Shown here in pieces: positions 1 through 64,000 of a stretch of 64,000 nucleotides of DNA (positions are counted from its first letter, which is position 1; each line of letters opens with the position of its first letter). The position numbers and the translations under genes were made by a program. The notes under the pieces are model-generated. The model ran no database searches. It was not told the origin of the DNA and was given only the letters and a program-made list of their open reading frames with translations. This DNA is from Rhodospirillaceae bacterium (GTDB taxonomy: Bacteria > Pseudomonadota > Alphaproteobacteria > Rhodospirillales > JABHCV01): assembly GCA_018662005.1 (NCBI GenBank), contig JABJHA010000038.1, forward strand, positions 1 through 64,000, read 5' to 3'.

Positions 1-502
1 CGCCCAGCGAGAAGGTAGTGTCATCGATAAAGGTAATGCCAACGGCGGCTCCCTTGGCTGTGACCAGGGTGTCGCCCTGGAAAATATCGTCGCCCTTGGT
101 GAGGGTCACCTTGCTGCCATCAACACGGATCGCTTCAACAATTCCGTCCGTCGCCTCGACCTGGCCTATGGACTCTGCGACCTGCGCCAGTTGCCCATCC
201 AGGGCAGAGGCGCTTTGCCCCGGTGCTACCGGACCCGCCAGATTGATCGCCAGATCGGCCGTAATCATGGCCCCTGTATCGGTCAGAAGATCGGGTGGAT
301 TTTCGAGATTGAAAAAGTCACGGATCAGGATTTGCACGCCGTCCGGGCCGGTCAGCAGAAGGTCGGGGCCTTGTGGTGAAAAGTCGGCCTTAAGCAGCCA
401 CGCATCACCGGGAATGGTCAGCATCTCGCCATCAACGGCCTGCAAGACATGCTGGCTGGAGGCAGACTCCACGTGTATCTGGGACAAACCTGACTGCGCC
501 AC
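1..502 (-). CDS. Large surface adhesin/RTX-like protein, N-terminal part (partial)
   Basis: The reading frame is open from a GTG at 502 and runs off the window edge, giving about 167 residues. A strong Shine-Dalgarno (AAGGGAGG) lies just upstream of the GTG. Near the window edge is a segment of the type GQVEATDGIVEAIRVDGS...GDDIFQGDTLVTAKGAAVGITFIDDTTFSLG. This resembles the FecR-like/retention module found near the N terminus of very large cadherin/VCBS/RTX-type secreted proteins in Alphaproteobacteria. No signal peptide is visible, which fits type I secretion with a C-terminal signal that would lie outside the window. The product would be an extracellular adhesin, but only the N terminus is visible, so the function is inferred from the module. 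The overlapping plus-strand open frame is a shadow. Confidence 0.5.
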   Translation of the reverse strand, partial: MAQSGLSQIHVESASSQHVLQAVDGEMLTIPGDAWLLKADFSPQGPDLLLTGPDGVQILIRDFFNLENPPDLLTDTGAMITADLAINLAGPVAPGQSASALDGQLAQVAESIGQVEATDGIVEAIRVDGSKVTLTKGDDIFQGDTLVTAKGAAVGITFIDDTTFSLG

Positions 503-603
503 GCGCGGCCTCCCTTATTCTAAGCTCAACAGAAGAACGTTTCTACGTTCCCACAGGTATCAAGTAAGTAACCTGAGTTCTTATTAACATGGAAAATCAA
601 AAC

Positions 604-616
604 GATCAAATTGATC
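604..616. promoter_or_regulatory. Perfect 13-nt palindrome upstream of the adhesin gene
   Basis: GATCAA-A-TTGATC is a perfect palindrome in the AT-rich 175-bp gap between the AEC transporter gene and the adhesin-like gene. Its position, about 100 bp before the adhesin start, would suit an operator. No known regulator site was matched. Confidence 0.2.
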
Positions 617-677
617 ATCTTTTTTAGCAAATTCACGTCTTGCACACTGTGACATCCGTCACAGAACAGCATTTGGC

Positions 678-1553
678 CTAAAGCACGAACCACAACAGTA
701 CAGGAAGGCTGGCAAATGAAAGTGCAGTTGAAATAAAGACCAATCCCGCAACTTCTTCGGGCGAACGATTGTAACGCTGGGCGAACAGGTAATTAAAGAC
801 GGCGACGGGCATGGAGGATTGCAAGATCAGGATGCCGCGCTCCACACCCTCAAGCCCCAAGACGACTGACAGGCCAACACCAACGCCAAAACCCAGAATC
901 AGACGCAACAACGACAACCCCGTCGCCCGTGCAAGCGCGTTAAAGCGAAGCCGCGCCAACGACACGCCGAGGGTTATCAGCATCATCGGGATGGTCATGC
1001 CACCCAGTATTTCTGTGGTGTTGGCGATCACGGCCGGGGGATCAATTTTCAAAACAATGAACACCACCGCAATGAAGACCGCATACAGGATCGGTATTCG
1101 CACCAATGCCTTAAACGACAGGGTTCCCGAAGGGATCATCATGCCCAGGGTAAACTGGCCGATGGCGGAAACAGTAAAGAAGACAATCGCCAGCACCAGA
1201 CCGGCCTCGCCAAAGGCCAGCAGACACAAGGGCAGCCCCATGTTACCGCAGTTGGAAAACATCATCGGCGGCAAGAAAGACCTGATGTCCAATTTGCTCA
1301 TTTTCAGGATCGCGCCGCCAATGACGGCCGAACAGGCAATCGCCAAAACCGCATAGACCGCCATCGAGCCAAAGGCATTCAGGTCCAGTTTGGCCGACGT
1401 CAGGGTAAAGAAAACCAGACACGGTGTGCCGATGTTGGTCATCAGCGCCGTCACAAGATCAACGTCAAAGGGGCGTTCCTGGCGGGCCCAGATAAATCCG
1501 ATACCAGCGCAAATAAAAACAGGCGCAATAATGGCAAACAGGTCACCAAGCAT
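678..1553 (-). CDS. AEC-family (auxin efflux carrier/MdcF-like) transporter
   Basis: This 291-residue protein is almost entirely hydrophobic and has the architecture of the AEC/membrane transport protein family (PF03547): about ten membrane segments in two halves, with a polar break near the middle. Characteristic stretches include FSNCGNMGLPL in the first half and QSSMPVAVFNYLFA near the C terminus. Members export or import small organic acids such as malonate or lactate, but the substrate here cannot be told. It lies 24 bp downstream of pyruvate kinase on the same strand and may be co-transcribed with it, which would fit a carboxylate substrate (inference). Length is normal for the family. 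Confidence 0.8.
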   Translation of the reverse strand: MLGDLFAIIAPVFICAGIGFIWARQERPFDVDLVTALMTNIGTPCLVFFTLTSAKLDLNAFGSMAVYAVLAIACSAVIGGAILKMSKLDIRSFLPPMMFSNCGNMGLPLCLLAFGEAGLVLAIVFFTVSAIGQFTLGMMIPSGTLSFKALVRIPILYAVFIAVVFIVLKIDPPAVIANTTEILGGMTIPMMLITLGVSLARLRFNALARATGLSLLRLILGFGVGVGLSVVLGLEGVERGILILQSSMPVAVFNYLFAQRYNRSPEEVAGLVFISTALSFASLPVLLWFVL

Positions 1554-1577
1554 ATTTAGTATTCCTGGTTGTCAGGG

Positions 1578-2993
1578 CTATGAGATTTTGGCGATACGCA
1601 AAATATTGGTGGCCCCCGGGGTGCCAAAAGGAACACCCGCCGTCACCACAAGAGAATCACCGGTGCTGGCGAATTCTTCATGTTTTGCTGATTCGATGGC
1701 AAGGTTGACCATCTCGGTAAAACTGGTCAGGTCAGGGGTCAAAACCGAATGGACGCCCCACACCAGGGTCATGCGCCGGGCAGTTTCCCATTTTGGCGTC
1801 AGGCCCAGAATAGAAACGGTTGGCCTTTCGCGCGAAGCACGCAAGGTCGTCGAACCACTGGAACTGAAGGTCACAATCGCCGCTGCGGAAATAATCTGGG
1901 CCGACTGGCGGGCCGCCGCGGTAATCGCGTCATTGGCCGTGTTTTCAGCTTCCCGTCGTTCGGAATCAGTAATCTTGCGATACAACGGATCGACTTCGAC
2001 CCGATTGATAATCCTGTCCATCATCGACACCGTCTCGATGGGATATTCACCAACAGCTGTTTCCGCCGACAACATCACAGCGTCGGCACCATCGTAAATG
2101 GCGGTGGCAACGTCGGATGCCTCGGCCCGGGTCGGGGTCGGTGTGTGGATCATTGATTCCAGCATCTGGGTGGCGACGACAACGGGCTTACCGGCGCAAC
2201 GACACGAATAGAGGATTTGCTTCTGAATGGCCGGAACGTCTTCTGGCGGCAATTCGACACCCAGGTCACCCCGGGCCACCATCACAGCGTCGGCCAGATC
2301 GACAATTTCATCGAGATAATCAATAGCCGATGGTTTTTCCAGTTTCGCCATGACGCCAGCGCGCCCGTCGACCAGCTTTTTTGCCTCAACAATATCCTCC
2401 GGACGCTGAACAAAAGACAACGCCACCCAGTCGACGCCCAATTCAAGTCCGTATTGAAGGTCTCCATGGTCCTTTTCGGTAATCGGTGACAAGTCAAGCA
2501 TGGCGCTTGGCACATTGACACCTTTACGATCGGATATTTCGCCGCCGGTAACAACCATGGTTTCAGCAAAATCCTTGCCACATTTATGGACCTTAAGCTC
2601 AATCTTGCCGTCGTCGAGAAGCAATTTCATTTCCGGTTTCAGGGCAGCGAAAATTTCAGGGTGCGGCAGCGAGGCGCCAACATCGTTGCCCTGGATTTCA
2701 GCCAGTTCAAGCCTGAAAGGGTTGCCTGCGCGCAGAACAGCCTTGCCATCCTCGAACACGCCAAGGCGCAGTTTCGGCCCCTGCAAATCGAGCAGGACGC
2801 CAATCGGCCTTTCGTGTTTCTTTTCCAGGGCGCGAATGGTATCGAAGCGGGCCTTGTGCTCTTCGTGGGCGCCATGGGAAAAATTGAGCCGGAAAACGTC
2901 GACCCCGGCCAGGAACAGATCGTTAATGCTTTTCTCGTCCGACGTGCCCGGGCCGAGTGTCGCGATAATCTTGGCGTTGCGTCTACGTCTCAT
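1578..2993 (-). CDS. pyk: Pyruvate kinase
   Basis: Pyruvate kinase transfers phosphate from phosphoenolpyruvate to ADP in the last step of glycolysis. The 471-residue length is typical. It begins RRRNAKIIATLGPGTSDE, the usual first strand, followed by FRLNFSHG, LLDLQGPKLRLG, the metal-binding segment MVARGDLGVELP, VVATQMLESM, and TRAEASDVATAIYDGADAVMLSAETA. The C-terminal allosteric domain is present and ends normally. The gene lies 70 bp downstream of glycerate 2-kinase on the same strand. The pair would carry glycerate through 2-phosphoglycerate and PEP to pyruvate with enolase in between. The start at 2993 is supported by family alignment; its ribosome binding site is weak. Confidence 0.96.
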   Translation of the reverse strand: MRRRRNAKIIATLGPGTSDEKSINDLFLAGVDVFRLNFSHGAHEEHKARFDTIRALEKKHERPIGVLLDLQGPKLRLGVFEDGKAVLRAGNPFRLELAEIQGNDVGASLPHPEIFAALKPEMKLLLDDGKIELKVHKCGKDFAETMVVTGGEISDRKGVNVPSAMLDLSPITEKDHGDLQYGLELGVDWVALSFVQRPEDIVEAKKLVDGRAGVMAKLEKPSAIDYLDEIVDLADAVMVARGDLGVELPPEDVPAIQKQILYSCRCAGKPVVVATQMLESMIHTPTPTRAEASDVATAIYDGADAVMLSAETAVGEYPIETVSMMDRIINRVEVDPLYRKITDSERREAENTANDAITAAARQSAQIISAAAIVTFSSSGSTTLRASRERPTVSILGLTPKWETARRMTLVWGVHSVLTPDLTSFTEMVNLAIESAKHEEFASTGDSLVVTAGVPFGTPGATNILRIAKIS

Positions 2994-3063
2994 AAAAATG
3001 CTTTCGGTTAAATCGTCAAAACCCTGAATACAGGCTACTTTTATACCCGTTAGGGTTAATGTT

Positions 3064-4317
3064 TCATTGAATTAGTATGGCCCGGAAATCATTGACGTTG
3101 GTCAGCGTCGGACCGCTGATCACCAGATCGCCAAGGGCCTTAAAGAAACTGTAGGCGTCATTGTCGGCCAAGTAAGCCTCTGCGTCCAGCCCCAGCGACT
3201 TTGCGCGGCTCAGGGTGTCCGGGCCAATGATGCATCCGGCATTATCCTCGCTGCCGTCAATACCGTCCGTATCACAGGCAATTGCCGAAACACCCGCAAG
3301 GCCGTCAAGGGCGATAGCCAGGGCCAGCAAGAACTCTGCGTTGCGGCCGCCGCGGCCCTTGCCCTTGAGCGTCACCGTCGTCTCACCACCTGAAAGCAAC
3401 ACACACGGTCTTGCCACCGGTTGACCATGACGACAAACCTGGGTTGCGATTCCCGCCATCACCTGGGCCACTTCACGGGCCTCACCTTCAATGGCGTCAC
3501 CCAGTATGAGCGGTGTTACACCTTCATCAAGAGCTTTTGCTGCGGCGGCTTCCAGGGCCATTTGCGGTGTTGCGATCAACACCGTTTCCACACCATCCAG
3601 TCGTTCATCACCGGGTTTTGGGGTTTCAGATGACGGGTTGTCCAGGGCCCGGGCAATAGCCGGTGCGGCCTCGATACCATAAGCGGCAAGAATTTTACGG
3701 GCATCGGCAAGGGTTGTCGGATCGGCCACTGTCGGCCCGGAGGCGATCACCGCCGGGTCATCGCCCGGAACGTCGGAAATTGCCAAACTGAGGACACGCG
3801 CGGGCCATGCGGCCAGGGCCAGCCTGCCACCCTTGATCGCCGATAAATGCTTTCTGACACAGTTCATTTCGGAAATCGGTGCGCCTGACTTCAGCAACTG
3901 GCTGTTCAGGGCCTGTTTGTCTTCCAGACTGATCCCCGGTCCCGGCAAACTGAGCAGCGCCGATCCACCGCCGGAAATCAAACACAACGCCAGATCATCC
4001 GCGCCAAGTTCCTCAAGAAGTTTGACAATGCGAGCCGCCGCTTCCCGCCCCGCCGCGTCGGGGACCGGGTGGGCAGCTTCAACCACCTCAATATGATCAC
4101 ATGAAACACTGTGATCGTAACGGGTGACGACCAGCCCGCTTATGGGACCCGACCAGTTTTCTTCAACCGCCCTGGCCATGCTTGCCGCAGCCTTGCCGGC
4201 GCCGACGACAACGGTTCGGCCTTTTGGCGGGGACGGCAAATGGGCAGCCAACACGGCCTTGGGATCGGCAGCGGCCACCGCGTGGCTATACAGGTCTCGA
4301 AGGAGGGATTGGCTCAT
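3064..4317 (-). CDS. Glycerate 2-kinase (MOFRL/GckA-TtuD family)
   Basis: This 417-residue protein belongs to the DUF4147/MOFRL glycerate kinase family, which phosphorylates D-glycerate to 2-phosphoglycerate and is often misnamed hydroxypyruvate reductase. The N-terminal domain carries VVGAGKAAASMA near residue 40 and the Gly-rich LCLISGGGSALL near residue 125. The C-terminal MOFRL domain has LLSGGETTVTLKGKGRGGRNAEFLLALA and ends DTDGIDGSEDNAG...SGPTLTNVND. It is first in a run with pyk and the AEC transporter, consistent with glycerate use or the serine cycle. Length and motifs are complete. Assignment as 2-kinase rather than 3-kinase follows the family. Confidence 0.92.
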   Translation of the reverse strand: MSQSLLRDLYSHAVAAADPKAVLAAHLPSPPKGRTVVVGAGKAAASMARAVEENWSGPISGLVVTRYDHSVSCDHIEVVEAAHPVPDAAGREAAARIVKLLEELGADDLALCLISGGGSALLSLPGPGISLEDKQALNSQLLKSGAPISEMNCVRKHLSAIKGGRLALAAWPARVLSLAISDVPGDDPAVIASGPTVADPTTLADARKILAAYGIEAAPAIARALDNPSSETPKPGDERLDGVETVLIATPQMALEAAAAKALDEGVTPLILGDAIEGEAREVAQVMAGIATQVCRHGQPVARPCVLLSGGETTVTLKGKGRGGRNAEFLLALAIALDGLAGVSAIACDTDGIDGSEDNAGCIIGPDTLSRAKSLGLDAEAYLADNDAYSFFKALGDLVISGPTLTNVNDFRAILIQ

Positions 4318-4437
4318 AACTATGGGCTTTATAAAGTTGGTTTAAGCAATCATTTGGAAACTTTTATAAATCACTATGAAGCAGTTATAGCAATGATGAC
4401 GGTTATAATCGTCCCGAAATCGCGGTAAACAGTAATC

Positions 4438-4755
4438 ATGATTAAGAAATTCATCTCCAACGCCATGCTGTCCGTCTTCATGGACAAGCAAGCCAAAGAG
4501 AAATATCAAGCCGTTAAGGAAAGCCGAAAAGCCCACAAACCCGGGCTTTCAGATCCTGTACAGGCAGAAAATCCACCAATTCAGGAAGGTTTGGCCGATA
4601 GCCAACCCATGAGCCGCCAGGAATTGATCGAAAGCGCCATGGCGGTTCACAAAGAGAAATCCAAGGTTCTCGACGAGTTGACCGTCAATGAACGACAAAA
4701 ACTTCAGCTTATCGCCATGCAAGCGATGAAAGGTAAAGTCGGGGGATCTACCTAA
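4438..4755 (+). CDS. Hypothetical protein, 105 residues
   Basis: No family was recognised. The product is charged and mostly helical, starting IKKFISNAMLSVFMDKQAKEKYQ, with a Pro-rich middle and a C-terminal helix LDELTVNERQKLQLIAMQAMKG. No signal peptide or membrane segment is seen. It lies divergent from the glycerate kinase gene (120 bp apart) and 93 bp upstream of a CheZ-like gene on the same strand, so a chemotaxis link is possible but unproved. The overlapping minus-strand frame 4342-4536 is judged a shadow because this frame has the better codon pattern. Confidence 0.6.
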   Translation: MIKKFISNAMLSVFMDKQAKEKYQAVKESRKAHKPGLSDPVQAENPPIQEGLADSQPMSRQELIESAMAVHKEKSKVLDELTVNERQKLQLIAMQAMKGKVGGST

Positions 4756-4848
4756 AGTTATGGAATTAATGCGTTTTTTTATGGCATAGCGTTTTTTTAT
4801 GATTATGATTGAGGCGCTGCTAGATTTTTCTCCAATCGGAAGTGAAGC

Positions 4849-5379
4849 ATGTCAGAAGAAATCGAAAATATACGACTGAAATCCGAACTGACGGGCCTGT
4901 TCCGTTATCTTGAGAGGGTGCGCGAGGAAATCGCAGCCATCAGCCGACCTGCTGACGAAGATTTCCAGTTTGAGAGCATGGGCGAACAGCTTGACGCCAT
5001 CGTCAAGGCGACGGAAAAAGCCACCAATACGATTATGGAGGCGACGGAAAAATCCATTGCCGCCGTTGACGAGTTACGCAAAACAGTTAGCGATCCGGCG
5101 CAAATCGCTTTGCTTGATGAGATTGTCGGCGACGGCAACGATATTCTTGAAGCCTGCTCGTTCCAGGACATCACCGGCCAGCGCGTCAGCAAGGTCGTCA
5201 AATCCGTGACCTATGTGGAGGAACGTATTAACGCCCTTATCGACGTTTGGGGCAAAGATGAAGTGGCCGGCGTCGAGGTTGAAGGCAAAGAAAAGACCGA
5301 AGACGAGAAACTCCTCGCCGGTCCGCAAATGGAAGGCAAAGGTCTTGATCAGGCCGCCATCGACGCCCTGTTCGACTGA
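4849..5379 (+). CDS. CheZ-family chemotaxis phosphatase (first copy)
   Basis: This 176-residue helical protein contains the CheZ signature around residues 102-113 (EACSFQDITGQRVSKVVK). The Asp and Gln here match the catalytic pair that CheZ inserts into the CheY-P active site. The N-terminal half is a long amphipathic helix (RYLERVREEIAAIS...), as in CheZ helical hairpins. The C terminus, DQAAIDALFD, resembles the short tail that docks on CheY. It would dephosphorylate CheY-P in the cytoplasm. A second CheZ homologue is encoded at 29560-30252; this one sits outside the flagellar operons next to an unknown gene. Confidence 0.82.
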   Translation: MSEEIENIRLKSELTGLFRYLERVREEIAAISRPADEDFQFESMGEQLDAIVKATEKATNTIMEATEKSIAAVDELRKTVSDPAQIALLDEIVGDGNDILEACSFQDITGQRVSKVVKSVTYVEERINALIDVWGKDEVAGVEVEGKEKTEDEKLLAGPQMEGKGLDQAAIDALFD

Positions 5380-5419
5380 TCCCCAATCATCACGACTGTA
5401 ATATTCTCAAGAGGCACCC

Positions 5420-5992
5420 ATGATCCGCCAAATTGCGTTTAAATTCCCTATCGCCCTTTCATTCCTTCTGACATTGATGATGGCCCCGATGACAGACACC
5501 CATGCAGAAACCCCCGTCGTTCTTGAAAACACCCTTTATCTGGACCTCAAAGATGGTCGTGTGACAATCGCCCTTAGGCCGGACCTGGCACCCAACCACG
5601 TTGCCCGTATCAAGGAACTGGTTCGCGAAGGTTTTTATGACGGTATCGTCTTCCACCGGGTGATCGGCGGCTTCATGGCCCAGACCGGGGATCCCACCGG
5701 CACAGGCAGCCACGGCAGCGGCCAGAAAATTGATGCGGAATTCTCAGACGAGCCCCACGTTCGCGGCACCCTGTCAATGGCCAGAAGCCGTGATGTTAAC
5801 AGTGCCGACTCGCAGTTTTTCATTGTCTTTGCCCGCGCCAAACACCTGGACAATAATTATACAGTCTGGGGAAAGGTCACCGATGGTATGCGCGCCGTCG
5901 CCAAGATCAAACGCGGCGAGGCGGGAAGCGGAAGGGTTACCGACCCCGACAAGATCATCCGTATGCAGGTCGCAGCCGACGCCAAGGACTAA
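5420..5992 (+). CDS. Periplasmic cyclophilin-type peptidyl-prolyl isomerase
   Basis: This 190-residue protein begins with an N-terminal signal peptide (Lys, a hydrophobic run, then a likely cut near THAETP around residue 30). A complete cyclophilin domain follows. Recognisable pieces are FYDGIVFHRVIGGFMAQTGDPTGTGSHGSG, GTLSMAR, NSADSQFFIVFA and LDNNYTVWGKVTDGM. The Arg and Phe/Gln active-site residues of the HRVI...QTGD segment are present. It would catalyse cis-trans proline isomerisation of exported proteins. An SD-like AAGAGG precedes the ATG. The gene ends in a convergent 4-bp overlap with the MscS gene. Confidence 0.93.
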   Translation: MIRQIAFKFPIALSFLLTLMMAPMTDTHAETPVVLENTLYLDLKDGRVTIALRPDLAPNHVARIKELVREGFYDGIVFHRVIGGFMAQTGDPTGTGSHGSGQKIDAEFSDEPHVRGTLSMARSRDVNSADSQFFIVFARAKHLDNNYTVWGKVTDGMRAVAKIKRGEAGSGRVTDPDKIIRMQVAADAKD

Positions 5993-7314
5993 CCCTCTTC
6001 GGTCTCGATTTTAACCGGTATTGTTTTATTGAAATGAATCTCGCGTTGCGGGAACGGAAATTCGATGCCGTTTTCATTGAACAAATCCCAAATCCCGAGC
6101 AGAATTTCATTTCTCACATTGGACAGGCCATTGCGGGGATCACGCAACCAATAACGCAACTCAAGATCAACGGAATTATCGCCGAAACCTTTAAGGTGAC
6201 AAACCGGGGCCGGGTTTTCGAGCACCCGTGCCTGACCAATTGACGCCTCAACAGTCAGTTCCATGGCTTTCCTGACATCTGAAGAATAGGAAATACCGAT
6301 CGGCACTCGTTGACGGATTAACTGGTTTGAGTAGGACCAGTTTTCGACCCGCTGTGAAATCAAATCCTCGTTTGGGATCAAATGTTCGGTGCCGTCGCGG
6401 GTAATCACCGAAACATACCGGGCGCTTAGGGAATTGATCCAGCCATAGGTCTCGCCAATAGCGATAACGTCACCGGGTTTGACGGATTTTTCGAGCAGCA
6501 AAATAACACCGCTGATCAGGTTGGAGACAACCTTCTGCAAACCAAAACCGATACCCAGACCGACAGCGCCTGAGAACACGGCAAAGGCGGTCAAATCGAT
6601 ACCGACCGTGTTCATGGCCAGGACGAAGGCTATGACGTACAAGGTTATCTTGAGAAGTTTGCCAAACAACACCTGTACCGAAGGTGTCAGCCCCGCCATC
6701 TTGTTGATTCGGCGTTCAACAAGCGATGACAGAAACCCGGCCAGCCAGAACAGCACGGCCAGTGCAACCAACGCCTTGCCGACACCAAGCACCGAAACAC
6801 GGGTGGCGCCAAAGTTGATGGCCATGTTATCGAGAATGACCAGCGTCGGGTCGAGCATACCGACGATATCAAGGGCGGCCAGCGACCATGCCGATATGGC
6901 AATCGCCTTCGACCAGCCCGGATCAGCAACCAGCGATGACGCCAAACGAATAATGATCCATGCGGTCAGCAGGCTGACGGCGCTTTCAAGCAGGTGTGAT
7001 GGCCAACCGGCGTTCCTGGCCGCAAACACCGAAAACCATTGCAGGATAATCCACAGGACGGGAAGGGTCAGCGGCTTGATGGCGCGGATTACGTTCTGGT
7101 ATATCTTCTCGTAACCGGCGGGTGCCTTGAGATGATCAAGCAGCGACTCGACACGCGGGCTTAAGAAGCGCACCACCAGAAAGATCAAACCGATGGTGAT
7201 CAGTTGCAGCAACGGGGCCAGAACAAAGACGTTACTGCCCAGCCAGGCCAATAACTGCTCGGCCAGTTTCTGAATATCTGCGAGCACTGGAAACGCTTCA
7301 AAAAGGGCGTCCAT
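5989..7314 (-). CDS. MscS-family mechanosensitive channel
   Basis: The product is 441 residues from the ATG at 7314. That start is chosen because GGGGGA lies 4 nt upstream; a TTG 15 nt further up is less likely. Several N-terminal membrane segments precede the conserved MscS core. The pore helix region reads FAVFSGAVGLGIGFGLQKVVSNLISGVILLLEKSVKPGDVI, then the beta domain GWINSLSARYVSVITRDGTEHLIPNEDLISQRVENWS. The protein would open on membrane tension and release solutes during osmotic downshock. It is larger than E. coli MscS because of the extra N-terminal membrane helices, as in the YbdG/YjeP-type branch. It converges on the cyclophilin gene. Confidence 0.92.
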   Translation of the reverse strand: MDALFEAFPVLADIQKLAEQLLAWLGSNVFVLAPLLQLITIGLIFLVVRFLSPRVESLLDHLKAPAGYEKIYQNVIRAIKPLTLPVLWIILQWFSVFAARNAGWPSHLLESAVSLLTAWIIIRLASSLVADPGWSKAIAISAWSLAALDIVGMLDPTLVILDNMAINFGATRVSVLGVGKALVALAVLFWLAGFLSSLVERRINKMAGLTPSVQVLFGKLLKITLYVIAFVLAMNTVGIDLTAFAVFSGAVGLGIGFGLQKVVSNLISGVILLLEKSVKPGDVIAIGETYGWINSLSARYVSVITRDGTEHLIPNEDLISQRVENWSYSNQLIRQRVPIGISYSSDVRKAMELTVEASIGQARVLENPAPVCHLKGFGDNSVDLELRYWLRDPRNGLSNVRNEILLGIWDLFNENGIEFPFPQREIHFNKTIPVKIETEEG

Positions 7315-7380
7315 TATTCCCCCTGCCAAATCACCTTTTGTGCAAGCCTATGCGGCGGAAGCCTTCTGGGCAAGGTTGCT

Positions 7381-8592
7381 TTATTGCGCAGCGTTGACAG
7401 ATAGCCGGTAAGGACCGATCAGGGCGACGTTTTCATGGCTTGGATTTTCGGGGATAAGACGAACCAGAATCAGCGACAGCACTGACATCGCGGCCCCGGC
7501 CAGGAATACATATGACGGTGAAATCAGCCACAAAAAGCCGAAAGCTGCCGGAATGACAACGGCGGCAATGTGATTAATGGAAAAAGCCACACCGGCTTGC
7601 GATGCCATGTCCGCCGGGTCGGCGATCTTCTGGAAATAGGTCTTGATGGCAATGGCCATGGAAAAGAACATGTGATCGATAATGTAAAGGATAACGGCAA
7701 TCCAGGCCGTATCAACGAAGGCATAGGTGACAAAGACACCGACCAGACCGACGTATTCAAAAGTCAGCGCCCGGCGTTCGCCCCAATGGGCGATCAGCTT
7801 GCCGATCTTTGGCGCCACGTACATGTTCAGACCACCATTGACCAGAAACATCAGGGTAATGGAGGTGACGCTAAAGCCAAATTTTTCGACCATCAGGAAG
7901 CCCGCGAAGACAACGAAAATCTGCCTGCGAGCCCCGGCCATGAAGGTAATCAGGTAATACAGCCAGTAGCGCCCGCGCATAAACAACTTCTTGTGCTGCT
8001 CCACCTTTTCAGGGAAACGCGGAAAGGTGACCCAGCAGAACAAGGTAATGGCCATTGTCGATCCGCCAGCGATCACGTAAACCCAAACCATGTCCAGGCC
8101 GCCCTTGTCGATGCCAAACCAGATCAAGGCGAAGGATATCAGGCCCGAAAACGATCCAACCGCGATCAGCTGACCCATGAAGTGCGGTGCTTCTTCCTTG
8201 CTGATCCACTGCAAGACCAGCGACTGGCGAACGGTTTCGTAATAATGAAACCCAAGGGACATCAACACTGTTGTTGCATACAGCCCGACCACCGAAGGCA
8301 GCGCGCCGGTGATCGCCGTGCCGATACCAAGCAGCAGCAGCGAGACTAGGCCCAATGTCTGTTCACGCATTAAAAGCAGTAAGAAGACAACGGCAAAAGC
8401 CAGGAAGCCCGGAATTTCGCGTAGGCTTTGCAGGATACCGATTTCAACACCGGTAAAGGCGGCCCGCTCGATGGCGAAGTTATTAATCAGCGCCATCCAC
8501 GTCGAAAATGATAGCGGCATGGCAACCGCCATCAGGATCAAGAAGGCTTCTGGTGAGCGCCAGTTACCACGAAAATAACGTTGAATATCCAT
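7381..8592 (-). CDS. MFS transporter
   Basis: This is a 403-residue, roughly 12-helix membrane protein with the two-halves organisation of the Major Facilitator Superfamily. A central cytoplasmic loop rich in charge (PRFPEKVEQHKKLFMRGRYW) separates the halves. The start at 8592 (MDIQRYFRGNWRSPEAF) is preferred because AAGGAAG lies 7 nt upstream; an upstream ATG at 8634 in the same frame lacks a clear site. The substrate is unknown. The divergently encoded AraC regulator begins 117 bp away, a layout that often marks the regulator's target gene (inference). Confidence 0.85.
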   Translation of the reverse strand: MDIQRYFRGNWRSPEAFLILMAVAMPLSFSTWMALINNFAIERAAFTGVEIGILQSLREIPGFLAFAVVFLLLLMREQTLGLVSLLLLGIGTAITGALPSVVGLYATTVLMSLGFHYYETVRQSLVLQWISKEEAPHFMGQLIAVGSFSGLISFALIWFGIDKGGLDMVWVYVIAGGSTMAITLFCWVTFPRFPEKVEQHKKLFMRGRYWLYYLITFMAGARRQIFVVFAGFLMVEKFGFSVTSITLMFLVNGGLNMYVAPKIGKLIAHWGERRALTFEYVGLVGVFVTYAFVDTAWIAVILYIIDHMFFSMAIAIKTYFQKIADPADMASQAGVAFSINHIAAVVIPAAFGFLWLISPSYVFLAGAAMSVLSLILVRLIPENPSHENVALIGPYRLSVNAAQ

Positions 8593-8708
8593 AACGCTTC
8601 CTTTGGATGAGATCAGGGAATTAACACTCCCCAAATACCCGGCTACTTTACCCAGACAAAGAAATGTCGTATACGGGGCATCTGGACAATTAATAACGAG
8701 TTTCGGAC

Positions 8709-9518
8709 ATGCCTGCGGTTTTCGGTTTTCAAAGTTCCCCGACGGGTCGGCGTAACCCGATCGATGACAGAGAGACCGATGCCGTCCCCCGCCCCATTGC
8801 TTTCAGAAAAAGTGAAATCCTTAACGGTCATTCCATTGAACGTCACCATCATGCACGCGCACAGTTGTTGTACGGCTCAAAAGGCGTCCTGATCGTCGAG
8901 ACATCGGTTGGAATCTGGATTGTGCCTCCGCTCAGGGCTGTATGGATACCGCCGCTTATCGACCATGAGGTCAGCGCCCAGGGCATGGTTACGGTGCGCA
9001 GCCTTTATTTCCACTCCTCCATCATCAGATCCCTGCCCACAGACTGCTGTGTCGTCACCGTTTCACCGTTGCTGCGTGAAATGATCCTGCGAGCCGTCGA
9101 AATGCCGACACTGTATGACGAAAACGGCGCCGATGGTCGCTTCATGGCCGTGTTGCTGGATCAGATCAAAGCCCTGCCCGAAACACCCCTGCATTTGCCC
9201 GGCACGGATCATCCGCACCTGTTGCCGATTTACCGCAGTCTGTCGGAGAACCCCGCTGACGTCCGTCCCCTGGAAAGCTGGGCCGAAGAACTGGGAACCA
9301 GTACCCGCACTTTGACGCGATTGTTCCAGAAAGAAACCGGCATGAGCTTTCGCCAGTGGCGGCAGCAAGTCCGCCTTCTGGAAGCCCTGACCCGACTGGC
9401 GGCGGGGATGCCAGTTACCAACGTCGCCATGGATTTAGGATACGAAAGCCAGAGCGCCTTCATCGCCATGTTCAAAAAAGCGCTGGGCAAAACGCCGGGG
9501 AAATATTTTGATGTTTAA
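8709..9518 (+). CDS. AraC-family transcriptional regulator
   Basis: This 269-residue protein has an N-terminal cupin-type sensing domain (about residues 30-110, with [20 protein letters not shown] and [17 protein letters not shown]) and a C-terminal AraC DNA-binding domain (about 165-265). The latter contains two helix-turn-helix units: [33 protein letters not shown] and [32 protein letters not shown]. Its cupin/HTH layout is that of the YdeC/NimR-like group. It is divergent from the MFS transporter gene and probably controls it. It ends in a 4-bp convergent overlap with alaS. Confidence 0.92.
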
Positions 9519-12160
9519 CCCGCAAGCTCCGCTTCGATGGCATCCAGCGCCGCTTGCACCTGCTCAGCATCCGGCCCGCCAGCCTGGGCCATGTCGGGTC
9601 TGCCGCCACCACCCTTGCCGCCTACGGCCTGAGAGCCTGCGCGGACAAGATCAACGGCGCTGAATTTCTTAGTTAGATCAGCCGTAACACCAACAACAAG
9701 TGACACCTTGCCTTCGCTGACCGAGACCAGAGCGACGACGCCTGAGCCAATCTGACCCTTGATATCGTCAGCAAGTCCCTTCAGGTCCTTGGCCGGCATG
9801 TCATCAAGAAGGCGCGGAGCGAAGGTCACGCCGCCGACGTCTTTGGTTTCTACTGGGGATGCGCCACCACCACCACCGGCGGCCAGTTTCTTGCGCAGAT
9901 CGGCAACTTCCCGTTCCAATTTCTTGCGCTCGTCCATTAACCCGGCAACCCGGCCCGGCACCTCGGCGGTCGGTGTTTTTAAAATTGACGCCACTTCAAG
10001 CAAGGCCGCGTCCTGGCCTTCAAGGTAGGCCAGCGCCGCTTCGCCGGTCAGTGCCTCGATACGCCTGACCCCGGCGGCGACAGCTCCCTCCCCGAGCACT
10101 TTAAGCAAGCCGATGTCGCCGGTCCGTTTGACATGGGTACCACCGCACAATTCGGTTGAGTATGCCGTCTCGCCTTCCCCCTCACCCATGGAAACAACGC
10201 GGACTTCCTCGCCGTATTTTTCTCCGAACAGGGCCATGGCCCCGGCCTCGATGGCCTCGTCAGGGGTCATAAGCAAGGTTGAGACGGCAGTGTTGGCGCG
10301 AATTTGTCCATTAACCTCGGCCTCAACGAAGGAAAGTTCATCCGTGGAGATGGCCTTGGGATGGCTGACGTCGAAGCGGAATCGCTCAGGTGCGACCAGT
10401 GATCCTTTCTGGGTGACATGATCCCCCAGCTTGCGGCGCAATGCCTCATGCAACAGGTGGGTCGCCGAATGATTGGCCCGTAAGGCACTGCGGCGCTGGT
10501 GATCGACATTCAGGATGACCTCGTCACCGACTTTCAAGGCGCCGCCGCTGAGAGTGCCCTCATGAACATGCAAATCGCCGAGTTTTTTATGGGTGGTCGT
10601 GACAGCCATGACGATATCGCCGCACCTGAGTTCACCACTGTCGCCCATCTGGCCTCCGGACTCTCCATAGAACGGCGTCTGATTAACGATGATGGCAGCA
10701 TTTGCACCTTCCGGAGCTTCTTCGACCCGCTGGCCATCAACGACAAGAGCAAGAATTCGGCCCTCGGCGCTTTCGCATCCGTAGCCAAGGAATTCTGTCG
10801 CCCCCAATTCTTCGCGGATTTCAAACCAAACCTGTTCGGTTGCCGCGTCACCGGAGCCTGCCCAGGCGGCGCGGGCTTCGGCGCGCTGGCGTTCCATGGC
10901 CGCGTTAAAGCCATCAACCTCGACGCTCATACCCCGGTTGCGCAGGGCGTCCTGGGTTAAATCCAGCGGAAAGCCATAAGTATCATACAACTTGAAGGCG
11001 GTCTCACCGGCAAGCTCGCCACCCTGACCAAGGTCAGCCGTCGCCTCATCAAGAAGTTTAAGGCCGCGATCAAGGGTCGTTTTGAAACGGGTTTCCTCAA
11101 GTTTCAGGGTTTCTCCGATCAGTGCCTCGGCCCGGATCAATTCGGGAAATGCTTGCCCCATCTGGGTAATCAGGGCTGGCACCAGTTTGTAGACCATGGG
11201 ATCCGTGGTCCCGATCATGTGGGCATGGCGCATGGCGCGGCGCATGATCCGGCGCAAGACGTAACCCCTGCCCTCGTTGGACGGCAAGACGCCGTCGGCA
11301 ATAAGGAACGAGGTGGCGCGCAGATGATCGGCGATGACCCGGTGGGAAACCTTGTGCTCGCCGTTTGCATCCGTTGACGAGGCCTCGGCAGAGGCATGGA
11401 TCAGGGCCTGCATCATGTCGGTTTCGTAGTTATCGTGGGTGCCCTGCATGACCGCCGCGATGCGCTCGAGCCCCATGCCTGTATCGATCGACGGTTTGGG
11501 AAGCTCAACGCGGGTTTCAAGGGTCTGCTGTTCGAACTGCATGAACACCAGATTCCAGATTTCGATAAACCGGTCGCCGTCTTCATCGGGGCTGCCGGGC
11601 GGTCCACCGGGAATATGATCGCCGTGATCGAAGAAGATTTCAGAACACGGGCCGCACGGGCCGGTATCGCCCATGGCCCAGAAGTTATCAGAGGTCGCAA
11701 TACGGATAATGCGGTCCTCGGGAAGGCCGGCGATTTTTTTCCACAAATCAAAAGCCTGATCGTCCTCTGCATAGACGGTGACCAGCAGCTTGTCTTCGGC
11801 CAGGCCGAATTCCTTGGTTACCAAATTCCAGGCAAGTTCGATGGCCACGTCCTTGAAGTAATCACCGAACGAGAAGTTACCCAGCATCTCAAAGAAGGTG
11901 TGATGGCGGGCCGTGTAGCCGACATTTTCAAGATCATTATGCTTGCCTCCGGCACGCACGCACTTTTGCGAAGTCACGGCGCGGTTATAGTCGCGCGGCT
12001 CCGCCCCGGTGAAGACGTTCTTGAACTGGACCATACCGGCGTTAGTGAACATCAGCGTCGGATCGTTCATGGGCACAAGCGGGCTTGAAGCAACGGCGGT
12101 ATGGCCGTTAGCAACAAAGTAGTCGAGAAACGCCTTGCGAATATCGTTTACGGTTTTCAT
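9515..12160 (-). CDS. alaS: Alanyl-tRNA synthetase
   Basis: AlaRS charges tRNA-Ala and edits mischarged serine and glycine. The start at 12160 ([15 protein letters not shown]) matches the family; an in-frame ATG 27 nt upstream would add nine non-conserved residues. The product is 881 residues, the full length. Seen in order: class II catalytic core ([39 protein letters not shown]), the helical tRNA-recognition region, the editing domain with [12 protein letters not shown] and CGGTH zinc-binding segments, and the C-terminal C-Ala domain ending [12 protein letters not shown]. It follows recA on the same strand beyond a terminator. Confidence 0.97.
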
Positions 12161-12232
12161 GAGTGACAATCTAGGCTGGAAGGGCAAGAAACGAAACGTT
12201 TTTAAAGCTTAGATGTGGCCCTGTCACAAAAA

Positions 12233-12262
12233 AACGCGGCCTTCGTATTTGAAGACCGCGTT
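12233..12262 (-). terminator. Rho-independent terminator downstream of recA
   Basis: On the minus strand, AACGCGGTCTTC pairs with GAAGGCCGCGTT around a 6-nt loop (one G-U-type position), followed by a run of T residues (plus-strand A-tract about 12227-12234). It lies about 75 nt past the recA stop and just before alaS, so it separates the two transcripts. Confidence 0.85.
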
Positions 12263-12337
12263 CTTTGTTTGGGGACCAGTGGTCTGGGGGCACCGGTCCC
12301 CTCGGTAACGTAGGCGTCACCGGGAGCCTTTAGCGCC

Positions 12338-13450
12338 CTACTCGCCAGCTTCTGGCAGGATGTCGGTGGGGCCGTCCGCGTCATCCTCATCATCGGTGTT
12401 GTTGCCGGGGTCTTCCAGCATGGCTTCGGAAATCAGGCCCGATTCCCGGCGGATCGCCTCTTCAATGGCGTTCGCGGCTTCCGGGTGCTCTTTCATATAG
12501 GTCTTGGCGTTTTCGCGGCCCTGACCGATACGCTCCGATCCGTAAGAGAACCAGGAGCCGGATTTTTCGATAATCCCGGCCTTGACGCCAAGGTCGATGA
12601 GCTCGCCGGTTTTCGAGAAACCTTCGCCGTACATGATGTCGAATTCGATCATCTTGAAAGGCGGCGCCAGCTTGTTTTTGACGACCTTGATGCGGGTCTG
12701 GTTGCCGACCACCTCGTCACGGTCCTTGATGGCGCCGATACGGCGGATTTCCATGCGGATGGATGAATAAAACTTCAGCGCGTTGCCACCGGTGGTGGTT
12801 TCCGGGTTGCCGAACATGACGCCAATCTTCATGCGGATCTGGTTGATGAAGATAACCATGGTGTTGGACTTGGCGACCGAACCTGTCAGCTTGCGCAAGG
12901 CTTGGCTCATTAGCCGCGCCTGCAGGCCGACATGATGGTCGCCCATCTCGCCTTCCAGTTCGGCCCGGGGGACCAGGGCGGCGACCGAATCGATAACCAG
13001 CACATCAACAGCGCCGGAGCGAACCAGCGTATCAGTGATTTCCAGGGCCTGTTCACCGCCGTCAGGCTGCGAGATCAGCAGCTCATCAATATTGACGCCC
13101 AGTTTCTTGGCGTATACCGGGTCGAGAGCATGTTCGGCATCGATAAAGGCGCAGGTGCCGCCGACTTTCTGGGCCTCGGCAACGGCATGCAGGGCCAGGG
13201 TCGTCTTGCCGGAGCTTTCGGGGCCATAAACCTCGATCACCCGCCCGCGCGGCAAGCCGCCAATGCCAAGAGCGATATCCAGGCTGATGGAACCCGAAGA
13301 GATCACTTCCGTCTCAACCGTTTCACGTTGGCCCAGACGCATGACCGAGCCCTTGCCGAAAGCCCGCTCGATCTGGCCGAGGGCGGCGTCAAGCGCCTTG
13401 TCCTTATTCATATTATCCTTCTCAACGATCTTCAGTTCCGGATTTGCCAT
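12338..13450 (-). CDS. recA: Recombinase RecA
   Basis: RecA forms filaments on single-stranded DNA, drives strand exchange and triggers LexA self-cleavage. The start at 13450 ([20 protein letters not shown]) gives 370 residues and fits alphaproteobacterial relatives; the 33-nt upstream extension is unlikely. Seen in order: [18 protein letters not shown], Walker [52 protein letters not shown] with Walker B, loop L2 region [28 protein letters not shown], and an acidic C-terminal tail. A candidate SOS box lies upstream at 13573-13587. Confidence 0.98.
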
Positions 13451-13572
13451 TGCTCTTACTCTCTTATTCCACAGGGTTACCAACGATGCAATTGATGCTC
13501 AGCGTACCCGTTTTGTTCTCATGCGCAAGCACTTTTTATAATGCATTGAAAATAAAGTATTATTTCGTTCAT

Positions 13573-13587
13573 GTTCTTTTTTAGTTC
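13573..13587 (-). promoter_or_regulatory. Alphaproteobacterial SOS (LexA) box upstream of recA
   Basis: The plus strand reads GTTC-TTTTTTA-GTTC, which is GAAC-N7-GAAC toward recA. The direct repeat GTTC-N7-GTTC is the established LexA operator of Alphaproteobacteria. It sits about 123 nt before the recA start with an AT-rich promoter-like stretch (containing TATAAA) after it. A third GTTC lies 6 bp away at 13567. Confidence 0.75.
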
Positions 13588-13731
13588 TGCAATAACATGA
13601 GTCCATCAATGGGATATTGTTTTAAGCATTAAAATGCCAGGAGAGGCGACTCGCGCGCAGTTTCCCGGTATTCCGGCGGGGTCTTTATGCATATGGTGTA
13701 ACTGCGTACACATTTCAGGCAGGATTCTTCC

Positions 13732-15015
13732 ATGAGCAACACCCCCAAGCGCGCACTGGCGGCTTTTACCGGCGGTATTTCCAATGGCGAGTATGGTCTT
13801 GAGGCGGCTGATATCGTCGCCATGGAGCGTGGTCAGGGGTGTCATTTGTGGGACACGTCGGGCCGCGAGTATCTGGATTTTTCCATGGCCTGGGGCTCCT
13901 GTCTGGTTGGTCACGCCCGGCCAGAGGTCGTAGAAGCAGTCACCCGACAAGCACCGCTGGGTTCCAACTTCGCCTTTCTCAACGCACAGGTCATGGAGTT
14001 GGCCGAGGAAATTCAGTCCGTTAGTCCTGCCGCCGAACGCTTACGCTTTTGCGCTTCGGGCACGGAAGCCACCATGTACTGCCAACGGGTTGCACGCGGC
14101 TATACGGGCAGGCGCAAAATCCTGAAGTTCGAGGGAGCCTACCACGGCGCCAACGAGACCGGTGTGACCAGCCTGTTCCCTAACAAAATGCTCGATTTTC
14201 CGACCCCGGAACTGACCAGCGCCGGCACCCCGCACGTTGCCGACCTGTTGCTTGTCGCCCCTTACAACGATCTGGAAACGACGCGCGCCATTATCGAAGA
14301 GCACAAGGCCGACATCGCCGCCGTCATCATGGAACCCCTGCAACGTTGCACACCACCACTGGAGGATTTCCTTGAAGGCGTGCGAGCCCTTTGTACGGAT
14401 AACGACATCCTGTTGATTTTTGATGAAGTGGTGACAGGTTTCAGGCTCGCCTACGGCGGCGCCCAGGAATATTACGGCGTCATCCCGGACCTGATCGCCT
14501 ACGGCAAGGCGATGGGTGGCGGCTATCCGATTGGCGCTTTTGGCGGTCGGGCGGAGGTCATGGAGATGGTCAACGAGCAGCGCATCGGCGGTAATGACTA
14601 TGTGTGGATGGCCTCGACACTGGGCGGAAATCCCGTCTCGTGCGCCGCCGCCCTGGCTGCCTTGTCGGTCTACAGGCAACCAGGAACATACGAGCGCCTG
14701 CATCAGCTGGGGCGGACCTTACGAAGCGGCATGGCTGATATTCTTGAGAAGCGACAAATCATCGGCCAGATCATCGGCGACGGGCCACTGGCACAGGTGG
14801 TGTTCACGGACGCCCCGGCTATCAACTACCGGGGCACCTTCAAGGGCGACAAGAAACTGGCCCGGGCGACCATGCTGGCGCTGTTCAGAAAAGCCGTGTT
14901 CCTGAACCCCATGGGCACCAAGCTCTACCTGTCCATCGCCCACGACGAGGCGGTGATAGATGAGTTTCTGGGGCGATTTGACGAGGCTTTGGGCGAGGCT
15001 GCGGCCAGTGTTTGA
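13732..15015 (+). CDS. Class III aminotransferase, glutamate-1-semialdehyde aminomutase-like
   Basis: This 427-residue PLP enzyme carries the class III pattern. The PLP-binding Asp region reads LLIFDEVVTGFRLAYGGAQEYYGVIPDLIAYGKAMGGGYPIGAFGG, where the Lys of AYGKAMGG would form the Schiff base, and CASGTEATMYCQRVARGYTGRRKILKFEGAYHG binds cofactor phosphate. The spacing and FDEV(V/M)TGFR motif are closest to glutamate-1-semialdehyde 2,1-aminomutase (HemL). However, the protein is not clearly the tetrapyrrole enzyme, and Alphaproteobacteria make 5-aminolevulinate by HemA instead. Many such homologues act on other amino-acid or sugar-derived substrates, so the exact reaction is open. It is divergent from recA and converges on cckA. 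Confidence 0.75.
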   Translation: MSNTPKRALAAFTGGISNGEYGLEAADIVAMERGQGCHLWDTSGREYLDFSMAWGSCLVGHARPEVVEAVTRQAPLGSNFAFLNAQVMELAEEIQSVSPAAERLRFCASGTEATMYCQRVARGYTGRRKILKFEGAYHGANETGVTSLFPNKMLDFPTPELTSAGTPHVADLLLVAPYNDLETTRAIIEEHKADIAAVIMEPLQRCTPPLEDFLEGVRALCTDNDILLIFDEVVTGFRLAYGGAQEYYGVIPDLIAYGKAMGGGYPIGAFGGRAEVMEMVNEQRIGGNDYVWMASTLGGNPVSCAAALAALSVYRQPGTYERLHQLGRTLRSGMADILEKRQIIGQIIGDGPLAQVVFTDAPAINYRGTFKGDKKLARATMLALFRKAVFLNPMGTKLYLSIAHDEAVIDEFLGRFDEALGEAAASV

Positions 15016-15021
15016 AAAACC

Positions 15022-17565
15022 CTACCCGCCCATCACATCCTTAACCTTGCCGGCCAGGTCTTTCAGGCTGAACGGTTTGGCCAGGAATTCGATGCTGGTG
15101 TCGCGTTCAACGTCTTCGGCGAAGACCTCTTCTGAATAACCCGACATCAGGATGATCTTGATGGTCGGCATTTCGTGGCGGATCAACTGGACCAGGGTGT
15201 GACCGTCCATGCCAGGCATGACCACATCGGAAATGATCAGATCAATGTTGTGGTTGGCGCCGTTGTTGATAACGTCCAGTGCTTCCTCGCCGTCACCCGC
15301 CTCAAGAACATGGTAGCCCTTGTTGCGAAGGGCACGGGCGCCAAACATACGGACCGCGTCGTCGTCTTCGACCAAAAGCACCGTGCCCTCGCCGGTCAGG
15401 TCGCCTTCGCTCTCCCCATCGGCGTGAATGGCGGCGGGGGCGCTCGCAAGTTCTGCCGCCGTTTCCTCGTCGGCCATGAAGCGCGGCAGATAGATGCTGA
15501 ACGTGGTGCCTTCGCCCGGCGCGCTGTCGACGAAAATATAGCCGCCGGTTTGATGAATAATGCCGTAGACGGTCGACAGGCCCAGGCCCGTACCGGCACC
15601 GACTTCCTTGGTCGAGAAGAACGGCTCGAAAATACGTGACAGGTCTTCCTTGGCGATGCCGACGCCACTGTCAGAGACCTCGACCAGGACATAATCATCC
15701 GCCCGCATAACCTCGTGACCGCGCTGGGTGGCTTCGCTGACACTGACATTGGCGGTGCGAATTGAGACCGCACCGCCACCGGGCATGGCGTCGCGAGCGT
15801 TAACTGTCAGGTTGATAATGACCTGATCAAATTGCCCACGATCCACTTTAAGCAACCACAAATCGCGCTCGTGGTTCATTTGCAGTTCCATATTTTCGCC
15901 GATCAGGCGGCCCAGCAAATTGGACAGGTCCGACAGCGCTTCGGTGACATTCAGGATCACCGGCTCCAACTCCTGCTGACGTGAAAAAGCCAGCAACTGG
16001 CGAACAAGATTTGTCGCCCTGTTGGCGTTCTGCTTGATTTGCTGAATATCGGAAAAGGACGGATCATCGGGTCCGTGACGCATCAACAACAAGTCGGAAA
16101 AACCGATCATTGCGGTCAACAGATTGTTGAAATCATGAGCCACACCCCCGGCCAACTGACCGACCGCCTGCATTTTCTGGGACTGGGCAAACTGTACTTC
16201 CAGGTTCTTGTGTTCTGTGGTGTCGATAAAGTGCAAAACAAGTCCCGAAACTTCGCCTGAATCATCTTCAAGACGGCTGGCGTAAAGGGAGGCAATCAGT
16301 TCGCGCTCGCCCATGGCCGGCATCCGAACCTCGAGGTGGGAGGCCGGCATGATTCCCATCACCACTTTCGACAGTTGGGCGGCCACGTCGCCACGGTCTT
16401 CCTTGCTGATTTGCTCGGAAAACGGCCTGCCAATAACCGAGTCCTGATGAATGCCGCGCAATTTCAGGAAGGCGCGGTTGGATTCCGTCACATTACCCTG
16501 CAGGTCGAGTAGCACGATGCCAACCGGCGCCTCGTCGAACAACCAGCGCAATTTATGGGAATTCCCGACCGCCGAGGAGGACATCGGCAAGCCCTGTACC
16601 CCGGTCTCGCCACGCCAGGTCAAATCCCTGAGCAACACCGAACGGCTGTAGATCATGTCGCCATTTTCGTCGAGCTGTTCGGACTGTACCAGGCAAGCCT
16701 TGAACAGGCTGCCGCTGGGTCCGCGCAGGGTCACATCGCCGCTGACCCCTGATTCGGACGAGCCGGGAGCGGCGTCCGCACTTCCGGCGACAACGAAATC
16801 TGAAAAGCGCAAATTTTGGGCACGCAGATCTTCGGCTGTAACACCTAACCACTCAACAAATTTGTTGTTGGCGTAAAGAATATTGCCATCGCCATCGGCC
16901 GAGAAAAAGGCGGCTGGAAGATTATCAAGAAAATCGGCGAATGTTTCCCCTTCCCGCGCCCGTGCCGCGTCCATTTCACGGCGCGCCGTAATGTCCCGGC
17001 TGCGCCACAGGACATGCCCATGGCGGGCTCCCGGTATATGAAAAGGCTGGGCCGATATCCTGCGCCATTCAAGTGCCCCTGAAGCGCCTTTGATCGACAG
17101 TTCGCAATGGCCAGTCCCACCGGCATTGGCCGTGGCTCGCAAGCGGGCAAATTCATCAAGCGCGCTCTCACCGCCTTCCAGCAATTGCGCCAGAGTACCC
17201 AAATGATCAATCCGGGTCGGGAACAGTGAAGAGAAGGCCGGGTTGGCATAGACCAGCGGGGTTTCGCCATCAACAGGCAAGGCGGTCACAAAGACAGCCT
17301 CCGCGCTGTTATCGATGGCGGCGGCGACAACGTTCTCTATCGAGGTTTCGCGAAGCACTTGATAAAACAACCACAGGGCGGCTGCAAATGCCGCCCCGGC
17401 AAGGGCCGTCATGATTGTCAGGAATACACCGCTCGTATTCAGCGCGCCAATGACAATAATGACGCCAAGCAGGCAAAACCCGATGCCGTAAATAATTTGA
17501 TGAGGCAATCCAAAAGCCAGACCCGCTCTGCTCACGACATCCTGTGTTAACGGCTCATTTTTCAC
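15022..17565 (-). CDS. cckA: Cell-cycle hybrid histidine kinase CckA
   Basis: The product is an 847-residue inner-membrane hybrid kinase. Two membrane helices (about 22-42 and 48-70) are followed by PAS domains (about 77-195, 205-315 and 335-450). The dimerisation/phosphoacceptor domain has His477 in [19 protein letters not shown]. The ATPase domain has [17 protein letters not shown] and [12 protein letters not shown], and a C-terminal receiver has Asp780 in [14 protein letters not shown]. In Caulobacter, CckA phosphorylates the CtrA pathway that controls cell division and flagellar genes. The GTG start overlaps the flhB stop (GTGA), so the kinase is last in the flgB-flhB operon and probably translationally coupled to flhB. 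Confidence 0.93.
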
Positions 17566-18659
17566 TGTGGCCCCGGCTCTATTACCTGCTGCGGCGGCAA
17601 GTCGCCACGCATACGCATGACATAGCCGATCACTTCGGCGACCGCCATATAATGTTCCTCCGGGACTTCTTCATCCAGCTCGACAGAGGCATACAGGGCA
17701 CGCGCAAGCGGTGGATTTTCGACAATCGGGATATCATTTTCATCGGCGACTTCGCGAATCTTCATCGCCAGGGTGTCGACGCCCTTGGCAACCAACACCG
17801 GGGCGGTCATATCGGCCATCTTGTATTTCAGGGCAATTGCGTAATGGGTCGGGTTGGTGATCACAACATCGGCGTCAGGCACTGAAGCCATCATCCTCTG
17901 CTGGGCACGTTCCATGCGGATTTGGCGAATGCGGGCTTTCACCTGCGGGTCGCCTTCTGATTGCTTGCTCTCGTCCTTGACCTCCTGCTTGCTCATCATC
18001 ATTTCTTTTTTCTGGCTGTATTTCTGATAAGCAAAATCGAGGCTGGCGATAACCGCCATGACACCAACAGAAGCCAGCGTGAACCACACGGAAATTGTCA
18101 GCAAGCGATCCAGCATGGCGCTCAGGGGGCGCTCCAGGAACAACGACATATCGGTCATAAACGGCCCGGCCACCGTGAGGCCGACAACCGTGACCAGGGT
18201 CAGTTTGAGTATGCCTTTGGCGAATTCATTGACAGAGCGTAGCGAAAACATCCGCTTCGCCCCCTTCAGGAGACTTATCTTGCTAACATCGGGAGCAATT
18301 TTTTTTGGCGCCCAGATGAAGCCTGTCTGGGCAACGTTTGCGACAAAAGCAAGCAAAACCAAGAGCATCAGGAACGGCCCAATGGCCATTGATATATCAA
18401 TAAAAACCTGAAAAAACAGGAGTTGAAAATGCTCCCGGTCAAGCGGAACCGCTTCCGGCGCAAAAATGAATTTGGCTCCGATCATGCGAATGTCAGTTGC
18501 TATGCCAGGGGCAAGAATCAACAGGCCGAAAGCACCGCCAAGCAGAGACATCCAGCTTTTGATTTCCTGGGATGAAGCGACCTGACCATCACTGCGCGAT
18601 TTTTCTTTTCGCTTGTCAGTCGGGTCTTCTGTTTTTTGGGCGTCGTCTTCATCAGCCAT
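17562..18659 (-). CDS. flhB: Flagellar export gate protein FlhB
   Basis: FlhB is part of the flagellar type III export gate and switches substrate from rod/hook to filament proteins. The 365 residues hold a charged N terminus (EDPTDKRKEKSRSDGQVASSQE), four membrane helices (about 35-215), and a cytoplasmic domain with the self-cleavage motif NPTH at residues 269-272, followed by YAIALKYK...APVLVAKG. All landmark features are intact. It lies 3 bp after fliR and overlaps cckA by 4 bp. A separate protein carrying only the C-terminal FlhB domain is encoded at 21138-21515. Confidence 0.97.
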   Translation of the reverse strand: MADEDDAQKTEDPTDKRKEKSRSDGQVASSQEIKSWMSLLGGAFGLLILAPGIATDIRMIGAKFIFAPEAVPLDREHFQLLFFQVFIDISMAIGPFLMLLVLLAFVANVAQTGFIWAPKKIAPDVSKISLLKGAKRMFSLRSVNEFAKGILKLTLVTVVGLTVAGPFMTDMSLFLERPLSAMLDRLLTISVWFTLASVGVMAVIASLDFAYQKYSQKKEMMMSKQEVKDESKQSEGDPQVKARIRQIRMERAQQRMMASVPDADVVITNPTHYAIALKYKMADMTAPVLVAKGVDTLAMKIREVADENDIPIVENPPLARALYASVELDEEVPEEHYMAVAEVIGYVMRMRGDLPPQQVIEPGPQ

Positions 18660-18662
18660 GTA

Positions 18663-19424
18663 TCAAGGCTCCAGGAATACGATAATAGCGTCCTCGAATT
18701 GGGACAAAAAATACATCATCATCGCCGACAAAGATACCATCAGAAAAGACAGCTGACCGGCAATTTGAAGTGGCATCACGACAATAAACACCGGCAAAGC
18801 AGGCATCAATCGACCAAGAATACCCAGGCCGACATAGTAGACCAGCGCCGTCAGCAAGAACGGCGAGGATAACTGTACGCCAAGTTTGAAACTGTCGGCG
18901 AAACGCCGCGCCAGCATTTCCGAAAAATCACCAAACGACAGCGACTGACCGGGCACGAAAAGGCTATAGCTTTCGATAACCCCACGGATCATCAGGTGAT
19001 GCAAATCAGTGACAATAATCAAGACCATGCCCAGCATACTTAAGAATGTCGCGATCAGTGAACTTTGCTGTTCGGCAATGGGGTCGCGGATCAGGGCGTT
19101 AGCCAGCGAGGAAAACAGGGCAATCAAGGTGCCGGTGGTTTGCAGGGCGCCAACGGTGATACGCGCCACCAGACCGATAAATAGGCCAACAGTAACCTCA
19201 CTTAACAGCAACAGCATCATGTCTATTTGTGATCCTGGCGCCACTGGCAGACCCCCGACCAGCAGCGGCGTAATAATAAAACAGATCGCCAGGGCAATGG
19301 TCAGGCGCACTTTAACCGGAACGTAGGCCGTGCCAATTCCCGGCATCAACATAAACACTGTGCCGATCCGGGCGAACAGCAGGAAAAAAGCAAACAGGTT
19401 AATCTGGATCAGGTCTGACAGCAT
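18663..19424 (-). CDS. fliR: Flagellar export gate protein FliR
   Basis: FliR is a 253-residue polytopic membrane protein of the export gate core (FliP5Q4R1). It has the usual six or so hydrophobic helices. Recognisable stretches are FFLLFARIGTVFMLMPGIGTAYVPVKVRLTIALAICFIITP and GLFIGLVARITVGALQTTGTLI, and the C-terminal half has FADSFKLGVQLSSPFLLTALVYYVGLGILGRLMPALPVF. Length is normal. It lies between fliQ (8 bp) and flhB (3 bp), in the conserved fliQ-fliR-flhB order. Confidence 0.96.
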   Translation of the reverse strand: MLSDLIQINLFAFFLLFARIGTVFMLMPGIGTAYVPVKVRLTIALAICFIITPLLVGGLPVAPGSQIDMMLLLLSEVTVGLFIGLVARITVGALQTTGTLIALFSSLANALIRDPIAEQQSSLIATFLSMLGMVLIIVTDLHHLMIRGVIESYSLFVPGQSLSFGDFSEMLARRFADSFKLGVQLSSPFLLTALVYYVGLGILGRLMPALPVFIVVMPLQIAGQLSFLMVSLSAMMMYFLSQFEDAIIVFLEP

Positions 19425-19432
19425 CCAGATCG

Positions 19433-19699
19433 CTACCCCAGGTTAGAAATTCTGTCGAACAGACCATTGGTGAATTCAATAATCGTTGTCATCATGAAAG
19501 GCAGGAAAACAACAACAGCCATAAAAATAACCAGGATTTTAGGAACGAACGTCAGGGTCATTTCCTGAATCGTCGTCAGGGCCTGAAATAAAGCAATGAT
19601 CAGGCCGATCCCCAGTCCAGCCAACATGATCGGCCCGGATGTTTTGAGAATCACGAAAAGGGCCTGTCGCCCGACTTCAAGAACTGCGACCTCATCCAT
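19433..19699 (-). CDS. fliQ: Flagellar export gate protein FliQ
   Basis: FliQ is an 88-residue protein with two membrane helices, the standard size. The family core LKTSGPIMLAGLGIGLIIALFQALTTIQEMTLTFVPKI is complete. It forms the outer part of the FliPQR export gate in the inner membrane. It follows fliE by 9 bp and precedes fliR by 8 bp. Confidence 0.97.
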   Translation of the reverse strand: MDEVAVLEVGRQALFVILKTSGPIMLAGLGIGLIIALFQALTTIQEMTLTFVPKILVIFMAVVVFLPFMMTTIIEFTNGLFDRISNLG

Positions 19700-19708
19700 A
19701 ACGTCACC

Positions 19709-20026
19709 CTATACCGGCATACGGAGGATTTCTCTGTAGGCATCAATGATTTTATCACGGATCGAGGTTACCGCGTGCAAGGTCGCCTCAGCTTCGGCAA
19801 CGGCGGTGACCACCTGATTCATATCGGCCTTGTCCGTAATCGCGGCCATGGAAACCGTCTCACTGGTCTTTTGCACATTGATGGCCTGCTGCAGGGCGCC
19901 CTTGACCATATCGGCAAACGGGCTTGCTTCCGTATCACGGGCGCTTAAACCTTGCCCACCGCCCTGAGTCGCCTTGGCATAAGCCGATGCTACATTGGCT
20001 GCATTAGAAAGAGGTGCTATGGCCAT
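19709..20026 (-). CDS. fliE: Flagellar hook-basal body complex protein FliE
   Basis: FliE is 105 residues and joins the MS ring/export gate to the proximal rod. The C-terminal half carries the family pattern SPFADMVKGALQQAINVQKTSE...VVTAVAEAEATLHAVTSIRDKIIDAYREILRMPV, which ends exactly as FliE proteins do. It is between flgC and fliQ in the same operon. Confidence 0.95.
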   Translation of the reverse strand: MAIAPLSNAANVASAYAKATQGGGQGLSARDTEASPFADMVKGALQQAINVQKTSETVSMAAITDKADMNQVVTAVAEAEATLHAVTSIRDKIIDAYREILRMPV

Positions 20027-20053
20027 GTTATTGCTCCTGTAATCTCAATCTTA

Positions 20054-20467
20054 TTAACGGCTCAGAATATTGATGGTGCTCGACAACATCGCTTTTGACG
20101 ACTTGATGACACTCAAATTAGCCTCGTAAGAGCGCTGCGCCTCGCGCATGTCCATCATTTCCATCATCGTGTTGACATTCGGCGTTTGCACATAACCATC
20201 AGCGTCAGCGGCCGGGTGGTTAGGGTTGAAGGATTTGGTAAATTCGGATTTATCCTCGATCACCTTGGCAACCTTGACCGTATCAAGGCCGATGGCGCGA
20301 TCCAGCGTATTCTTGAAGGTAATAACCTTGCGCCGATAAGGAAGATCACCCGGCGACTGGGGCAAGGAGGATGCATTGGCGATATTTTCTGAAATAACAC
20401 GCAAGCGTGAGCCCTGGGCGCGCATTCCGGCGGAAGAAATCCGCATCGTTTTCATAAGATCATCCAT
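20054..20467 (-). CDS. flgC: Proximal rod protein FlgC
   Basis: FlgC is a 137-residue rod protein. It has the N-terminal axial-protein motif SAGMRAQGSRLRVISENIANASSLP and the C-terminal coiled segment VNTMMEMMDMREAQRSYEANLSVIKSSKAMLSSTINIL. It is exported by the flagellar system without a signal peptide. It follows flgB by 38 bp and precedes fliE. Confidence 0.96.
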   Translation of the reverse strand: MDDLMKTMRISSAGMRAQGSRLRVISENIANASSLPQSPGDLPYRRKVITFKNTLDRAIGLDTVKVAKVIEDKSEFTKSFNPNHPAADADGYVQTPNVNTMMEMMDMREAQRSYEANLSVIKSSKAMLSSTINILSR

Positions 20468-20505
20468 GTTATCTCATGCTTTCCCTAAATTTCGGTCTGT
20501 CGGCC

Positions 20506-20910
20506 TTACTTGTTGCCGATGGCCATCCTGATCATGTCCAGGTGTTTCTTGTAGAGTTGTGTCGTCAAGCTATGACTGATTTGCGTTTCATTGAGCTTGG
20601 CCATTTGTTCTTCGAGAATCACGGCGTTACCATTGGGTGCGGTTTCAAAGGGATTACGCTCGACTTGTGATGAAAAATCGCGGATACGACGGCGGTTGCC
20701 CTGGATATGCCCCGGCCCGTTGGCCTCAAGATTCAATTGAGACGCCTCATTACGCACCAGTTCCTTAAAGTTATAAGCCTTAAGATCACTGGCCTTGTAT
20801 CTTGGCGTATCGGAATTGGCGATATTCTGCGCCAGAACTTCCTGTCGCTGGCTCAGCCAGGACAGCCGGTTCTTGACGATGCTAAAAAGCGTGAGTTTGC
20901 CTATTTCCAT
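20506..20910 (-). CDS. flgB: Proximal rod protein FlgB
   Basis: FlgB is a 134-residue rod protein and the first gene of this seven-gene minus-strand operon. The N-terminal segment LSWLSQRQEVLAQNIANSDTPRYKASDLKAYNFKELV is diagnostic. The C terminus carries the helical axial segment (LEEQMAKLNETQISHSLTTQLYKKHLDMIRMAIGNK). The promoter must lie in the 227-bp gap shared with the divergent 21138 gene. Confidence 0.95.
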   Translation of the reverse strand: MEIGKLTLFSIVKNRLSWLSQRQEVLAQNIANSDTPRYKASDLKAYNFKELVRNEASQLNLEANGPGHIQGNRRRIRDFSSQVERNPFETAPNGNAVILEEQMAKLNETQISHSLTTQLYKKHLDMIRMAIGNK

Positions 20911-20943
20911 TATTCAACCAAACGTCTGTATTCCCAACGTCAG

Positions 20944-20958
20944 GTGCTCCCAAAGCAC
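20944..20958. promoter_or_regulatory. Inverted repeat in the flgB divergent intergenic region
   Basis: GTGCT-N5-AGCAC is a perfect interrupted palindrome 34 bp upstream of the flgB start. It has the same 5-5-5 architecture as the GGGCA-N5-TGCCC palindrome at 33991 but a different sequence. It may be an operator. No good -24/-12 or -35/-10 pair was found in this gap. Confidence 0.2.
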
Positions 20959-21137
20959 ATGACAGATACCCATTAAGATCATCAGTATCGGACTCCAACG
21001 TTTAAGATTGAGTAAACGTCTGTAAAGACTCATAGATTTCGGCAGATGGTCCTTTTCGCGACCCCGCAGCCTTAAATATTTCTTAAGCATGTTGGCCCAG
21101 GATCACAGTTGGGAATACGGGGTTTTGGGCATGTGGT

Positions 21138-21515
21138 TTGAACATTTTGGCAAATGATGAAAACGGCTCAGGTGACGGAGCAAACAAGGGTGAAAAGCGC
21201 ACCGACGCAGTCGCCGTCGCCCTTGAATATGATCCGGATTCAGAATTCGCCCCCAAGGTTGTTGCCGGCGGGCGCGGCGCCATCGCCGAACAAATACTGC
21301 AAATTGCTTTCGCCCAGGGCGTCAAGGTTCGCGAAGATGCCGATTTGGCCGAAATGCTCAGCGCCATTGATGTTGACAGTGAAATCCCGCTCGAGGCCTT
21401 CGCCGCCGTCGCTGAAATCCTTTCTTACGTCTACCGGGCCAACGGCAACATGCCTGACTTCATAAACGAAGAAGAGCCCTCCGATGACCCCGACACCCCG
21501 GGAGAAACACCATGA
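21138..21515 (+). CDS. FlhB cytoplasmic-domain paralogue (FhlB-like)
   Basis: This small soluble protein (up to 125 residues) matches the part of FlhB that follows the NPTH cleavage site. DAVAVALEYDPDSEFAPKVVAGGRGAIAEQILQIAFAQGVKVREDADLAEMLSAIDVDSEIPLEAFAAVAEILSYVYR lines up with [77 protein letters not shown] of FlhB. Membrane helices and NPTH are absent. Such proteins (FhlB/YlqH type) can bind export substrates or replace FlhB-C. The start is uncertain: the upstream-most codon is TTG at 21138 with no clear SD. The stop overlaps the next start (ATGA). Confidence 0.85.
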   Translation: MNILANDENGSGDGANKGEKRTDAVAVALEYDPDSEFAPKVVAGGRGAIAEQILQIAFAQGVKVREDADLAEMLSAIDVDSEIPLEAFAAVAEILSYVYRANGNMPDFINEEEPSDDPDTPGETP

Positions 21516-21838
21516 ACAGCCAGAGCGGTGAGGACATTTTATTGCAAGCGGAGAAAATCTCCTCGCTGATCGCCGCCGCTCGCCATTTGATGGGTGAAGG
21601 AAAAACCGTAGATTTATCGAACCTGGAAGGCAAAATCAGCAGCCTGTGCAAGGGGGCCCAAAGCGCCCGACTGGACAATCCGGACGCGGTTAGCACAGCC
21701 CTGCAAGCCATTGTCGAAGACTTAAGCCAGCTTGATCAGGAAATGACCAGCCACCACGAAGAGGCTGGCGGACAATCATTGGAAGCCAGCATCAAACGCG
21801 CCATTGACGCATATGGCCTGGATAATGAAGAAAGTTAA
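21512..21838 (+). CDS. Unknown flagellar-cluster protein, 108 residues
   Basis: No family was recognised. The product is acidic and predicted helical (GEDILLQAEKISSLIAAARHLMGEGKTVDLSNLEGKISSLCKGA...ALQAIVEDLSQLDQEMTSHHEE). It has no signal peptide or membrane segment. The heptad-like pattern and the small acidic character recall flagellar chaperones such as FlgN/FliT, but that is only a resemblance. It overlaps the FlhB-domain gene by 4 bp and is 5 bp before fliO, so it is clearly part of the export-gene operon. Confidence 0.7.
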   Translation: MNSQSGEDILLQAEKISSLIAAARHLMGEGKTVDLSNLEGKISSLCKGAQSARLDNPDAVSTALQAIVEDLSQLDQEMTSHHEEAGGQSLEASIKRAIDAYGLDNEES

Positions 21839-21843
21839 AACCC

Positions 21844-22269
21844 ATGGACGGCCTTGATTTTAACCTCGCAGATTACATGAAATTCGTTCTCGCCTTTATC
21901 TTCGTGCTGTCGCTAATCGGCCTTGCCACCGTTGCCGCCCGGCGCTTCGGCTTCGGTTTGCCAACGACGGCAAGAAATTCAGCCAATCGCCGTTTGGGTA
22001 TTGTTGAAACCCTGAATGTCGATGGTAAACGCCGCCTGGTGTTGATTCGTCGCGACGATACCGAACACCTGTTGATGTTAAGCCCGACCAGCGAACTGCT
22101 GATCGAGAATGCCATCACGCCACCGCAAAACGCCTTCTCCAAGGCGCTCCATGAAGCCGCCAAGGCAACCCAGACACCACCGGAACCTCAAGGGCCGCCC
22201 CTGCCAAAGGCGCTGAAACCAGTGGATACAGTGTCTTCCGAAGATGCCGGGGTGGAGAAAAAACCATGA
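21844..22269 (+). CDS. fliO: Flagellar biosynthesis protein FliO
   Basis: This 141-residue protein has one N-terminal membrane helix (about 12-30, FVLAFIFVLSLIGLATVAAR). A small cytoplasmic domain follows with the FliO pattern RRLGIVETLNVDGKRRLVLIRRDDTEHLLML, then a Pro-rich tail. FliO helps FliP assemble into the export gate. It immediately precedes and overlaps fliP by 4 bp, as is usual. Confidence 0.88.
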   Translation: MDGLDFNLADYMKFVLAFIFVLSLIGLATVAARRFGFGLPTTARNSANRRLGIVETLNVDGKRRLVLIRRDDTEHLLMLSPTSELLIENAITPPQNAFSKALHEAAKATQTPPEPQGPPLPKALKPVDTVSSEDAGVEKKP

Positions 22270-23021
22270 GCCGCCGCAAGTATCTTGTTTTATCGACCGT
22301 GACGGCCGCGACCCTTGGCATCATCTGGGTGGCTTTTCCTGAAAGCGCCGCCGCCCAGGCATTGTCACTGGATCTTGGCCAGGGCGGTTCGACAACCAGC
22401 ACCATCGTCCAGTTAATCGCCCTGATCACGGTCCTGTCGCTGGCCCCGTCGCTGCTGGTGATGGTGACGTCATTTACCCGCATCGTCATCGTGCTGTCAT
22501 TTTTGCGAACGGCCTTGGGCACACAGCAGACGCCGCCCAATCAGGTTCTGATTTCGCTAGCCCTGTTCGTCACCATGTTCATCATGATGCCGGTTTTCCA
22601 GGAGTCCTATGACACCGGCATCGCACCCTTGATTAACGAGGAAATTGACGAGTTCCAGGCCTTTGATCGTTCCATGCTGCCGGTTAAAAAATTCATGATG
22701 AGCATTGTTCGTGAACGCGACCTGACGCTCTTCGCCGATATCGCCAAGGTTTCCGATCAGGAAATTAAGGACACCATGCCACTGCGCATTCTGATTCCCG
22801 CCTTCATGATAAGCGAGCTTAGGCGCGCCTTTGAAATCGGCTTTCTGATCTTCATCCCATTCCTGATTATCGACATGGTCGTTGCCTCTGTACTGATGTC
22901 CATGGGCATGATGATGTTGCCGCCAATTATCATTGCCTTGCCTTTCAAGATCATCTTTTTCGTACTTGTCGACGGCTGGTACATGGTCATTGGATCGCTG
23001 GTGAGAAGTTTCGGGACCTGA
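22266..23021 (+). CDS. fliP: Flagellar export gate protein FliP
   Basis: FliP is 251 residues. It has a cleavable signal peptide ([21 protein letters not shown]) and the highly conserved body [97 protein letters not shown] and [13 protein letters not shown]. It forms the core of the FliPQR gate. Here fliP is separated from fliQR, which are on the opposite strand of the same locus. Confidence 0.98.
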   Translation: [251 protein letters not shown]

Positions 23022-23032
23022 CGGAACCGGGT

Positions 23033-23866
23033 ATGTTTGTCACTCTTGATGAAAAATCTGACTATGACGCCCAAAACGTTTTCAGAAGCGACGCGTGGGT
23101 CGATTATAGCGAACAAAAACTGAATGAATTCCTGTGCCAGGTTTTAGCCAGAAAACTGCAAATTCCACAGGCCTACAGTTTTCTTTCCGTTTATTCAAAA
23201 CAGATATTCCTCCCCGCCGACCAAAGCAAGGCCCTTAAAATATTGGATCTTGGGGGTGGCGTTGGTCAGGTATTTCCGGCCTTGAGACACCTTATGAATG
23301 TGACCCGGGGAAAGATGGGCATAGATTACACGGTCATCGATAACGACAAAGCCTGCCAAAGGGGCAGAGAAATATTTTCCGGCAACAGGCCCATATACCT
23401 CGCTGACAGTGGCGCAAAAACCAGTATCAGCGAGATTCTTCTGGAGGCTGACAACGTACAATTCATAACCAGTCCAAATGACCTGGAAGCAGATATCGAT
23501 GTCCTGATTTGCGCCATAACCCTTCCGTACATTGACAATTTATCAGCCATCATCGCCCTTATTGAAAAGAACAAACCCAGGTTCGTTTTCTTCACCTGTT
23601 TTTTGGCTCATGACGGTGACCAATCAATAAGTCTGGCCCAGATATTCCCCGACCACAGGGCCTACATCAACGTCACCGCTCACTCAACGACGCAGATCGC
23701 ATCTTCCCTTGTGGATTTGGGATACCAGAGCATGACGGCGACGGGAAACTATGAAATCGAGGATGTTGAGGGTTTTTCTGAAACTTTTAAACAGCTTCAT
23801 CCGGGTGTTCGCATGGTCGACTTATGTTTTTCCTCTAGTGTCCTACCCCAGAAATTCATGGCATGA
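23033..23866 (+). CDS. Putative SAM-dependent methyltransferase (TIGR04325-like)
   Basis: This 277-residue protein carries a class I methyltransferase motif I near residue 70 (LKILDLGGGVGQVFPALR) and a motif II-like acidic strand (IDYTVIDNDKACQRGREIF). The N-terminal FRSDAWVDYSEQKLNEF and KALKILDLGGG arrangement resembles the TIGR04325 putative methyltransferase family, found in surface-polysaccharide loci. It lies 11 bp after fliP on the same strand, which is an odd place for a sugar or lipid methyltransferase. It may modify flagellar proteins or glycan, but no substrate is shown by the sequence. Confidence 0.65.
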   Translation: MFVTLDEKSDYDAQNVFRSDAWVDYSEQKLNEFLCQVLARKLQIPQAYSFLSVYSKQIFLPADQSKALKILDLGGGVGQVFPALRHLMNVTRGKMGIDYTVIDNDKACQRGREIFSGNRPIYLADSGAKTSISEILLEADNVQFITSPNDLEADIDVLICAITLPYIDNLSAIIALIEKNKPRFVFFTCFLAHDGDQSISLAQIFPDHRAYINVTAHSTTQIASSLVDLGYQSMTATGNYEIEDVEGFSETFKQLHPGVRMVDLCFSSSVLPQKFMA

Positions 23867-23904
23867 ATTTTTGGGATTAGCAGGCCACTAATCTATAAAA
23901 TCTT

Positions 23905-23961
23905 GTGTGATGGTTCTAAAGTTCGACGCATTTAATGCGCCGAACTTTAGAACCATCACAC
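23905..23961. repeat. Near-perfect 57-bp palindrome between convergent genes
   Basis: A 28-nt left arm beginning GTGTGATGGTTCTAAAGTTC is followed by one central T and a 28-nt right arm that is its reverse complement except for one A-C mismatch (23926 versus 23940). The right arm ends on the first base of the stop codon of the 23961-24194 gene. There is no T-tract on either side, so it is not a typical intrinsic terminator, although it may end both transcripts. It could also be a REP/MITE-like repeat. Confidence 0.8.
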
Positions 23962-24194
23962 TAGCGATAAAACTTGCCGAGTTTCGTAGCTATTTCAGCC
24001 CGTTCCTTGGCAATGGACTGCCGGTTTTGAATGATCCGCTTCAGGTCTTCCCCAAAACCCCAATCATGGCCCCCATTGCGTTCCATTTGGTCGTTATAGC
24101 GGCGTTGCTGGTGTTCAAATTCGGCATCGGCCTGTGCAAGTTCTTTATCAACTGCCTTGAGCCGATCAATCTCGAGCTCGTTCTTTGACATCAA
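23961..24194 (-). CDS. Small coiled-coil hypothetical protein, 77 residues
   Basis: No family was recognised. The protein is highly charged and helical (KNELEIDRLKAVDKELAQADAEFEHQQRRYNDQMERNGGHDWGFGEDLKRIIQNRQSIAKERAEIATKLGKFY), so it probably forms a short coiled coil. Either of two adjacent Met codons (24194 or 24191) could be the start. It lies 24 bp downstream of another small gene on the same strand, between two flagellar blocks. Confidence 0.55.
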   Translation of the reverse strand: MMSKNELEIDRLKAVDKELAQADAEFEHQQRRYNDQMERNGGHDWGFGEDLKRIIQNRQSIAKERAEIATKLGKFYR

Positions 24195-24218
24195 AAACCT
24201 ACTGTTCAGTTTGCTTCA

Positions 24219-24449
24219 TCAGGCAGCCAGGTAGTGCTCATCTTTTTTCGCATTGGCATTTGCAGGCGTCTTTTTGAACATTTCGCTGACGGGTTTTTCT
24301 TTGCTGGCTGCGTCACTGAACAGGCTTTTGATAGCGCGGACAGCCTTGCCGAACAGGCGGGCAAGTTCCTTGGAGCGCGCATCGTGGGCGGCTTCCATCA
24401 CCGCAGCATGGTGAAGCTGTAACAAGTGATCGTTGGCAATATTTTTCAT
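24219..24449 (-). CDS. Small basic hypothetical protein, 76 residues
   Basis: No firm family assignment. The central part RSKELARLFGKAVRAIKSLF has the Arg-rich amphipathic look of short DUF1127-type helices, and the tail is Lys/Ala-rich. An SD-like AAGGAG (minus strand, CAAGGAGCCATAAG) precedes the ATG. It probably forms a two-gene unit with the 77-residue coiled-coil gene downstream. Confidence 0.55.
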   Translation of the reverse strand: MKNIANDHLLQLHHAAVMEAAHDARSKELARLFGKAVRAIKSLFSDAASKEKPVSEMFKKTPANANAKKDEHYLAA

Positions 24450-24579
24450 CTTATGGCTCCTTGATTTGGATCAACATCAATTGTTGAATTTGATAAAGCC
24501 AATATAGGGTCTTTATATTTCGGGATAAGCGCCAATGCTGCAACGCAGCTTCACGTCTGACGCATAGCTTGGAGGAATT

Positions 24580-27500
24580 CTAGTTTATGGCGCTGAGTTT
24601 AAGTTCGTTCAGGCGCTCCTGATAGGCATCCATGAAAGTTTGGAAGTTCTCCACATCTGCTACCTTGCCGGCGATAGAGGAAAAACTGATCAGCCCCAGG
24701 GTCTGCGGGCTGGCAATCAGCCGGAAAGCGTCGCGAAACTGGGTGTCGTCCATGGCGACGCCAAAATCGCGGCGCAACCGGTCAATGCCGCGCTCATTGC
24801 CGCTTAATGTCATGGCGATGGCCTGGTTGAGCACAAAACCGCCTTGCAGATCATCCAGCGGCTGCCCTGCCTTGGCCTCATAAGTTCTAAGCAAGCGGCT
24901 GAGGATTTGTGAAGCCTGTACCCAGTCGTGTTCGTTCCAGAATATTTCCTGACGCAACAAGTCGGCATCCAGAGACTTATCGTCTTTAAGCAATGCCAGG
25001 GCATCTTCGATACGCTCCTGACCCATCAGTGAACGGGCCCTCAAATGTTGACGCTGAGCGGCAAGTTCTTCGGGCAGATCTTCGCCGTCTGACTCATCAA
25101 GGGTTTGTATGGCCTGCTCATATTCGTGGGCAAGAATGTGGACCAGCGCCAGTTGCGCCCCGACACGGGCCTTTTCCACCCCTTCCAGTCGGAATTCCAC
25201 CTGCCCCTGCAAAAGGGCAGAGGCACGGTCGAGTAAATCAACATCGACAAGCCTGTCGGCAAGGCGGCGGATCATCTCATCCCCCTTCTCGCCCGGCGGT
25301 GTCAGTTCCTTGAATTCATCATACAGGGCGATGGCGGTGATCGGAGCCAGATCATCAGCTTTGTCATCAAGATACAGTCCGGCAAAAGCGTCCGTCATCT
25401 GTTGGGTCACTTCGGGAGCTTTTTCATTATCGCGAAAATGAGTCGCCGCCTGACGCATGGTCCGCAAACCATTCCGGTAATCGCCCACTGCCACATACAA
25501 ATCACCCAGACGGCGCAAGAGTTCAAATTCAAACTCGCCGCCGCGCCACGCGAAGCGCAATTTTTCAAGCTCGATGATGGCTTCAAAATCGTCGATCTGT
25601 TTCAATTTCAGCAACAATTCGGTACGGGCAACGGCGGCCTTGGCCCGGCTTGGCCGGTGCGGGCCTTCCTGAACCTCTTCCCATTTACCGACAGCACCAT
25701 CAAAATCGCCAGACAGTTCGAGCAATCGCCCCTCCACATAATCGATCTCGCTGGATTGGGCCGGGTTGGGGTTATCGGCGCGCATGGCCTCCAGATAACG
25801 GTTTGCCTGTTTGATGTCGCCAAGCTGGATGGCGGCGTCTGCAATCAGGGTTTCCAACGGGATTTTAAGGGCCCGCGGATAGGGCCGTGTGATTGCCGCC
25901 ATGCGCCTGAGGTCAGCCGCCGCACCGTACAGATCACCTTCATAGGCCTGTAATGTAGCCCGCCAGAAACGGGCCTCGTCATTTTTATCCAGGCTTTCAT
26001 GATGAAGATCTTCACGGGCATCATCATAGCGCGCCATCAACACGTTAATAGCCCCGCGCAGACCACGAAATTCTTCTGTTTCTGCAATTTCCGGGCGATT
26101 TTCGGCAACAATTTTAAGGACGCCAAGAGCCTCTGCCCCGAAACCATTGGCAAAATAGAAGCGGGCCACATCCATACGGGCTTTTTCCTGACCCGATGAT
26201 GAAGCAGTCGCCGCCGCCATCTGATACTTCCACTTGTTTTCCTCGAAAGTATCGAGATTTGCCTGACGCCATCTGTCCAGATCAAACAAGCGGGTCAGCG
26301 AGCGGATCATCAGCCCGTCGCCAAGTTTTGCGTCCGCTGCCAGGGCTGCTGCAACCGGGGATATTTGCAAGCCAGAAGCATTGGTCACTTCGACCCCCTG
26401 ACGCAATGGTCGGACACGCAAGTCGTCGGCACGAGGCTGAATGACCAACCCCTGGGAACTTGCCAGAATGCGGGCCTGAGGATAGTCGTGAGTCTGGGCG
26501 ATGCCATAACCCAAAGGAATAACCGGGACCACGACAAGGGTATCGCCGATGGCAGGATCAGTCAGCACAATGGCGTTGCCGGGTTCCGTAATCGAAAGGA
26601 AAAGGCGCGCACCAATGGGTGAATTGGGTTGCGGGGTGACATCAATGACCGTCGTCGGGGCGATGGGTTGCTGGCGAAATTCCATAATCCAGGCCAGACC
26701 GTCGCGTTTCATGGTTGGGTTAATATTTGAAACCGTCGCCAACCTGAGCAACGTGGCGTTTTCATTGGGGACTTGTTCCAAAGAGCGGATGATGTTGCCG
26801 CCGGCAGCTTTCAGATCGGCTATATTCATCGTTGTATTTTTATCAAACACAATCCACAAATATCCTGCACGGCGGAATACGGCGGCAGCCACCGGTTCAT
26901 CCCAATCGATGCGAATTCCAACGGCATCGGCGCCGCTCTCTACAGCCGAAGCCTTGACCGGCTTGCCCGTTGCGCCCGCTGCCACTGCCCCGGCGGCGAC
27001 CGCTGATGAACCATCAAGAATTTTGATCCCGGCGATCTGGTTAAGGGAAGTCTGATCGGCTTCCGACAGGGCGCTTTTCTTGGTTCGATCAGGCGGGGTA
27101 AGCGCCGTCGGCTTACCGATTGCCGCTTGCTGGTCCGGTGCCGGTGCTGGTGCCGGAGCCGCTGGCTCTAGCGCGGCAACCTGGGCGACTTTCTCGACAG
27201 ATTTTTCCGATACCACTGATTGCGCTGGCGCAGGAGTTAACACAGGAGCTGGCCCGGCGGCTGGCGCGGGTGCGGCAACTGTGACCTTTTTTTCAACTTC
27301 CTTTTTAGCAGGTTCCGGGGCCTTTTTTTCCACCTGCGCCACTTGTTTTGGAAGTGCCTCTCCGGTCGGCTTCATCACATCAACAATCACTTTAGAGCCG
27401 GAAAGGGAATCACGAACACGGGATGTCTCATCAACCGAGAATGTCACCGAAACACCGCCATCGGTCGCCTGGGAGCTGATCGCAGAAATGAGCTTCGGCG

Positions 27501-28128
27501 GACGTCGTTGCAACTTGGCAATTGCCAATTGTGCTGGTCGGGAAAAAATGATCGTCGCCGTCCCGCCTGCCTGTTCAAGCCGGTAAGGCACCTTGTTTGG
27601 CCAGTCAAAGACGATACGGGTGAAGTCCGTGTGGACACCACTGCGAACATTTACGGCGGGACCCCTGGTCGCTTTCTCAACAGGTGCGGCCGTTGGAGCG
27701 GGCGCTTGTGGTTTTGCAGCCTCTGCGGTTGCCGGCTTGGCTACAACTGCTTCAACGATATCGACTACCACAGCCGCCCCCATGTCGAAACCACGTGCCT
27801 CATACGAATCCTTCAGGCCAAATACAACGCTTTGACCATCGGCTCCGGGCGCGGCACTGCTCAGATACTTGGATAAATTCCTAACCACCCCTGCCAGGGC
27901 GGGTTCAATGGCCCGGCCAAAACTGACAACAAGTTGACCACCGTTTGTTTCAACCTTGTATGGCCCGGGCGAGGACCAGTTAAAAACAATACGACCATAA
28001 CCTTCATGGGTAGCAGCACGCACCTTGACCGGCTCAGCCTTAACCGCCGTCACGCCAAGGGCGAGAATAGTCAGTCCGATGATCAGACCAGTTTTATAGC
28101 GACGATGAAGATGCCGGTTGCCCATCAA
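24580..28128 (-). CDS. Large periplasmic AMIN-like/TPR protein of the motility operon
   Basis: The product is 1182 residues with an N-terminal signal peptide (TGLIIGLTILALGVTAVKAEP). Two related beta-rich AMIN-like units follow: about 35-130 (EGYGRIVFNWSSPGPYKVE...LVVSFGRAIEP) and about 158-250 (HTDFTRIVFDWPNKVPYRLE...ATIIFSRPAQL). Then come a Pro/Ala/Lys linker (about 260-345), a further beta-rich region, and about 550 residues of TPR-like helical repeats. It would be secreted to the periplasm. The start overlaps the motB-like gene upstream by 4 bp, so it is the last gene of the fliL-fliM-cheY-motB operon. It may be a motor or peptidoglycan-associated accessory (inference). Confidence 0.75.
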   Translation of the reverse strand: MMGNRHLHRRYKTGLIIGLTILALGVTAVKAEPVKVRAATHEGYGRIVFNWSSPGPYKVETNGGQLVVSFGRAIEPALAGVVRNLSKYLSSAAPGADGQSVVFGLKDSYEARGFDMGAAVVVDIVEAVVAKPATAEAAKPQAPAPTAAPVEKATRGPAVNVRSGVHTDFTRIVFDWPNKVPYRLEQAGGTATIIFSRPAQLAIAKLQRRPPKLISAISSQATDGGVSVTFSVDETSRVRDSLSGSKVIVDVMKPTGEALPKQVAQVEKKAPEPAKKEVEKKVTVAAPAPAAGPAPVLTPAPAQSVVSEKSVEKVAQVAALEPAAPAPAPAPDQQAAIGKPTALTPPDRTKKSALSEADQTSLNQIAGIKILDGSSAVAAGAVAAGATGKPVKASAVESGADAVGIRIDWDEPVAAAVFRRAGYLWIVFDKNTTMNIADLKAAGGNIIRSLEQVPNENATLLRLATVSNINPTMKRDGLAWIMEFRQQPIAPTTVIDVTPQPNSPIGARLFLSITEPGNAIVLTDPAIGDTLVVVPVIPLGYGIAQTHDYPQARILASSQGLVIQPRADDLRVRPLRQGVEVTNASGLQISPVAAALAADAKLGDGLMIRSLTRLFDLDRWRQANLDTFEENKWKYQMAAATASSSGQEKARMDVARFYFANGFGAEALGVLKIVAENRPEIAETEEFRGLRGAINVLMARYDDAREDLHHESLDKNDEARFWRATLQAYEGDLYGAAADLRRMAAITRPYPRALKIPLETLIADAAIQLGDIKQANRYLEAMRADNPNPAQSSEIDYVEGRLLELSGDFDGAVGKWEEVQEGPHRPSRAKAAVARTELLLKLKQIDDFEAIIELEKLRFAWRGGEFEFELLRRLGDLYVAVGDYRNGLRTMRQAATHFRDNEKAPEVTQQMTDAFAGLYLDDKADDLAPITAIALYDEFKELTPPGEKGDEMIRRLADRLVDVDLLDRASALLQGQVEFRLEGVEKARVGAQLALVHILAHEYEQAIQTLDESDGEDLPEELAAQRQHLRARSLMGQERIEDALALLKDDKSLDADLLRQEIFWNEHDWVQASQILSRLLRTYEAKAGQPLDDLQGGFVLNQAIAMTLSGNERGIDRLRRDFGVAMDDTQFRDAFRLIASPQTLGLISFSSIAGKVADVENFQTFMDAYQERLNELKLSAIN

Positions 28129-28850
28129 AATTCACCGACTGTCGGGAAAACCACGATATCAACACGGCGACCGAGGGTTCGACGTTCCGCCGCGGGCATA
28201 TCGGGAAGTTCCTTGAAGCGGCTGTCGGCATAACCGAAAGCGACGATGTCTTCGGTGTAACCCGCACGCATAAGAGCGTTGGCCACCGCCGTCGCCCGGC
28301 CCATGGACAATTCCCAGTTTGATGTGTAGTCGCTGCCCGTGGGTGGTGCCGGGTCCGTATGGCCATTAATGCCAATCTGGTTGCCGATATTTCGCAGGAC
28401 ACCGCCCAGATTAAACAAAGCTTTTCTGGCGTTTTCGGCCAGCACCGCCTTGCCTGGCTGGAACAGAAGATCACCCGGCAGGGCAATGACAAGGCGATCC
28501 TCAAGCCGCATCAGTTGGGAAGAAGCCAATAAGTCATCCTTGGCAACCGCCTCATCAAGTACGGACGTCAAATAATCCAGATTGATTGCCCGCTTGCGGA
28601 ACAAGGTGGCAATGTTAAAGCTGGCCGTAGCTGAAGATTGCGCCTTGGTACTTGATGGATTGAGGCTCTGTGACAGCGCGTCGATAACGTCGTTCCAGCG
28701 ATCAACCTTGATATTGGACATGGAGAACAGCAGCACAAAAAAGGTCAGCATCAAAGATACCAGATCCGTGAACGTCAGCATCCAGGCAATATTCTTCTTG
28801 GACTCCATGCGGATGTCTTCTTCATCCATCTGGTTGTCAAAGGCGCTCAT
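28125..28850 (-). CDS. MotB/OmpA-like motor protein (second of two)
   Basis: This is a 241-residue inner-membrane protein with one N-terminal helix (about 24-44, MLTFTDLVSLMLTFFVLLFSMS). That segment has the plug/stator Asp position of MotB (FTDLVSLMLTFF). A C-terminal OmpA-type peptidoglycan-binding domain (about 105-235) carries LLFQPGKAVL, INGHTDPAPPTGSDYTSNWELSMGRATAVANALMRAGY and FGYADSR. It resembles MotB, which anchors the stator to peptidoglycan. No motA is in the window. It overlaps its neighbours on both sides by 4 bp. Confidence 0.85.
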   Translation of the reverse strand: MSAFDNQMDEEDIRMESKKNIAWMLTFTDLVSLMLTFFVLLFSMSNIKVDRWNDVIDALSQSLNPSSTKAQSSATASFNIATLFRKRAINLDYLTSVLDEAVAKDDLLASSQLMRLEDRLVIALPGDLLFQPGKAVLAENARKALFNLGGVLRNIGNQIGINGHTDPAPPTGSDYTSNWELSMGRATAVANALMRAGYTEDIVAFGYADSRFKELPDMPAAERRTLGRRVDIVVFPTVGEF

Positions 28851-29545
28851 TTGCCATCCTTTTTATCAATTTTGATAAATTTCAGGCGGGTCTCGTCACT
28901 GCTTCGCACGAAAAACCAGATGTTGGTCTTTTTAGGATCACCCGGCTGTATGCCGACGGCAACACTATCGGGCGGCACCCCGCGTGACATCATTTCGCGC
29001 ACAAAGGCACCCGCACGCGACATTTCAAGGGTTTGCCCAATAGGCATTATTTTTCCCGTTTCGTAGGAACTGCCAATGACGAATTCCATATCAAAGCGGA
29101 ACCCGGGCGGGCGACCACTGAGCGATGCGACGATCCGGTCAAGTAGTGGTTTTTGGGATTCCCTTATGTTGGCCTGATCTGTTTCAAAAAGGATATCGGT
29201 TGCAAGTTGCACACGCATCAGGCGGCCCGGCTGAACAACATCAACCTTGGTTACCTGAATGGTCGTCGAGAAAATATTGGTTACCTGTTCCTGGAATTGC
29301 TGACCGGCCAGGACCTCGCCTTGAGAATTGCTGACGGCGGTCAGCCGCAGGCTAGGTGGCAGGATTGTCGTAAATGAAGATGAAAGGCTATCCATCGCCG
29401 CTTGCGATTTTACATCCTCGATGGTCGAAATACTGACAAGCAGAATAAAAAATGCCAGAACAAGCAGATACAATGCCAAAAACAGCGCTAGGCTGCTTCC
29501 GCCGTGGCCTTCTGTGGGATCGTGAAACTCCTCTTGCAAGGGCAT
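28847..29545 (-). CDS. MotB-like motor-associated protein, divergent (first of two)
   Basis: This 232-residue protein has a single N-terminal helix (about 19-42, LALFLALYLLVLAFFILLVSIST) and a periplasmic C-terminal domain with an OmpA-like arrangement: ILFETDQANIRESQKPLLDRIVASLSG...LEMSRAGAFVREMMSRGVPPDSVAVGIQPGDP. The usual NGHTD peptidoglycan-binding motif is replaced and the helix lacks an obvious Asp, so it may not be a true stator subunit. It starts 14 bp after cheZ and overlaps the next MotB-like gene. Confidence 0.72.
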   Translation of the reverse strand: MPLQEEFHDPTEGHGGSSLALFLALYLLVLAFFILLVSISTIEDVKSQAAMDSLSSSFTTILPPSLRLTAVSNSQGEVLAGQQFQEQVTNIFSTTIQVTKVDVVQPGRLMRVQLATDILFETDQANIRESQKPLLDRIVASLSGRPPGFRFDMEFVIGSSYETGKIMPIGQTLEMSRAGAFVREMMSRGVPPDSVAVGIQPGDPKKTNIWFFVRSSDETRLKFIKIDKKDGK

Positions 29546-29559
29546 GTGGTCCTAGTGGC

Positions 29560-30252
29560 TTAGTCGAAACTTGCTAATAACGCGTCGATTTCCGCCTGGG
29601 ATTTGGCCTGTTCGCTTGCTTGCGGGCCATTTAACAGATCTTCGTCTGTGATTTCTTTTTTACCTTTTGAAGCTGCCTTCTTTTTTGAATTTTTAGCCTG
29701 GCTTGTTGAATTACCGGCAAAAACAGCAACCAGATCGTCGACTTTTTCCTCAATCTCTTTAAGTGTACTGACGACTTTGGTTATGCGCTGGCCGGTAATA
29801 TCCTGAAAACCGCAGGCCTCATAAATGCTGGTTGTCGCTGCCATCAATTGATCGGCATTTTTGCCTTTCAAACCCGACATGACTTCTTCGATTATTTCCG
29901 TCGAATCCATAATCAGGTTGGTGGCGTCAGCTGTAGCCTCGATAATAGCGTCGAGTTCACCAGATGCAGTCGGCAGGAAATCCTCTTTGACCTCATCGGG
30001 ACTAAGAGCGGCGATTTCTTTTTTAGCGTCCTGAATGTATTTTGCCAGAGCCTCAAGTTCAGCGAAAAGATCAGATGTTTTGGGTGCTTTACCCTTGACC
30101 GATTTCATCACTTTACCGACAACTCTCGCCGCTTTGCGCGCCTTGGTCGTACCGACTTTTTTCGCTGCTGCTTTTTTTTCCGCAGACTTTTTAGCGACGG
30201 CCTTTTTTACAGGCTTGGTCACACGGGTAGCTGTTTTTTTTGCGGTAGGCAT
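29560..30252 (-). CDS. cheZ: CheZ-family phosphatase with histone-like N-terminal tail
   Basis: This 230-residue protein joins two unlike parts. Residues 1 to about 58 are a Lys/Ala-rich, strongly basic tail resembling histone H1 C-termini (AKKTATRVTKPVKKAVAKKS type). Residues about 60-185 are a CheZ domain with the active segment EACGFQDITGQRITKVVSTLKEIE, where Asp and Gln are conserved. Another basic patch (NSKKKAASKGKK) is followed by the CheY-docking-like tail SQAEIDALLASFD. It lies 9 bp after cheY, so it should dephosphorylate CheY-P. The basic tail is unusual and could localise the protein to DNA, acidic partners (for example the acidic FliM tail) or membrane. Confidence 0.85.
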   Translation of the reverse strand: MPTAKKTATRVTKPVKKAVAKKSAEKKAAAKKVGTTKARKAARVVGKVMKSVKGKAPKTSDLFAELEALAKYIQDAKKEIAALSPDEVKEDFLPTASGELDAIIEATADATNLIMDSTEIIEEVMSGLKGKNADQLMAATTSIYEACGFQDITGQRITKVVSTLKEIEEKVDDLVAVFAGNSTSQAKNSKKKAASKGKKEITDEDLLNGPQASEQAKSQAEIDALLASFD

Positions 30253-30261
30253 GGCTGCCTC

Positions 30262-30648
30262 CTAGAATTCTCCAAGCACACTGGTAATCTTGGATTTCAA
30301 AGTTTCCGCATTGAACGGCTTAACAATATAGTTCGATACACCAGCTTCCTTGGCGGCGATCACGTTTTCAGACTTACTTTCCGCCGTAATCATGATGAAA
30401 GGCAGATGTTTCAGTTTGTCATCGCCGCGCACTTCTCGAAGCAGTTGAATACCCGTCATTGGCTCCATATTCCAATCAGAAATCACCATACCAATATCTT
30501 TGGTACGAAGAACTTCAAGGGCCATACTGCCATCGGTAGCATCTTCAATATTGTTAAAATTCAATTGCTTGAGAAGATTACGTAAAATTCTCAACATCGT
30601 CTTGTAATCGTCAACGATCAAGACGTTCATATTCATATCGACAGCCAT
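30262..30648 (-). CDS. cheY: Single-domain response regulator CheY
   Basis: A 128-residue receiver domain with no output domain. The acidic pocket is Asp13-Asp14 (LIVDDY), the phosphoacceptor is Asp58 (MVISDWNMEPMTG), Thr is in MITAESK and the conserved Lys is in NYIVKPFNAETLKSKI. Phosphorylated CheY would bind FliM to switch rotation. Its position between a MotE-like gene and cheZ in the fliM operon supports a chemotaxis role over a generic regulator. Confidence 0.92.
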   Translation of the reverse strand: MAVDMNMNVLIVDDYKTMLRILRNLLKQLNFNNIEDATDGSMALEVLRTKDIGMVISDWNMEPMTGIQLLREVRGDDKLKHLPFIMITAESKSENVIAAKEAGVSNYIVKPFNAETLKSKITSVLGEF

Positions 30649-30773
30649 TTATCACTCCATCATAGCCAGCCGCAAAATCACATGTAATAAATTCACAAAT
30701 GTGTCGTTAACATGTGCCCCAATTCCCGTAGTATTAATTAAATCAAGGGGATGGGTATCGCAACCTTTTAAAT

Positions 30774-31469
30774 TTAACCACCAGAACTATTCGTTTCGTT
30801 TGGCAAATTCCTTAACCTTGATAATTCAACGGTTATTTCAGTTGCCCGGGCCGGATTCATCTTCGCCATAATCGGCGCCAATTTACGCTCCTTCATGCGT
30901 TCACTCACCAAAAGCAGGGTATCCATATCCAGTTCTTCAAAGATTCGCGCCGCATCTTTTGGCTTCATATTCTCGTATATCTTGACCAGGCTCTGGATTT
31001 TGGCCACCTGCTGATCATCATAGGTTTTAATCAGCTTTTCGATTGTGCTTTGAAAATTCTTTAATTCGGCAATTTTTTTGTCAATACGCTCTTCGGCTGC
31101 CTGCAGCAAGCCGTCACGCATTTCCATCTCTTTTTCCTGCGTTTCAAGGAGTTCCCGGCGATCAGAAAGACGTTGCAACAAGTCAATTTCCGCCTGCGTT
31201 AACAACGTCGGATCATTGGTCACCAGACGAGAAACCGCCTCGGGGTCATCCTCATCAGCTGGAACCTGTTCAACCTCTGCCTGGTCTGCTGCTTCACCGT
31301 CCGCCGGTGCCTCTGTGCTTTGGGCCCTGGCGCTCGCAACAGATATGGAATCGCCAACCGAAGTGTGACTGTTAAGCGCCCCGTCGACGCCATCCCAGAT
31401 ATTGCCGATACGCACGCTCAACATTAGAACGGCGGCAAAAATCATGGTTGGTAAGAAGCGAAATTTCAT
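30774..31469 (-). CDS. MotE-like/MgtE N-domain-like motility protein
   Basis: This 231-residue protein has an N-terminal membrane or signal helix (RFLPTMIFAAVLMLSVRIGNIW), an acidic linker, a long coiled coil (about 90-160, LLETQEKEMEMRDGLLQAAEERIDKKIAELKNFQSTIEKLIKTYDD), and a C-terminal helical domain (IYENMKPKDAARIFEELDMDTLLLVSERMKERKLAPIMAKMNPARATEITVELS). The latter matches the MgtE-N/FliG-like repeat of MotE and related flagellar-locus proteins. In Sinorhizobium, MotE is a periplasmic chaperone for MotC, so this one may serve the large TPR protein or MotB-like proteins of the operon (inference). Confidence 0.75.
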   Translation of the reverse strand: MKFRFLPTMIFAAVLMLSVRIGNIWDGVDGALNSHTSVGDSISVASARAQSTEAPADGEAADQAEVEQVPADEDDPEAVSRLVTNDPTLLTQAEIDLLQRLSDRRELLETQEKEMEMRDGLLQAAEERIDKKIAELKNFQSTIEKLIKTYDDQQVAKIQSLVKIYENMKPKDAARIFEELDMDTLLLVSERMKERKLAPIMAKMNPARATEITVELSRLRNLPNETNSSGG

Positions 31470-31499
31470 AATCTTTTTGAACCTTGCATCAAGAGCACC

Positions 31500-32018
31500 C
31501 TAGCGAACCTGGCGAAGGGCTTCGATCAGATCCCTTTCGGCTTGTGATTTTTGCTCATCGAGTTCTTCATCTGTATTGGCGTCTGCGCCTGCAAAGGCTT
31601 TAACACCGGTATCCTTCATTCCCTTGCGCGCTGCAATAGCATCCGAAATTGTTTCAATTCCCTCCACAGGGCGTTTCGGCATAGCCGACGCGGCATCATC
31701 TGAGGTATTTCTGGTTCCGCGCACGCCTTCTTCAAGACGATCCGCCGCCAAGGTTCCCCTATCAATCAAAAAGGAAAGATCATCACGCAATCCCTGGGCT
31801 TTATTTATACCCTTCTGCAGGACATCGGTTGAGCTCTTCAGGCGTTGTATGCTGTCATCAGCACGCGTTGTTGACTGACTGAAAGTAAGGGCGAGCTTTT
31901 CCAGCTCTTCTTTGTGGCGGCGCAAATTACCAAGTTTACGATTGAGCACAACCGCATAACCGATGGTAATCACCAGCAACACGGCAAACGCGATATCAAA
32001 ACCCAGTGACAATGTCAA
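31500..32018 (-). CDS. DUF6468-like flagellar-operon protein
   Basis: This 172-residue protein has one N-terminal membrane helix (about 4-26, LGFDIAFAVLLVITIGYAVVLNRKL). A coiled coil follows (KLGNLRRHKEELEKLALTFSQSTTRADDSIQRLKSS...GINKAQGLRDDLSFLIDRGTLAADRLEEGV), then a variable tail and a C-terminal helix (AERDLIEALRQVR). The layout fits the DUF6468 family seen next to fliM in Rhodospirillales; the function is unknown. The start overlaps the fliM stop by 4 bp, so it is translationally coupled to the switch protein. Confidence 0.65.
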   Translation of the reverse strand: MTLSLGFDIAFAVLLVITIGYAVVLNRKLGNLRRHKEELEKLALTFSQSTTRADDSIQRLKSSTDVLQKGINKAQGLRDDLSFLIDRGTLAADRLEEGVRGTRNTSDDAASAMPKRPVEGIETISDAIAARKGMKDTGVKAFAGADANTDEELDEQKSQAERDLIEALRQVR

Positions 32019-33208
32019 AATCCGTCCTCCTCGCTCTGGATCAGGCGGTCCTCGATCTTGACGGCCATTTTCTCGCCTTTTCGACCCATTTTTCCGGTAT
32101 ACAACATCACTTCACCGCAACGCAAATGTACCCTGGAAGTTGGCGTCGCCCCCAGCATCAACTGCGAACCGACCTGAAGTTTGAAGACATCTCCCAGTTT
32201 CATGGTCAATTGGTCAAGGACTGCCTCCAATTCAACGTTTGTCAGCCATAATTCCTCAGCCAAATGGGTTTCCCAGATCGAATCACGACCAAACTTTTCA
32301 CCCATGAACATCTGTAACAGAAGTTCACGTACCGGTTCCAGGGTCGCGTAAGGCAGCATCATCTCAAGCCGTCCGCCACGGTCTTCCATATCGATACGCA
32401 ATCTGATCACAATGGCGGCATTGGAAGGTCTGGAAATCGTTGCAAACCGGGGATTTGTTTCCAGTCGGTCAAAACGGAACGTTACCGGGCTTAAGGGTTC
32501 AAACGCCGCCGATAAATCCGATAACATGACATGAACCATGCGCTCAACAAGGGAACGCTCAATCGTCGTGTAGGGACGCCCTTCAATACGCATGGCTGCC
32601 GTACCACGACGCCCGCCAAGCAAGACATCGACGATCGAATAAATCAGTGATGAATCGACTGTGATCAGGCCATAGTTGTCCCATTCCTCGGCCTTGAACA
32701 CACTCAACATCGCTGGCAAGGGAATTGAATTGAGATAATCGCCAAAACGGATAGAAGCAATATTATCGAGCGAAACTTCAACGTTGTCAGAAGTGAAATT
32801 ACGAAGTGATGTCGACATCAGACGAACCAGACGGTCGAAAACGACTTCCAGCATCGGCAAACGTTCATAGGATACCAGGGCGCTGTTGAGAATAGCCTGG
32901 ATGCCCGACGTTTCATCGCCATCATCATGCTCGTCATCGAAACCAAGCAGTGAATCAATTTCGTCCTGATTGAGAACTCGGGTGGATTGACCGGCCCCGC
33001 TATCACTGGCCGCCGCGGCTCCGTCGCCACCACCATCACCGCCGTCGCCAGCCATCATGGATTCCCATTCGGCGGCTAGATCGTCCTGATCGTCTCCGTC
33101 TCCGCCATCACCGCCGCCGCCACCGTCGTCGTCGTCACCGCCTTCGGCAGCTTCCCACTCGGCCATCATGGCTTCTTGATCGACTTCGTCGTCTGCCGGT
33201 GTTGTCAT
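32015..33208 (-). CDS. fliM: Flagellar motor switch protein FliM with acidic N-terminal extension
   Basis: This 397-residue FliM forms the C-ring with FliG and FliN and receives CheY-P. The CheY-binding motif LNQDEIDSLL is at residues 79-88 instead of the extreme N terminus. The middle CheC-like domain (about 100-290) and the C-terminal SpoA domain (about 310-390, VELEAVLDQLTMKLGDVFKLQVGSQLMLG) are intact. Residues 1-78 are an Asp/Gly-rich low-complexity tail with two similar units, QEAMMAEWEAA (11-21) and QDDLAAEWESM (41-51). It overlaps the DUF6468-like gene by 4 bp and lies 69 bp after fliL. Confidence 0.95.
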   Translation of the reverse strand: MTTPADDEVDQEAMMAEWEAAEGGDDDDGGGGGDGGDGDDQDDLAAEWESMMAGDGGDGGGDGAAAASDSGAGQSTRVLNQDEIDSLLGFDDEHDDGDETSGIQAILNSALVSYERLPMLEVVFDRLVRLMSTSLRNFTSDNVEVSLDNIASIRFGDYLNSIPLPAMLSVFKAEEWDNYGLITVDSSLIYSIVDVLLGGRRGTAAMRIEGRPYTTIERSLVERMVHVMLSDLSAAFEPLSPVTFRFDRLETNPRFATISRPSNAAIVIRLRIDMEDRGGRLEMMLPYATLEPVRELLLQMFMGEKFGRDSIWETHLAEELWLTNVELEAVLDQLTMKLGDVFKLQVGSQLMLGATPTSRVHLRCGEVMLYTGKMGRKGEKMAVKIEDRLIQSEEDGF

Positions 33209-33277
33209 TTGTTGGCTTCCGTCGTCATTAATTTGCAGACCCTAAAGTGACCTACTCGTCACGGGCCCTTGCGGGAC

Positions 33278-33817
33278 CTACTGAACAAGCATTTCTTTAA
33301 ACAAAACATCGTTGATCTTGGCCGGGGCTATTGCCGCACCAACCCGCTTCAACAATTCTTCACGCAACCTGTACATTCCCGCCGATCCTTTTAAATCCTC
33401 GACCCTGAGTTCCCTAAGGTAGACCTGGAAATTATCAACAATCCTGGGCATCACGCGTTCTACTACCGGTACGTCTTCAGGTTTTTCCAGTTCCAGGGCG
33501 ATCCTTATCTTCAAAAAGGTTGATTTACGTCCCGTCGTACTGAGATTTACCAGAAGCTCCGGTAAATCATAAAAAATGGCGTCCTGGGCAATGGCGTCCT
33601 CATCCTCGGCCGCGCCATCACCCGCAATCATATCGATCAGTGGCTGCAGCAAGCCGGTGAAATAAGCCGCCGCCGCGCCACCAATAACCAGCAACAGCGC
33701 CAATCCGATGATGATAAAGAGCTTTTTCTTTCCTCCCCCGTCGGAGGATCCACCCTCTTCATCTTCGTCTTCGCCGTCTTCGTCCAGATCTTCGTCTACA
33801 TCGTCATCGTCGGCCAT
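33278..33817 (-). CDS. fliL: Flagellar basal body-associated protein FliL
   Basis: This 179-residue single-pass protein has a very acidic cytoplasmic N terminus (about 1-30, DDDDVDEDLDEDGEDEDEEGG), one membrane helix (about 32-54, KKLFIIIGLALLLVIGGAAAAYFTGLL), and a periplasmic stomatin-like domain (FYDLPELLVNLSTTGRKSTFLKIRIALELE...FQVYLRELRVEDLKGSAGMYRLREELLKRV). FliL rings surround MotAB stators and stabilise torque. It is first in the fliL-fliM-cheY-motB operon, divergent from flgF across a 337-bp regulatory gap. Confidence 0.93.
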   Translation of the reverse strand: MADDDDVDEDLDEDGEDEDEEGGSSDGGGKKKLFIIIGLALLLVIGGAAAAYFTGLLQPLIDMIAGDGAAEDEDAIAQDAIFYDLPELLVNLSTTGRKSTFLKIRIALELEKPEDVPVVERVMPRIVDNFQVYLRELRVEDLKGSAGMYRLREELLKRVGAAIAPAKINDVLFKEMLVQ

Positions 33818-33990
33818 TGGTTATTCTCAGAAAAACTAAAGTTGATACGGACGAAACAGTACGCTGATTCTTATAGTGCGTGTGAATAAATGTAGACCCT
33901 GATGGTTAACAAGTCATTGAGAGCAGGAGCCATATTTCTCCCCCTTCTATTGCTGTTTTACGAACAGTAATCAGCTTGATAGCCAAAATG

Positions 33991-34005
33991 GGGCAAAAGC
34001 TGCCC
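33991..34005. promoter_or_regulatory. Enhancer-like palindrome upstream of flgF (FlbD/ftr-type candidate)
   Basis: GGGCA-AAAGC-TGCCC is a perfect interrupted palindrome. Its centre is 93 bp upstream of the -24 GG of the flgF sigma-54 promoter. The same GGCA-N5-TGC(C/G) pattern occurs at 38935 (flgE) and 41467 (flgI) at nearly the same distance, which suits an upstream activator site for a sigma-54 enhancer-binding protein such as FlbD. Confidence 0.6.
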
Positions 34006-34088
34006 AGCGACGGGTAAGGAACGTCTGTTGGGCCCTGTCCTGAACCGCCTACATCACCACAAGTTATTGAAATCAAATAAAACTCCTT

Positions 34089-34106
34089 GTTGGCATGACC
34101 TGTGCA
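34089..34106 (+). promoter_or_regulatory. Sigma-54 promoter of flgF-flgG-flgA-flgH
   Basis: TTGGCATGACCTGTGCAA matches the -24/-12 consensus TGGCACG-N4-TTGCA: GG at 34091-34092, ten bases, then GC at 34103-34104. It lies about 50 bp before the flgF start. Confidence 0.75.
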
Positions 34107-34154
34107 AGGTTGCTGTCGGGAACGTGAAGCTTTTGGGAATTAGGATTGTAAGAA

Positions 34155-34889
34155 ATGGAAAATACATCACTGATAGCCGTATCCAGACAGGCGGTACTCC
34201 GCCGTTCAATGGATGTCATCGCCAATAATCTGGCAAATATGAACACCACCGGGTTTAAAGGCGAGAAGATGATGTTCGTCGAACATCTGGTTCGCAGCCG
34301 TGGCGGTGAACGGATTGGTGGCGATAAACTGGCCTTCGTTCGCGATATTGCAACGGCCAAGGATTTATCCGAAGGGGCCTTCAAAAAAACCGGTAACCCC
34401 CTGGACTTGGCGATCAGCGGCGAGGGCTTCTTCGTCCTTGGTACGCCAGGCGGTGAACGCTATACCCGAAATGGTAACTTCCAGATGGACTCCACCGGCC
34501 AACTGGTCACCCGCAACGGTGACCCTGTGTTGTCCGACAGTGGTGAACCATTTTTCATGAGCCCCGAAGACACCAGTATCGATGTCGCCCCCGATGGCAC
34601 CCTTTCAACGGAAAACGGGGTGCTTGGCAAGATGGCCGTGGTCAGCTTTGCCAACAGACAGGATATGCGGGTTGTCGCAGGCGGCATGTACAGCACGACC
34701 CAGGGGGCAACCCCGGTCGAACAACCAACAATTGTTCAGGGCATGCTCGAAGGATCAAACGTCCAGCCCATTGCCGAAATGACGCGAATGATCCAGGTCG
34801 CACGTTCTTACGAGAGCACCAAAAGCTTTGTTGGTCGTGAGGATGAACGGATGAAGGAAATGATCAAGGAATTCGCTACCCCGGCATAA
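34155..34889 (+). CDS. flgF: Proximal rod protein FlgF
   Basis: FlgF is a 244-residue rod protein. The N-terminal axial motif is RRSMDVIANNLANMNTTGFKGEKMMF. The middle has GEGFFVLGTPGGERYTRNGNFQMDSTGQLVTRNGDPVL, and the C terminus MLEGSNVQPIAEMTRMIQVARSYESTKSFVGREDERM. The ATG at 34155 begins MENTSLIAVSRQAVL. It is the first gene after the sigma-54 promoter and is followed by flgG. Confidence 0.95.
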   Translation: MENTSLIAVSRQAVLRRSMDVIANNLANMNTTGFKGEKMMFVEHLVRSRGGERIGGDKLAFVRDIATAKDLSEGAFKKTGNPLDLAISGEGFFVLGTPGGERYTRNGNFQMDSTGQLVTRNGDPVLSDSGEPFFMSPEDTSIDVAPDGTLSTENGVLGKMAVVSFANRQDMRVVAGGMYSTTQGATPVEQPTIVQGMLEGSNVQPIAEMTRMIQVARSYESTKSFVGREDERMKEMIKEFATPA

Positions 34890-34944
34890 AAACCGGCACA
34901 GCGTTGATTTAACAACGAACGTAAACGCTAAACACAAAGACAAA

Positions 34945-34961
34945 ACCGGCGTAAAGCCGGT
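34945..34961. repeat. Small hairpin between flgF and flgG
   Basis: ACCGGC-GTAAA-GCCGGT can form a 6-bp stem with a 5-nt loop in the 97-bp gap between flgF and flgG. There is no T-tract, so it may be an mRNA stabiliser or processing site rather than a terminator. Confidence 0.35.
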
Positions 34962-34986
34962 CAGAACCTAAGGAAAGGACGGGAAA

Positions 34987-35772
34987 ATGAGATCACTAAA
35001 TATTGCAGCGACGGGCATGTTAGCCCAGCAACGCAACGTCGAGGTCGTATCGAACAACCTCGCCAACATGAATACCACCGGGTTTATGCGAAGACGCACT
35101 GAATTCCACGACCTGCTTTACCAGAACCTGAGACGAGCCGGTTCGACATCTTCGGATGCCGGGACCATCGTTCCATCAGGTGTACAGCTGGGACTGGGCG
35201 TCAAACTGGCGGCGGTTTACCGAATTCACGAACAGGGCAACCTGAGCGCCACTGACAACACCTTCGACATGGCACTTCAGGGCAAGGGTTTCTTCCAGGT
35301 ACAGCTTCCTGGTGGTGAAACCTCCTACACCCGTGACGGCACATTCCAGTTAAATGCCAATGGGGAAATTGTCACCCACGACGGCTACAAGTTGATTCCC
35401 GGTATTACAGTGCCATCCAACGCCATTGACGTCACCGTCAATGCCAGTGGTGAAGTTTTGGCCAAAATCGAAGGCAAGGTGAAGTTATCCAACGTTGGTC
35501 AAATTCAAACGGCTGTTTTTGCCAATGATGCCGGCCTCCAGGCTATGGGTAACAACCTGTATACGGAAACACCGGCATCGGGCAGTCCCTCCACCGGAGC
35601 CCCCGCTTCGACCGGTTTCGGTTCCATTTTGCAGGGGTTTCTTGAAACTTCCAACGTCAACGCCGTCGAGGAAATTTCCAATCTCATTTCCGCCCAGCGG
35701 GCTTATGAAATGAATTCGAAAGTAATCCAGACTTCCGACGAAATGATGGGCACCGTCGCCAACATGAGGTGA
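34987..35772 (+). CDS. flgG: Distal rod protein FlgG
   Basis: FlgG is 261 residues, standard for the distal rod protein. It starts RSLNIAATGMLAQQRNVEVVSNNLANMNTTGFMRRRTEFHDLLYQ. The middle is GKGFFQVQLPGGETSYTRDGTFQLNANGEIVTHDGYKLIP, and the end LETSNVNAVEEISNLISAQRAYEMNSKVIQTSDEMMGTVANMR. An SD (AAGGAAAGGA) precedes the ATG. It forms the drive-shaft segment through the P and L rings. Confidence 0.97.
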   Translation: MRSLNIAATGMLAQQRNVEVVSNNLANMNTTGFMRRRTEFHDLLYQNLRRAGSTSSDAGTIVPSGVQLGLGVKLAAVYRIHEQGNLSATDNTFDMALQGKGFFQVQLPGGETSYTRDGTFQLNANGEIVTHDGYKLIPGITVPSNAIDVTVNASGEVLAKIEGKVKLSNVGQIQTAVFANDAGLQAMGNNLYTETPASGSPSTGAPASTGFGSILQGFLETSNVNAVEEISNLISAQRAYEMNSKVIQTSDEMMGTVANMR

Positions 35773-35785
35773 GGAGTTTAGGAAG

Positions 35786-36787
35786 ATGATGAAAAGATTA
35801 CATGATCACCCGCCAATGTTCCTGGGCCTCGTTTTAAGCCTGTTGTTGCTGCTCGCCTTTGTCGTCCCTGCGGCAGGCAGCGAAAACGCCCGGGTGGCTT
35901 CTGAGCCTGCTTTGGATCAGGTTGTTTTGCGCCAGAACATCACTGTCGACAACACGCTTGTTATGCTTGGCGACTTTTTCGACGGGGCCGGGGAAAAGGC
36001 GACCATTGCCGTGGCCTATGCCCCGGAACCCGGGAAGCGGGCCGTATTCGACGCCAACTGGTTGTACCGGGCCGCCAACGCTTACGGTCTTAAATGGAAG
36101 CCTTTGAGCCTGAAACAACAGGCCGTGGTGAAACGCGAAACGGTAACCATTGGTCGCGAGGAAATCGAAGATCACATTCTCGCCGCCCTGATCGACAAGG
36201 GCGCCGACCCTGAAATGACTGTGGAATTGAGCAACCGGTCCATGCGCCTTTACGTGCCGTCCAGTTCCTTGGCCAGGGTCATTGTCGAGAACGTTGATTA
36301 TGATCAACGCACAAAACGTTTTTCGGCTTTTGTCTCAACCCCGGATTCAAAATCCACCAGGGTCACCGGGCGTCTGCAAAAGATGCTGAGTGTGCCGGTT
36401 ACCAACCGCCGGATGTTGAAAGGCGAACTGATCGGCTCACAAGACATCGTATGGATCAAAACACCATCAGAGCGGATTCAGCCTGATATCGTCATGCACC
36501 CTGATGATCTTATTGGCAAGACACCAAAACGCGGACTTCGTTCCGGTTCACCGATCCGCAGTTCAGACGTGCAGCGTCCGGTCATTGTCAAAAAGGGTTC
36601 TCTGGTCACGATGATTTTGAAAACCCCGATGATGACCCTGACATCGCAAGGTCAGGCCATCGACAACGGGTCTGACGGGGACGTTATCCGTCTCACCAAC
36701 ACGCAAAGCAATACCGTTATTCAGGCCGTCGTTTCCGGGCCCGGCGTGGTCACCATCACGCCAGCCAGTCACCTGGCCATGAACTAG
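35786..36787 (+). CDS. flgA: P-ring assembly chaperone FlgA
   Basis: This 333-residue periplasmic protein has a signal peptide (FLGLVLSLLLLLAFVVPAAGSEN). The C-terminal half is the FlgA/SAF-type domain: VPVTNRRMLKGELIGSQDIVWIKTPSERIQPDIVMHPDDLIGKTPKRGLRSGSPIRSSDVQRPVIVKKGSLVTM...GDVIRLTNTQSNTVIQAVVSGPGVV. FlgA helps FlgI form the P ring. It is longer than the enteric protein (about 219) because of an extra N-terminal domain, as in other Alphaproteobacteria. It lies 13 bp after flgG and 17 bp before flgH. Confidence 0.92.
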   Translation: MMKRLHDHPPMFLGLVLSLLLLLAFVVPAAGSENARVASEPALDQVVLRQNITVDNTLVMLGDFFDGAGEKATIAVAYAPEPGKRAVFDANWLYRAANAYGLKWKPLSLKQQAVVKRETVTIGREEIEDHILAALIDKGADPEMTVELSNRSMRLYVPSSSLARVIVENVDYDQRTKRFSAFVSTPDSKSTRVTGRLQKMLSVPVTNRRMLKGELIGSQDIVWIKTPSERIQPDIVMHPDDLIGKTPKRGLRSGSPIRSSDVQRPVIVKKGSLVTMILKTPMMTLTSQGQAIDNGSDGDVIRLTNTQSNTVIQAVVSGPGVVTITPASHLAMN

Positions 36788-36804
36788 CAGAGACTTGGAG
36801 AAAA

Positions 36805-37572
36805 ATGATGAAAATATCACATCCGGACAAAACACTCAGGCTGATCCCAGCCCTCGTCCTGATGGCTGGCCTTTCTGCCTGCACCAGCACAATGAGCCGG
36901 TTGGCGGAAGTCGGCAACGGCCCCGAACTAACCGAGATTACCAACCCGACAGCGCAACCTGAATACCGGCCGGTCAGTATGCCCATGCCGACTCCGGAAT
37001 TGGCTGAAGAAAATCCAAATTCACTTTGGCGGGCCGGCGCGCGGGCATTCTTCAAGGATCACCGGGCCAAAGAGATTGGTGACATCCTGACCGTATCCAT
37101 GGACTTCACCGATAGCGCCACCCTGGACAACACGACAACCAGGACCCGTGCTGACACAGAAGACACCGACGTTACCAATCTGTTGGGACTTGAAGCGGAA
37201 TTCACCAAGGTGCTTCCGCAAGCCCTGGCCAATGCATCGGTGATGAGCTTTGGTAACGCTATGGATACCGAAGGCACCGGCAACATTACCCGCTCGGAAG
37301 CCTTGTCGCTTTCCATGGCCGCCGTTGTTACCCAGATCCTGCCCAATGGCAATCTGGTGATCATGGGTCGTCAGGAAATGCTGGTGAACAAGGAAATTCG
37401 TGAACTGATGGTCAGCGGCGTTGTCAGACCCGGCGATATCGAATCCGACAACACCATCGCCCATACCTCTATTGCCGAAATGCGCGTCGCCTACGGTGGA
37501 CGCGGAACCTTAAGCGAACTCCAGAAACCGCGCTGGGGAACGCAAATCTGGGATATTATCTTCCCGTTCTAG
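36805..37572 (+). CDS. flgH: L-ring lipoprotein FlgH
   Basis: This is a 255-residue outer-membrane lipoprotein. The lipobox is LSAC near residue 26 (LMAGLSACTSTMSRLA). Family signature stretches include RAFFKDHRAKEIGDILTVSMDFTDSATLDNTTTRTR, VVTQILPNGNLVIMGRQEMLVNKEIRELMVSGVVRPGDI and the C-terminal AYGGRGTLSELQKPRWGTQIWDIIFPF. It is the last gene of the flgF operon and is followed by a terminator. Confidence 0.97.
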   Translation: MMKISHPDKTLRLIPALVLMAGLSACTSTMSRLAEVGNGPELTEITNPTAQPEYRPVSMPMPTPELAEENPNSLWRAGARAFFKDHRAKEIGDILTVSMDFTDSATLDNTTTRTRADTEDTDVTNLLGLEAEFTKVLPQALANASVMSFGNAMDTEGTGNITRSEALSLSMAAVVTQILPNGNLVIMGRQEMLVNKEIRELMVSGVVRPGDIESDNTIAHTSIAEMRVAYGGRGTLSELQKPRWGTQIWDIIFPF

Positions 37573-37601
37573 ATTTCAGGAAACTGTATCTGGACAAACT
37601 T

Positions 37602-37631
37602 AAGGCCGGCGCTGAGCGCCGGCCTTTTTTT
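37602..37631 (+). terminator. Rho-independent terminator after flgH
   Basis: AAGGCCGGCGC pairs with GCGCCGGCCTT around a 3-nt loop (TGA), followed by a run of T residues. It lies 30 nt after the flgH stop. Confidence 0.92.
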
Positions 37632-37717
37632 GTTGTTCCGTGATAAACCGGGATCAGGGCAACTTAATAAAATCAATCAAAATCGATCAAAGTATCTGCA
37701 TTAAAATGCAGTTTGAT

Positions 37718-38164
37718 CTAGTCGTCGCGATGGGTTTTTTCCATCCGTTCATGACGTTCCTGCGCTTCGATGCTCAACGTCGCAATCGGACGGGCTTCGA
37801 GTCGGGACAGGCTGATCGGTTCGCTGGTTTCCTCGCAGTACCCGTATTCACCTTGCTCGATTCGATCCATCGCTTCATCAATTTTTGAGATTAACTTGCG
37901 GGCCCGGTCACGGGTGCGAAGTTCAAGGGCGCGATCGGCTTCAATAGAAGCCCGATCAGAAATGTCGGGTTCCTGGACGCCACCTTCCTGAAGATGCTGC
38001 AGGGTTTCGTTAGACTCGCTAAGGAGTTCGCCCCGCCAGGACAAAAGTTTCTGGCGAAAATATTCTTTCATATGCGGATTCATGAACTCTTCTTTTTTGG
38101 AAGGTTTGTAATCCGGTGCAAGCGTCACATTCATTGCTTTGACTTTCCCCATCGCATTTCCCAA
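37718..38164 (-). CDS. dksA: DksA-type RNA polymerase-binding regulator with a reduced zinc finger
   Basis: This 148-residue protein has the DksA architecture. A coiled coil (about 40-110, FRQKLLSWRGELLSESNETLQHLQEGGVQEPDISDRASIEADRALELRTRDRARKLISKIDEAMDRIEQGEYGYC) carries the acidic tip DISDRASIEAD. The zinc-finger region reads YCEETSEPISLSRLEARPIATLSIEAQERHER: only the first Cys remains, the others being Thr, Ser and Ala. Rhodobacter DksA also has a single Cys and stays active without zinc, so loss of the finger does not imply a pseudogene. It sits between flgH and fliX. Confidence 0.93.
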   Translation of the reverse strand: MGNAMGKVKAMNVTLAPDYKPSKKEEFMNPHMKEYFRQKLLSWRGELLSESNETLQHLQEGGVQEPDISDRASIEADRALELRTRDRARKLISKIDEAMDRIEQGEYGYCEETSEPISLSRLEARPIATLSIEAQERHERMEKTHRDD

Positions 38165-38320
38165 AGGTAGATATCGACCACGTTAAAATTTGGCGCGGAA
38201 TATAGGGCTGCAAGCGATGGGCCGCAAGAGGGCTTTTTCATTGACACAGATTTAACTGGATTCAATGTGCCAAAAAAAACCGGAAATTTCCGGCAAAACC
38301 ACCAAAAACTGGCTTAAATT

Positions 38321-38752
38321 CTAGGTTTTACGCGTTAATTTGGCGATTTCGACTTCCGCACGCAACTCGATCTCATCAATGATTTCATTGAGCTTGGGAT
38401 CAACTGTTTGACGTCGATGGGCGCGCATTTTTTGCGCAAGAGAGCTCAATTTCTCTTTTTCGATGGACCCGACAAGCAAATCCCGGCGTAAATCTTCCAG
38501 GTGTTCGAGCACGTCGCCGCCATATTGAACGCCCAAACGTCGAGCTCGTTGCTGGGTTTGATCATCAGCCTCCTGGACCGCCAGGATGGCATCCACAGAA
38601 TTTACGGCGCCTGCCTCTGTTGACGCAGACAGGCCCGCGCCCGCAGCAGCGCCTTTTAGATGTTCGGCGAATGCAGCCCCATGCCCCTGTTCGACTTTCT
38701 TACGCGAAACAGAAGATGCCGATTTGCCGGATTTAACCTTCGATACCTTCAT
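38321..38752 (-). CDS. fliX: Flagellar assembly regulator FliX
   Basis: This 143-residue protein matches the FliX family. It has a basic, low-complexity N terminus, then VNSVDAILAVQEADDQTQQRARRLGVQYGGDVLEHLEDLRRDLLVGSIEKEKLSSLAQKMRAHRRQTVDPKLNEIIDEIELRAEVEIAKL. In Caulobacter, FliX binds and regulates FlbD, the sigma-54 activator of late flagellar genes, and monitors basal-body assembly. It lies amid the sigma-54-type operons of this window and is divergent from flgE. Confidence 0.9.
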   Translation of the reverse strand: MKVSKVKSGKSASSVSRKKVEQGHGAAFAEHLKGAAAGAGLSASTEAGAVNSVDAILAVQEADDQTQQRARRLGVQYGGDVLEHLEDLRRDLLVGSIEKEKLSSLAQKMRAHRRQTVDPKLNEIIDEIELRAEVEIAKLTRKT

Positions 38753-38812
38753 CCTTGGAATTCAATCACTTTATAGCGTTTAAGGAAATGGTGTTCGGGT
38801 CGAAAAAGAGTT

Positions 38813-38826
38813 GCCATGAACAAGCC
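38813..38826 (-). promoter_or_regulatory. Possible sigma-54 promoter of fliX
   Basis: On the minus strand GG-CTTGTTCATG-GC has the right 10-bp spacing and is followed by AA, but the bases around GG differ from the consensus (cGGCTT). It would start transcription about 50 nt before fliX. The palindrome at 38935-38947 lies about 115 bp away, so one activator site could serve both directions. Confidence 0.35.
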
Positions 38827-38934
38827 GCCATCATCCCCCATCGGCCCTAACAACTCATTAAAAAATAAGCCTTGTTTGCGTTTACGACAAGCCCTGCACG
38901 CTTAAGAAATGCAAGTCAGAGATGCCGCCAACCC

Positions 38935-38947
38935 GGCAATATCTGCG
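38935..38947. promoter_or_regulatory. Enhancer-like palindrome upstream of flgE (FlbD/ftr-type candidate)
   Basis: GGCA-ATATC-TGCG lies within CCAACCCGGCAATATCTGCG. The flanking bases CCAACCCGGCAATAT recur exactly upstream of flgI (41460-41474). The centre is 101 bp upstream of the -24 GG of the flgE promoter. It is a near-palindrome of the class seen at 33991 and 41467. Confidence 0.6.
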
Positions 38948-39040
38948 CCGACCAGGTAGATACGACCATAATGGCCTCCAGCACGATCTTGGGCAGATAT
39001 AATATCTTTTAAATTCAAATGGTTATCAAGACAAGTAAGT

Positions 39041-39057
39041 TGGCATCTATTTTGCTT
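39041..39057 (+). promoter_or_regulatory. Sigma-54 promoter of flgE
   Basis: TTGGCATCTATTTTGCTTA matches TGGCACG-N4-TTGCA, with GG at 39042-39043, ten bases, then GC at 39054-39055. It lies about 70 bp upstream of the flgE ATG. Confidence 0.8.
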
Positions 39058-39125
39058 ATAAATTAGTGGAATATTCCGTCCGCCATCAGGATATGGCGAT
39101 GGTTCAATATAGTGGAGTCATTAAA

Positions 39126-41447
39126 ATGCCTGTTTATTCGGCCTTTACAATCCCGTCCCTTGGAATGAGGGCGCAAGCCCATTCTCTGGCCACAATTGGT
39201 AATAATATTGCCAATGTGACAACGGGCGGCTTTAAGCGGACTGACACCAATTTCTCGACTCTCCTTAGCAACACCATTGATAAACAATCGGATATTGGCG
39301 GCGTTAGGCCCAAGGATTTGAACCAGATCACCCAACAGGGCAACATCGTCATCAGCAACCGTGATCTGGATCTGGCTATCAATGGTCAGGGTTTCTTTGT
39401 TCTCAATTCCAGTGCCACCGGTGGCGGTCAGACCTATTACGGACGCGATGGATCGTTTGAAATGGCCACCGTCAACGATATTTCCGTAACCGGCACCCCT
39501 TCGGTTGATGCTAACAACAACACCATCGCCAACACCATAATCTCCAAGGACGGTTACCTGGTCGATAAAAACGGCTATTTCCTGCAAGGCTGGACGGCAG
39601 ACCCGGCCACCGGATTGTTTACCAATACCTCCTTATCGTCCCTTCGCATCGACCCTTATGCCTTTGCTGTATCCGGGCAGACAACCACAACGGCCGCCCT
39701 GAAATTGAATTTACCGTCAGCCGACAGCCCCGGAGTCAATCATGTCTCTGAAATCGCCATGGCAGGCTCAGTCGGCGCCCTCGAGGCAGGTGACACCTAC
39801 AGTGTGACCGTCGATGGCACAACGGTGACCTATACAACGACAGGGGCTGAGGCAAATTTGAATGCTGTACGCGATGCCTTCGTCGCCGCCATTAATGCCA
39901 ACACGACTGTTGCTGCAGGGGCAACCGCATCGGCAAGTACCGTTGATGGTAAACTTCTGATTACCGGCAAGACTCAGGGCACAACCCTGACGGTTTCCAG
40001 CGCAACGACAAACGTCGGTGCCGTCGCCGATAATACAATTTCCAGTTCAACCACCCAGACTGCAAAAGCTGGTGATGCCCAATACTACAATATCAAAATT
40101 TATGATTCCAACGGCAATGCCCGTTCCGTCCGGCTTGATTTCACCAAAACAGCGACCAACACCTGGAATTTATCGACCAGCGTCGGCAAGACCCCGGTCG
40201 CCCAGGTCGATACGCTGACCCTGGCCGGAACGATCGAGGCTGGCGATGTTTATTCGACAGTTCTCGCGGGCACGACCTTCAGTGTCACCGCCAGTGCCTC
40301 CGACACCCTGACCACAATTCGAGACGCCCTGGTCAGCAGCATCAACGCCGACGCCAGCGTTAAAGTTACGGCTGCAAGCAGTGGCTCCGCCGCTTTGACC
40401 CTGACCGCCGATACGGCGGGGACATCGTTTACCAACGTACCATCAACAACAAATACCGCTGCCGTCGCCCAGATTGACCGCGTAACAATGACCGGTAATT
40501 TCGCCATTGGTGATACCGTTTCGGTGAATGTAAACGGGATCGGGGCCGTCCCATATGCCGTCATCGGCACGGATTTAACTGATAATGGCGGCGACGGCAC
40601 CGGTACTGACGCCATAGCCCGAAATAATATCGCCATAAAATTGGCAGCAGCTATTGTTGGCAATGGTCCGACGGCAGCCGTTACAACCGCGACCGCCCCG
40701 GGTGGAGGAATCGTTTCCCTGACGGCAGTCGCAGCCGGTACGGCTTTCACCCATACGGCGGCCGCCGTCACCGCAACGACTGGTTCAGCGGGTTCATCAA
40801 CGCCAACCCCGAATATTGCCGCCTTAGGAGATAACACGGCGACGAAAGCCACCCCTACGGCCAACGTATCGCCGTCGGAAACAACGACAACATCCGTCAC
40901 CAGCCTGGTATTCGATTCCAAGGGAATAATGACATCGCCTGCCTCGGGTTCGGTGTCACTGGCTTTGACGTTCCCGCCCGAAGGATCATCCCCGGCGGCT
41001 ACCGCCACTGTCGCCATGGACATTGGTGAACTTTCCCAGTTTGCTGGAAACTTCCTGCCATTCAGCTATTCCAGTAATGGTTATGCAGCAGCCAATGCAC
41101 AGTCGATCCGCTTTGACAGCAAGGGCCAGGTTATCGCCACATTTGATGATTCGACATTTCGGACGGTCTATAAAGTCCCGCTGGCGCAATTTTCCAACGC
41201 CAACGCGCTGGAGGAATACAACGGAAATGTTTATCGGGAAACCGAGGAATCGGGTGTCGCCCGGGTCGTCGATGCCGACAAAACAGGCTACGCATCATTC
41301 CTGCCCAGCACCCATGAAGTCTCGAATGTCGATCTGGCTGGCGAGTTTACCCGCATGATGATGACCCAGACGGCTTACAATTCATCGGCGACAGTCTTTA
41401 AAACCGTCGATGAAATGATCTCTGCAGCCCGCGATCTCAAGCGATAA
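39126..41447 (+). CDS. flgE: Flagellar hook protein FlgE, enlarged by repeated domain
   Basis: The hook subunit is 773 residues, against about 400 in enterics. The start at 39126 (MPVYSAFTIPSLGMRAQAHSLATIGNNIANVTTGGFKRTD) has a GGAG upstream; an earlier in-frame start is unlikely. The ends are standard, with GQGFFVLNSSA near the start and FEQ-type ends STHEVSNVDLAGEFTRMMMTQTAYNSSATVFKTVDEMISAARDLKR. The extra length is three copies of a beta-rich unit (about residues 207-290, 359-437, 449-550) of the type EAGDTYSVTVDGTTVTYT...AVRDAFVAAIN. A copy also occurs in FlgL. It is exported by the flagellar system. Confidence 0.95.
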   Translation: MPVYSAFTIPSLGMRAQAHSLATIGNNIANVTTGGFKRTDTNFSTLLSNTIDKQSDIGGVRPKDLNQITQQGNIVISNRDLDLAINGQGFFVLNSSATGGGQTYYGRDGSFEMATVNDISVTGTPSVDANNNTIANTIISKDGYLVDKNGYFLQGWTADPATGLFTNTSLSSLRIDPYAFAVSGQTTTTAALKLNLPSADSPGVNHVSEIAMAGSVGALEAGDTYSVTVDGTTVTYTTTGAEANLNAVRDAFVAAINANTTVAAGATASASTVDGKLLITGKTQGTTLTVSSATTNVGAVADNTISSSTTQTAKAGDAQYYNIKIYDSNGNARSVRLDFTKTATNTWNLSTSVGKTPVAQVDTLTLAGTIEAGDVYSTVLAGTTFSVTASASDTLTTIRDALVSSINADASVKVTAASSGSAALTLTADTAGTSFTNVPSTTNTAAVAQIDRVTMTGNFAIGDTVSVNVNGIGAVPYAVIGTDLTDNGGDGTGTDAIARNNIAIKLAAAIVGNGPTAAVTTATAPGGGIVSLTAVAAGTAFTHTAAAVTATTGSAGSSTPTPNIAALGDNTATKATPTANVSPSETTTTSVTSLVFDSKGIMTSPASGSVSLALTFPPEGSSPAATATVAMDIGELSQFAGNFLPFSYSSNGYAAANAQSIRFDSKGQVIATFDDSTFRTVYKVPLAQFSNANALEEYNGNVYRETEESGVARVVDADKTGYASFLPSTHEVSNVDLAGEFTRMMMTQTAYNSSATVFKTVDEMISAARDLKR

Positions 41448-41466
41448 GGCCTAAATCAGCCAACCC

Positions 41467-41479
41467 GGCAATATATGCC
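41467..41479. promoter_or_regulatory. Enhancer-like palindrome upstream of flgI (FlbD/ftr-type candidate)
   Basis: GGCA-ATATA-TGCC is a perfect interrupted palindrome. Its centre is about 104 bp upstream of the -24 GG of the flgI promoter. It lies just past the flgE stop codon and shares CCAACCCGGCAATAT with the flgE site. Confidence 0.6.
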
Positions 41480-41574
41480 ACAGCTTAACATCAAAGAACG
41501 GCATTCTTTACCGGCAACGGCGATGAAATTAGAAAATTTCTGTTTAAAAACAACACACTGACAAAAGTTAATAT

Positions 41575-41592
41575 TTGGCACGATTTTCGCAT
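41575..41592 (+). promoter_or_regulatory. Sigma-54 promoter of flgI-flgJ-flgN-flgK-flgL
   Basis: TTTGGCACGATTTTCGCATA matches the consensus -24 TGGCACG exactly and has GC at -12, with 10 bp between GG (41577-41578) and GC (41589-41590). It is about 70 bp upstream of flgI. Confidence 0.85.
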
Positions 41593-41660
41593 ATTTAAGG
41601 GGTGAGAAGCCCGCACAAAACAATTTCAAAGGGCCTGACAGGTTGATACGGAAAGAAAAA

Positions 41661-42854
41661 ATGATCGGCAGAATTAAAATGAATGAATTGGCTCCAACTC
41701 CCCACGGCATGATCGAGGTGGGCTGTGTTCTTCGCCCCTTAAAGCGGATTATGCTGCCAATTGTCGCGGGTTTGTTCATCATCATGATCGCCGCCACCGC
41801 TGCTCAGTCAGCCTCGCGTATCAAGGACATCACAGAATTTGAAGGCGTTCGCGAGAATATGCTGGTCGGTTACGGCCTCGTCGTTGGCCTTAACGGCACG
41901 GGTGACAGCCTCGCCGATGGCCATTTCACCAAGCAGAGTCTGAAAGCCATGCTCAATCGTCTTGGCGTCAAACCAACCGATGCCGGACTTGATTCAAACA
42001 ACGTCGCCGCGGTCATGGTCACAGCCGAGCTGCCGCCTTTCGCGCGCAAGGGATCTCGCATTGACGTCACCGTGAGTTCCCTGGGCGACTCATCGAGCTT
42101 GTTGGGTGGCACCCTTTTGGTAACCCCGATCCTTGGTGCAGATGGCGAAGTTTACGCCGTTTCCCAAGGTCAATTGGCCGTCGGTGGTTTCGCCGCCGCT
42201 GGCGCCGCCGAAACCATCACAAAAGGTGTTCCGACCAGCGCCCGTATCGCCAACGGGGCGATCGTCGAGCGTGAAGTCAGGTTTGAACTGGCAAGTTTGA
42301 AAAAAATTAAAATGACCCTGCGCAACCCTGATTTCACAACATCCAGGCGTATCGCGCAGGCCGTCAATGCGTTCCTTGGAACCACTGCTGCGACCCCCAC
42401 TGACCCGACAACGGTACAAATCAGAATACCCAAAGATTACGCTGGTGATGTTTTCAATCTACTGGCCGATATTGAACAATTGCGCATCGAGCCTGACCAG
42501 ATGGCCAGAGTCGTTATCGACGAACAATCCGGCATTATCGTGATGGGTGAAAATGTTCGCATCAGCACCGTCGCCATTGCCCAGGGCAACCTGACGATCC
42601 GCATTACCGAAGCCCAGCAGGTTTCACAACCTGGTCCGTTTGCCGAAGTTGGCACCACGACGACGGTCAACCGCACTGATGTCGCCGTTGACCAGGGCGA
42701 AGATCAAAGATTGACCGTTGTTAATGAAGGGATCACCCTGCAAGAAATGGTCAACGGACTGAATGCGTTGGGTATTGGACCGCGCGACATGATCACGATC
42801 CTGCAAGCCGTCAAGGCGTCAGGCGCGATGCAAGCCTCCATCGAGGTGATGTAA
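41661..42854 (+). CDS. flgI: Flagellar P-ring protein FlgI
   Basis: FlgI is 397 residues from the ATG at 41661 (GGAAAG upstream); the open frame begins with a TTG 18 nt earlier. A signal peptide follows a longer N-terminal leader (MLPIVAGLFIIMIAATAAQSASRIKDI). The mature protein has the full family pattern: FEGVRENMLVGYGLVVGLNGTGDSL, FTKQSLKAMLNRLGVKP, NVAAVMVTAELPPFARKGSRIDVTVSSLGDSSSLLGGTLLVTPILGADGEVYAVSQGQLAVGGF and the C-terminal LGIGPRDMITILQAVKASGAMQASIEVM. The gene overlaps flgJ by one base. Confidence 0.96.
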   Translation: MIGRIKMNELAPTPHGMIEVGCVLRPLKRIMLPIVAGLFIIMIAATAAQSASRIKDITEFEGVRENMLVGYGLVVGLNGTGDSLADGHFTKQSLKAMLNRLGVKPTDAGLDSNNVAAVMVTAELPPFARKGSRIDVTVSSLGDSSSLLGGTLLVTPILGADGEVYAVSQGQLAVGGFAAAGAAETITKGVPTSARIANGAIVEREVRFELASLKKIKMTLRNPDFTTSRRIAQAVNAFLGTTAATPTDPTTVQIRIPKDYAGDVFNLLADIEQLRIEPDQMARVVIDEQSGIIVMGENVRISTVAIAQGNLTIRITEAQQVSQPGPFAEVGTTTTVNRTDVAVDQGEDQRLTVVNEGITLQEMVNGLNALGIGPRDMITILQAVKASGAMQASIEVM

Positions 42855-43180
42855 TGAATACTTCAATGACCACAGCAAACGCCCTGCAGGCCGATACGGC
42901 GATGATGGCAGCCGGGCGGACAGCAAGGCCCGTCGCCAGCGGCGATGTTCAGCAAATCCGCAAAGTCGCCGAGGATTTTGAAGCGGTTTTCCTAAGCCAG
43001 ATGCTCAAACCGATGTTTGCTAATCTGGGCGCTGAAAAACCTTTTGGTGGCGGCAGCGGCGAAGATATGTGGCGCTCGCTGCAAGTTGATGAATTCGGCA
43101 AAGCCATCTCCCGCAAAGGCGGTATCGGTATCGCCGACAATATTTTCCGTGAAATGCTCAAACTCCAGGAGGCGAATTAG
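42854..43180 (+). CDS. flgJ: Rod-binding protein FlgJ (N-domain only)
   Basis: This 108-residue protein matches only the rod-binding domain of FlgJ (KVAEDFEAVFLSQMLKPMFANLGAEKPFGGGSGEDMWRSLQVDEFGKAISRKGGIGIADNIFREML). The C-terminal peptidoglycan hydrolase domain of enteric FlgJ is absent, as in other Alphaproteobacteria, so peptidoglycan cutting must be done by another enzyme. It overlaps the flgI stop (TAATG) and is 2 bp before the FlgN-like gene. Confidence 0.92.
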   Translation: MNTSMTTANALQADTAMMAAGRTARPVASGDVQQIRKVAEDFEAVFLSQMLKPMFANLGAEKPFGGGSGEDMWRSLQVDEFGKAISRKGGIGIADNIFREMLKLQEAN

Positions 43181-43182
43181 TC

Positions 43183-43626
43183 ATGAACGCAACAGGAAGA
43201 ATTACTGACCTGATTGAAATCACCGAGCGACTGGAAAACCTTCTGAGTAAGGAAAACAAGGCACTTGGCGATAGAGATGCCAAGGAAGCGACCCGTTATC
43301 TTGACGAGAAAAACAATCTGAGCCGCATCTATGAAAGCCGCATCAAAGGCATCATGGACAATCCTGCGGCATTGGCCGAAGTGGATCCGGAACTACGCCA
43401 GAAATTGCGTGAACTGGGCGAGAAGGTCAATTTAATGATCCGGGAGAACGCACAACTTCTGAAGATCACCATCGAAGCCAACCGCCGGGTCGTCGAAATG
43501 GTCGCCGAGGCCGTTAAATCACAGCAGCCCGGGCCGGGAATCTATTCGGCAAAAGGAACATCCGACAAAGCAGACGTCCATTCTGCACCACGCAATCTGG
43601 CGCTGTCGCTGGATCGGTCTCTGTAG
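43183..43626 (+). CDS. FlgN-like export chaperone
   Basis: This 147-residue helical protein (ITDLIEITERLENLLSKENKALGDRDAKEATRYLDEKNNLSRIYESRIKGIMDNP...LREELGEKVNLMIRENAQLLKITIEANRRVVEMVAEA) has the long helical layout of FlgN. It lies directly before flgK and flgL, the substrates FlgN chaperones. It has no membrane segment. Sequence similarity is weak in this family, so the assignment rests mostly on context. Confidence 0.72.
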   Translation: MNATGRITDLIEITERLENLLSKENKALGDRDAKEATRYLDEKNNLSRIYESRIKGIMDNPAALAEVDPELRQKLRELGEKVNLMIRENAQLLKITIEANRRVVEMVAEAVKSQQPGPGIYSAKGTSDKADVHSAPRNLALSLDRSL

Positions 43627-43647
43627 AAATTCTGGGAGAATAATTCA

Positions 43648-45870
43648 ATGGGTGGTACAATCACAGGCGCGCTGAGAACAGCACAAAGTGGTCTTTTAAC
43701 AAACCAGGCGGCCCTTGACGCGGTCGCCAATAACATCGCCAATGTCAATACTGAAGGGTACTCCCGCAAGGAAGTCCAGATTGAATCACGGGTTGTTGCG
43801 GGCTCTGGCGTCGGCGTTCAAATTGGCGAAATCAAACGCACCATTGATGAAGGTTTGTTGAAAAATCTGCGTGCGGAAATTGGCAATTTTGAAAAATTTG
43901 CCGCCCAAACTCCCTATTACGAACGCATGCAGGAAATGTTTGGCGCCCCTGGCGATAATATATCAATAAGTCACGTCATTGCCGAATTTACACAAGCCCT
44001 GGAAACCCTGGCCCTGTCGCCGGAAAAAACCCTGGATCAATCCGAAATGGTGCGCCGGGCCAGTGACATGACCCAGAAACTGCAGGAAATGAGCGCCGCC
44101 ATACAGGAACTGCGCCTGCAGGCCGATGAGGGAATTTCAGATACAGCAATAAGAATCACCGCCTTATCGAGCGAGCTTGGCGATTTTAACGACAAAATCA
44201 TCCGTTATGGTTCGACCGGCAGAGACGTTTCAGATCTGCGGGATTTACGTGACGCTTCTTTGGACGAACTCGCCCAGTTGATAGACATCAGTTACTTTTA
44301 CCGTGCCGACGGCGATGTTGTCGTATTTACCTCTGCCGGGCGCACCCTGGTGGATAACGTTCCTGCGACCCTGACCCATAATGCAGCCAGTTCGGTAACC
44401 GCAACCACAACCCTTGCCGAGGGAGACCTTAACGGACTTTATGTCGGCACGGCGATTGTCGGAAATGACATCACCAACAATGTCACCGGTGGTACCGTCA
44501 AAGGGTTGATTGATTTGCGTGATACGATCCTGCCCAATCTGCAAAGCCAACTGGATGAAATGGCCGCAGAAATCCGTGATACCTTTAACCAAATCCACAA
44601 TCGAGGCACCCCTTTCCCCGGCTCCCAGTCGATGTCGGGGTCGCGTGTGTTCGTCTCACCGTCAACACAGACCATCGAACTCGACCCCACCGGCAGCGCC
44701 GACGATGTCAACATTTCGTTGTTTACCAACAGTGGCGACCAATCGGCGACAACAACCCTGAACACCATTATGCAGGTCAATTATGGCGGTGCCGGAACCG
44801 ATGATGATGCCAAGGTTTCTTACGCCGCCTGGACGATTGATGAAGTTGCAGCCCACGTCCAGGGATGGTTAATCGCCAATGGCGCGACAACGGCGACGGC
44901 GGCCGTTTCGGCAACCACCGGCAAACTTGATATCAGCCTCAATTCAACCTCACTGAATTTGGCCTTCCGGGACCAGAGCGCCAGCGCAGACGGCAGTTCC
45001 GCCGCCGATGCGCAGATCGCCTTTGACGCAAACGCCGACGGTGTCGTTGATGAAACCGTGTCCGGCTTTTCAAATTTCTTTGGCCTGAATGACTTCTTCG
45101 TCGATAACCTCGCCGAAAATGTCTTCGAAACCGATGTCATCAGCGCCAGCTTCACCGCATCTGCGGCGACTTTAACAGTGCGCGACAGCAGCGGTATTTT
45201 AGGAACCACGGTATCCATCGCCGTTGGCGATAGCCTGAGCACGATCGCCACGAAAATAAACACCGCGACAACAGGCATTACGGCGACGATTGTTCCCGAC
45301 GGATCAGGTCATCGTTTGCGTATAGCCCATGATTCCGGTTCCAGCATGACCGTTACTCAAGCCGCGGCCAACACCTTGTTAACAACGTTGGGGATGCATA
45401 ACGGTGATGTTCGTGTCGCCAGCACCCTAAGCGTTCGTAGTGACATCGCCTCGACACCGGCAAAAATCTCGACCGTGGCGGTCCAATGGGACGCCAACCG
45501 GGGCGCCGCCGGTGAATATCTTCTTAGTATTGGTGATGACACAACTGCCAGCCAGCTGGCCAGCCTTTTCAAGACCAACAACCAGTTCGATACCTCTGGC
45601 GGTATCGCGGCCCTGAACACCACATTCGAGGACTATGCCGCCGCCATTGTCGCCACAAACGCCAATTTAGCCGATGACAACAAAGCTGATCAGAACTTCC
45701 AGGAATCCTTAAGAGATAGCCTGCAGTTAAAATCAGATTCATTCCGGGGCGTCAATCTGGATGAGGAAATGTCTAATTTGATCTTGTTCGAGCAGGCTTA
45801 TTCGGCCGCCGCCAGACTGATCACGGTCATCCAGAAAATGTTTGATGCCCTCGACAGGGCCATCGGTTAG
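43648..45870 (+). CDS. flgK: Hook-filament junction protein FlgK (HAP1)
   Basis: FlgK is 740 residues, longer than the about 550 of enterics. The N-terminal axial domain is ALRTAQSGLLTNQAALDAVANNIANVNTEGYSRKEVQIES. The C terminus is RDSLQLKSDSFRGVNLDEEMSNLILFEQAYSAAARLITVIQKMFDALDRAIG. The middle contains beta-rich variable segments, including a unit near 500-580 (LTVRDSSGILGTTVSIAVGDSLSTIATKINTATTGITATIV) like flagellin-IN domains. It forms the first hook-filament junction zone. It lies 21 bp after the FlgN-like gene and 10 bp before flgL. Confidence 0.95.
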   Translation: MGGTITGALRTAQSGLLTNQAALDAVANNIANVNTEGYSRKEVQIESRVVAGSGVGVQIGEIKRTIDEGLLKNLRAEIGNFEKFAAQTPYYERMQEMFGAPGDNISISHVIAEFTQALETLALSPEKTLDQSEMVRRASDMTQKLQEMSAAIQELRLQADEGISDTAIRITALSSELGDFNDKIIRYGSTGRDVSDLRDLRDASLDELAQLIDISYFYRADGDVVVFTSAGRTLVDNVPATLTHNAASSVTATTTLAEGDLNGLYVGTAIVGNDITNNVTGGTVKGLIDLRDTILPNLQSQLDEMAAEIRDTFNQIHNRGTPFPGSQSMSGSRVFVSPSTQTIELDPTGSADDVNISLFTNSGDQSATTTLNTIMQVNYGGAGTDDDAKVSYAAWTIDEVAAHVQGWLIANGATTATAAVSATTGKLDISLNSTSLNLAFRDQSASADGSSAADAQIAFDANADGVVDETVSGFSNFFGLNDFFVDNLAENVFETDVISASFTASAATLTVRDSSGILGTTVSIAVGDSLSTIATKINTATTGITATIVPDGSGHRLRIAHDSGSSMTVTQAAANTLLTTLGMHNGDVRVASTLSVRSDIASTPAKISTVAVQWDANRGAAGEYLLSIGDDTTASQLASLFKTNNQFDTSGGIAALNTTFEDYAAAIVATNANLADDNKADQNFQESLRDSLQLKSDSFRGVNLDEEMSNLILFEQAYSAAARLITVIQKMFDALDRAIG

Positions 45871-45880
45871 GATGTGAGCA

Positions 45881-47512
45881 ATGAGCCGTATTTCAACACT
45901 GTCATCAAATAACGAACTAATTAAACTAATGTTGAAGACGCAATCGCGTCTGCAGGACCAGCAGGTGCAAGTCGCGACCGAAAAAAACAGTCAGGATTAT
46001 ACCGGCATCGCCAAGGATTCCGAGCGCCTGATATCCATCGAGACGACCCGCGCAGTTCTGGACAATTTCAGCAGCACCAACGCCTTGATGGACATGCGTC
46101 TTACCGTTACCGGCACAGCCCTGGATGGCATTGACGATGCGTTATCGGAATTTCGCAAGGACTTGATCAAGTTTGAAGCAACAAGCATGACCGGGGTTCT
46201 GGAGGTTCGCGACATTCAAAACGTCGCCTTCACGACGTTGCAGACCATGGAGGCCTTCCTCAATACGGACGTTAATGGTCAATTTCTTTTCAGTGGCGGA
46301 CGAGCCACCACCCAGCCCGTTGATTTGGGCCTGACCACGCTGAGCGATTTGCAAACCAAGTGGGATGGGGCCAATGTCACCTACCCGACCTACCGCGATA
46401 ACAGTATTCACCCGAAATTAACCGCCACAACGGGTTACCCGTCAAACCCGGCCGCCGGCTTCACGGCCCTTAACTTTACCGCCGGTGCGGGGGGAACCAT
46501 CGCCACCACAAACGTTACGGCCCAGGTCGACACCGTCACCATCGGCGGCACTGTTGAGGCCGGTGACAAGTACACCGCAACCATCAACGGCACCCTCGTG
46601 ACCTATACGGTTACCGGTGCCGAGGCCAACCTTGATGCTATTCGGGATAATTTCTTCGCCGCTATTAACACCGCTGCACTCGGGGTTACCGCCGCCGCTG
46701 GCGGGGCGGGTCAATTGACCCTGACAGCCGATACAGCAGGAACCGCCTTTACGGCAACGGTCGCCCCCATCAATGGCGGCGTGACCTCCGACAATACGGC
46801 GACAATTGCCACCACAACGGCCAATGCCAATGCCTTTGCCAATATTCCCGTTGGCTCCACCATTACCATTTCAGGCGCCGATACCACCGCCAATAATGGC
46901 ACTTACACGGTGGCTAGTAATTCTGGCGGCGTTATTACCGTTGGGGCCACAGAAACCATCACAACCACGGTAACACCGGATGCCAATGTTGCCGGTGATA
47001 CGCTCACCATGACTAATAATATGTCCTACTATCAGGGTGACGAGGTCACCCAAACCCATAGCGTCAACAAAAGCAGATCTTTCAACGTTGACCTGAATGG
47101 CGTTGATCCGGCCATTGAAAAGGCTATTCGCGGCCTGTTTATTATCGCCCAGGGGCAATTCCAGACTGCTGGTGGCTTGGATCAGAATACATCGCGGGTT
47201 TCCGACATTCGTTATTTGATGGATAGCGCCCTGCAACGCAATCCGGGGGGAACGCCTCCTTATGGAACCGAATTGACCAGCAGTCTTGATCAGGTGACCA
47301 TGAATATTGGTTTTGATCGTGTCCTCATAGACCAAACGAACGCACTTAATAAATCCCTGGTCGCCTTCTACGATCAAAAAGTTGCTGATTTTGAGGATAT
47401 TGACCCTCTGGCGGTCTATACAAAGATGCTGGACGAACAAACAGCCCTGGAGGCTTCATATTCGGCCATGGCTCGTATTCGCCAGCTCAGCCTGCTTAAC
47501 TTTATGAACTAA
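45881..47512 (+). CDS. flgL: Hook-filament junction protein FlgL (HAP3), with inserted domain
   Basis: FlgL is 543 residues, well above the usual about 300-400. The N terminus is the flagellin-like MSRISTLSSNNELIKLMLKTQSRLQDQQVQVATEKNSQDYTGIAKDSERLISIETTRAVLDNF. The C terminus is TKMLDEQTALEASYSAMARIRQLSLLNFMN. Residues about 213-300 match the repeated domain of FlgE: EAGDKYTATINGTLVTYTVTGAEANLDAIRDNFFAAIN. It is the last gene of the flgI operon. No clear terminator is seen in the AT-rich 288-bp gap after it. Confidence 0.94.
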   Translation: MSRISTLSSNNELIKLMLKTQSRLQDQQVQVATEKNSQDYTGIAKDSERLISIETTRAVLDNFSSTNALMDMRLTVTGTALDGIDDALSEFRKDLIKFEATSMTGVLEVRDIQNVAFTTLQTMEAFLNTDVNGQFLFSGGRATTQPVDLGLTTLSDLQTKWDGANVTYPTYRDNSIHPKLTATTGYPSNPAAGFTALNFTAGAGGTIATTNVTAQVDTVTIGGTVEAGDKYTATINGTLVTYTVTGAEANLDAIRDNFFAAINTAALGVTAAAGGAGQLTLTADTAGTAFTATVAPINGGVTSDNTATIATTTANANAFANIPVGSTITISGADTTANNGTYTVASNSGGVITVGATETITTTVTPDANVAGDTLTMTNNMSYYQGDEVTQTHSVNKSRSFNVDLNGVDPAIEKAIRGLFIIAQGQFQTAGGLDQNTSRVSDIRYLMDSALQRNPGGTPPYGTELTSSLDQVTMNIGFDRVLIDQTNALNKSLVAFYDQKVADFEDIDPLAVYTKMLDEQTALEASYSAMARIRQLSLLNFMN

Positions 47513-47800
47513 CAATAAAGAACGCTTTAAGTGACTGGTTTCAGTGCTTTTACCATTGGGACTCGTGAATAATATATTGTTAAAAACAGCTTTATTTACT
47601 GCGAAAAACCATTCCCTGTGGATAATTATCCCCCCTATTAATCACGAAAAATACGCCATAACATATTGAAATTGCACAAAAATAAATTTTTTTGGCATTT
47701 TTTAAAAAAAAGGGTGTGTTTTTCTATCTTTTATGCTATTTTGGGTGCCGAAGTGTAGTAGAGATTGTTTTTTCTAGAACAGAAATAGTGGTGCATCAGA

Positions 47801-48052
47801 ATGATGGACTTTAAAGAAATAGGTGGACCGTCTGGACTTAGCGTCACATCGATGCTAGTGCAGAATGCTGTTGCCAAAAATCGGGAGTTAAAGGAGCTCA
47901 TCGATAAACCGACGCAAAGCGCGGTTGATGAAAAGCCCGATAATGAGAATGCTGGCGCGAAAGTCGAAGAAGCGTCTTCTCAGGAAAGTAGCAACAGTTC
48001 CACATTGAACACGGATCAGCCGACTGGTCGGGTGGTGAATGTAGAGGTATAG
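47801..48052 (+). CDS. Small hypothetical protein, 83 residues
   Basis: No family was recognised. The protein is hydrophilic, with a short helical start (GLSVTSMLVQNAVAKNRELKELIDK) and an acidic, Ser/Glu-rich, probably disordered rest, ending VVNVEV. There is no signal peptide or membrane segment. It sits alone between flgL and the first NeuB-like gene, after a very AT-rich stretch (47640-47720). The composition would suit a flagellar-exported or regulatory protein but nothing in it proves this. Confidence 0.5.
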   Translation: MMDFKEIGGPSGLSVTSMLVQNAVAKNRELKELIDKPTQSAVDEKPDNENAGAKVEEASSQESSNSSTLNTDQPTGRVVNVEV

Positions 48053-48336
48053 GTGCCTTGGCATGCCGTTCGGTCCCTTTTCCCTGCGGCTCTCACAAAC
48101 TTTCATCCCCAAAGGTTTGACGCTTATATCCAGCGCACGGGCTCCACTATGGAAATGCCCGGGGCTTTTGTTTGTCAGCAAGTTATCACGCCTCCTTTCT
48201 TCCAGAACCTTCAATAGCCAGCCCCGTTTTTTACTCATTCAAGGAAAATTTAAGCCATCAGAAATACTTAATTAACTAGATTAGACACCATCAAAAGTCT
48301 TACCTATGTGGGAGGACATGAGAAAAGGTTACATTT

Positions 48337-49206
48337 ATGGAAGACACTACCCTTTTGGAGCCCTGGTCGGTTAGCGAACACGTCTTCTTCATTGGCGAGA
48401 TAGGCATTAATCACAATGGTGATATCGATATTGCCAAGCAGTTGATCGATATGGCGAAGAATGCCGGTTGTGACGCTGTTAAATTTCAGAAACGTACCCT
48501 TGATATTGTCTATAGTCAGGAAATGCTTGATAGCCCCCGCGAAAGCCCCTGGGGAACCACCCAGCGCCAGCAAAAGGAAGGGCTGGAGTTCGGTGAGGCG
48601 GAATACGACGAAATAGACCGTTATTGCAAAGAAATTAAGATCGACTGGTTTGCATCTGCCTGGGACATTCCGTCGCTTGAATTTTTAAAAAAATACAAAT
48701 GCCCGTTCAATAAAGTGGCTTCGGCCATGACCACTCACAAGGAATTCCTGGAAGCTGTCGCCAGTGAAGGCAAACACACCTTCATTTCGGTGGGCATGTG
48801 TACCTATGACGATATTCAGTATGCCGTCGATGTCTTCACCAACAAAAAGTGCCCCTACACCTTGATGCACACAGTTGCAGAATACCCGGTTCCTGAAGAA
48901 CGTTTAAACCTGCGTGGCATCCAGTATTTGCGCCAGCGTTTTAATTGCCCAGTCGGATACAGTGGCCACGAAGCTTCCGTATCGCCATCCCTGATTGCTG
49001 CTGCGATGGGAGCGACTTCCATTGAACGTCATATCACCCTTGAGCGGACCATGTACGGGTCTGATCAGGCCGCCTCACTGGAAGGTCTTGGCCTGACACA
49101 GCTGATTTCCCAAATACGAAAAATTCCAATTGTCCTGGGCAACGGGGAGCGGACCATCACCGAAGGGGAAAAATCCGCCGCCGAAAAACTCCGTTATTGG
49201 AATTAA
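48337..49206 (+). CDS. NeuB-family N-acetylneuraminate/nonulosonate synthase (first)
   Basis: This 289-residue enzyme of the NeuB family condenses PEP with a 6-carbon amino sugar to give a nonulosonic acid. Seen: FFIGEIGINHNGDIDIAKQLIDMAKNAGCDAVKFQKR (catalytic N-terminal strand and Lys), ASAWDIPSLEFLKKYKCPFNKVASAM, and FNCPVGYSGHEASVSPSLIAAAMGATSIERHITLERTMYGSDQAASL. The C-terminal SAF/antifreeze-like domain of typical NeuB (about 345 residues) is missing. It begins a tightly packed seven-gene operon (48337-55311). The product cannot be assigned to sialic, legionaminic or pseudaminic acid from sequence alone. Confidence 0.85.
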   Translation: MEDTTLLEPWSVSEHVFFIGEIGINHNGDIDIAKQLIDMAKNAGCDAVKFQKRTLDIVYSQEMLDSPRESPWGTTQRQQKEGLEFGEAEYDEIDRYCKEIKIDWFASAWDIPSLEFLKKYKCPFNKVASAMTTHKEFLEAVASEGKHTFISVGMCTYDDIQYAVDVFTNKKCPYTLMHTVAEYPVPEERLNLRGIQYLRQRFNCPVGYSGHEASVSPSLIAAAMGATSIERHITLERTMYGSDQAASLEGLGLTQLISQIRKIPIVLGNGERTITEGEKSAAEKLRYWN

Positions 49207-49217
49207 GTGTTCCGCCC

Positions 49218-50285
49218 GTGCCAGAACATAAAACCTATTGTTTTGATATTGACGGCACCTTGTGTACCAACACTGAAGGTGAATACGAAGCTGCGGAACC
49301 GTTCGGCGATCGCATCGAGGTGGTTAACCGTTTGTTTGATGCAGGCCACCAGATCCTTCTATTAACCGCGCGCGGCGCCACCACCGGTATCGATTGGCGG
49401 GCCGTGACTGAAAAACAAATGACCGACTGGGGCGTTCGTTATCACGAACTGTACCTGACCAAACCGTCGGCACATGTTTATATAGACGACAAGGCTTTCA
49501 ATTCCGAAACATGGGACTGGCAGGTCCATGGCGGACCACCGCCCTTGCCCGCACAATCGGTTATGGAGCAGGCATCCTATCTTGACGTGACCTATAGCGA
49601 AGAACGCGCACCGTTCGGCCCCTATCCGGCCCAATTGGCCACCTGGATCACCGAAAACCGTCTCCCGACCAAGGGACGACTTCTCGACATGGGCTGCGGA
49701 CGGGGTGAATTTTTATCGGCTTTTTCCAAGTTGGGATTTGATGTCGCCGGAACCGATATCTCGCCATCCGCGCCCATACTTTCGCCTGATTTTGATGTCC
49801 GTGTCGCCAATCTTGATAGCGCCCCCATGCCCTTTGAGAACGACAGCTTCGACTTTGTTTTTTCAAAATCGGTGATCGAGCACACACGCACCCCAACCGT
49901 CATGCTGAAAAAGGCTTTTGATGTCCTGCGCCCCGGTGGTACGGCAGTGATTATGACACCCAGCTGGACGCATACCCATTGGGGGCCGTTTTATTGTGAC
50001 CACACCCACGTCACGCCGTTTACCGCCTTGTCCCTGCAAGACGCCTTGCACTTAAGCGGTTTTGAAGGGGCACGGGCCGAGCATTTTATCCAACTGCCGG
50101 CGGTTTGGGAAAACCCGGCATTGAAACCGCTCACCTACTTGATACGAAAGCTGCCAATCCCGTTCCGCCCGCACATGGATGCGCCATGGCCGGAAAATAT
50201 CAACAAATTTATTCGGTTTTCAAACGAAGTGATGCTGTTGGCCGTGGCCCGCAAACCCTTTTCGGCGGAGGCCCAGATCAAATGA
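49218..50285 (+). CDS. HAD-type phosphatase-methyltransferase fusion
   Basis: This protein of about 355 residues has two domains. Residues about 1-110 form a HAD hydrolase-like domain with CFDIDGTLCTN (motif I) and KPSAHVYIDDKAFNSETWDW (motif IV-like). Residues about 145-345 form a class I SAM methyltransferase with RLLDMGCGRGEFLSAFSKLGFDVAGTDIS and LDSAPMPFENDSFDFVFSKSVIEHT. The start is a choice between GTG at 49218 and a TTG at 49197 that would overlap the NeuB gene; I prefer 49218. The order suggests dephosphorylation and methylation of the sugar (inference). The gene overlaps the next by an ATGA. Confidence 0.8.
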   Translation: MPEHKTYCFDIDGTLCTNTEGEYEAAEPFGDRIEVVNRLFDAGHQILLLTARGATTGIDWRAVTEKQMTDWGVRYHELYLTKPSAHVYIDDKAFNSETWDWQVHGGPPPLPAQSVMEQASYLDVTYSEERAPFGPYPAQLATWITENRLPTKGRLLDMGCGRGEFLSAFSKLGFDVAGTDISPSAPILSPDFDVRVANLDSAPMPFENDSFDFVFSKSVIEHTRTPTVMLKKAFDVLRPGGTAVIMTPSWTHTHWGPFYCDHTHVTPFTALSLQDALHLSGFEGARAEHFIQLPAVWENPALKPLTYLIRKLPIPFRPHMDAPWPENINKFIRFSNEVMLLAVARKPFSAEAQIK

Positions 50286-51019
50286 CATCCCAATGCGCGA
50301 TCATTCCCGCCCGTGGTGGATCAAAAGGGGTTCCGGGAAAAAACATCCGCACCTTGCGTGGTCACCCGATGATTGCCTATTCGATTATAGCGGCCCGGGA
50401 ATGCGCAAACATTGATCGTATCATCGTCTCCACAGACAGTCCTGAAATCGCCAAAATCGCCACCTCATACGGTGCCGAAGTACCCTTTATGCGGCCACCC
50501 GAACTGGCCGGTGATCTGTCGCCAGCGATTGATTTCATGACCCACGCGCTTGATCAATTGGCGCTTGAAAACGACAAGCCTGACATGATGGTCATGCTGT
50601 TGCCGACAACACCTTTGCGCGATTCGGCAGTGATTGACGAGGCCATTACCCGACTGCAACAAACCCCTGAAGCAACAGGACTGCGTTCGGCCCATGAATT
50701 GCCCGAACCGCCACAAAAAATGATGGGGATCAAGGATGGCTACTTATGCGGCCTGTTCCCTGATGATCCCAGGCCAGAATACTTCAACTTGCCACGTCAA
50801 ACCTTTCCGATTGCCTATCACCCCAATGGATACGTTGAAATTGTCCGCCGTGAGACCCTGATCAACGAGGGGACCCTGTACGGCTCAAAAATTCAGAGTT
50901 TCATCACGCCCTTCACCATCGAGATCGACGCGCCGGAAGATTTTGACTATCTGCAATATACCATCGATCAACACGGCCACCCTCTGATCGATAAACTTGA
51001 CACCCTCGGGAAGGCTTGA
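50282..51019 (+). CDS. CMP-sugar (acylneuraminate) cytidylyltransferase-like
   Basis: This 245-residue nucleotidyltransferase activates nonulosonic acids with CTP. The start at 50282 is chosen because ATGA overlaps the preceding stop; the frame extends further up without support. Family motifs are AIIPARGGSKGVPGKNIRTLRGHPMIAYSIIAARECANIDRIIVSTDSPEIAKIATSYGAEVPFMRPPELAGD and MVMLLPTTPLRDS. It resembles NeuA/PtmB-type CMP-sugar synthetases. It follows the NeuB and HAD-methyltransferase genes. Confidence 0.88.
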   Translation: MTSQCAIIPARGGSKGVPGKNIRTLRGHPMIAYSIIAARECANIDRIIVSTDSPEIAKIATSYGAEVPFMRPPELAGDLSPAIDFMTHALDQLALENDKPDMMVMLLPTTPLRDSAVIDEAITRLQQTPEATGLRSAHELPEPPQKMMGIKDGYLCGLFPDDPRPEYFNLPRQTFPIAYHPNGYVEIVRRETLINEGTLYGSKIQSFITPFTIEIDAPEDFDYLQYTIDQHGHPLIDKLDTLGKA

Positions 51020-51024
51020 GCGTT

Positions 51025-52422
51025 ATGGCCGCATTTGATTTCACCCGCACACCGCTCAAAGTTCCGCCCGTTAAGACCTATTTCCGCTGCATCAAAACGG
51101 CCATTCCGGTGCCGCAGTCTATCCCCATCCTTGAGAGGCTTTACAAATTTGAATCCCGTTCCATGCATGGCCAAATGCCCATTGTTTGGGATCGGGCCAA
51201 GGATTTTCAGGTCTTCGATAAATGGGGCAACTGCTGGATTGATTTCACATCGACCATTTTCGTCGCCAACGCCGGACACGCCAATGACGCCATTAGCACT
51301 GCCTTACGCGAGACCCTGGATCAGGATTTGCTGCATACCTACACCTATGCATCGGAAGTCCGCGCCGACTTCCTGCAGGCATTAATCGAATGCACTCCGC
51401 CTGAACTTGAAAAAGCCTATCTGGTTTCAGCCGGAACCGAAGCGACAGAAACGGCGTTCAAGCTGATCCGCCTTTATGCCGACAAAAAAAAGAAAAGACG
51501 CCACGGGGTCATAGCCTTCGATGGCAGTTTCCATGGCCGCACCTTGGGTGCTGCACAAATCAGCGGTACAAAAGCGGCACGCCGGTGGATAGGATTTGAA
51601 GATCCGGATATCTTCCACCTGCCCTTCCCCTATCCATGGGACGAGCAAGGCAACCCGCTAAACGAAAGCGGTCGCATCCGCTTTGAGCGTGATATGGAAA
51701 ACCTGAAGGAACAGGACATTGATGTTGCCCGTGATCTGGGCGGCGTGATTTTTGAATCCTACATTGGTTGGGCTGCGGCTTTTTTCCCGCCCGATTACGT
51801 GCAGGCCTGGGCCGAATGCGCCCGCGCCAACGATTTCCTTATTTCTTTCGATGAAATTCAGTCCGGTTTTGGTCGCACAGGAAAACAATTCGCCTATCAA
51901 CATTACGACGTCACGCCCGATATCATCTGCTGCGGCAAGGGTATTAGCTCTTCGCTGCCTCTGGCCGCTGTTCTGGGGCGCGCCGATGTCATGGACCTGC
52001 CTGATGTCGGCTCCATGAGCAGCACCCATTCGGCAAATCCCTTGAGTTGCGCCGCCGGTCTCGCCAACCTGCGTGAAATTGAACGCCTTGGGCTGATCGA
52101 GCAATCCTGTCAAAAAGGAGACATTCTACATCAACGCCTTAAGGAACTGCAGCGACGGTATCCCGACCATATTTCAAATATTCTTGGCGCCGGTATGCTG
52201 GCTTCCTTAATTATTCGTGATCTGGATACTGAAAACGGCGGTGGTGAACTGGCCAGCCATATTTGCGAATGCGCCCTGCGTAAAGGCTTGCTGCTTGTTC
52301 ACACCGGAAGGGAATCAATCAAAATAGGCCCGCCCCTGACAATCCCGGAAAACGCCCTTAATGAAGGGCTGGATGTGTTGGAGCAATCTATCGACGACGT
52401 CCTGAAAGGCAGAGCGCGATGA
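51025..52422 (+). CDS. Class III aminotransferase of the sugar island
   Basis: This 465-residue PLP enzyme has VSAGTEATETAFKLIRLYA, VIAFDGSFHGRTLGAAQISG and FLISFDEIQSGFGRTGKQFAYQHYDVTPDIICCGKGISSSLPLAAVLG, where the last Lys forms the Schiff base. It resembles 4-aminobutyrate/ornithine-type aminotransferases. The ATG at 51025 has GGAAGG 10 nt upstream; an upstream TTG (51016) would overlap the neuA stop. The context suggests it installs an amino group on a sugar or a small donor such as an amino acid side group on the nonulosonate. Confidence 0.85.
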   Translation: MAAFDFTRTPLKVPPVKTYFRCIKTAIPVPQSIPILERLYKFESRSMHGQMPIVWDRAKDFQVFDKWGNCWIDFTSTIFVANAGHANDAISTALRETLDQDLLHTYTYASEVRADFLQALIECTPPELEKAYLVSAGTEATETAFKLIRLYADKKKKRRHGVIAFDGSFHGRTLGAAQISGTKAARRWIGFEDPDIFHLPFPYPWDEQGNPLNESGRIRFERDMENLKEQDIDVARDLGGVIFESYIGWAAAFFPPDYVQAWAECARANDFLISFDEIQSGFGRTGKQFAYQHYDVTPDIICCGKGISSSLPLAAVLGRADVMDLPDVGSMSSTHSANPLSCAAGLANLREIERLGLIEQSCQKGDILHQRLKELQRRYPDHISNILGAGMLASLIIRDLDTENGGGELASHICECALRKGLLLVHTGRESIKIGPPLTIPENALNEGLDVLEQSIDDVLKGRAR

Positions 52423-52847
52423 CGTCTGTCCGCCACGTCGGTATCGTCGTCAGCAACATGGAAGTGTCTTTGTCCTTCTACTGTGACTTGCTTGGCCTGC
52501 ATACCGCCGATGTGGTTGCCGAATCCGGACCATTCCTGGACGGACTTCTGGGCATGGACAAGGCCAGGATACGAACCGCAAAACTGGCTGGTTCGGATGG
52601 ACCGACGCTGGTCGAACTTCTGCTTTTCGACCAGCCAGAGCCAACAGAAGCCACACCGCTTACCGCCATTGGTCCTACTCATGTGGCGCTCAACGTCAGT
52701 GATCTGGATCAGATATACCAACGCATGATAGAGGCCGGTATCAATTTTAACGCCCCCCCTGCCCTGTCGCCTGACGGCGGCGCAAAGGTCGCCTTCTGCC
52801 AGGACCCGGACGGCACCTTTATCGAGTTGGTCGAGCCACAAAAATGA
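52419..52847 (+). CDS. VOC-superfamily (glyoxalase/dioxygenase-like) protein
   Basis: This 142-residue protein has the VOC fold pattern: two beta-alpha-beta modules. The first starts VRHVGIVVSNMEVSLSFYCDLLGL, the second starts THVALNVSDLDQIYQRMIEAGINF and ends KVAFCQDPDGTFIELVEP. Metal ligands (His of VRHVGIV, Glu of ELLLF and of FIELVE, His of THVALNV) are in place. The reaction is unknown. It overlaps both neighbours by 4 bp, so it acts with them. Confidence 0.82.
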   Translation: MTSVRHVGIVVSNMEVSLSFYCDLLGLHTADVVAESGPFLDGLLGMDKARIRTAKLAGSDGPTLVELLLFDQPEPTEATPLTAIGPTHVALNVSDLDQIYQRMIEAGINFNAPPALSPDGGAKVAFCQDPDGTFIELVEPQK

Positions 52848-53680
52848 CCGATGTGGGGATCATGCAAGGCCGTTTGCTGCCGCCCTTTGAAGGACGATTT
52901 CAGGCCTTTCCGGCAACCCGCTGGCGTGATGAATTTTCATTGGCAAACGAAGCCGGACTTGCCTGCATCGAATGGATTTACGAAAAGCCTCATGATCGAC
53001 AAAACCCCCTTGGAAGCGAACAGGGGATTGCCGAACTGAAGCAATTGAGCGCCGAAAGCGGTGTCGATATTCGCTCAATTTGCGCTGATTATTATATGCA
53101 GGAACACCTGCTCGACCGGGAGGGTGTTCCCCATCAAGCGACAGTCGATCATTTACAATGGTTGATGCGCCAGGCTGCAAAACTGCCGGTCATTTATATG
53201 GTGCTGCCTTTTGTCGATGCCTCGTCCTTAAGCACGCCCGGGCAACGCGACGGCATCATCTCCCTGATGACTGATATAGGAGCGCTGGCAAGCAAACTTG
53301 GCCTGGAATTACATCTTGAAACAGATCTGCAGCCTGTTGTTTTTAGACAAATTCTGGAGGCCATTGATCAGCCCGCTGTCCGGATGAATTTTGATATTGG
53401 CAACAGCGCCTCGCTCGGTTTCGATCCGACTGAAGAATTGACCACCCTTGGGCCCTATCTTGGCAGTGTTCATGTCAAAGACCGCGCCCTTGCTGGCGGC
53501 ACAGTCCCTCTGGGGCAGGGAAATGCTGACTTGCCGACCTGCTTCAACCTTATCCGTCAAAGCGGTTTTTCCCGCCATTTTGTACTGCAAGCCGCACGGG
53601 GTGAAGAAGGTCATGAAACCACCCTGGCAGCAAGCAATCGTCTATTCGTTGAACGCCATATGGCAACCGGCCCGGAATGA
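52844..53680 (+). CDS. TIM-barrel sugar phosphate isomerase/epimerase-like
   Basis: This 278-residue protein matches the AP-endonuclease-2/sugar isomerase barrel (PF01261): LACIEWIYEK, VDIRSICADYYMQEHL, LHLETDLQPVVFRQILEAIDQPAVRMNFDIGNSASLGFDPTEELTTLGPYLGSVHVKDR and HFVLQAARGEEGHE. Metal ligands (Glu of HLETD, Asp of FDIGN, His of VHVKDR, Glu of the C terminus) are plausible. It would isomerise or epimerise a sugar or keto-acid intermediate. It overlaps the VOC gene by 4 bp. Confidence 0.82.
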   Translation: MTDVGIMQGRLLPPFEGRFQAFPATRWRDEFSLANEAGLACIEWIYEKPHDRQNPLGSEQGIAELKQLSAESGVDIRSICADYYMQEHLLDREGVPHQATVDHLQWLMRQAAKLPVIYMVLPFVDASSLSTPGQRDGIISLMTDIGALASKLGLELHLETDLQPVVFRQILEAIDQPAVRMNFDIGNSASLGFDPTEELTTLGPYLGSVHVKDRALAGGTVPLGQGNADLPTCFNLIRQSGFSRHFVLQAARGEEGHETTLAASNRLFVERHMATGPE

Positions 53681-53686
53681 TGTAGG

Positions 53687-53714
53687 ATTTGTCATGGATT
53701 TGTCATGGATTTAG
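53687..53714. repeat. Tandem 11-bp repeat at an SDR start
   Basis: The unit GGATTTGTCAT occurs twice in tandem followed by a further GGATTT. It yields a second ATG out of frame (53694) that opens a six-codon ATG...TAG frame overlapping the SDR start at 53705. It may be replication slippage or a small regulatory leader. Confidence 0.4.
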
Positions 53715-54475
53715 GGTTGCAAGATAAAATCGTCGTCGTTGCCGGCTCAAGCGGGGGTATCGGTCTGGCCATCGCCGACTGTTTTTTAAGCGAGGGCGCC
53801 CGGGTGCACATTTCCGCCCGCAACAAGGACAAACTTGAGGATGCCTGCCAGTCGTTACGTGACCAATACGGTGATGACCGGGTACTGCCATATTGTGGCG
53901 ACCTGAGCGAACCTCCTGCCATCAATGAAGCCCTTGACCAGTGTAACGATCATTTCGGGAGTATTGACGCCGTCGTCGCCAATATCGGGTCCGGAAAAGG
54001 TACGACGGGTTGGGATTTGAAAACCGATGATTGGAATTCGATGATCAAGACCAATCTGGTTGGCGGTATGCTACTGGCGTCAAGCGCCGTGCCTTACCTG
54101 AAAGGACGGGATAACCCCAGCATCACATTCATTTCATCGATTGCCGGTTGCCAGGCAATCCCGGCGCCAATTCCCTACAGCGCGGCCAAGGCAGCGTTGC
54201 AGATGGCCGCCAAGAACCTGTCGCGCCAGTTGGGCGCTGATGATATCCGCGTCAATACGGTTGCCCCCGGCAATGTTCTGTTTGCAGGGGGAACATGGGA
54301 TCAGAAAATCAAGCAGGATCCCGGACAGGTTAAAAGCTATATAGAGACGGAAGTGCCCCTTGGGCGTTTTGCAGAGCCACAGGAAATTGCTGATTCAGTC
54401 GTTTTTCTGGCCTCCCGCCGGGCCCGCTTTATCACCGGCACTTTATTGACCGTTGATGGAGGGCAAACACGATGA
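53705..54475 (+). CDS. Short-chain dehydrogenase/reductase (first)
   Basis: This 256-residue SDR has the NAD(P)-binding motif IVVVAGSSGGIGLAIADCFL near residue 8, the NxG (ANIGSGKGTTG), the catalytic Ser (FISSIAG) and YSAAK (IPYSAAKAALQMAAKNLSRQLG), and the C-terminal GTLLTVDGGQTR. It probably oxidises or reduces a sugar carbon. It overlaps the next SDR by 4 bp. Confidence 0.92.
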   Translation: MDLGLQDKIVVVAGSSGGIGLAIADCFLSEGARVHISARNKDKLEDACQSLRDQYGDDRVLPYCGDLSEPPAINEALDQCNDHFGSIDAVVANIGSGKGTTGWDLKTDDWNSMIKTNLVGGMLLASSAVPYLKGRDNPSITFISSIAGCQAIPAPIPYSAAKAALQMAAKNLSRQLGADDIRVNTVAPGNVLFAGGTWDQKIKQDPGQVKSYIETEVPLGRFAEPQEIADSVVFLASRRARFITGTLLTVDGGQTR

Positions 54476-55311
54476 GCAGCAAAACCACCATCAGGGACGC
54501 TTTCGATCTTTCAGGACAGGTTGCTGTCATAACCGGCGGCGGTGGTTTGCTGGGAACAAAACATGGCGAGGCCGTTCTTGAATGCGGCGGCACCGCTGTT
54601 TTAATCGATCTGGATGAAGGGCGTGCGCAATCGGCGGCCGAAGACTTAAACGCCGAATATAACAGTCATTGTCTGGGTCTGGGCGTTGACATTACACAGG
54701 CTGATCAGGTTGATGCGGCGTGCCAAAGCCTGCTCGAGAAGTTCGGCCGTATCGATATCCTGATTAACAACGCCGCCAACAATCCCAAGATGGAAAACCA
54801 AAATGGTGATGACTTTTCGCGCCTTGAGAGTTTTCCCAGGGACATTTGGGATGCCGATCTGGCCGTGGGCCTGACAGGCGCATTTCTGTGTTCGCGCACC
54901 TTCGGGGCGGTGATGGCTGGCGCTGGCAAAGGGGTAATCCTCAACGTTGCCTCGGATCTGGCTCTTATTGCCCCTGACCAGCGCCTATACCAACGAGACG
55001 GCGTTGCCGGGGACAAGCAACCCGTCAAACCGGTTACGTATTCCGTGGTTAAAAGTGGCCTGATCGGCCTTACACGGTATCTGGCCACATATTGGGCCGA
55101 TAAAGGCGTGCGCGCCAACGCCATTGCACCAGGCGGGGTTTATACGGATCAGGACGACGCCTTTGTCGAACGTCTGGCCCGATTGATCCCGATGGGACGC
55201 ATGGCCAGCGTGGATGAATATAAAGCCGCTGTGGCTTTTATGATATCGGATGCATCGTCCTATATGACCGGTAGTGTCTTACCGATTGATGGTGGACGAA
55301 CCTGCTGGTAA
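54472..55311 (+). CDS. Short-chain dehydrogenase/reductase (second, PtmA-like)
   Basis: This 279-residue SDR has AVITGGGGLLGTKHGEAVL (TGxxxGxG-type NAD motif), NNAANNPKM (NAA) and YSVVKSGLIGLTRYLATYWADKGVRAN, which contains the YxxxK pair, and ends GSVLPIDGGRTCW. The start GGGGLLG is characteristic of PtmA-type flagellin-modification dehydrogenases. It overlaps the first SDR by 4 bp and is last in this operon. Confidence 0.88.
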   Translation: MSSKTTIRDAFDLSGQVAVITGGGGLLGTKHGEAVLECGGTAVLIDLDEGRAQSAAEDLNAEYNSHCLGLGVDITQADQVDAACQSLLEKFGRIDILINNAANNPKMENQNGDDFSRLESFPRDIWDADLAVGLTGAFLCSRTFGAVMAGAGKGVILNVASDLALIAPDQRLYQRDGVAGDKQPVKPVTYSVVKSGLIGLTRYLATYWADKGVRANAIAPGGVYTDQDDAFVERLARLIPMGRMASVDEYKAAVAFMISDASSYMTGSVLPIDGGRTCW

Positions 55312-55319
55312 ACCCTTGG

Positions 55320-57485
55320 TTACAAACCGAATTTTTCCCGCACTGCCGCCGCTACATCAACAAAAGTCGCGTCCCAGTTATCATTGATGTGTTTGCAGAA
55401 AAACCGCATGGACGGCGCCCAACCGGGCGCTTCAGGGTTGCCCAACAAGACTTGATGAATATTCATGGCAATGAATGTGAAGACCGGAACGGCAAGACCG
55501 CTGGCCAGATAACCCGCTGACGTTGGATAGCTGACAACGAGATCAAGGTTTGAAATCAGTGCCGCCAATTCATCCTGATCATCTTTCAGATCGATATCAT
55601 CCCAGGTGTGCAGGTTGACTCCGTAGAGCTCCTGAATTTTTGCCCTGTCCTCACTGCATTCGAGATACATCAGATTGATAAAGTCCACCCCGTCGATCGA
55701 CAGAATCGGTTCCATTTCCTCGATCGTAGATCCCCACTTGTTACGGCCAATAGGGTCATGACCGCTGCGCCAGGAAAGGCCGACCTTTGGCTTGTCTCCT
55801 AACGCCTTCAAACGTTCCCCCCAAAAGACTTTTCTGTCCGGATCAGCCTTCAGGAAGGCGTGATCTGGGTCGCTGGGGAAAGAATCGATGGTTGGACGGA
55901 AATAACGGCCAAGGTCGAGGACGGGTGTCTGAAAATCAAAGTCAACTTCCCCGGATTCCGCTTCCTCATAGTTTGCCGGGTACACTTTGGCGCCTTCGAA
56001 GGAGCGCTGAAACAGATCAACAAGCCGGGCTGAACATTCAATGGTAACTTCTGCCCCTGTGGCCATAATATCGGGGATCATACTGGCGTGGCGAACTTCA
56101 TCACCTAAACCTTGCTCCCCATAGACAAGGATGCTCTTGCCTTCAAGGGAAGAACCGTCCCATTGCTTTTGCGGAAAATGTCTGACCGGGGATGAAAATT
56201 GTTCGTTATCCCAGCGATTTACATAGTTTTCCCAGGCTTCCTCCAAATGGCCATAACAAAACAACGCCAAGGCATAATTGAAGGAGGCTTCCGGTTCATC
56301 GGGCAACAGTTCGAGGGCCTTGTGGAACAAGGCGATGACTTCTTCCTCTTCCCCGGTATGGATCAGAATAAAGGCAAGCGTCATCACCGCGGGGGCAAAG
56401 TTCGGGGTATCGTTAAGAATGGAACGAAGCAGTTGTTCGGCCTCATCAATTTCAAAGAGAGACTGGTGAATAGCCGCTAGTTCACAGCGTAAAACGGGAT
56501 TATCGGGGAAAATTTCCAAGGCATCTTTGGTGAATTTTTCGGCTTCGACAAAATTTTCCATCAACCGGAGCGTTGAAGCAAAAGTGGAAATGACCAAAGG
56601 CTGATTATTGTCCAATTCCAAGGACTTACCGAGCATTTCAAGGGCATCTTCATCCTTGCGCAGGCGCATAAGGGCCCGTCCCAGGTTAAAATAGATCAAG
56701 GGATTGTTTGTCTCGTTCTTGGCAGCTTTAATAAAATATTCGATCCCCTTGTCTAATTGACGTCTGGAGACATAGACGCTGCCGTAATTATTAAGCGTGC
56801 CAAAATCGTTGGGATCGATGGCAAGTGCTTTTTCGAAATGCTCAATAGCCTCGTCGAAATCACCATTGATGCTGCAAAGAAGTCCAAGATTACTTAAAGC
56901 CCCGACAAAACCAGGATCAATTTTCAGGGCCTCTTCATAACAGGAACGCGCCTCTTTAAGTTGCATGTCATCACGTAACGCATTGCCGTAATTAACCTGG
57001 TACTGAGGAGATTCAGGGTTGATGAGAACAGCTTTACCAAGCAAGTCGATAGCTTCAGACAGATCGTCGCCGCCACGCGCCAATTTATTGTCACGCAATA
57101 AATTTCCAAAATCGTTCATGACATCTGGATCATCGTTCTTTAGTTCCAGGCTTTGACGATATGCGTGCTCTGCCTTTTTCTTATTCCCTCCCGCCAAGTA
57201 AGTTTTGGCGAGGTGGTTATGGAACAGGGGTTGATTAGGATCGCTTTCGATAGCGGTTTCGATCAATTGCGCGCCTTCTTCCCAGAAGCCCAATTGATTA
57301 GCAAGAAACCCTAAAAGATGAAGTGCATCCGGATTTTCTGGATCGGCTTCCAGTACCTTTCTGTACAAGGCTTCTGCGGATTCCAGTTCACCTTCATTAT
57401 GCAATGCGGCTGCACGCTGCATGATTTCAGGGATTGAGGCATGTTCCTGCTGCCCGATGCCATCATCATTTACACCATCATTCAT
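55320..57485 (-). CDS. TPR-glycosyltransferase-like protein (FlmG-like)
   Basis: This 721-residue protein has an N-terminal TPR array (about residues 20-400, repeats such as AEALYRKVLEADPENPDALHLLGFLANQLGFW and ARSCYEEALKIDPGFVGALSNLGLL). A C-terminal glycosyltransferase-like domain (about 435-715) carries LVYGEQGLGDEVRHASMIPDI, VGLSWRSGHDP and LDLVVSYPTSAGYLASGLAVPVF. This recalls Caulobacter FlmG, a TPR protein that transfers pseudaminic acid to flagellin. It is encoded beside flaF, flbT and flagellin, so a flagellin glycosyltransferase role is likely (inference). Confidence 0.8.
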   Translation of the reverse strand: MNDGVNDDGIGQQEHASIPEIMQRAAALHNEGELESAEALYRKVLEADPENPDALHLLGFLANQLGFWEEGAQLIETAIESDPNQPLFHNHLAKTYLAGGNKKKAEHAYRQSLELKNDDPDVMNDFGNLLRDNKLARGGDDLSEAIDLLGKAVLINPESPQYQVNYGNALRDDMQLKEARSCYEEALKIDPGFVGALSNLGLLCSINGDFDEAIEHFEKALAIDPNDFGTLNNYGSVYVSRRQLDKGIEYFIKAAKNETNNPLIYFNLGRALMRLRKDEDALEMLGKSLELDNNQPLVISTFASTLRLMENFVEAEKFTKDALEIFPDNPVLRCELAAIHQSLFEIDEAEQLLRSILNDTPNFAPAVMTLAFILIHTGEEEEVIALFHKALELLPDEPEASFNYALALFCYGHLEEAWENYVNRWDNEQFSSPVRHFPQKQWDGSSLEGKSILVYGEQGLGDEVRHASMIPDIMATGAEVTIECSARLVDLFQRSFEGAKVYPANYEEAESGEVDFDFQTPVLDLGRYFRPTIDSFPSDPDHAFLKADPDRKVFWGERLKALGDKPKVGLSWRSGHDPIGRNKWGSTIEEMEPILSIDGVDFINLMYLECSEDRAKIQELYGVNLHTWDDIDLKDDQDELAALISNLDLVVSYPTSAGYLASGLAVPVFTFIAMNIHQVLLGNPEAPGWAPSMRFFCKHINDNWDATFVDVAAAVREKFGL

Positions 57486-57544
57486 CTTGACATCTTCCTT
57501 GGAGAGCGCCGGATTACGGCATTAAAACAGGGGGTGATAGCAAC

Positions 57545-57925
57545 CTATTCAGTCGCCTCGTTGCCTGTAGGTGATGAACGGAAACCAGCCGCAATCTGGC
57601 GATTGATATTGATTAAAACATCCAGTTTTGCCCGAGATTGTTCGGCCAAGGCACTATAAGTCTGCTTATCTACAAAAATGCTTAAACTAATTAAATTTGA
57701 TTTAATTTGTTCAGGTAGAGGGTTTTCTTCGATCATATATGTTTGTATGACCGTCCATATTCTTTGGTTGTAATTCAGAGCCATATAAAATGCTTCATCA
57801 TCTTCTGTTTCCTTGGCGGCAAGCAGAAGTTGGGCGGCCTTTTCCAGGACGGCGGCATCCGTTTCTCCCGGGCTTTCAACCGTTTTTATGTGGTTATCAT
57901 ATGCGCTATATGGTGAACGGTTCAT
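57545..57925 (-). CDS. flaF: Flagellar biosynthesis regulator FlaF
   Basis: FlaF is 126 residues and helps flagellin secretion or translation in Alphaproteobacteria. The match covers YDNHIKTVESPGETDAAVLEKAAQLLLAAKETEDDEAFYMALNYNQRIWTVIQTYMIEENPLPEQIKSNLISLSIFVDKQTYSALAEQSRAKLDVLININRQIAAGF. It is 15 bp downstream of flbT in the usual order. Confidence 0.93.
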   Translation of the reverse strand: MNRSPYSAYDNHIKTVESPGETDAAVLEKAAQLLLAAKETEDDEAFYMALNYNQRIWTVIQTYMIEENPLPEQIKSNLISLSIFVDKQTYSALAEQSRAKLDVLININRQIAAGFRSSPTGNEATE

Positions 57926-57940
57926 AGGCCAACCTTTTTG

Positions 57941-58339
57941 TTAATCCTGGAATAGTACTTTCTTTTCGTATTTTATCAGGGCCCGGGCGTTTTTCAATGC
58001 GCCATAAAAATCATCATCCAGAATGCGCGTGCCCAGCTCACTGATAATCTCAATAACCTCCTGAGATGGGCAGGCTTCCAAAAATTGCTTGGTAAGCTCA
58101 AAAAAAGTTGGATGGAGATTCTTACTCTCGTCAATTGAACCGGCAAGATACATGAGCAACGCCGTATAATAAATTCGCTTCGCAGGGGTATTGGCATCCT
58201 CTTCGGTCAGGATATCCTTTTCCCGCAGAATTGTTGTTTTGCTATGTACCAGAAAAGATGTGCTTTTGGGGCCGTTCTCGATAACAGTGCTACCGATCAC
58301 CAGCTTTTCATGGGGCTTTAGTCTCAATCGTAAGGGCAT
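57941..58339 (-). CDS. flbT: Flagellin mRNA regulator FlbT
   Basis: FlbT is 132 residues from the ATG at 58339 (MPLRLRLKPHEKLVIG), a start preferred over the upstream in-frame ATG at 58354. The match covers VIENGPKSTSFLVHSKTTILREKDILTEEDANTPAKRIYYTALLMYLAG. In Caulobacter FlbT binds the 5' leader of flagellin mRNA and promotes its decay until the hook is finished. The flagellin gene lies just upstream, with a terminator between. Confidence 0.92.
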   Translation of the reverse strand: MPLRLRLKPHEKLVIGSTVIENGPKSTSFLVHSKTTILREKDILTEEDANTPAKRIYYTALLMYLAGSIDESKNLHPTFFELTKQFLEACPSQEVIEIISELGTRILDDDFYGALKNARALIKYEKKVLFQD

Positions 58340-58393
58340 TTGTCCACCTCTCACCCATGTTAATAGACTGATTTATTTGACAACAGGTTAATC

Positions 58394-58427
58394 AAAAAAA
58401 AACGGGTGGGAAAAGTCCCCACCCGTT
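58394..58427 (-). terminator. Rho-independent terminator after flagellin
   Basis: On the minus strand AACGGGTGGG pairs with CCCACCCGTT around a 7-nt loop, and a T-tract (plus-strand A-run 58394-58402) follows. It lies 24 nt past the flagellin stop, so flagellin is a monocistronic transcript. Confidence 0.92.
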
Positions 58428-58450
58428 TTCCGTTGTTAGACTTTCTGAAC

Positions 58451-59611
58451 TTACCTGAACAATTGCAAGATACTCTGTTGCGATTGGTTGGCAAAGGACA
58501 GAGCAGAAGTACCCAGGGCCTGTCTGGTCTGAAGGGCCAGCAGGTTGGCGGATTCTTCTTCAAGGTTAGCGTTGATCAACAGGCCAGCACCAGCTTCAAG
58601 AGTCTGGATCAGCTCATTGGTGAAAGCTTCACGTGATTGCAGAAGACCAAGATCGGTACTAAAGCCAGAAGCCGTGGTCCGCAATGTTGAAAGACCGGAT
58701 TTGGCTTCGGCGATGGATGTATCGATATTAGCAGCGACACTCCAATCCGCGGTCGCGGCCGTAAAGTTAAGGCCGGTCACGTTCAAAGTCGTCGAAGTAA
58801 TGGTAATGCTCGTCGACTTTTCGTTGGTTGTTACGGTCAGGTCGTTACCGCCGATGAGGTTAATACCCTTATAACCGGCATCAAGATACAGTTTGTTGAT
58901 TTCGGCAAGGACCTTTTCAAAGTCAGCTTCAAGTGACGCAACGTCAGTGCCGGACCCCGTAGAACCGTACGTGGTGGTGCCCATCGTGAACATTTGCGTA
59001 GCAAACGCTGATGTACCCGAAAGAGTAACCTCAACACCCGCAGAAGAAGTGATTTCAATTTTGTCCGAAGTGGTATTGTAAGTAGCGGTAATACCCGTGT
59101 CGGCTGCGGAAATAGCCGTCACGATTGACGCAATTGTATTCGTGGTCGAATACGTTACGGTCGCTGAGCCACCACCGGTAACGGCGACGGTCAAGACTGC
59201 AGACGTTGAAACAACAACAGCAGCCCAAGCAGCCGAAACAAAAGTCGAGCCACTATTTGTCGTTGAAGCAACAGCCAAACTGGAGATTTTAGAAACCTGA
59301 GTTGAAGCTTCTTTAGCCTGCTCACCAAGTGTCTTGGCCTGTTCAACTAAATTCGTCAGTGCCTCAATACCTTTATCAGCCGCTTTCAACGTCTGAACGG
59401 CCTGGCCCATACCGTCTTTAAGAGAGGTAAGGTCAGAAGCACGGTTGTTCAAACTACGAGCCGTAAAGAACGGGCTGGCACCGTCAAGGGCGCTGTTAAC
59501 TTTCAGGCCGGTAGACAGACGCTCGGACGTACGCTCGAACAGAGCGTTGGTGCTTTGCAGGGAGAGGAGGTTTGTGCGAATACTCGCACTAAGATTTACA
59601 TCGTTTGCCAT
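58451..59611 (-). CDS. Flagellin
   Basis: This 386-residue filament protein has the conserved N-terminal helices (LSASIRTNLLSLQSTNALFERTSERLSTGLKVNSALDGASPFFTARSLNNRASDLTSLKDGMGQAVQTL) and C-terminal helices (SREAFTNELIQTLEAGAGLLINANLEEESANLLALQTRQALGTSALSFANQSQQSILQLFR). The variable middle (about 130-310) is rich in Ser and Thr, possible glycosylation sites. It is the only flagellin in the window. Upstream lie a sigma-70-type promoter and a two-hairpin leader, and GGAG lies 11-12 nt before the ATG. Because several flagellins are usual in this class, the symbol is left open. Confidence 0.95.
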   Translation of the reverse strand: MANDVNLSASIRTNLLSLQSTNALFERTSERLSTGLKVNSALDGASPFFTARSLNNRASDLTSLKDGMGQAVQTLKAADKGIEALTNLVEQAKTLGEQAKEASTQVSKISSLAVASTTNSGSTFVSAAWAAVVVSTSAVLTVAVTGGGSATVTYSTTNTIASIVTAISAADTGITATYNTTSDKIEITSSAGVEVTLSGTSAFATQMFTMGTTTYGSTGSGTDVASLEADFEKVLAEINKLYLDAGYKGINLIGGNDLTVTTNEKSTSITITSTTLNVTGLNFTAATADWSVAANIDTSIAEAKSGLSTLRTTASGFSTDLGLLQSREAFTNELIQTLEAGAGLLINANLEEESANLLALQTRQALGTSALSFANQSQQSILQLFR

Positions 59612-59641
59612 AACTTAAAGGCTCCTATTCTAGGATAAAAG

Positions 59642-59679
59642 CAGGGCTATTCTGCCCTGTGACGAGATTCCTTCTCGTC
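59642..59679 (-). promoter_or_regulatory. Two tandem hairpins in the flagellin leader
   Basis: On the transcript the first stem is GACGAGA/TCTCGTC (59679-59661) with a 5-nt loop, and the second is CAGGGC/GCCCTG (59659-59642) with a 6-nt loop. They lie about 30-70 nt before the flagellin ATG and would be part of the 5' UTR. FlbT, which binds this kind of leader in Caulobacter, is encoded next door. Confidence 0.6.
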
Positions 59680-59717
59680 AGAAACTAAAACGAATCCGTT
59701 CCAATTTCTTACCGTGA

Positions 59718-59746
59718 ACTATATGCGCAGTTTTTTTCCGTGTCAA
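59718..59746 (-). promoter_or_regulatory. Sigma-70-type promoter of flagellin
   Basis: On the minus strand TTGACA (59746-59741), 17 bp and TATAGT (59723-59718) form a close match to the -35/-10 consensus. Predicted transcription starts near 59711, leaving a leader of about 100 nt. No GG-N10-GC or sigma-28 match was found here. Confidence 0.6.
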
Positions 59747-59784
59747 ACCCTATTTTGAGTCAAAAAGGGGACAAAATGGCTGAA

Positions 59785-60909
59785 TTAAGAGTCTAATGAT
59801 TTCAATACATTAGGCAGCAGAATCTGTTTTTTTTGCAATCTGTGGTAAATTTTTGGCAAATCGCAGCGCTCATTACACTTATTCCCAGTAGGGAAATCGC
59901 CGGTAACGTGCCATCGGCGAAATTCCTTATAGGATTCGGAATTCCAGATCTCTTCCAATGTGTGGTCACGGACGTTTCCAAAGCTCATTTCGGTGTCATA
60001 ATCCTGGGTACACGGAACCACCTCGCCATTGGCCATGACCGTAAGCGACGTCCACGGATATTCGCAATATTCGCTGACATAGTGGGATTTGTTCTCTATT
60101 TCGTCATCATCTTCAAAATACCAGCGATTATCCTGGCTTTTGACATAATTAAAGACATCCAGCGGGTCGAAAATGTCCATAAACCGTGATTGGGTCTCTA
60201 AATCATCATTTGAGACCCCCATAGCGATCATTGTTACGACGATGGTGGTCTTAAACCCGCGTTTCTTCTTCAAATCGATGACTTTTTGGATATTCTCGAA
60301 AGAATTGGTGAAATCGTTGCGTTTGCCGCGAATTTTCTTCTGGCCTTCGTCATCAAGGGCGTCAACGGAGAATTTCAACACACCTAGGCCCAATTCCATC
60401 AACTGTTCGATTCGCTCAAGATTGATATTGGCCGGCACACAGGAGAAATAAGACGGAATATTGCGTTCCGAACAGGCCCGAACCCGATCCAGAATATACT
60501 TATCCAGCAACGGCTCACCGTAGCCATGCAAGGTCACATGGCGGGCAACAATATGGAAATAGAAGCCGTTTTCACTTTGCGTCTCCCGGGTCACCCCATA
60601 TCGCTGTTCGACGAAATCCCAAAAGTTCTCCAGTTCTTCCTCAGTGTAGGGACGGACCTGGTCAAGGACGTTTTCAAAGATATTGTCATCGATCCATTCA
60701 TTCTTGCGCGTCATCAGCGTCGTGCGCGGACACATCACACAGCTCATATTGCAATAGTTGGTGGTCTCGATGTTAAAAACGTTGGGTTTGCGGTCGCGCA
60801 AAGCTTCCAGGTCATCGATAACACGCTCAGCGTCGCCCGGACCGACACTGCCAGCCAGGATTCGCTCCTTGAGCTCAACTCCGTTCATAAAGAATTCGAT
60901 ACCGTACAT
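59785..60909 (-). CDS. Radical SAM protein with SPASM-like C-terminal region
   Basis: The product is 374 residues from the ATG at 60909, preferred because GGAG lies 6 nt upstream over the frame-opening TTG at 60963. The 4Fe-4S motif is C-x3-C-x2-C in NIETTNYCNMSCVMCPRTT near residue 65. The barrel contains LHGYGEPLL and VLKFSVDALDDEGQKKIRGKRNDF. A C-terminal cysteine region (CEYPWTSLTVMANGEVVPCTQDYDTEMSFGNVRDHTLEEIWNS...CNERCD) resembles SPASM clusters. It may modify a sugar or peptide; the sugar context favours the former (inference). Confidence 0.85.
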   Translation of the reverse strand: MYGIEFFMNGVELKERILAGSVGPGDAERVIDDLEALRDRKPNVFNIETTNYCNMSCVMCPRTTLMTRKNEWIDDNIFENVLDQVRPYTEEELENFWDFVEQRYGVTRETQSENGFYFHIVARHVTLHGYGEPLLDKYILDRVRACSERNIPSYFSCVPANINLERIEQLMELGLGVLKFSVDALDDEGQKKIRGKRNDFTNSFENIQKVIDLKKKRGFKTTIVVTMIAMGVSNDDLETQSRFMDIFDPLDVFNYVKSQDNRWYFEDDDEIENKSHYVSEYCEYPWTSLTVMANGEVVPCTQDYDTEMSFGNVRDHTLEEIWNSESYKEFRRWHVTGDFPTGNKCNERCDLPKIYHRLQKKQILLPNVLKSLDS

Positions 60910-61024
60910 CAGTTTCTCCGAAGCAGGAATTCGATATCCGGCGCCAGTTTCTCCGGCGCCCAATTAACGACATTCATATTACATAAGCAGGTATTTTTGG
61001 CAAACAAGCCAATTTCACACCTTC

Positions 61025-62200
61025 CTATACCGTATCACCAAATTCATTAAGAGTTTGCCTAAGCGCGTTTTGCTGCACTTCGCGTTCTTCAGCATTTCGT
61101 TGATTCGAGGTGAATTGCATGATTCGCCGTTGCAGTTTTTTGGCGACGGGGGTCTCGCCCCAACCGATTCCCTTATCAGCCATCGCCGGCTCCTCACCGA
61201 TCAATTGCCAGCAGGCATAAATGCCGTCACCACCATTTTTGATGAACGCCATGCGGAAGGCGTCCCAGGCAATATCCTGCTCGAGGCCCTCAAAGCGGGC
61301 GGCAAAGGTGAAACAACTGTTGACCTCGCCGGCCGGTAATTTTTGTGGTCTTAGCAATTCAGACTTGGCCAGCAGGTCCCGGTAGCCGTTACCGGCGGCG
61401 ATTCGCAAATCGACAAGTTCAACGATGCGCTCGGTTTGCGCCAGCGCCACAGCCCCGGTCAGTTCGGACATCCGATAATTGAACCCGATTCTGTCGTGGC
61501 GTTGCCAGTCAGGGTTCTGGAATTTATCCCGGTCGATGCGAACCTTGCCCGAACGCGCCGTCAGGTTGGCAAAGCCGAGCCCGCCGAACTTGCGAATTTC
61601 CATGGCCAGGTTTTCATCCTGACAGGTGATCATGCCGCCTTCCCCCGCAACCAGATGCTTGGAGGCCTCAAAGGACCAGGAACCAGCGTCGCCAATGGTT
61701 CCGCCGACACGTCCCTTGGCGTCTGTTCCCAGAAAACATTCGGCGCAATCTTCAATGACCTTAAGGTCGAATTCCCTGGCCAGCGCCATGATCGCGTCCA
61801 TGTCACAAACCTGGCCATACAAATGAACCGGCATGATGGCTTTGGTTTTATCCGTAATTTTTGCCCGAACATCAACGGGATCAAGCAGGAAATCATCCCA
61901 GCCAACATCGGCATAAACCGGGGTCGCGCCACAAAACACCGGTGTCACCCCGCACATGATCGGTGACAGGTTGGGAATAATGACTTCATCGCCGGGCCCC
62001 ACGCCAAAGGCCGCAAGGGCCGCGTGCAAGGTGCTGGTGCCGGAATTAAAGGCGATGGCGAAAGGTTGGCCGAAGGTCTCGGCAAACAGGGCCTCGACCC
62101 GTTCGGTCATGGCCCCGTCGGCACCGGCGCGGAAGCCGTTATCGAGGACTTCCTCTATATACTTCATTTCGTTACCTGCGAAGCGCCAGCTTTTACTCAT
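61025..62200 (-). CDS. DegT/DnrJ/EryC1-family sugar aminotransferase
   Basis: This 391-residue PLP enzyme transfers an amino group to a nucleotide-ketosugar. Seen: FAIAFNSGTSTLHAALAAFGVGPGDEVIIPN, VIEDCAECFLGTDAKGRVGGTIGDAGSWSFEASKHLVAGEGGMI (PLP Lys in EASKHL) and FNYRMSELTGAVALAQTERIVELV. This is the LegC/PseC type used in nonulosonic acid synthesis. Its start overlaps the stop of the cytidylyltransferase gene, forming a two-gene minus-strand unit. Confidence 0.93.
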   Translation of the reverse strand: MSKSWRFAGNEMKYIEEVLDNGFRAGADGAMTERVEALFAETFGQPFAIAFNSGTSTLHAALAAFGVGPGDEVIIPNLSPIMCGVTPVFCGATPVYADVGWDDFLLDPVDVRAKITDKTKAIMPVHLYGQVCDMDAIMALAREFDLKVIEDCAECFLGTDAKGRVGGTIGDAGSWSFEASKHLVAGEGGMITCQDENLAMEIRKFGGLGFANLTARSGKVRIDRDKFQNPDWQRHDRIGFNYRMSELTGAVALAQTERIVELVDLRIAAGNGYRDLLAKSELLRPQKLPAGEVNSCFTFAARFEGLEQDIAWDAFRMAFIKNGGDGIYACWQLIGEEPAMADKGIGWGETPVAKKLQRRIMQFTSNQRNAEEREVQQNALRQTLNEFGDTV

Positions 62201-62940
62201 ATATCCACCCGCTCGTTAAATTGCTGTTGATTGAGGAGAAACTCCCCCTGGCGGTGCCAGTTAATATCGACCAGCCCCAGTTTCAAAGCCTTCGCGGCAA
62301 TTTCAGAACCCGGTGCATCCGTTGGCATCACTTCATACACACGACGGAAAAATTCGGCGTCTTCGGGATAATCCAGGGTTAGCCGTACATCCAGTCCACG
62401 TTCGTCGTCATTTAAGGGAATTTCTGCGATTCGCAGTCCCGCCGCCTCAATATAACGCGACACCACATCCGTATCGGTCTCCGGATCGGGGGCGAGGGCA
62501 AACATTTTATCAACTGCCTGACGGGTAAAAGCATAAGTCAGCAGGCCGCATACGACATCTTCGGGAACTTCGTAAACATCCCCGCCGCCGCCGCCCAACG
62601 CATCGGCTGCGCGCTTTGCGACATTAAAATCGACGGCCAGATCATCGCCATCAATACAAACCATGGCATCGGCATCGTGGGCGGCCAGGCAATCATGCCA
62701 GCGCTTGATTTTATTTAACCTGGCGCCGCGAAAAACGGCCACTCCTTCGGCTGCGGCAAGGCTCGCCAGGCGATCATCACTGGCATCGTCACTGGTGCCA
62801 AAGACAACCTCAAGCCCGGTCAGCTTGGCTCGTTGAATAATAATTTGATACGTCTGCAAGTCGTCGGTTATCTGGGCGAAGCATTTTCCCGGCAGGCGGC
62901 TTGACGTCGAACGCGCATTGATGACGGCGATGATTTTCAT
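62197..62940 (-). CDS. SpsF-type cytidylyltransferase-like protein
   Basis: This 247-residue nucleotidyltransferase begins IIAVINARSTSSRLPGKCFAQI, the nucleotide-binding start of the CMP-sugar/SpsF group. It has MVCIDGDDLAVDFNVAKRA for metal binding and ERGLDVRLTLDYPEDAEFF, which is typical of SpsF. It would activate a sugar acid or alcohol with CTP. It is a second nucleotidyltransferase distinct from 50282-51019 and overlaps the DegT gene by 4 bp. Confidence 0.85.
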   Translation of the reverse strand: MKIIAVINARSTSSRLPGKCFAQITDDLQTYQIIIQRAKLTGLEVVFGTSDDASDDRLASLAAAEGVAVFRGARLNKIKRWHDCLAAHDADAMVCIDGDDLAVDFNVAKRAADALGGGGGDVYEVPEDVVCGLLTYAFTRQAVDKMFALAPDPETDTDVVSRYIEAAGLRIAEIPLNDDERGLDVRLTLDYPEDAEFFRRVYEVMPTDAPGSEIAAKALKLGLVDINWHRQGEFLLNQQQFNERVDI

Positions 62941-63045
62941 GACATTCTGTCCTTTGAGATAAAATCGCTAGAAACAGTATCTACCTTATCCCACCCGGCA
63001 ATGGCAACCTTGTACAGACGGTTGTCATGCTGTTAAAGGTTAGCG

Positions 63046-64000
63046 ATGATTATTCAACGCAACATTCGTGACTATTTGATTCTGGCCGATGAATCCATTC
63101 ATGCGGCGCTTGGCAAGATCAGCAAGAACCAAAGCGGCTTCGTCGTCACCGTTACAGAAGAAGGCGCCGTCGAGGGGGTCCTGACTGATGGTGATTTCCG
63201 CCGCTGGATTGCCTCTGTCGAGGATCTAGACCTGAACATCCCTGTTCACACCATTTCAAAAAAGCAGCCCTTCGTCACCTCACTGAAAAATGACCCGGCA
63301 ACCATCGCCGCCATGTTCAGCGAGGAAATCCGCTGGCTTCCAATCGTTGATCATAACAATCATATCACCGCCATCGCCTTTGCCGAACGGGGGCGCCTGA
63401 GCATCGGCGACTTTGAAATTGGTGAAGGATTCCCTGCCTTCGTGATTGCCGAAATCGGCAACAATCATAATGGCGAAATCGACGTCGCCAAACGCCTGGT
63501 CGATGAAGCCAGGCAAAGCGGTGCTGATTGCGTGAAGTTCCAAATGCGGGACATGGCCTCGCTGTATAGAAACACCGGCCAGTCCGACGACATCCGCGAA
63601 GATCTGGGCTCGCAATACGTTCTTGATACGCTGGCCCGTTTTCAGTTGGACAATGATGAAATGTTTGAAGTGTTCGACTACGCAAAAGAACAAGGCATCA
63701 TGCCCCTGTGCACGCCGTGGGATCTGGCCAGCCTGCAACGACTGGAAGACTACGGTGTTGAAGCGTACAAGATCGCCTCGGCGGATTTGACAAATCATCA
63801 ATTGCTGAGAGCCGCCGCGGCGACATCAAAACCGGTCATCGTATCGACCGGCATGTCCAGGGAATCCGAAATCATCGCCGCCACCGACGTGTTGCGCGAA
63901 GCCGGTGGACTGTTCGCCATGCTGCAATGCAATTCCACATACCCCGCCCCCTTTTCGAGCATTAACCTGCTCTACATGGACCGCCTGAAAAACATCGGCA
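63046..64000 (+). CDS. CBS domain-NeuB fusion protein (partial, 3' end outside)
   Basis: The open frame starts at an ATG at 63046 (AAAGG upstream) and runs off the window end, giving at least 318 residues. Residues about 10-120 form a CBS-domain pair (KNQSGFVVTVTEEGAVEGVLTDGDFRRWI; WLPIVDHNNHITAIAFAERG). From about residue 130 a NeuB domain begins: FPAFVIAEIGNNHNGEIDVAKRLVDEARQSGADCVKFQMRD, then IMPLCTPWDLASLQRLEDYGVEAYKIASADLTNHQLL and SKPVIVSTGMS. CBS regulation of a nonulosonate synthase is unusual. It is divergent from the cytidylyltransferase gene and is the second NeuB homologue in the window. Confidence 0.88.
   Translation, partial: MIIQRNIRDYLILADESIHAALGKISKNQSGFVVTVTEEGAVEGVLTDGDFRRWIASVEDLDLNIPVHTISKKQPFVTSLKNDPATIAAMFSEEIRWLPIVDHNNHITAIAFAERGRLSIGDFEIGEGFPAFVIAEIGNNHNGEIDVAKRLVDEARQSGADCVKFQMRDMASLYRNTGQSDDIREDLGSQYVLDTLARFQLDNDEMFEVFDYAKEQGIMPLCTPWDLASLQRLEDYGVEAYKIASADLTNHQLLRAAAATSKPVIVSTGMSRESEIIAATDVLREAGGLFAMLQCNSTYPAPFSSINLLYMDRLKNIG

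Follow-up and report, generated by a model that had tools for sequence, protein, structure and literature searches.

In Caulobacter, FlbD activates sigma-54-dependent flagellar promoters from ftr sites near -100, with FliX as its partner. The system described here, from a Rhodospirillaceae genome analyzed through a window of 64,000 nucleotides, is of this known kind, the Caulobacter-type FlbD/ftr system. The FlbD/ftr-FliX-IHF-sigma-54 circuit of class III/IV genes in Caulobacter crescentus is matched here by an FlbD equivalog and fliX, by sigma-54 promoters that precede rod, ring, and hook genes and have one kind of site upstream of them, by such a site at a CtrA-type fliF promoter, and, less clearly, by IHF-like sites in the spacer; however, the order is different here, and the likeness drawn is one of genes and placement. 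FlbD and FliX reportedly also control the flagella of Bradyrhizobium diazoefficiens, with a link to exopolysaccharide, if the title of work by Dardis and colleagues in 2021 (cited in PMC9977809) is a guide, which would place such control outside Caulobacter as well. In other polar flagellates, the sigma-54 activators FleR, FlrC, and FlgR are likewise coupled to flagellar base assembly. Those activators work with sensor kinases, whereas FlbD is presented as working with FliX and without a cognate kinase (PMC7064773). The ftr site has been studied mainly in Caulobacter; the motif described below is searchable across Alphaproteobacteria, so genome sequences can be used to predict FlbD regulons. 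Read in this way, it suggests that a diguanylate cyclase is subject to the flagellar checkpoint and that fliF is preceded by a compact FlbD-CtrA element.

The window carries flgF (34155..34889, plus strand), the first gene of a flgF-flgG-flgA-flgH run identified by profile matches, a flgE-type hook gene (39126..41447, plus strand), and flgI (41661..42854, plus strand). The products of flgF, flgG, flgA, flgH, and flgI pass NCBIfam cut-offs, and flgE passes the FlgE/F/G subfamily model only. Two starts were picked by reading: ATG 39126 for flgE, because it suits the promoter and the GTG at 39066 in the open reading frame (ORF) list lies too near it, and ATG 41661 for flgI, for which ATG 41679 is possible too. 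Divergent from flgE lies fliX (38321..38752, minus strand), encoding the predicted FlbD partner. The preliminary description had recognized this gene, and the only models that the region matches are indeed five of FliX, with PRK12787.1-2 as the best match (4.9e-33), though under the curated cut-off (best score 114.6 bits against 153). Matches to fliX at E <= 0.001 occur in 35 of 40 genomes, this one included.

Upstream of flgF, flgE, and flgI stand predicted sigma-54 (-24/-12) promoters, called from sequence only, and farther upstream a palindrome of the form GGCA-N5-TGC(C/G). The putative flgF promoter, TGGCATGACCTGTGCA, occupies 34091..34106 (plus strand) with its GG at 34092; the core palindrome GGCAAAAGCTGCC (33992-34004, centre 33998) falls within the predicted FlbD (ftr) site GGGGCAAAAGCTGCCCA (33990..34006, plus strand, 16.7 bits), 94 bp from the -24 GG. 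The candidate flgE promoter, TGGCATCTATTTTGCT (39041..39056, plus strand), is preceded at 101 bp from its GG by the predicted site CCGGCAATATCTGCGCC (38933..38949, plus strand, 15.7 bits), with core palindrome GGCAATATCTGCG (38935-38947, centre 38941). For flgI, the likely promoter is TGGCACGATTTTCGCA (41576..41591, plus strand), and the predicted site CCGGCAATATATGCCAC (41465..41481, plus strand, 15.6 bits), with core GGCAATATATGCC (41467-41479, centre 41473), lies 104 bp from the GG. Palindromes at a set spacing before these promoters had been noticed in the preliminary description, and direct reading confirms them: the distances for flgE and flgI are reproduced from the site centres, and the flgF promoter, put at 34089 with a distance of 93, shifts to the figures above. 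The distance called fixed there holds to within a few base pairs and is gene-specific. A 15-mer said to be common to the flgE and flgI sites, CCAACCCGGCAATAT, occurs exactly twice but means little alone, because the window holds 27 distinct 15-mers that recur on either strand.

Neither is the motif enriched by itself: GGCA-N5-TGC would be expected 14.4 times in the window and occurs 9 times, so the signal is the placement of the palindrome. A 17-position matrix, built from the genome's own and related sites and applied at a threshold of 11 bits, gives seven matches in the 64 kb; three lie within ORFs and are not followed by a promoter, whereas the other four, which are intergenic (33998, 38941, 41473, and, with a lower score, 41506), are all upstream of the flgF, flgE, or flgI promoters, the scores of the three named sites being partly by construction because those sites belong to the matrix. 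The weaker ftr-like site before flgI, ACGGCATTCTTTACCGG (41498..41514, plus strand, centre 41506), scores 11.6 bits at 71 bp from the GG; in L009, the nearest relative, the score is 8.2 bits. The matrix scan finds no site-plus-promoter of this kind at the flagellin gene (58451-59611).

Comparison with relatives, which the preliminary description had proposed as a check, finds the site kept and positioned before the flgF, flgI, and fliX-divergent promoters. Three gene searches matched 34, 37, and 35 genomes, of which 30 loci per search were used. Palindromes were ranked among 3,328 candidates (256 half-sites by 13 spacings), with the own genome counted in, at loci having a promoter match and 150 bp upstream (29 of 30 flgI, 29 of 30 flgF, and 14 of 30 fliX loci). 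The sites have the consensus (C)CCGGCAA-N3-(T/C)TGCC(G/C)G. The palindrome ranks first in every set: exact in 13 of 29 flgI promoters and at seven or more of eight positions in 28 (0.1 and 2.0 in shuffles), in 21 and 28 of 29 flgF promoters (0.1 and 2.3), and in 6 and 13 of 14 fliX-divergent promoters (0.05 and 0.8), a set that includes two flgI promoters counted twice (L092, L097). For distances and identities, the 150-bp demand was lifted and L081, L085, L092, and L097 were removed, leaving 12 of 30 fliX loci. The site lies 94-98 bp from the GG in 23 of the 28 genomes having it before flgF, 101-106 bp in 16 of 28 before flgI, and 101-104 bp in 7 of 12 before the fliX-divergent gene, which is flgE here and not confirmed as such in every relative. 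The matrix finds no site at flgI of G020 or at flgF of G032. Tandem sites 14 bp apart (TGCC-N1-GGCA) occur in 16 of 29 flgF promoters of relatives, and this pair is absent from the window's own flgF promoter.

The similarity could in principle reflect no more than common descent of the flagellar intergenic regions, with a chance palindrome and no regulator, and the distance from promoter to flgF start, likewise similar among relatives, fits this reading. Between families, however, spacer and upstream DNA is only 26-37% identical, against 71-79% for the promoter and 64-70% for the ftr 17-mer (a value inflated by the choice of sites on matrix score), and the motif recurs before the unrelated fliF, fliK, and diguanylate cyclase genes and elsewhere in the class, which makes this account scarcely credible. 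Helical phasing of the site-to-promoter distance (period 10.5 bp) gave a Rayleigh R of 0.34, then 0.29, with a nominal p of 0.001-0.003 against a jitter null; it is not claimed, because the distances are non-independent across relatives and the value dropped with better site choice.

The activator would be FlbD, encoded elsewhere in the genome by a gene whose product passes NF050807 narrowly (751.7 bits against a cut-off of 750) and carries GAFTGA. At E <= 1e-150, this model matches only Caulobacter vibrioides among 14 named control genomes. The nearest named FlbD records are from Rhodospirillales, and the C-terminal GISIRTLRNKL is, by eye, identical in all the homologues with a visible C-terminus, 23 of 26. 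Four further strong Sigma54_activat proteins are encoded (two on C28, one on C46, and one on C32), so another NtrC-family enhancer-binding protein could be imagined to bind the palindrome; these activators too have homologues in relatives, and co-occurrence was computed for FlbD alone. That the sites track flagellar genes and fliF, and co-occur with FlbD, renders such a binder very improbable.

This co-occurrence was measured with a composite site-plus-promoter pattern in 385 alphaproteobacterial genomes, where 251 matches fell in 139 genomes, against 23 matches for the reversed control. Of 181 FlbD-positive genomes, 102 carry the pattern, as do 37 of the remaining 204 (odds ratio 5.8, p 3e-15, uncorrected for genome size or relatedness), whereas the reversed control shows no preference for genomes with FlbD (9 versus 14 matches). 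The strict pattern is absent from 79 of the 181 FlbD-positive genomes. Ten of the 37 pattern-bearing genomes with no FlbD match carry it at least twice; FlbD scoring covered at most four candidates per genome, and this, or genes split in draft genomes, may explain some of these carriers. Thirty loci and 60 further hand-chosen matches, 59 of the latter from FlbD-positive genomes, were examined from the 251. Enrichment at other flagellar sigma-54 promoters, which the preliminary description had demanded of its motif, was put to a partial test that the motif withstood: the first downstream gene is flagellar at 18 of 29 ORFs (L225 having none) and at 43 of the 60 further matches, and two sites, of 11.8 and 12.7 bits, belong to the genome's own fliK-flgD-flgE2 promoter. 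Cyclases aside, first genes were non-flagellar or unrecognized in 9 of 29 and 14 of 60.

Within the genome itself, the first composite pattern matches 7 times and its control once; the flgE and flgI sites are among the 7. The strict promoter pattern TGGCA-N6-TNGCW, outside which the own flgF and fliK promoters fall, shows no genome-wide excess (51 sites versus 58 in the reversed control). Four of the 51 have an ftr match of at least 11 bits upstream: flgE, flgI, a diguanylate cyclase gene, and C22:13412, the last inside an ORF and taken as chance.

The spacer between site and promoter may offer a further likeness to Caulobacter. Scored against the IHF consensus, YAANNNNTTGATW / WATCAANNNNTTR, the window has an IHF-like site with one mismatch to YAANNNNTTGATW at flgF (CAAGTTATTGAAA, 34060..34072, minus strand), another with one mismatch to WATCAANNNNTTR at flgE (ATTCAAATGGTTA, 39013..39025, plus strand), and none at flgI. 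Among relatives, flgF spacers hold such a site with at most one mismatch in 18 of 29 genomes, compared with 2.5 in shuffles.

A site also precedes fliF. The own site, at G000:C38:114672 and followed by TTAACCAGTTATTCA, lies directly upstream of a CtrA-like box, and the genome encodes a CtrA homologue 69% identical to an approximate CtrA query sequence. Of the 29 usable genomes, this one among them, 26 have the site (one of 30, L206, has no upstream DNA), the CtrA-like box in 24 of 29 (0.2 in shuffles), and the site centre lies 12-13 bp from the box (TTAA) in 22 of 29. FlbD searches fetched 80 loci, possibly overlapping the genomes of the other set, of which 66 had FliF and 61 were used after 5 were dropped for missing ends; the site is present in 53 of these and absent from 8, including all three Cohaesibacter loci. 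Unlike in the own order, where it directly precedes the box, the site follows the box by 31 bp in the Roseibium loci L291, L292, and L300. FlbD represses the fliF promoter in Caulobacter, according to PMC3096577 and PMC3930126, and the placement beside the CtrA-like box suggests that FlbD may repress the early operon.

The abutting fliF site, together with the dual role of Caulobacter FlbD as activator and repressor (PMC3930126), could be extended into a mainly repressive or architectural role of the FlbD-bound site at flgF, flgE, and flgI as well. This is very improbable, as those sites stand ~95-104 bp before a sigma-54 promoter, the usual place for an activator, and many relatives have IHF-like sites in between. 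It is instead highly probable that the palindromes are ftr upstream activator sites bound by FlbD, the looping activation, the FliX tie, and the fliF shut-off being taken together. FlbD, an NtrC-family flagellar activator, would bind ~95-104 bp upstream of the flgF, flgE, and flgI promoters and loop onto sigma-54 polymerase to open them, with IHF presumably assisting at some; FliX, encoded beside flgE, would tie FlbD activity to early flagellar base assembly, as in Caulobacter, and FlbD at the fliF site would shut off the early operon. The identification of the palindrome as an FlbD site, already suggested in the preliminary description, is supported by the FlbD and fliX genes, the conserved placement, the co-occurrence, and the fliF site.

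A single-domain diguanylate cyclase gene in the same genome has an ftr-type site and a putative sigma-54 promoter directly upstream. On a slight balance of probability, the FlbD regulon would exceed the flagellum, taking in a small cyclase of this kind in this organism and in other Alphaproteobacteria including Azospirillum, and the composite FlbD/CtrA element at fliF would act as a switch for autorepression that many families of the order have retained. If true, completion of the flagellar base would raise c-di-GMP synthesis, coupling the assembly checkpoint to the decision to swim or stick. Such a cyclase promoter is also found in five other genomes and in all seven of the Azospirillum records retrieved.

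The palindromes that precede the sigma-54 promoters of flgF, flgE, and flgI in the window are very probably FlbD (ftr) sites, predicted in an alphaproteobacterium; this is how the preliminary description had read them, and direct reading placed all three palindromes and promoters within 0-3 bases of its positions. The palindromes are centered at 33998 (flgF), 38941 (flgE), and 41473 (flgI), with the GG of the -24 element 94, 101, and 104 bp downstream, respectively. The GGCA palindrome is not over-represented in the window as a sequence (9 matches vs 14.4 expected); the signal is its placement, not its frequency. The nearest titled FlbD records are from Rhodospirillales, and the system is of a known type in a new setting, to which a motif model, a composite of site and CtrA-like box before fliF, and a diguanylate cyclase are added here.

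By best NCBIfam models, the gene run comprises flgF, flgG, flgA, flgH, dksA, fliX, flgE, flgI, flgJ, flgK, and a flagellin/flgL-like gene, with fliL, fliM, and cheZ-, cheY-, and motB-like genes on the opposite strand. Several genes score below curated cut-offs, including flgE (subfamily model excepted), fliX, flgJ, cheY, and cheZ, so these names rest on best match and context. Two long flgE-type hook genes are each preceded by an ftr/sigma-54 promoter, one at 39126-41447 in the window (∼773 aa) and one on contig C38 of the same genome (G000:C38:110669-112795, ∼708 aa), the latter reached via fliK-flgD. Upstream of this fliK-flgD-flgE2 run are matrix sites at C38:107821 (11.8 bits) and C38:107845 (12.7 bits), followed by TGGCCCGGCATTTGCT at 107937. 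The flagellin gene at 58451-59611 in the window showed no ftr/sigma-54 promoter by matrix scan, unlike flagellin-type genes at class-wide matches such as L223, L355, and L357. NeuB/PseI-like and PseF-like genes (48337-51019, scores below curated cut-offs) adjoin the flagellar cluster, which suggests nonulosonic acid modification of flagellin.

Conservation was examined by searching for FlgI, FlgF, and FliX in 40 genomes of the same order from 31 families, own genome included, fetching up to 30 loci per protein and scanning upstream DNA for sigma-54 promoters. Of the palindromes formed by 256 half-sites and 13 spacings, GGCA-N5-TGCC ranked first by exact matches in all three promoter sets, present in 13/29 flgI, 21/29 flgF, and 6/14 fliX-divergent promoters (shuffles 0.05-0.1). 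Between families, identity was 64-70% in the 17-bp site, a figure favored by choosing sites by score, 71-79% in the promoter, and 26-37% in the spacer and upstream DNA. The distance from site to promoter is specific to the gene, at 94-98 bp for flgF (23/28), 101-106 bp for flgI (16/28), and 101-104 bp for the fliX-divergent promoter (7/12), with the remainder spread over 63-125 bp. Nine flgF promoters (L043, L044, L046, L052, L057, L061, L062, L063, and L065) have paired ftr-like sites at a spacing of exactly 14 bp, with one member usually much weaker; no such pair was seen in the flgF promoter of the window.

Sites resembling the IHF consensus are over-represented in the spacers. Those of flgF have 7/29 exact and 18/29 within one mismatch (shuffles 0.12 and 2.5). 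The corresponding counts were 3/29 and 8/29 in flgI spacers (shuffles 0.08 and 2.6) and 2/12 and 6/12 in fliX-divergent spacers (shuffles 0.07 and 1.25).

Across Alphaproteobacteria, the strict site-plus-promoter pattern matched 251 times in 139 of 385 genomes, compared with 23 matches for the reversed pattern. It occurred in 102/181 genomes with FlbD and 37/204 without (odds ratio 5.8, uncorrected for genome size and relatedness). First downstream ORFs (n=29) comprised 18 flagellar proteins by Pfam, two GGDEF proteins, and nine other or none. Sixty further matches, hand-picked and all but one from FlbD-positive genomes, led to 43 proteins matching a flagellar reference, three diguanylate cyclases, five representatives of two unassigned proteins, and nine with nothing. 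In two genomes of family f90 (L208 and L209), the pattern lies 14-39 bp ahead of a ∼485-aa protein, for which one of these genomes gives a weak methyltransferase match.

The unexpected member is a diguanylate cyclase. At locus L125 of the own genome (G000:C15:79645-80481), a single-domain GGDEF protein of 233 aa lies behind promoter TTGGCACGAGCCTTGCT at G000:C15:79703. This promoter has a strong ftr site scoring 21.3 bits at distance 53, and inspection by eye shows an exact copy of the IHF consensus, TAATCCATTGATT. A related cyclase is the first gene in five further loci (L213, L214, L327, L371, and L376) from three families among 90 class-wide loci examined. Searching plasmid records with the L327 protein returned seven, all from Azospirillum, with 54-58% identity across 70% of the query. 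In each of them the homolog is preceded by a pair of ftr sites and a sigma-54 promoter, six by computation and one (L383) by eye, since the predicted start of the latter was placed too far upstream. Because the seven records are close to each other, and perhaps to the L213/L214/L327 family, they are counted as about one lineage. The cyclases have in common the GGDEF domain and a helical lead-in. None of the papers listed for FlbD together with diguanylate cyclase carries both terms in its title, so the predicted link is tentatively new.

The own genome encodes five strong and two weak matches to enhancer-binding proteins. One, at G000:C17:2205-3545, scores 1.7 bits above the cut-off of the FlbD equivalog model and contains GAFTGA; a C-terminal GISIRTLRNKL is common to 23/26 FlbD homologs, i.e., all with a visible C-terminus. 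Contig C38 ends with fliF, and contig C17 begins with the run fliH-fliN-motA-flbD-flhA (names by best models). In relatives such as G004, G005, G012, G014, and G037, flbD follows fliF on the same strand, with the fliF start 4.6-5.3 kb ahead of it; fliF is therefore probably the leading gene of the flbD cluster in this genome as well. Genome G004, of the same family, has FlbD and FliF with no FlgI or FlgF match and FliX only as a 40-residue piece; its flagellar system is decaying or incompletely assembled.

A matrix site at C38:114672 (18.5 bits) lies 121 bp ahead of fliF. After it comes TTAACCAGTTATTCA, which differs by a single letter from the full CtrA site, given as TTAA-N7-TTAA in PMC6180460; site and box abut at G000:C38:114664-114700 (L160 10664-10700). 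Among 29 usable genomes, own included, the site precedes fliF in 26 (shuffle mean 0.4), the box TTAA-N7-TT(A/C)A in 24 (shuffle mean 0.2), and both in 22, with site center to TTAA always 12 or 13 bp. In Caulobacter, fliF promoter activity is higher without FliX and fliF is repressed by FlbD, according to PMC3096577 and PMC3930126, from which we infer that FlbD probably represses fliF in this organism too. Among FlbD-fetched loci with record titles, the site occurs within 350 bp before fliF in 53/61 usable loci (shuffle mean ∼1) and the box in 35/61. The site was absent from the 350 bp scanned before fliF in the three Cohaesibacter loci and present in, among others, Tistrella, Telmatospirillum, Magnetospirillum, Thalassospira, Parvibaculum, and Roseibium. 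The three Roseibium loci have the opposite order, a perfect TTAA-N7-TTAA coming first and the site 31 bp further downstream.
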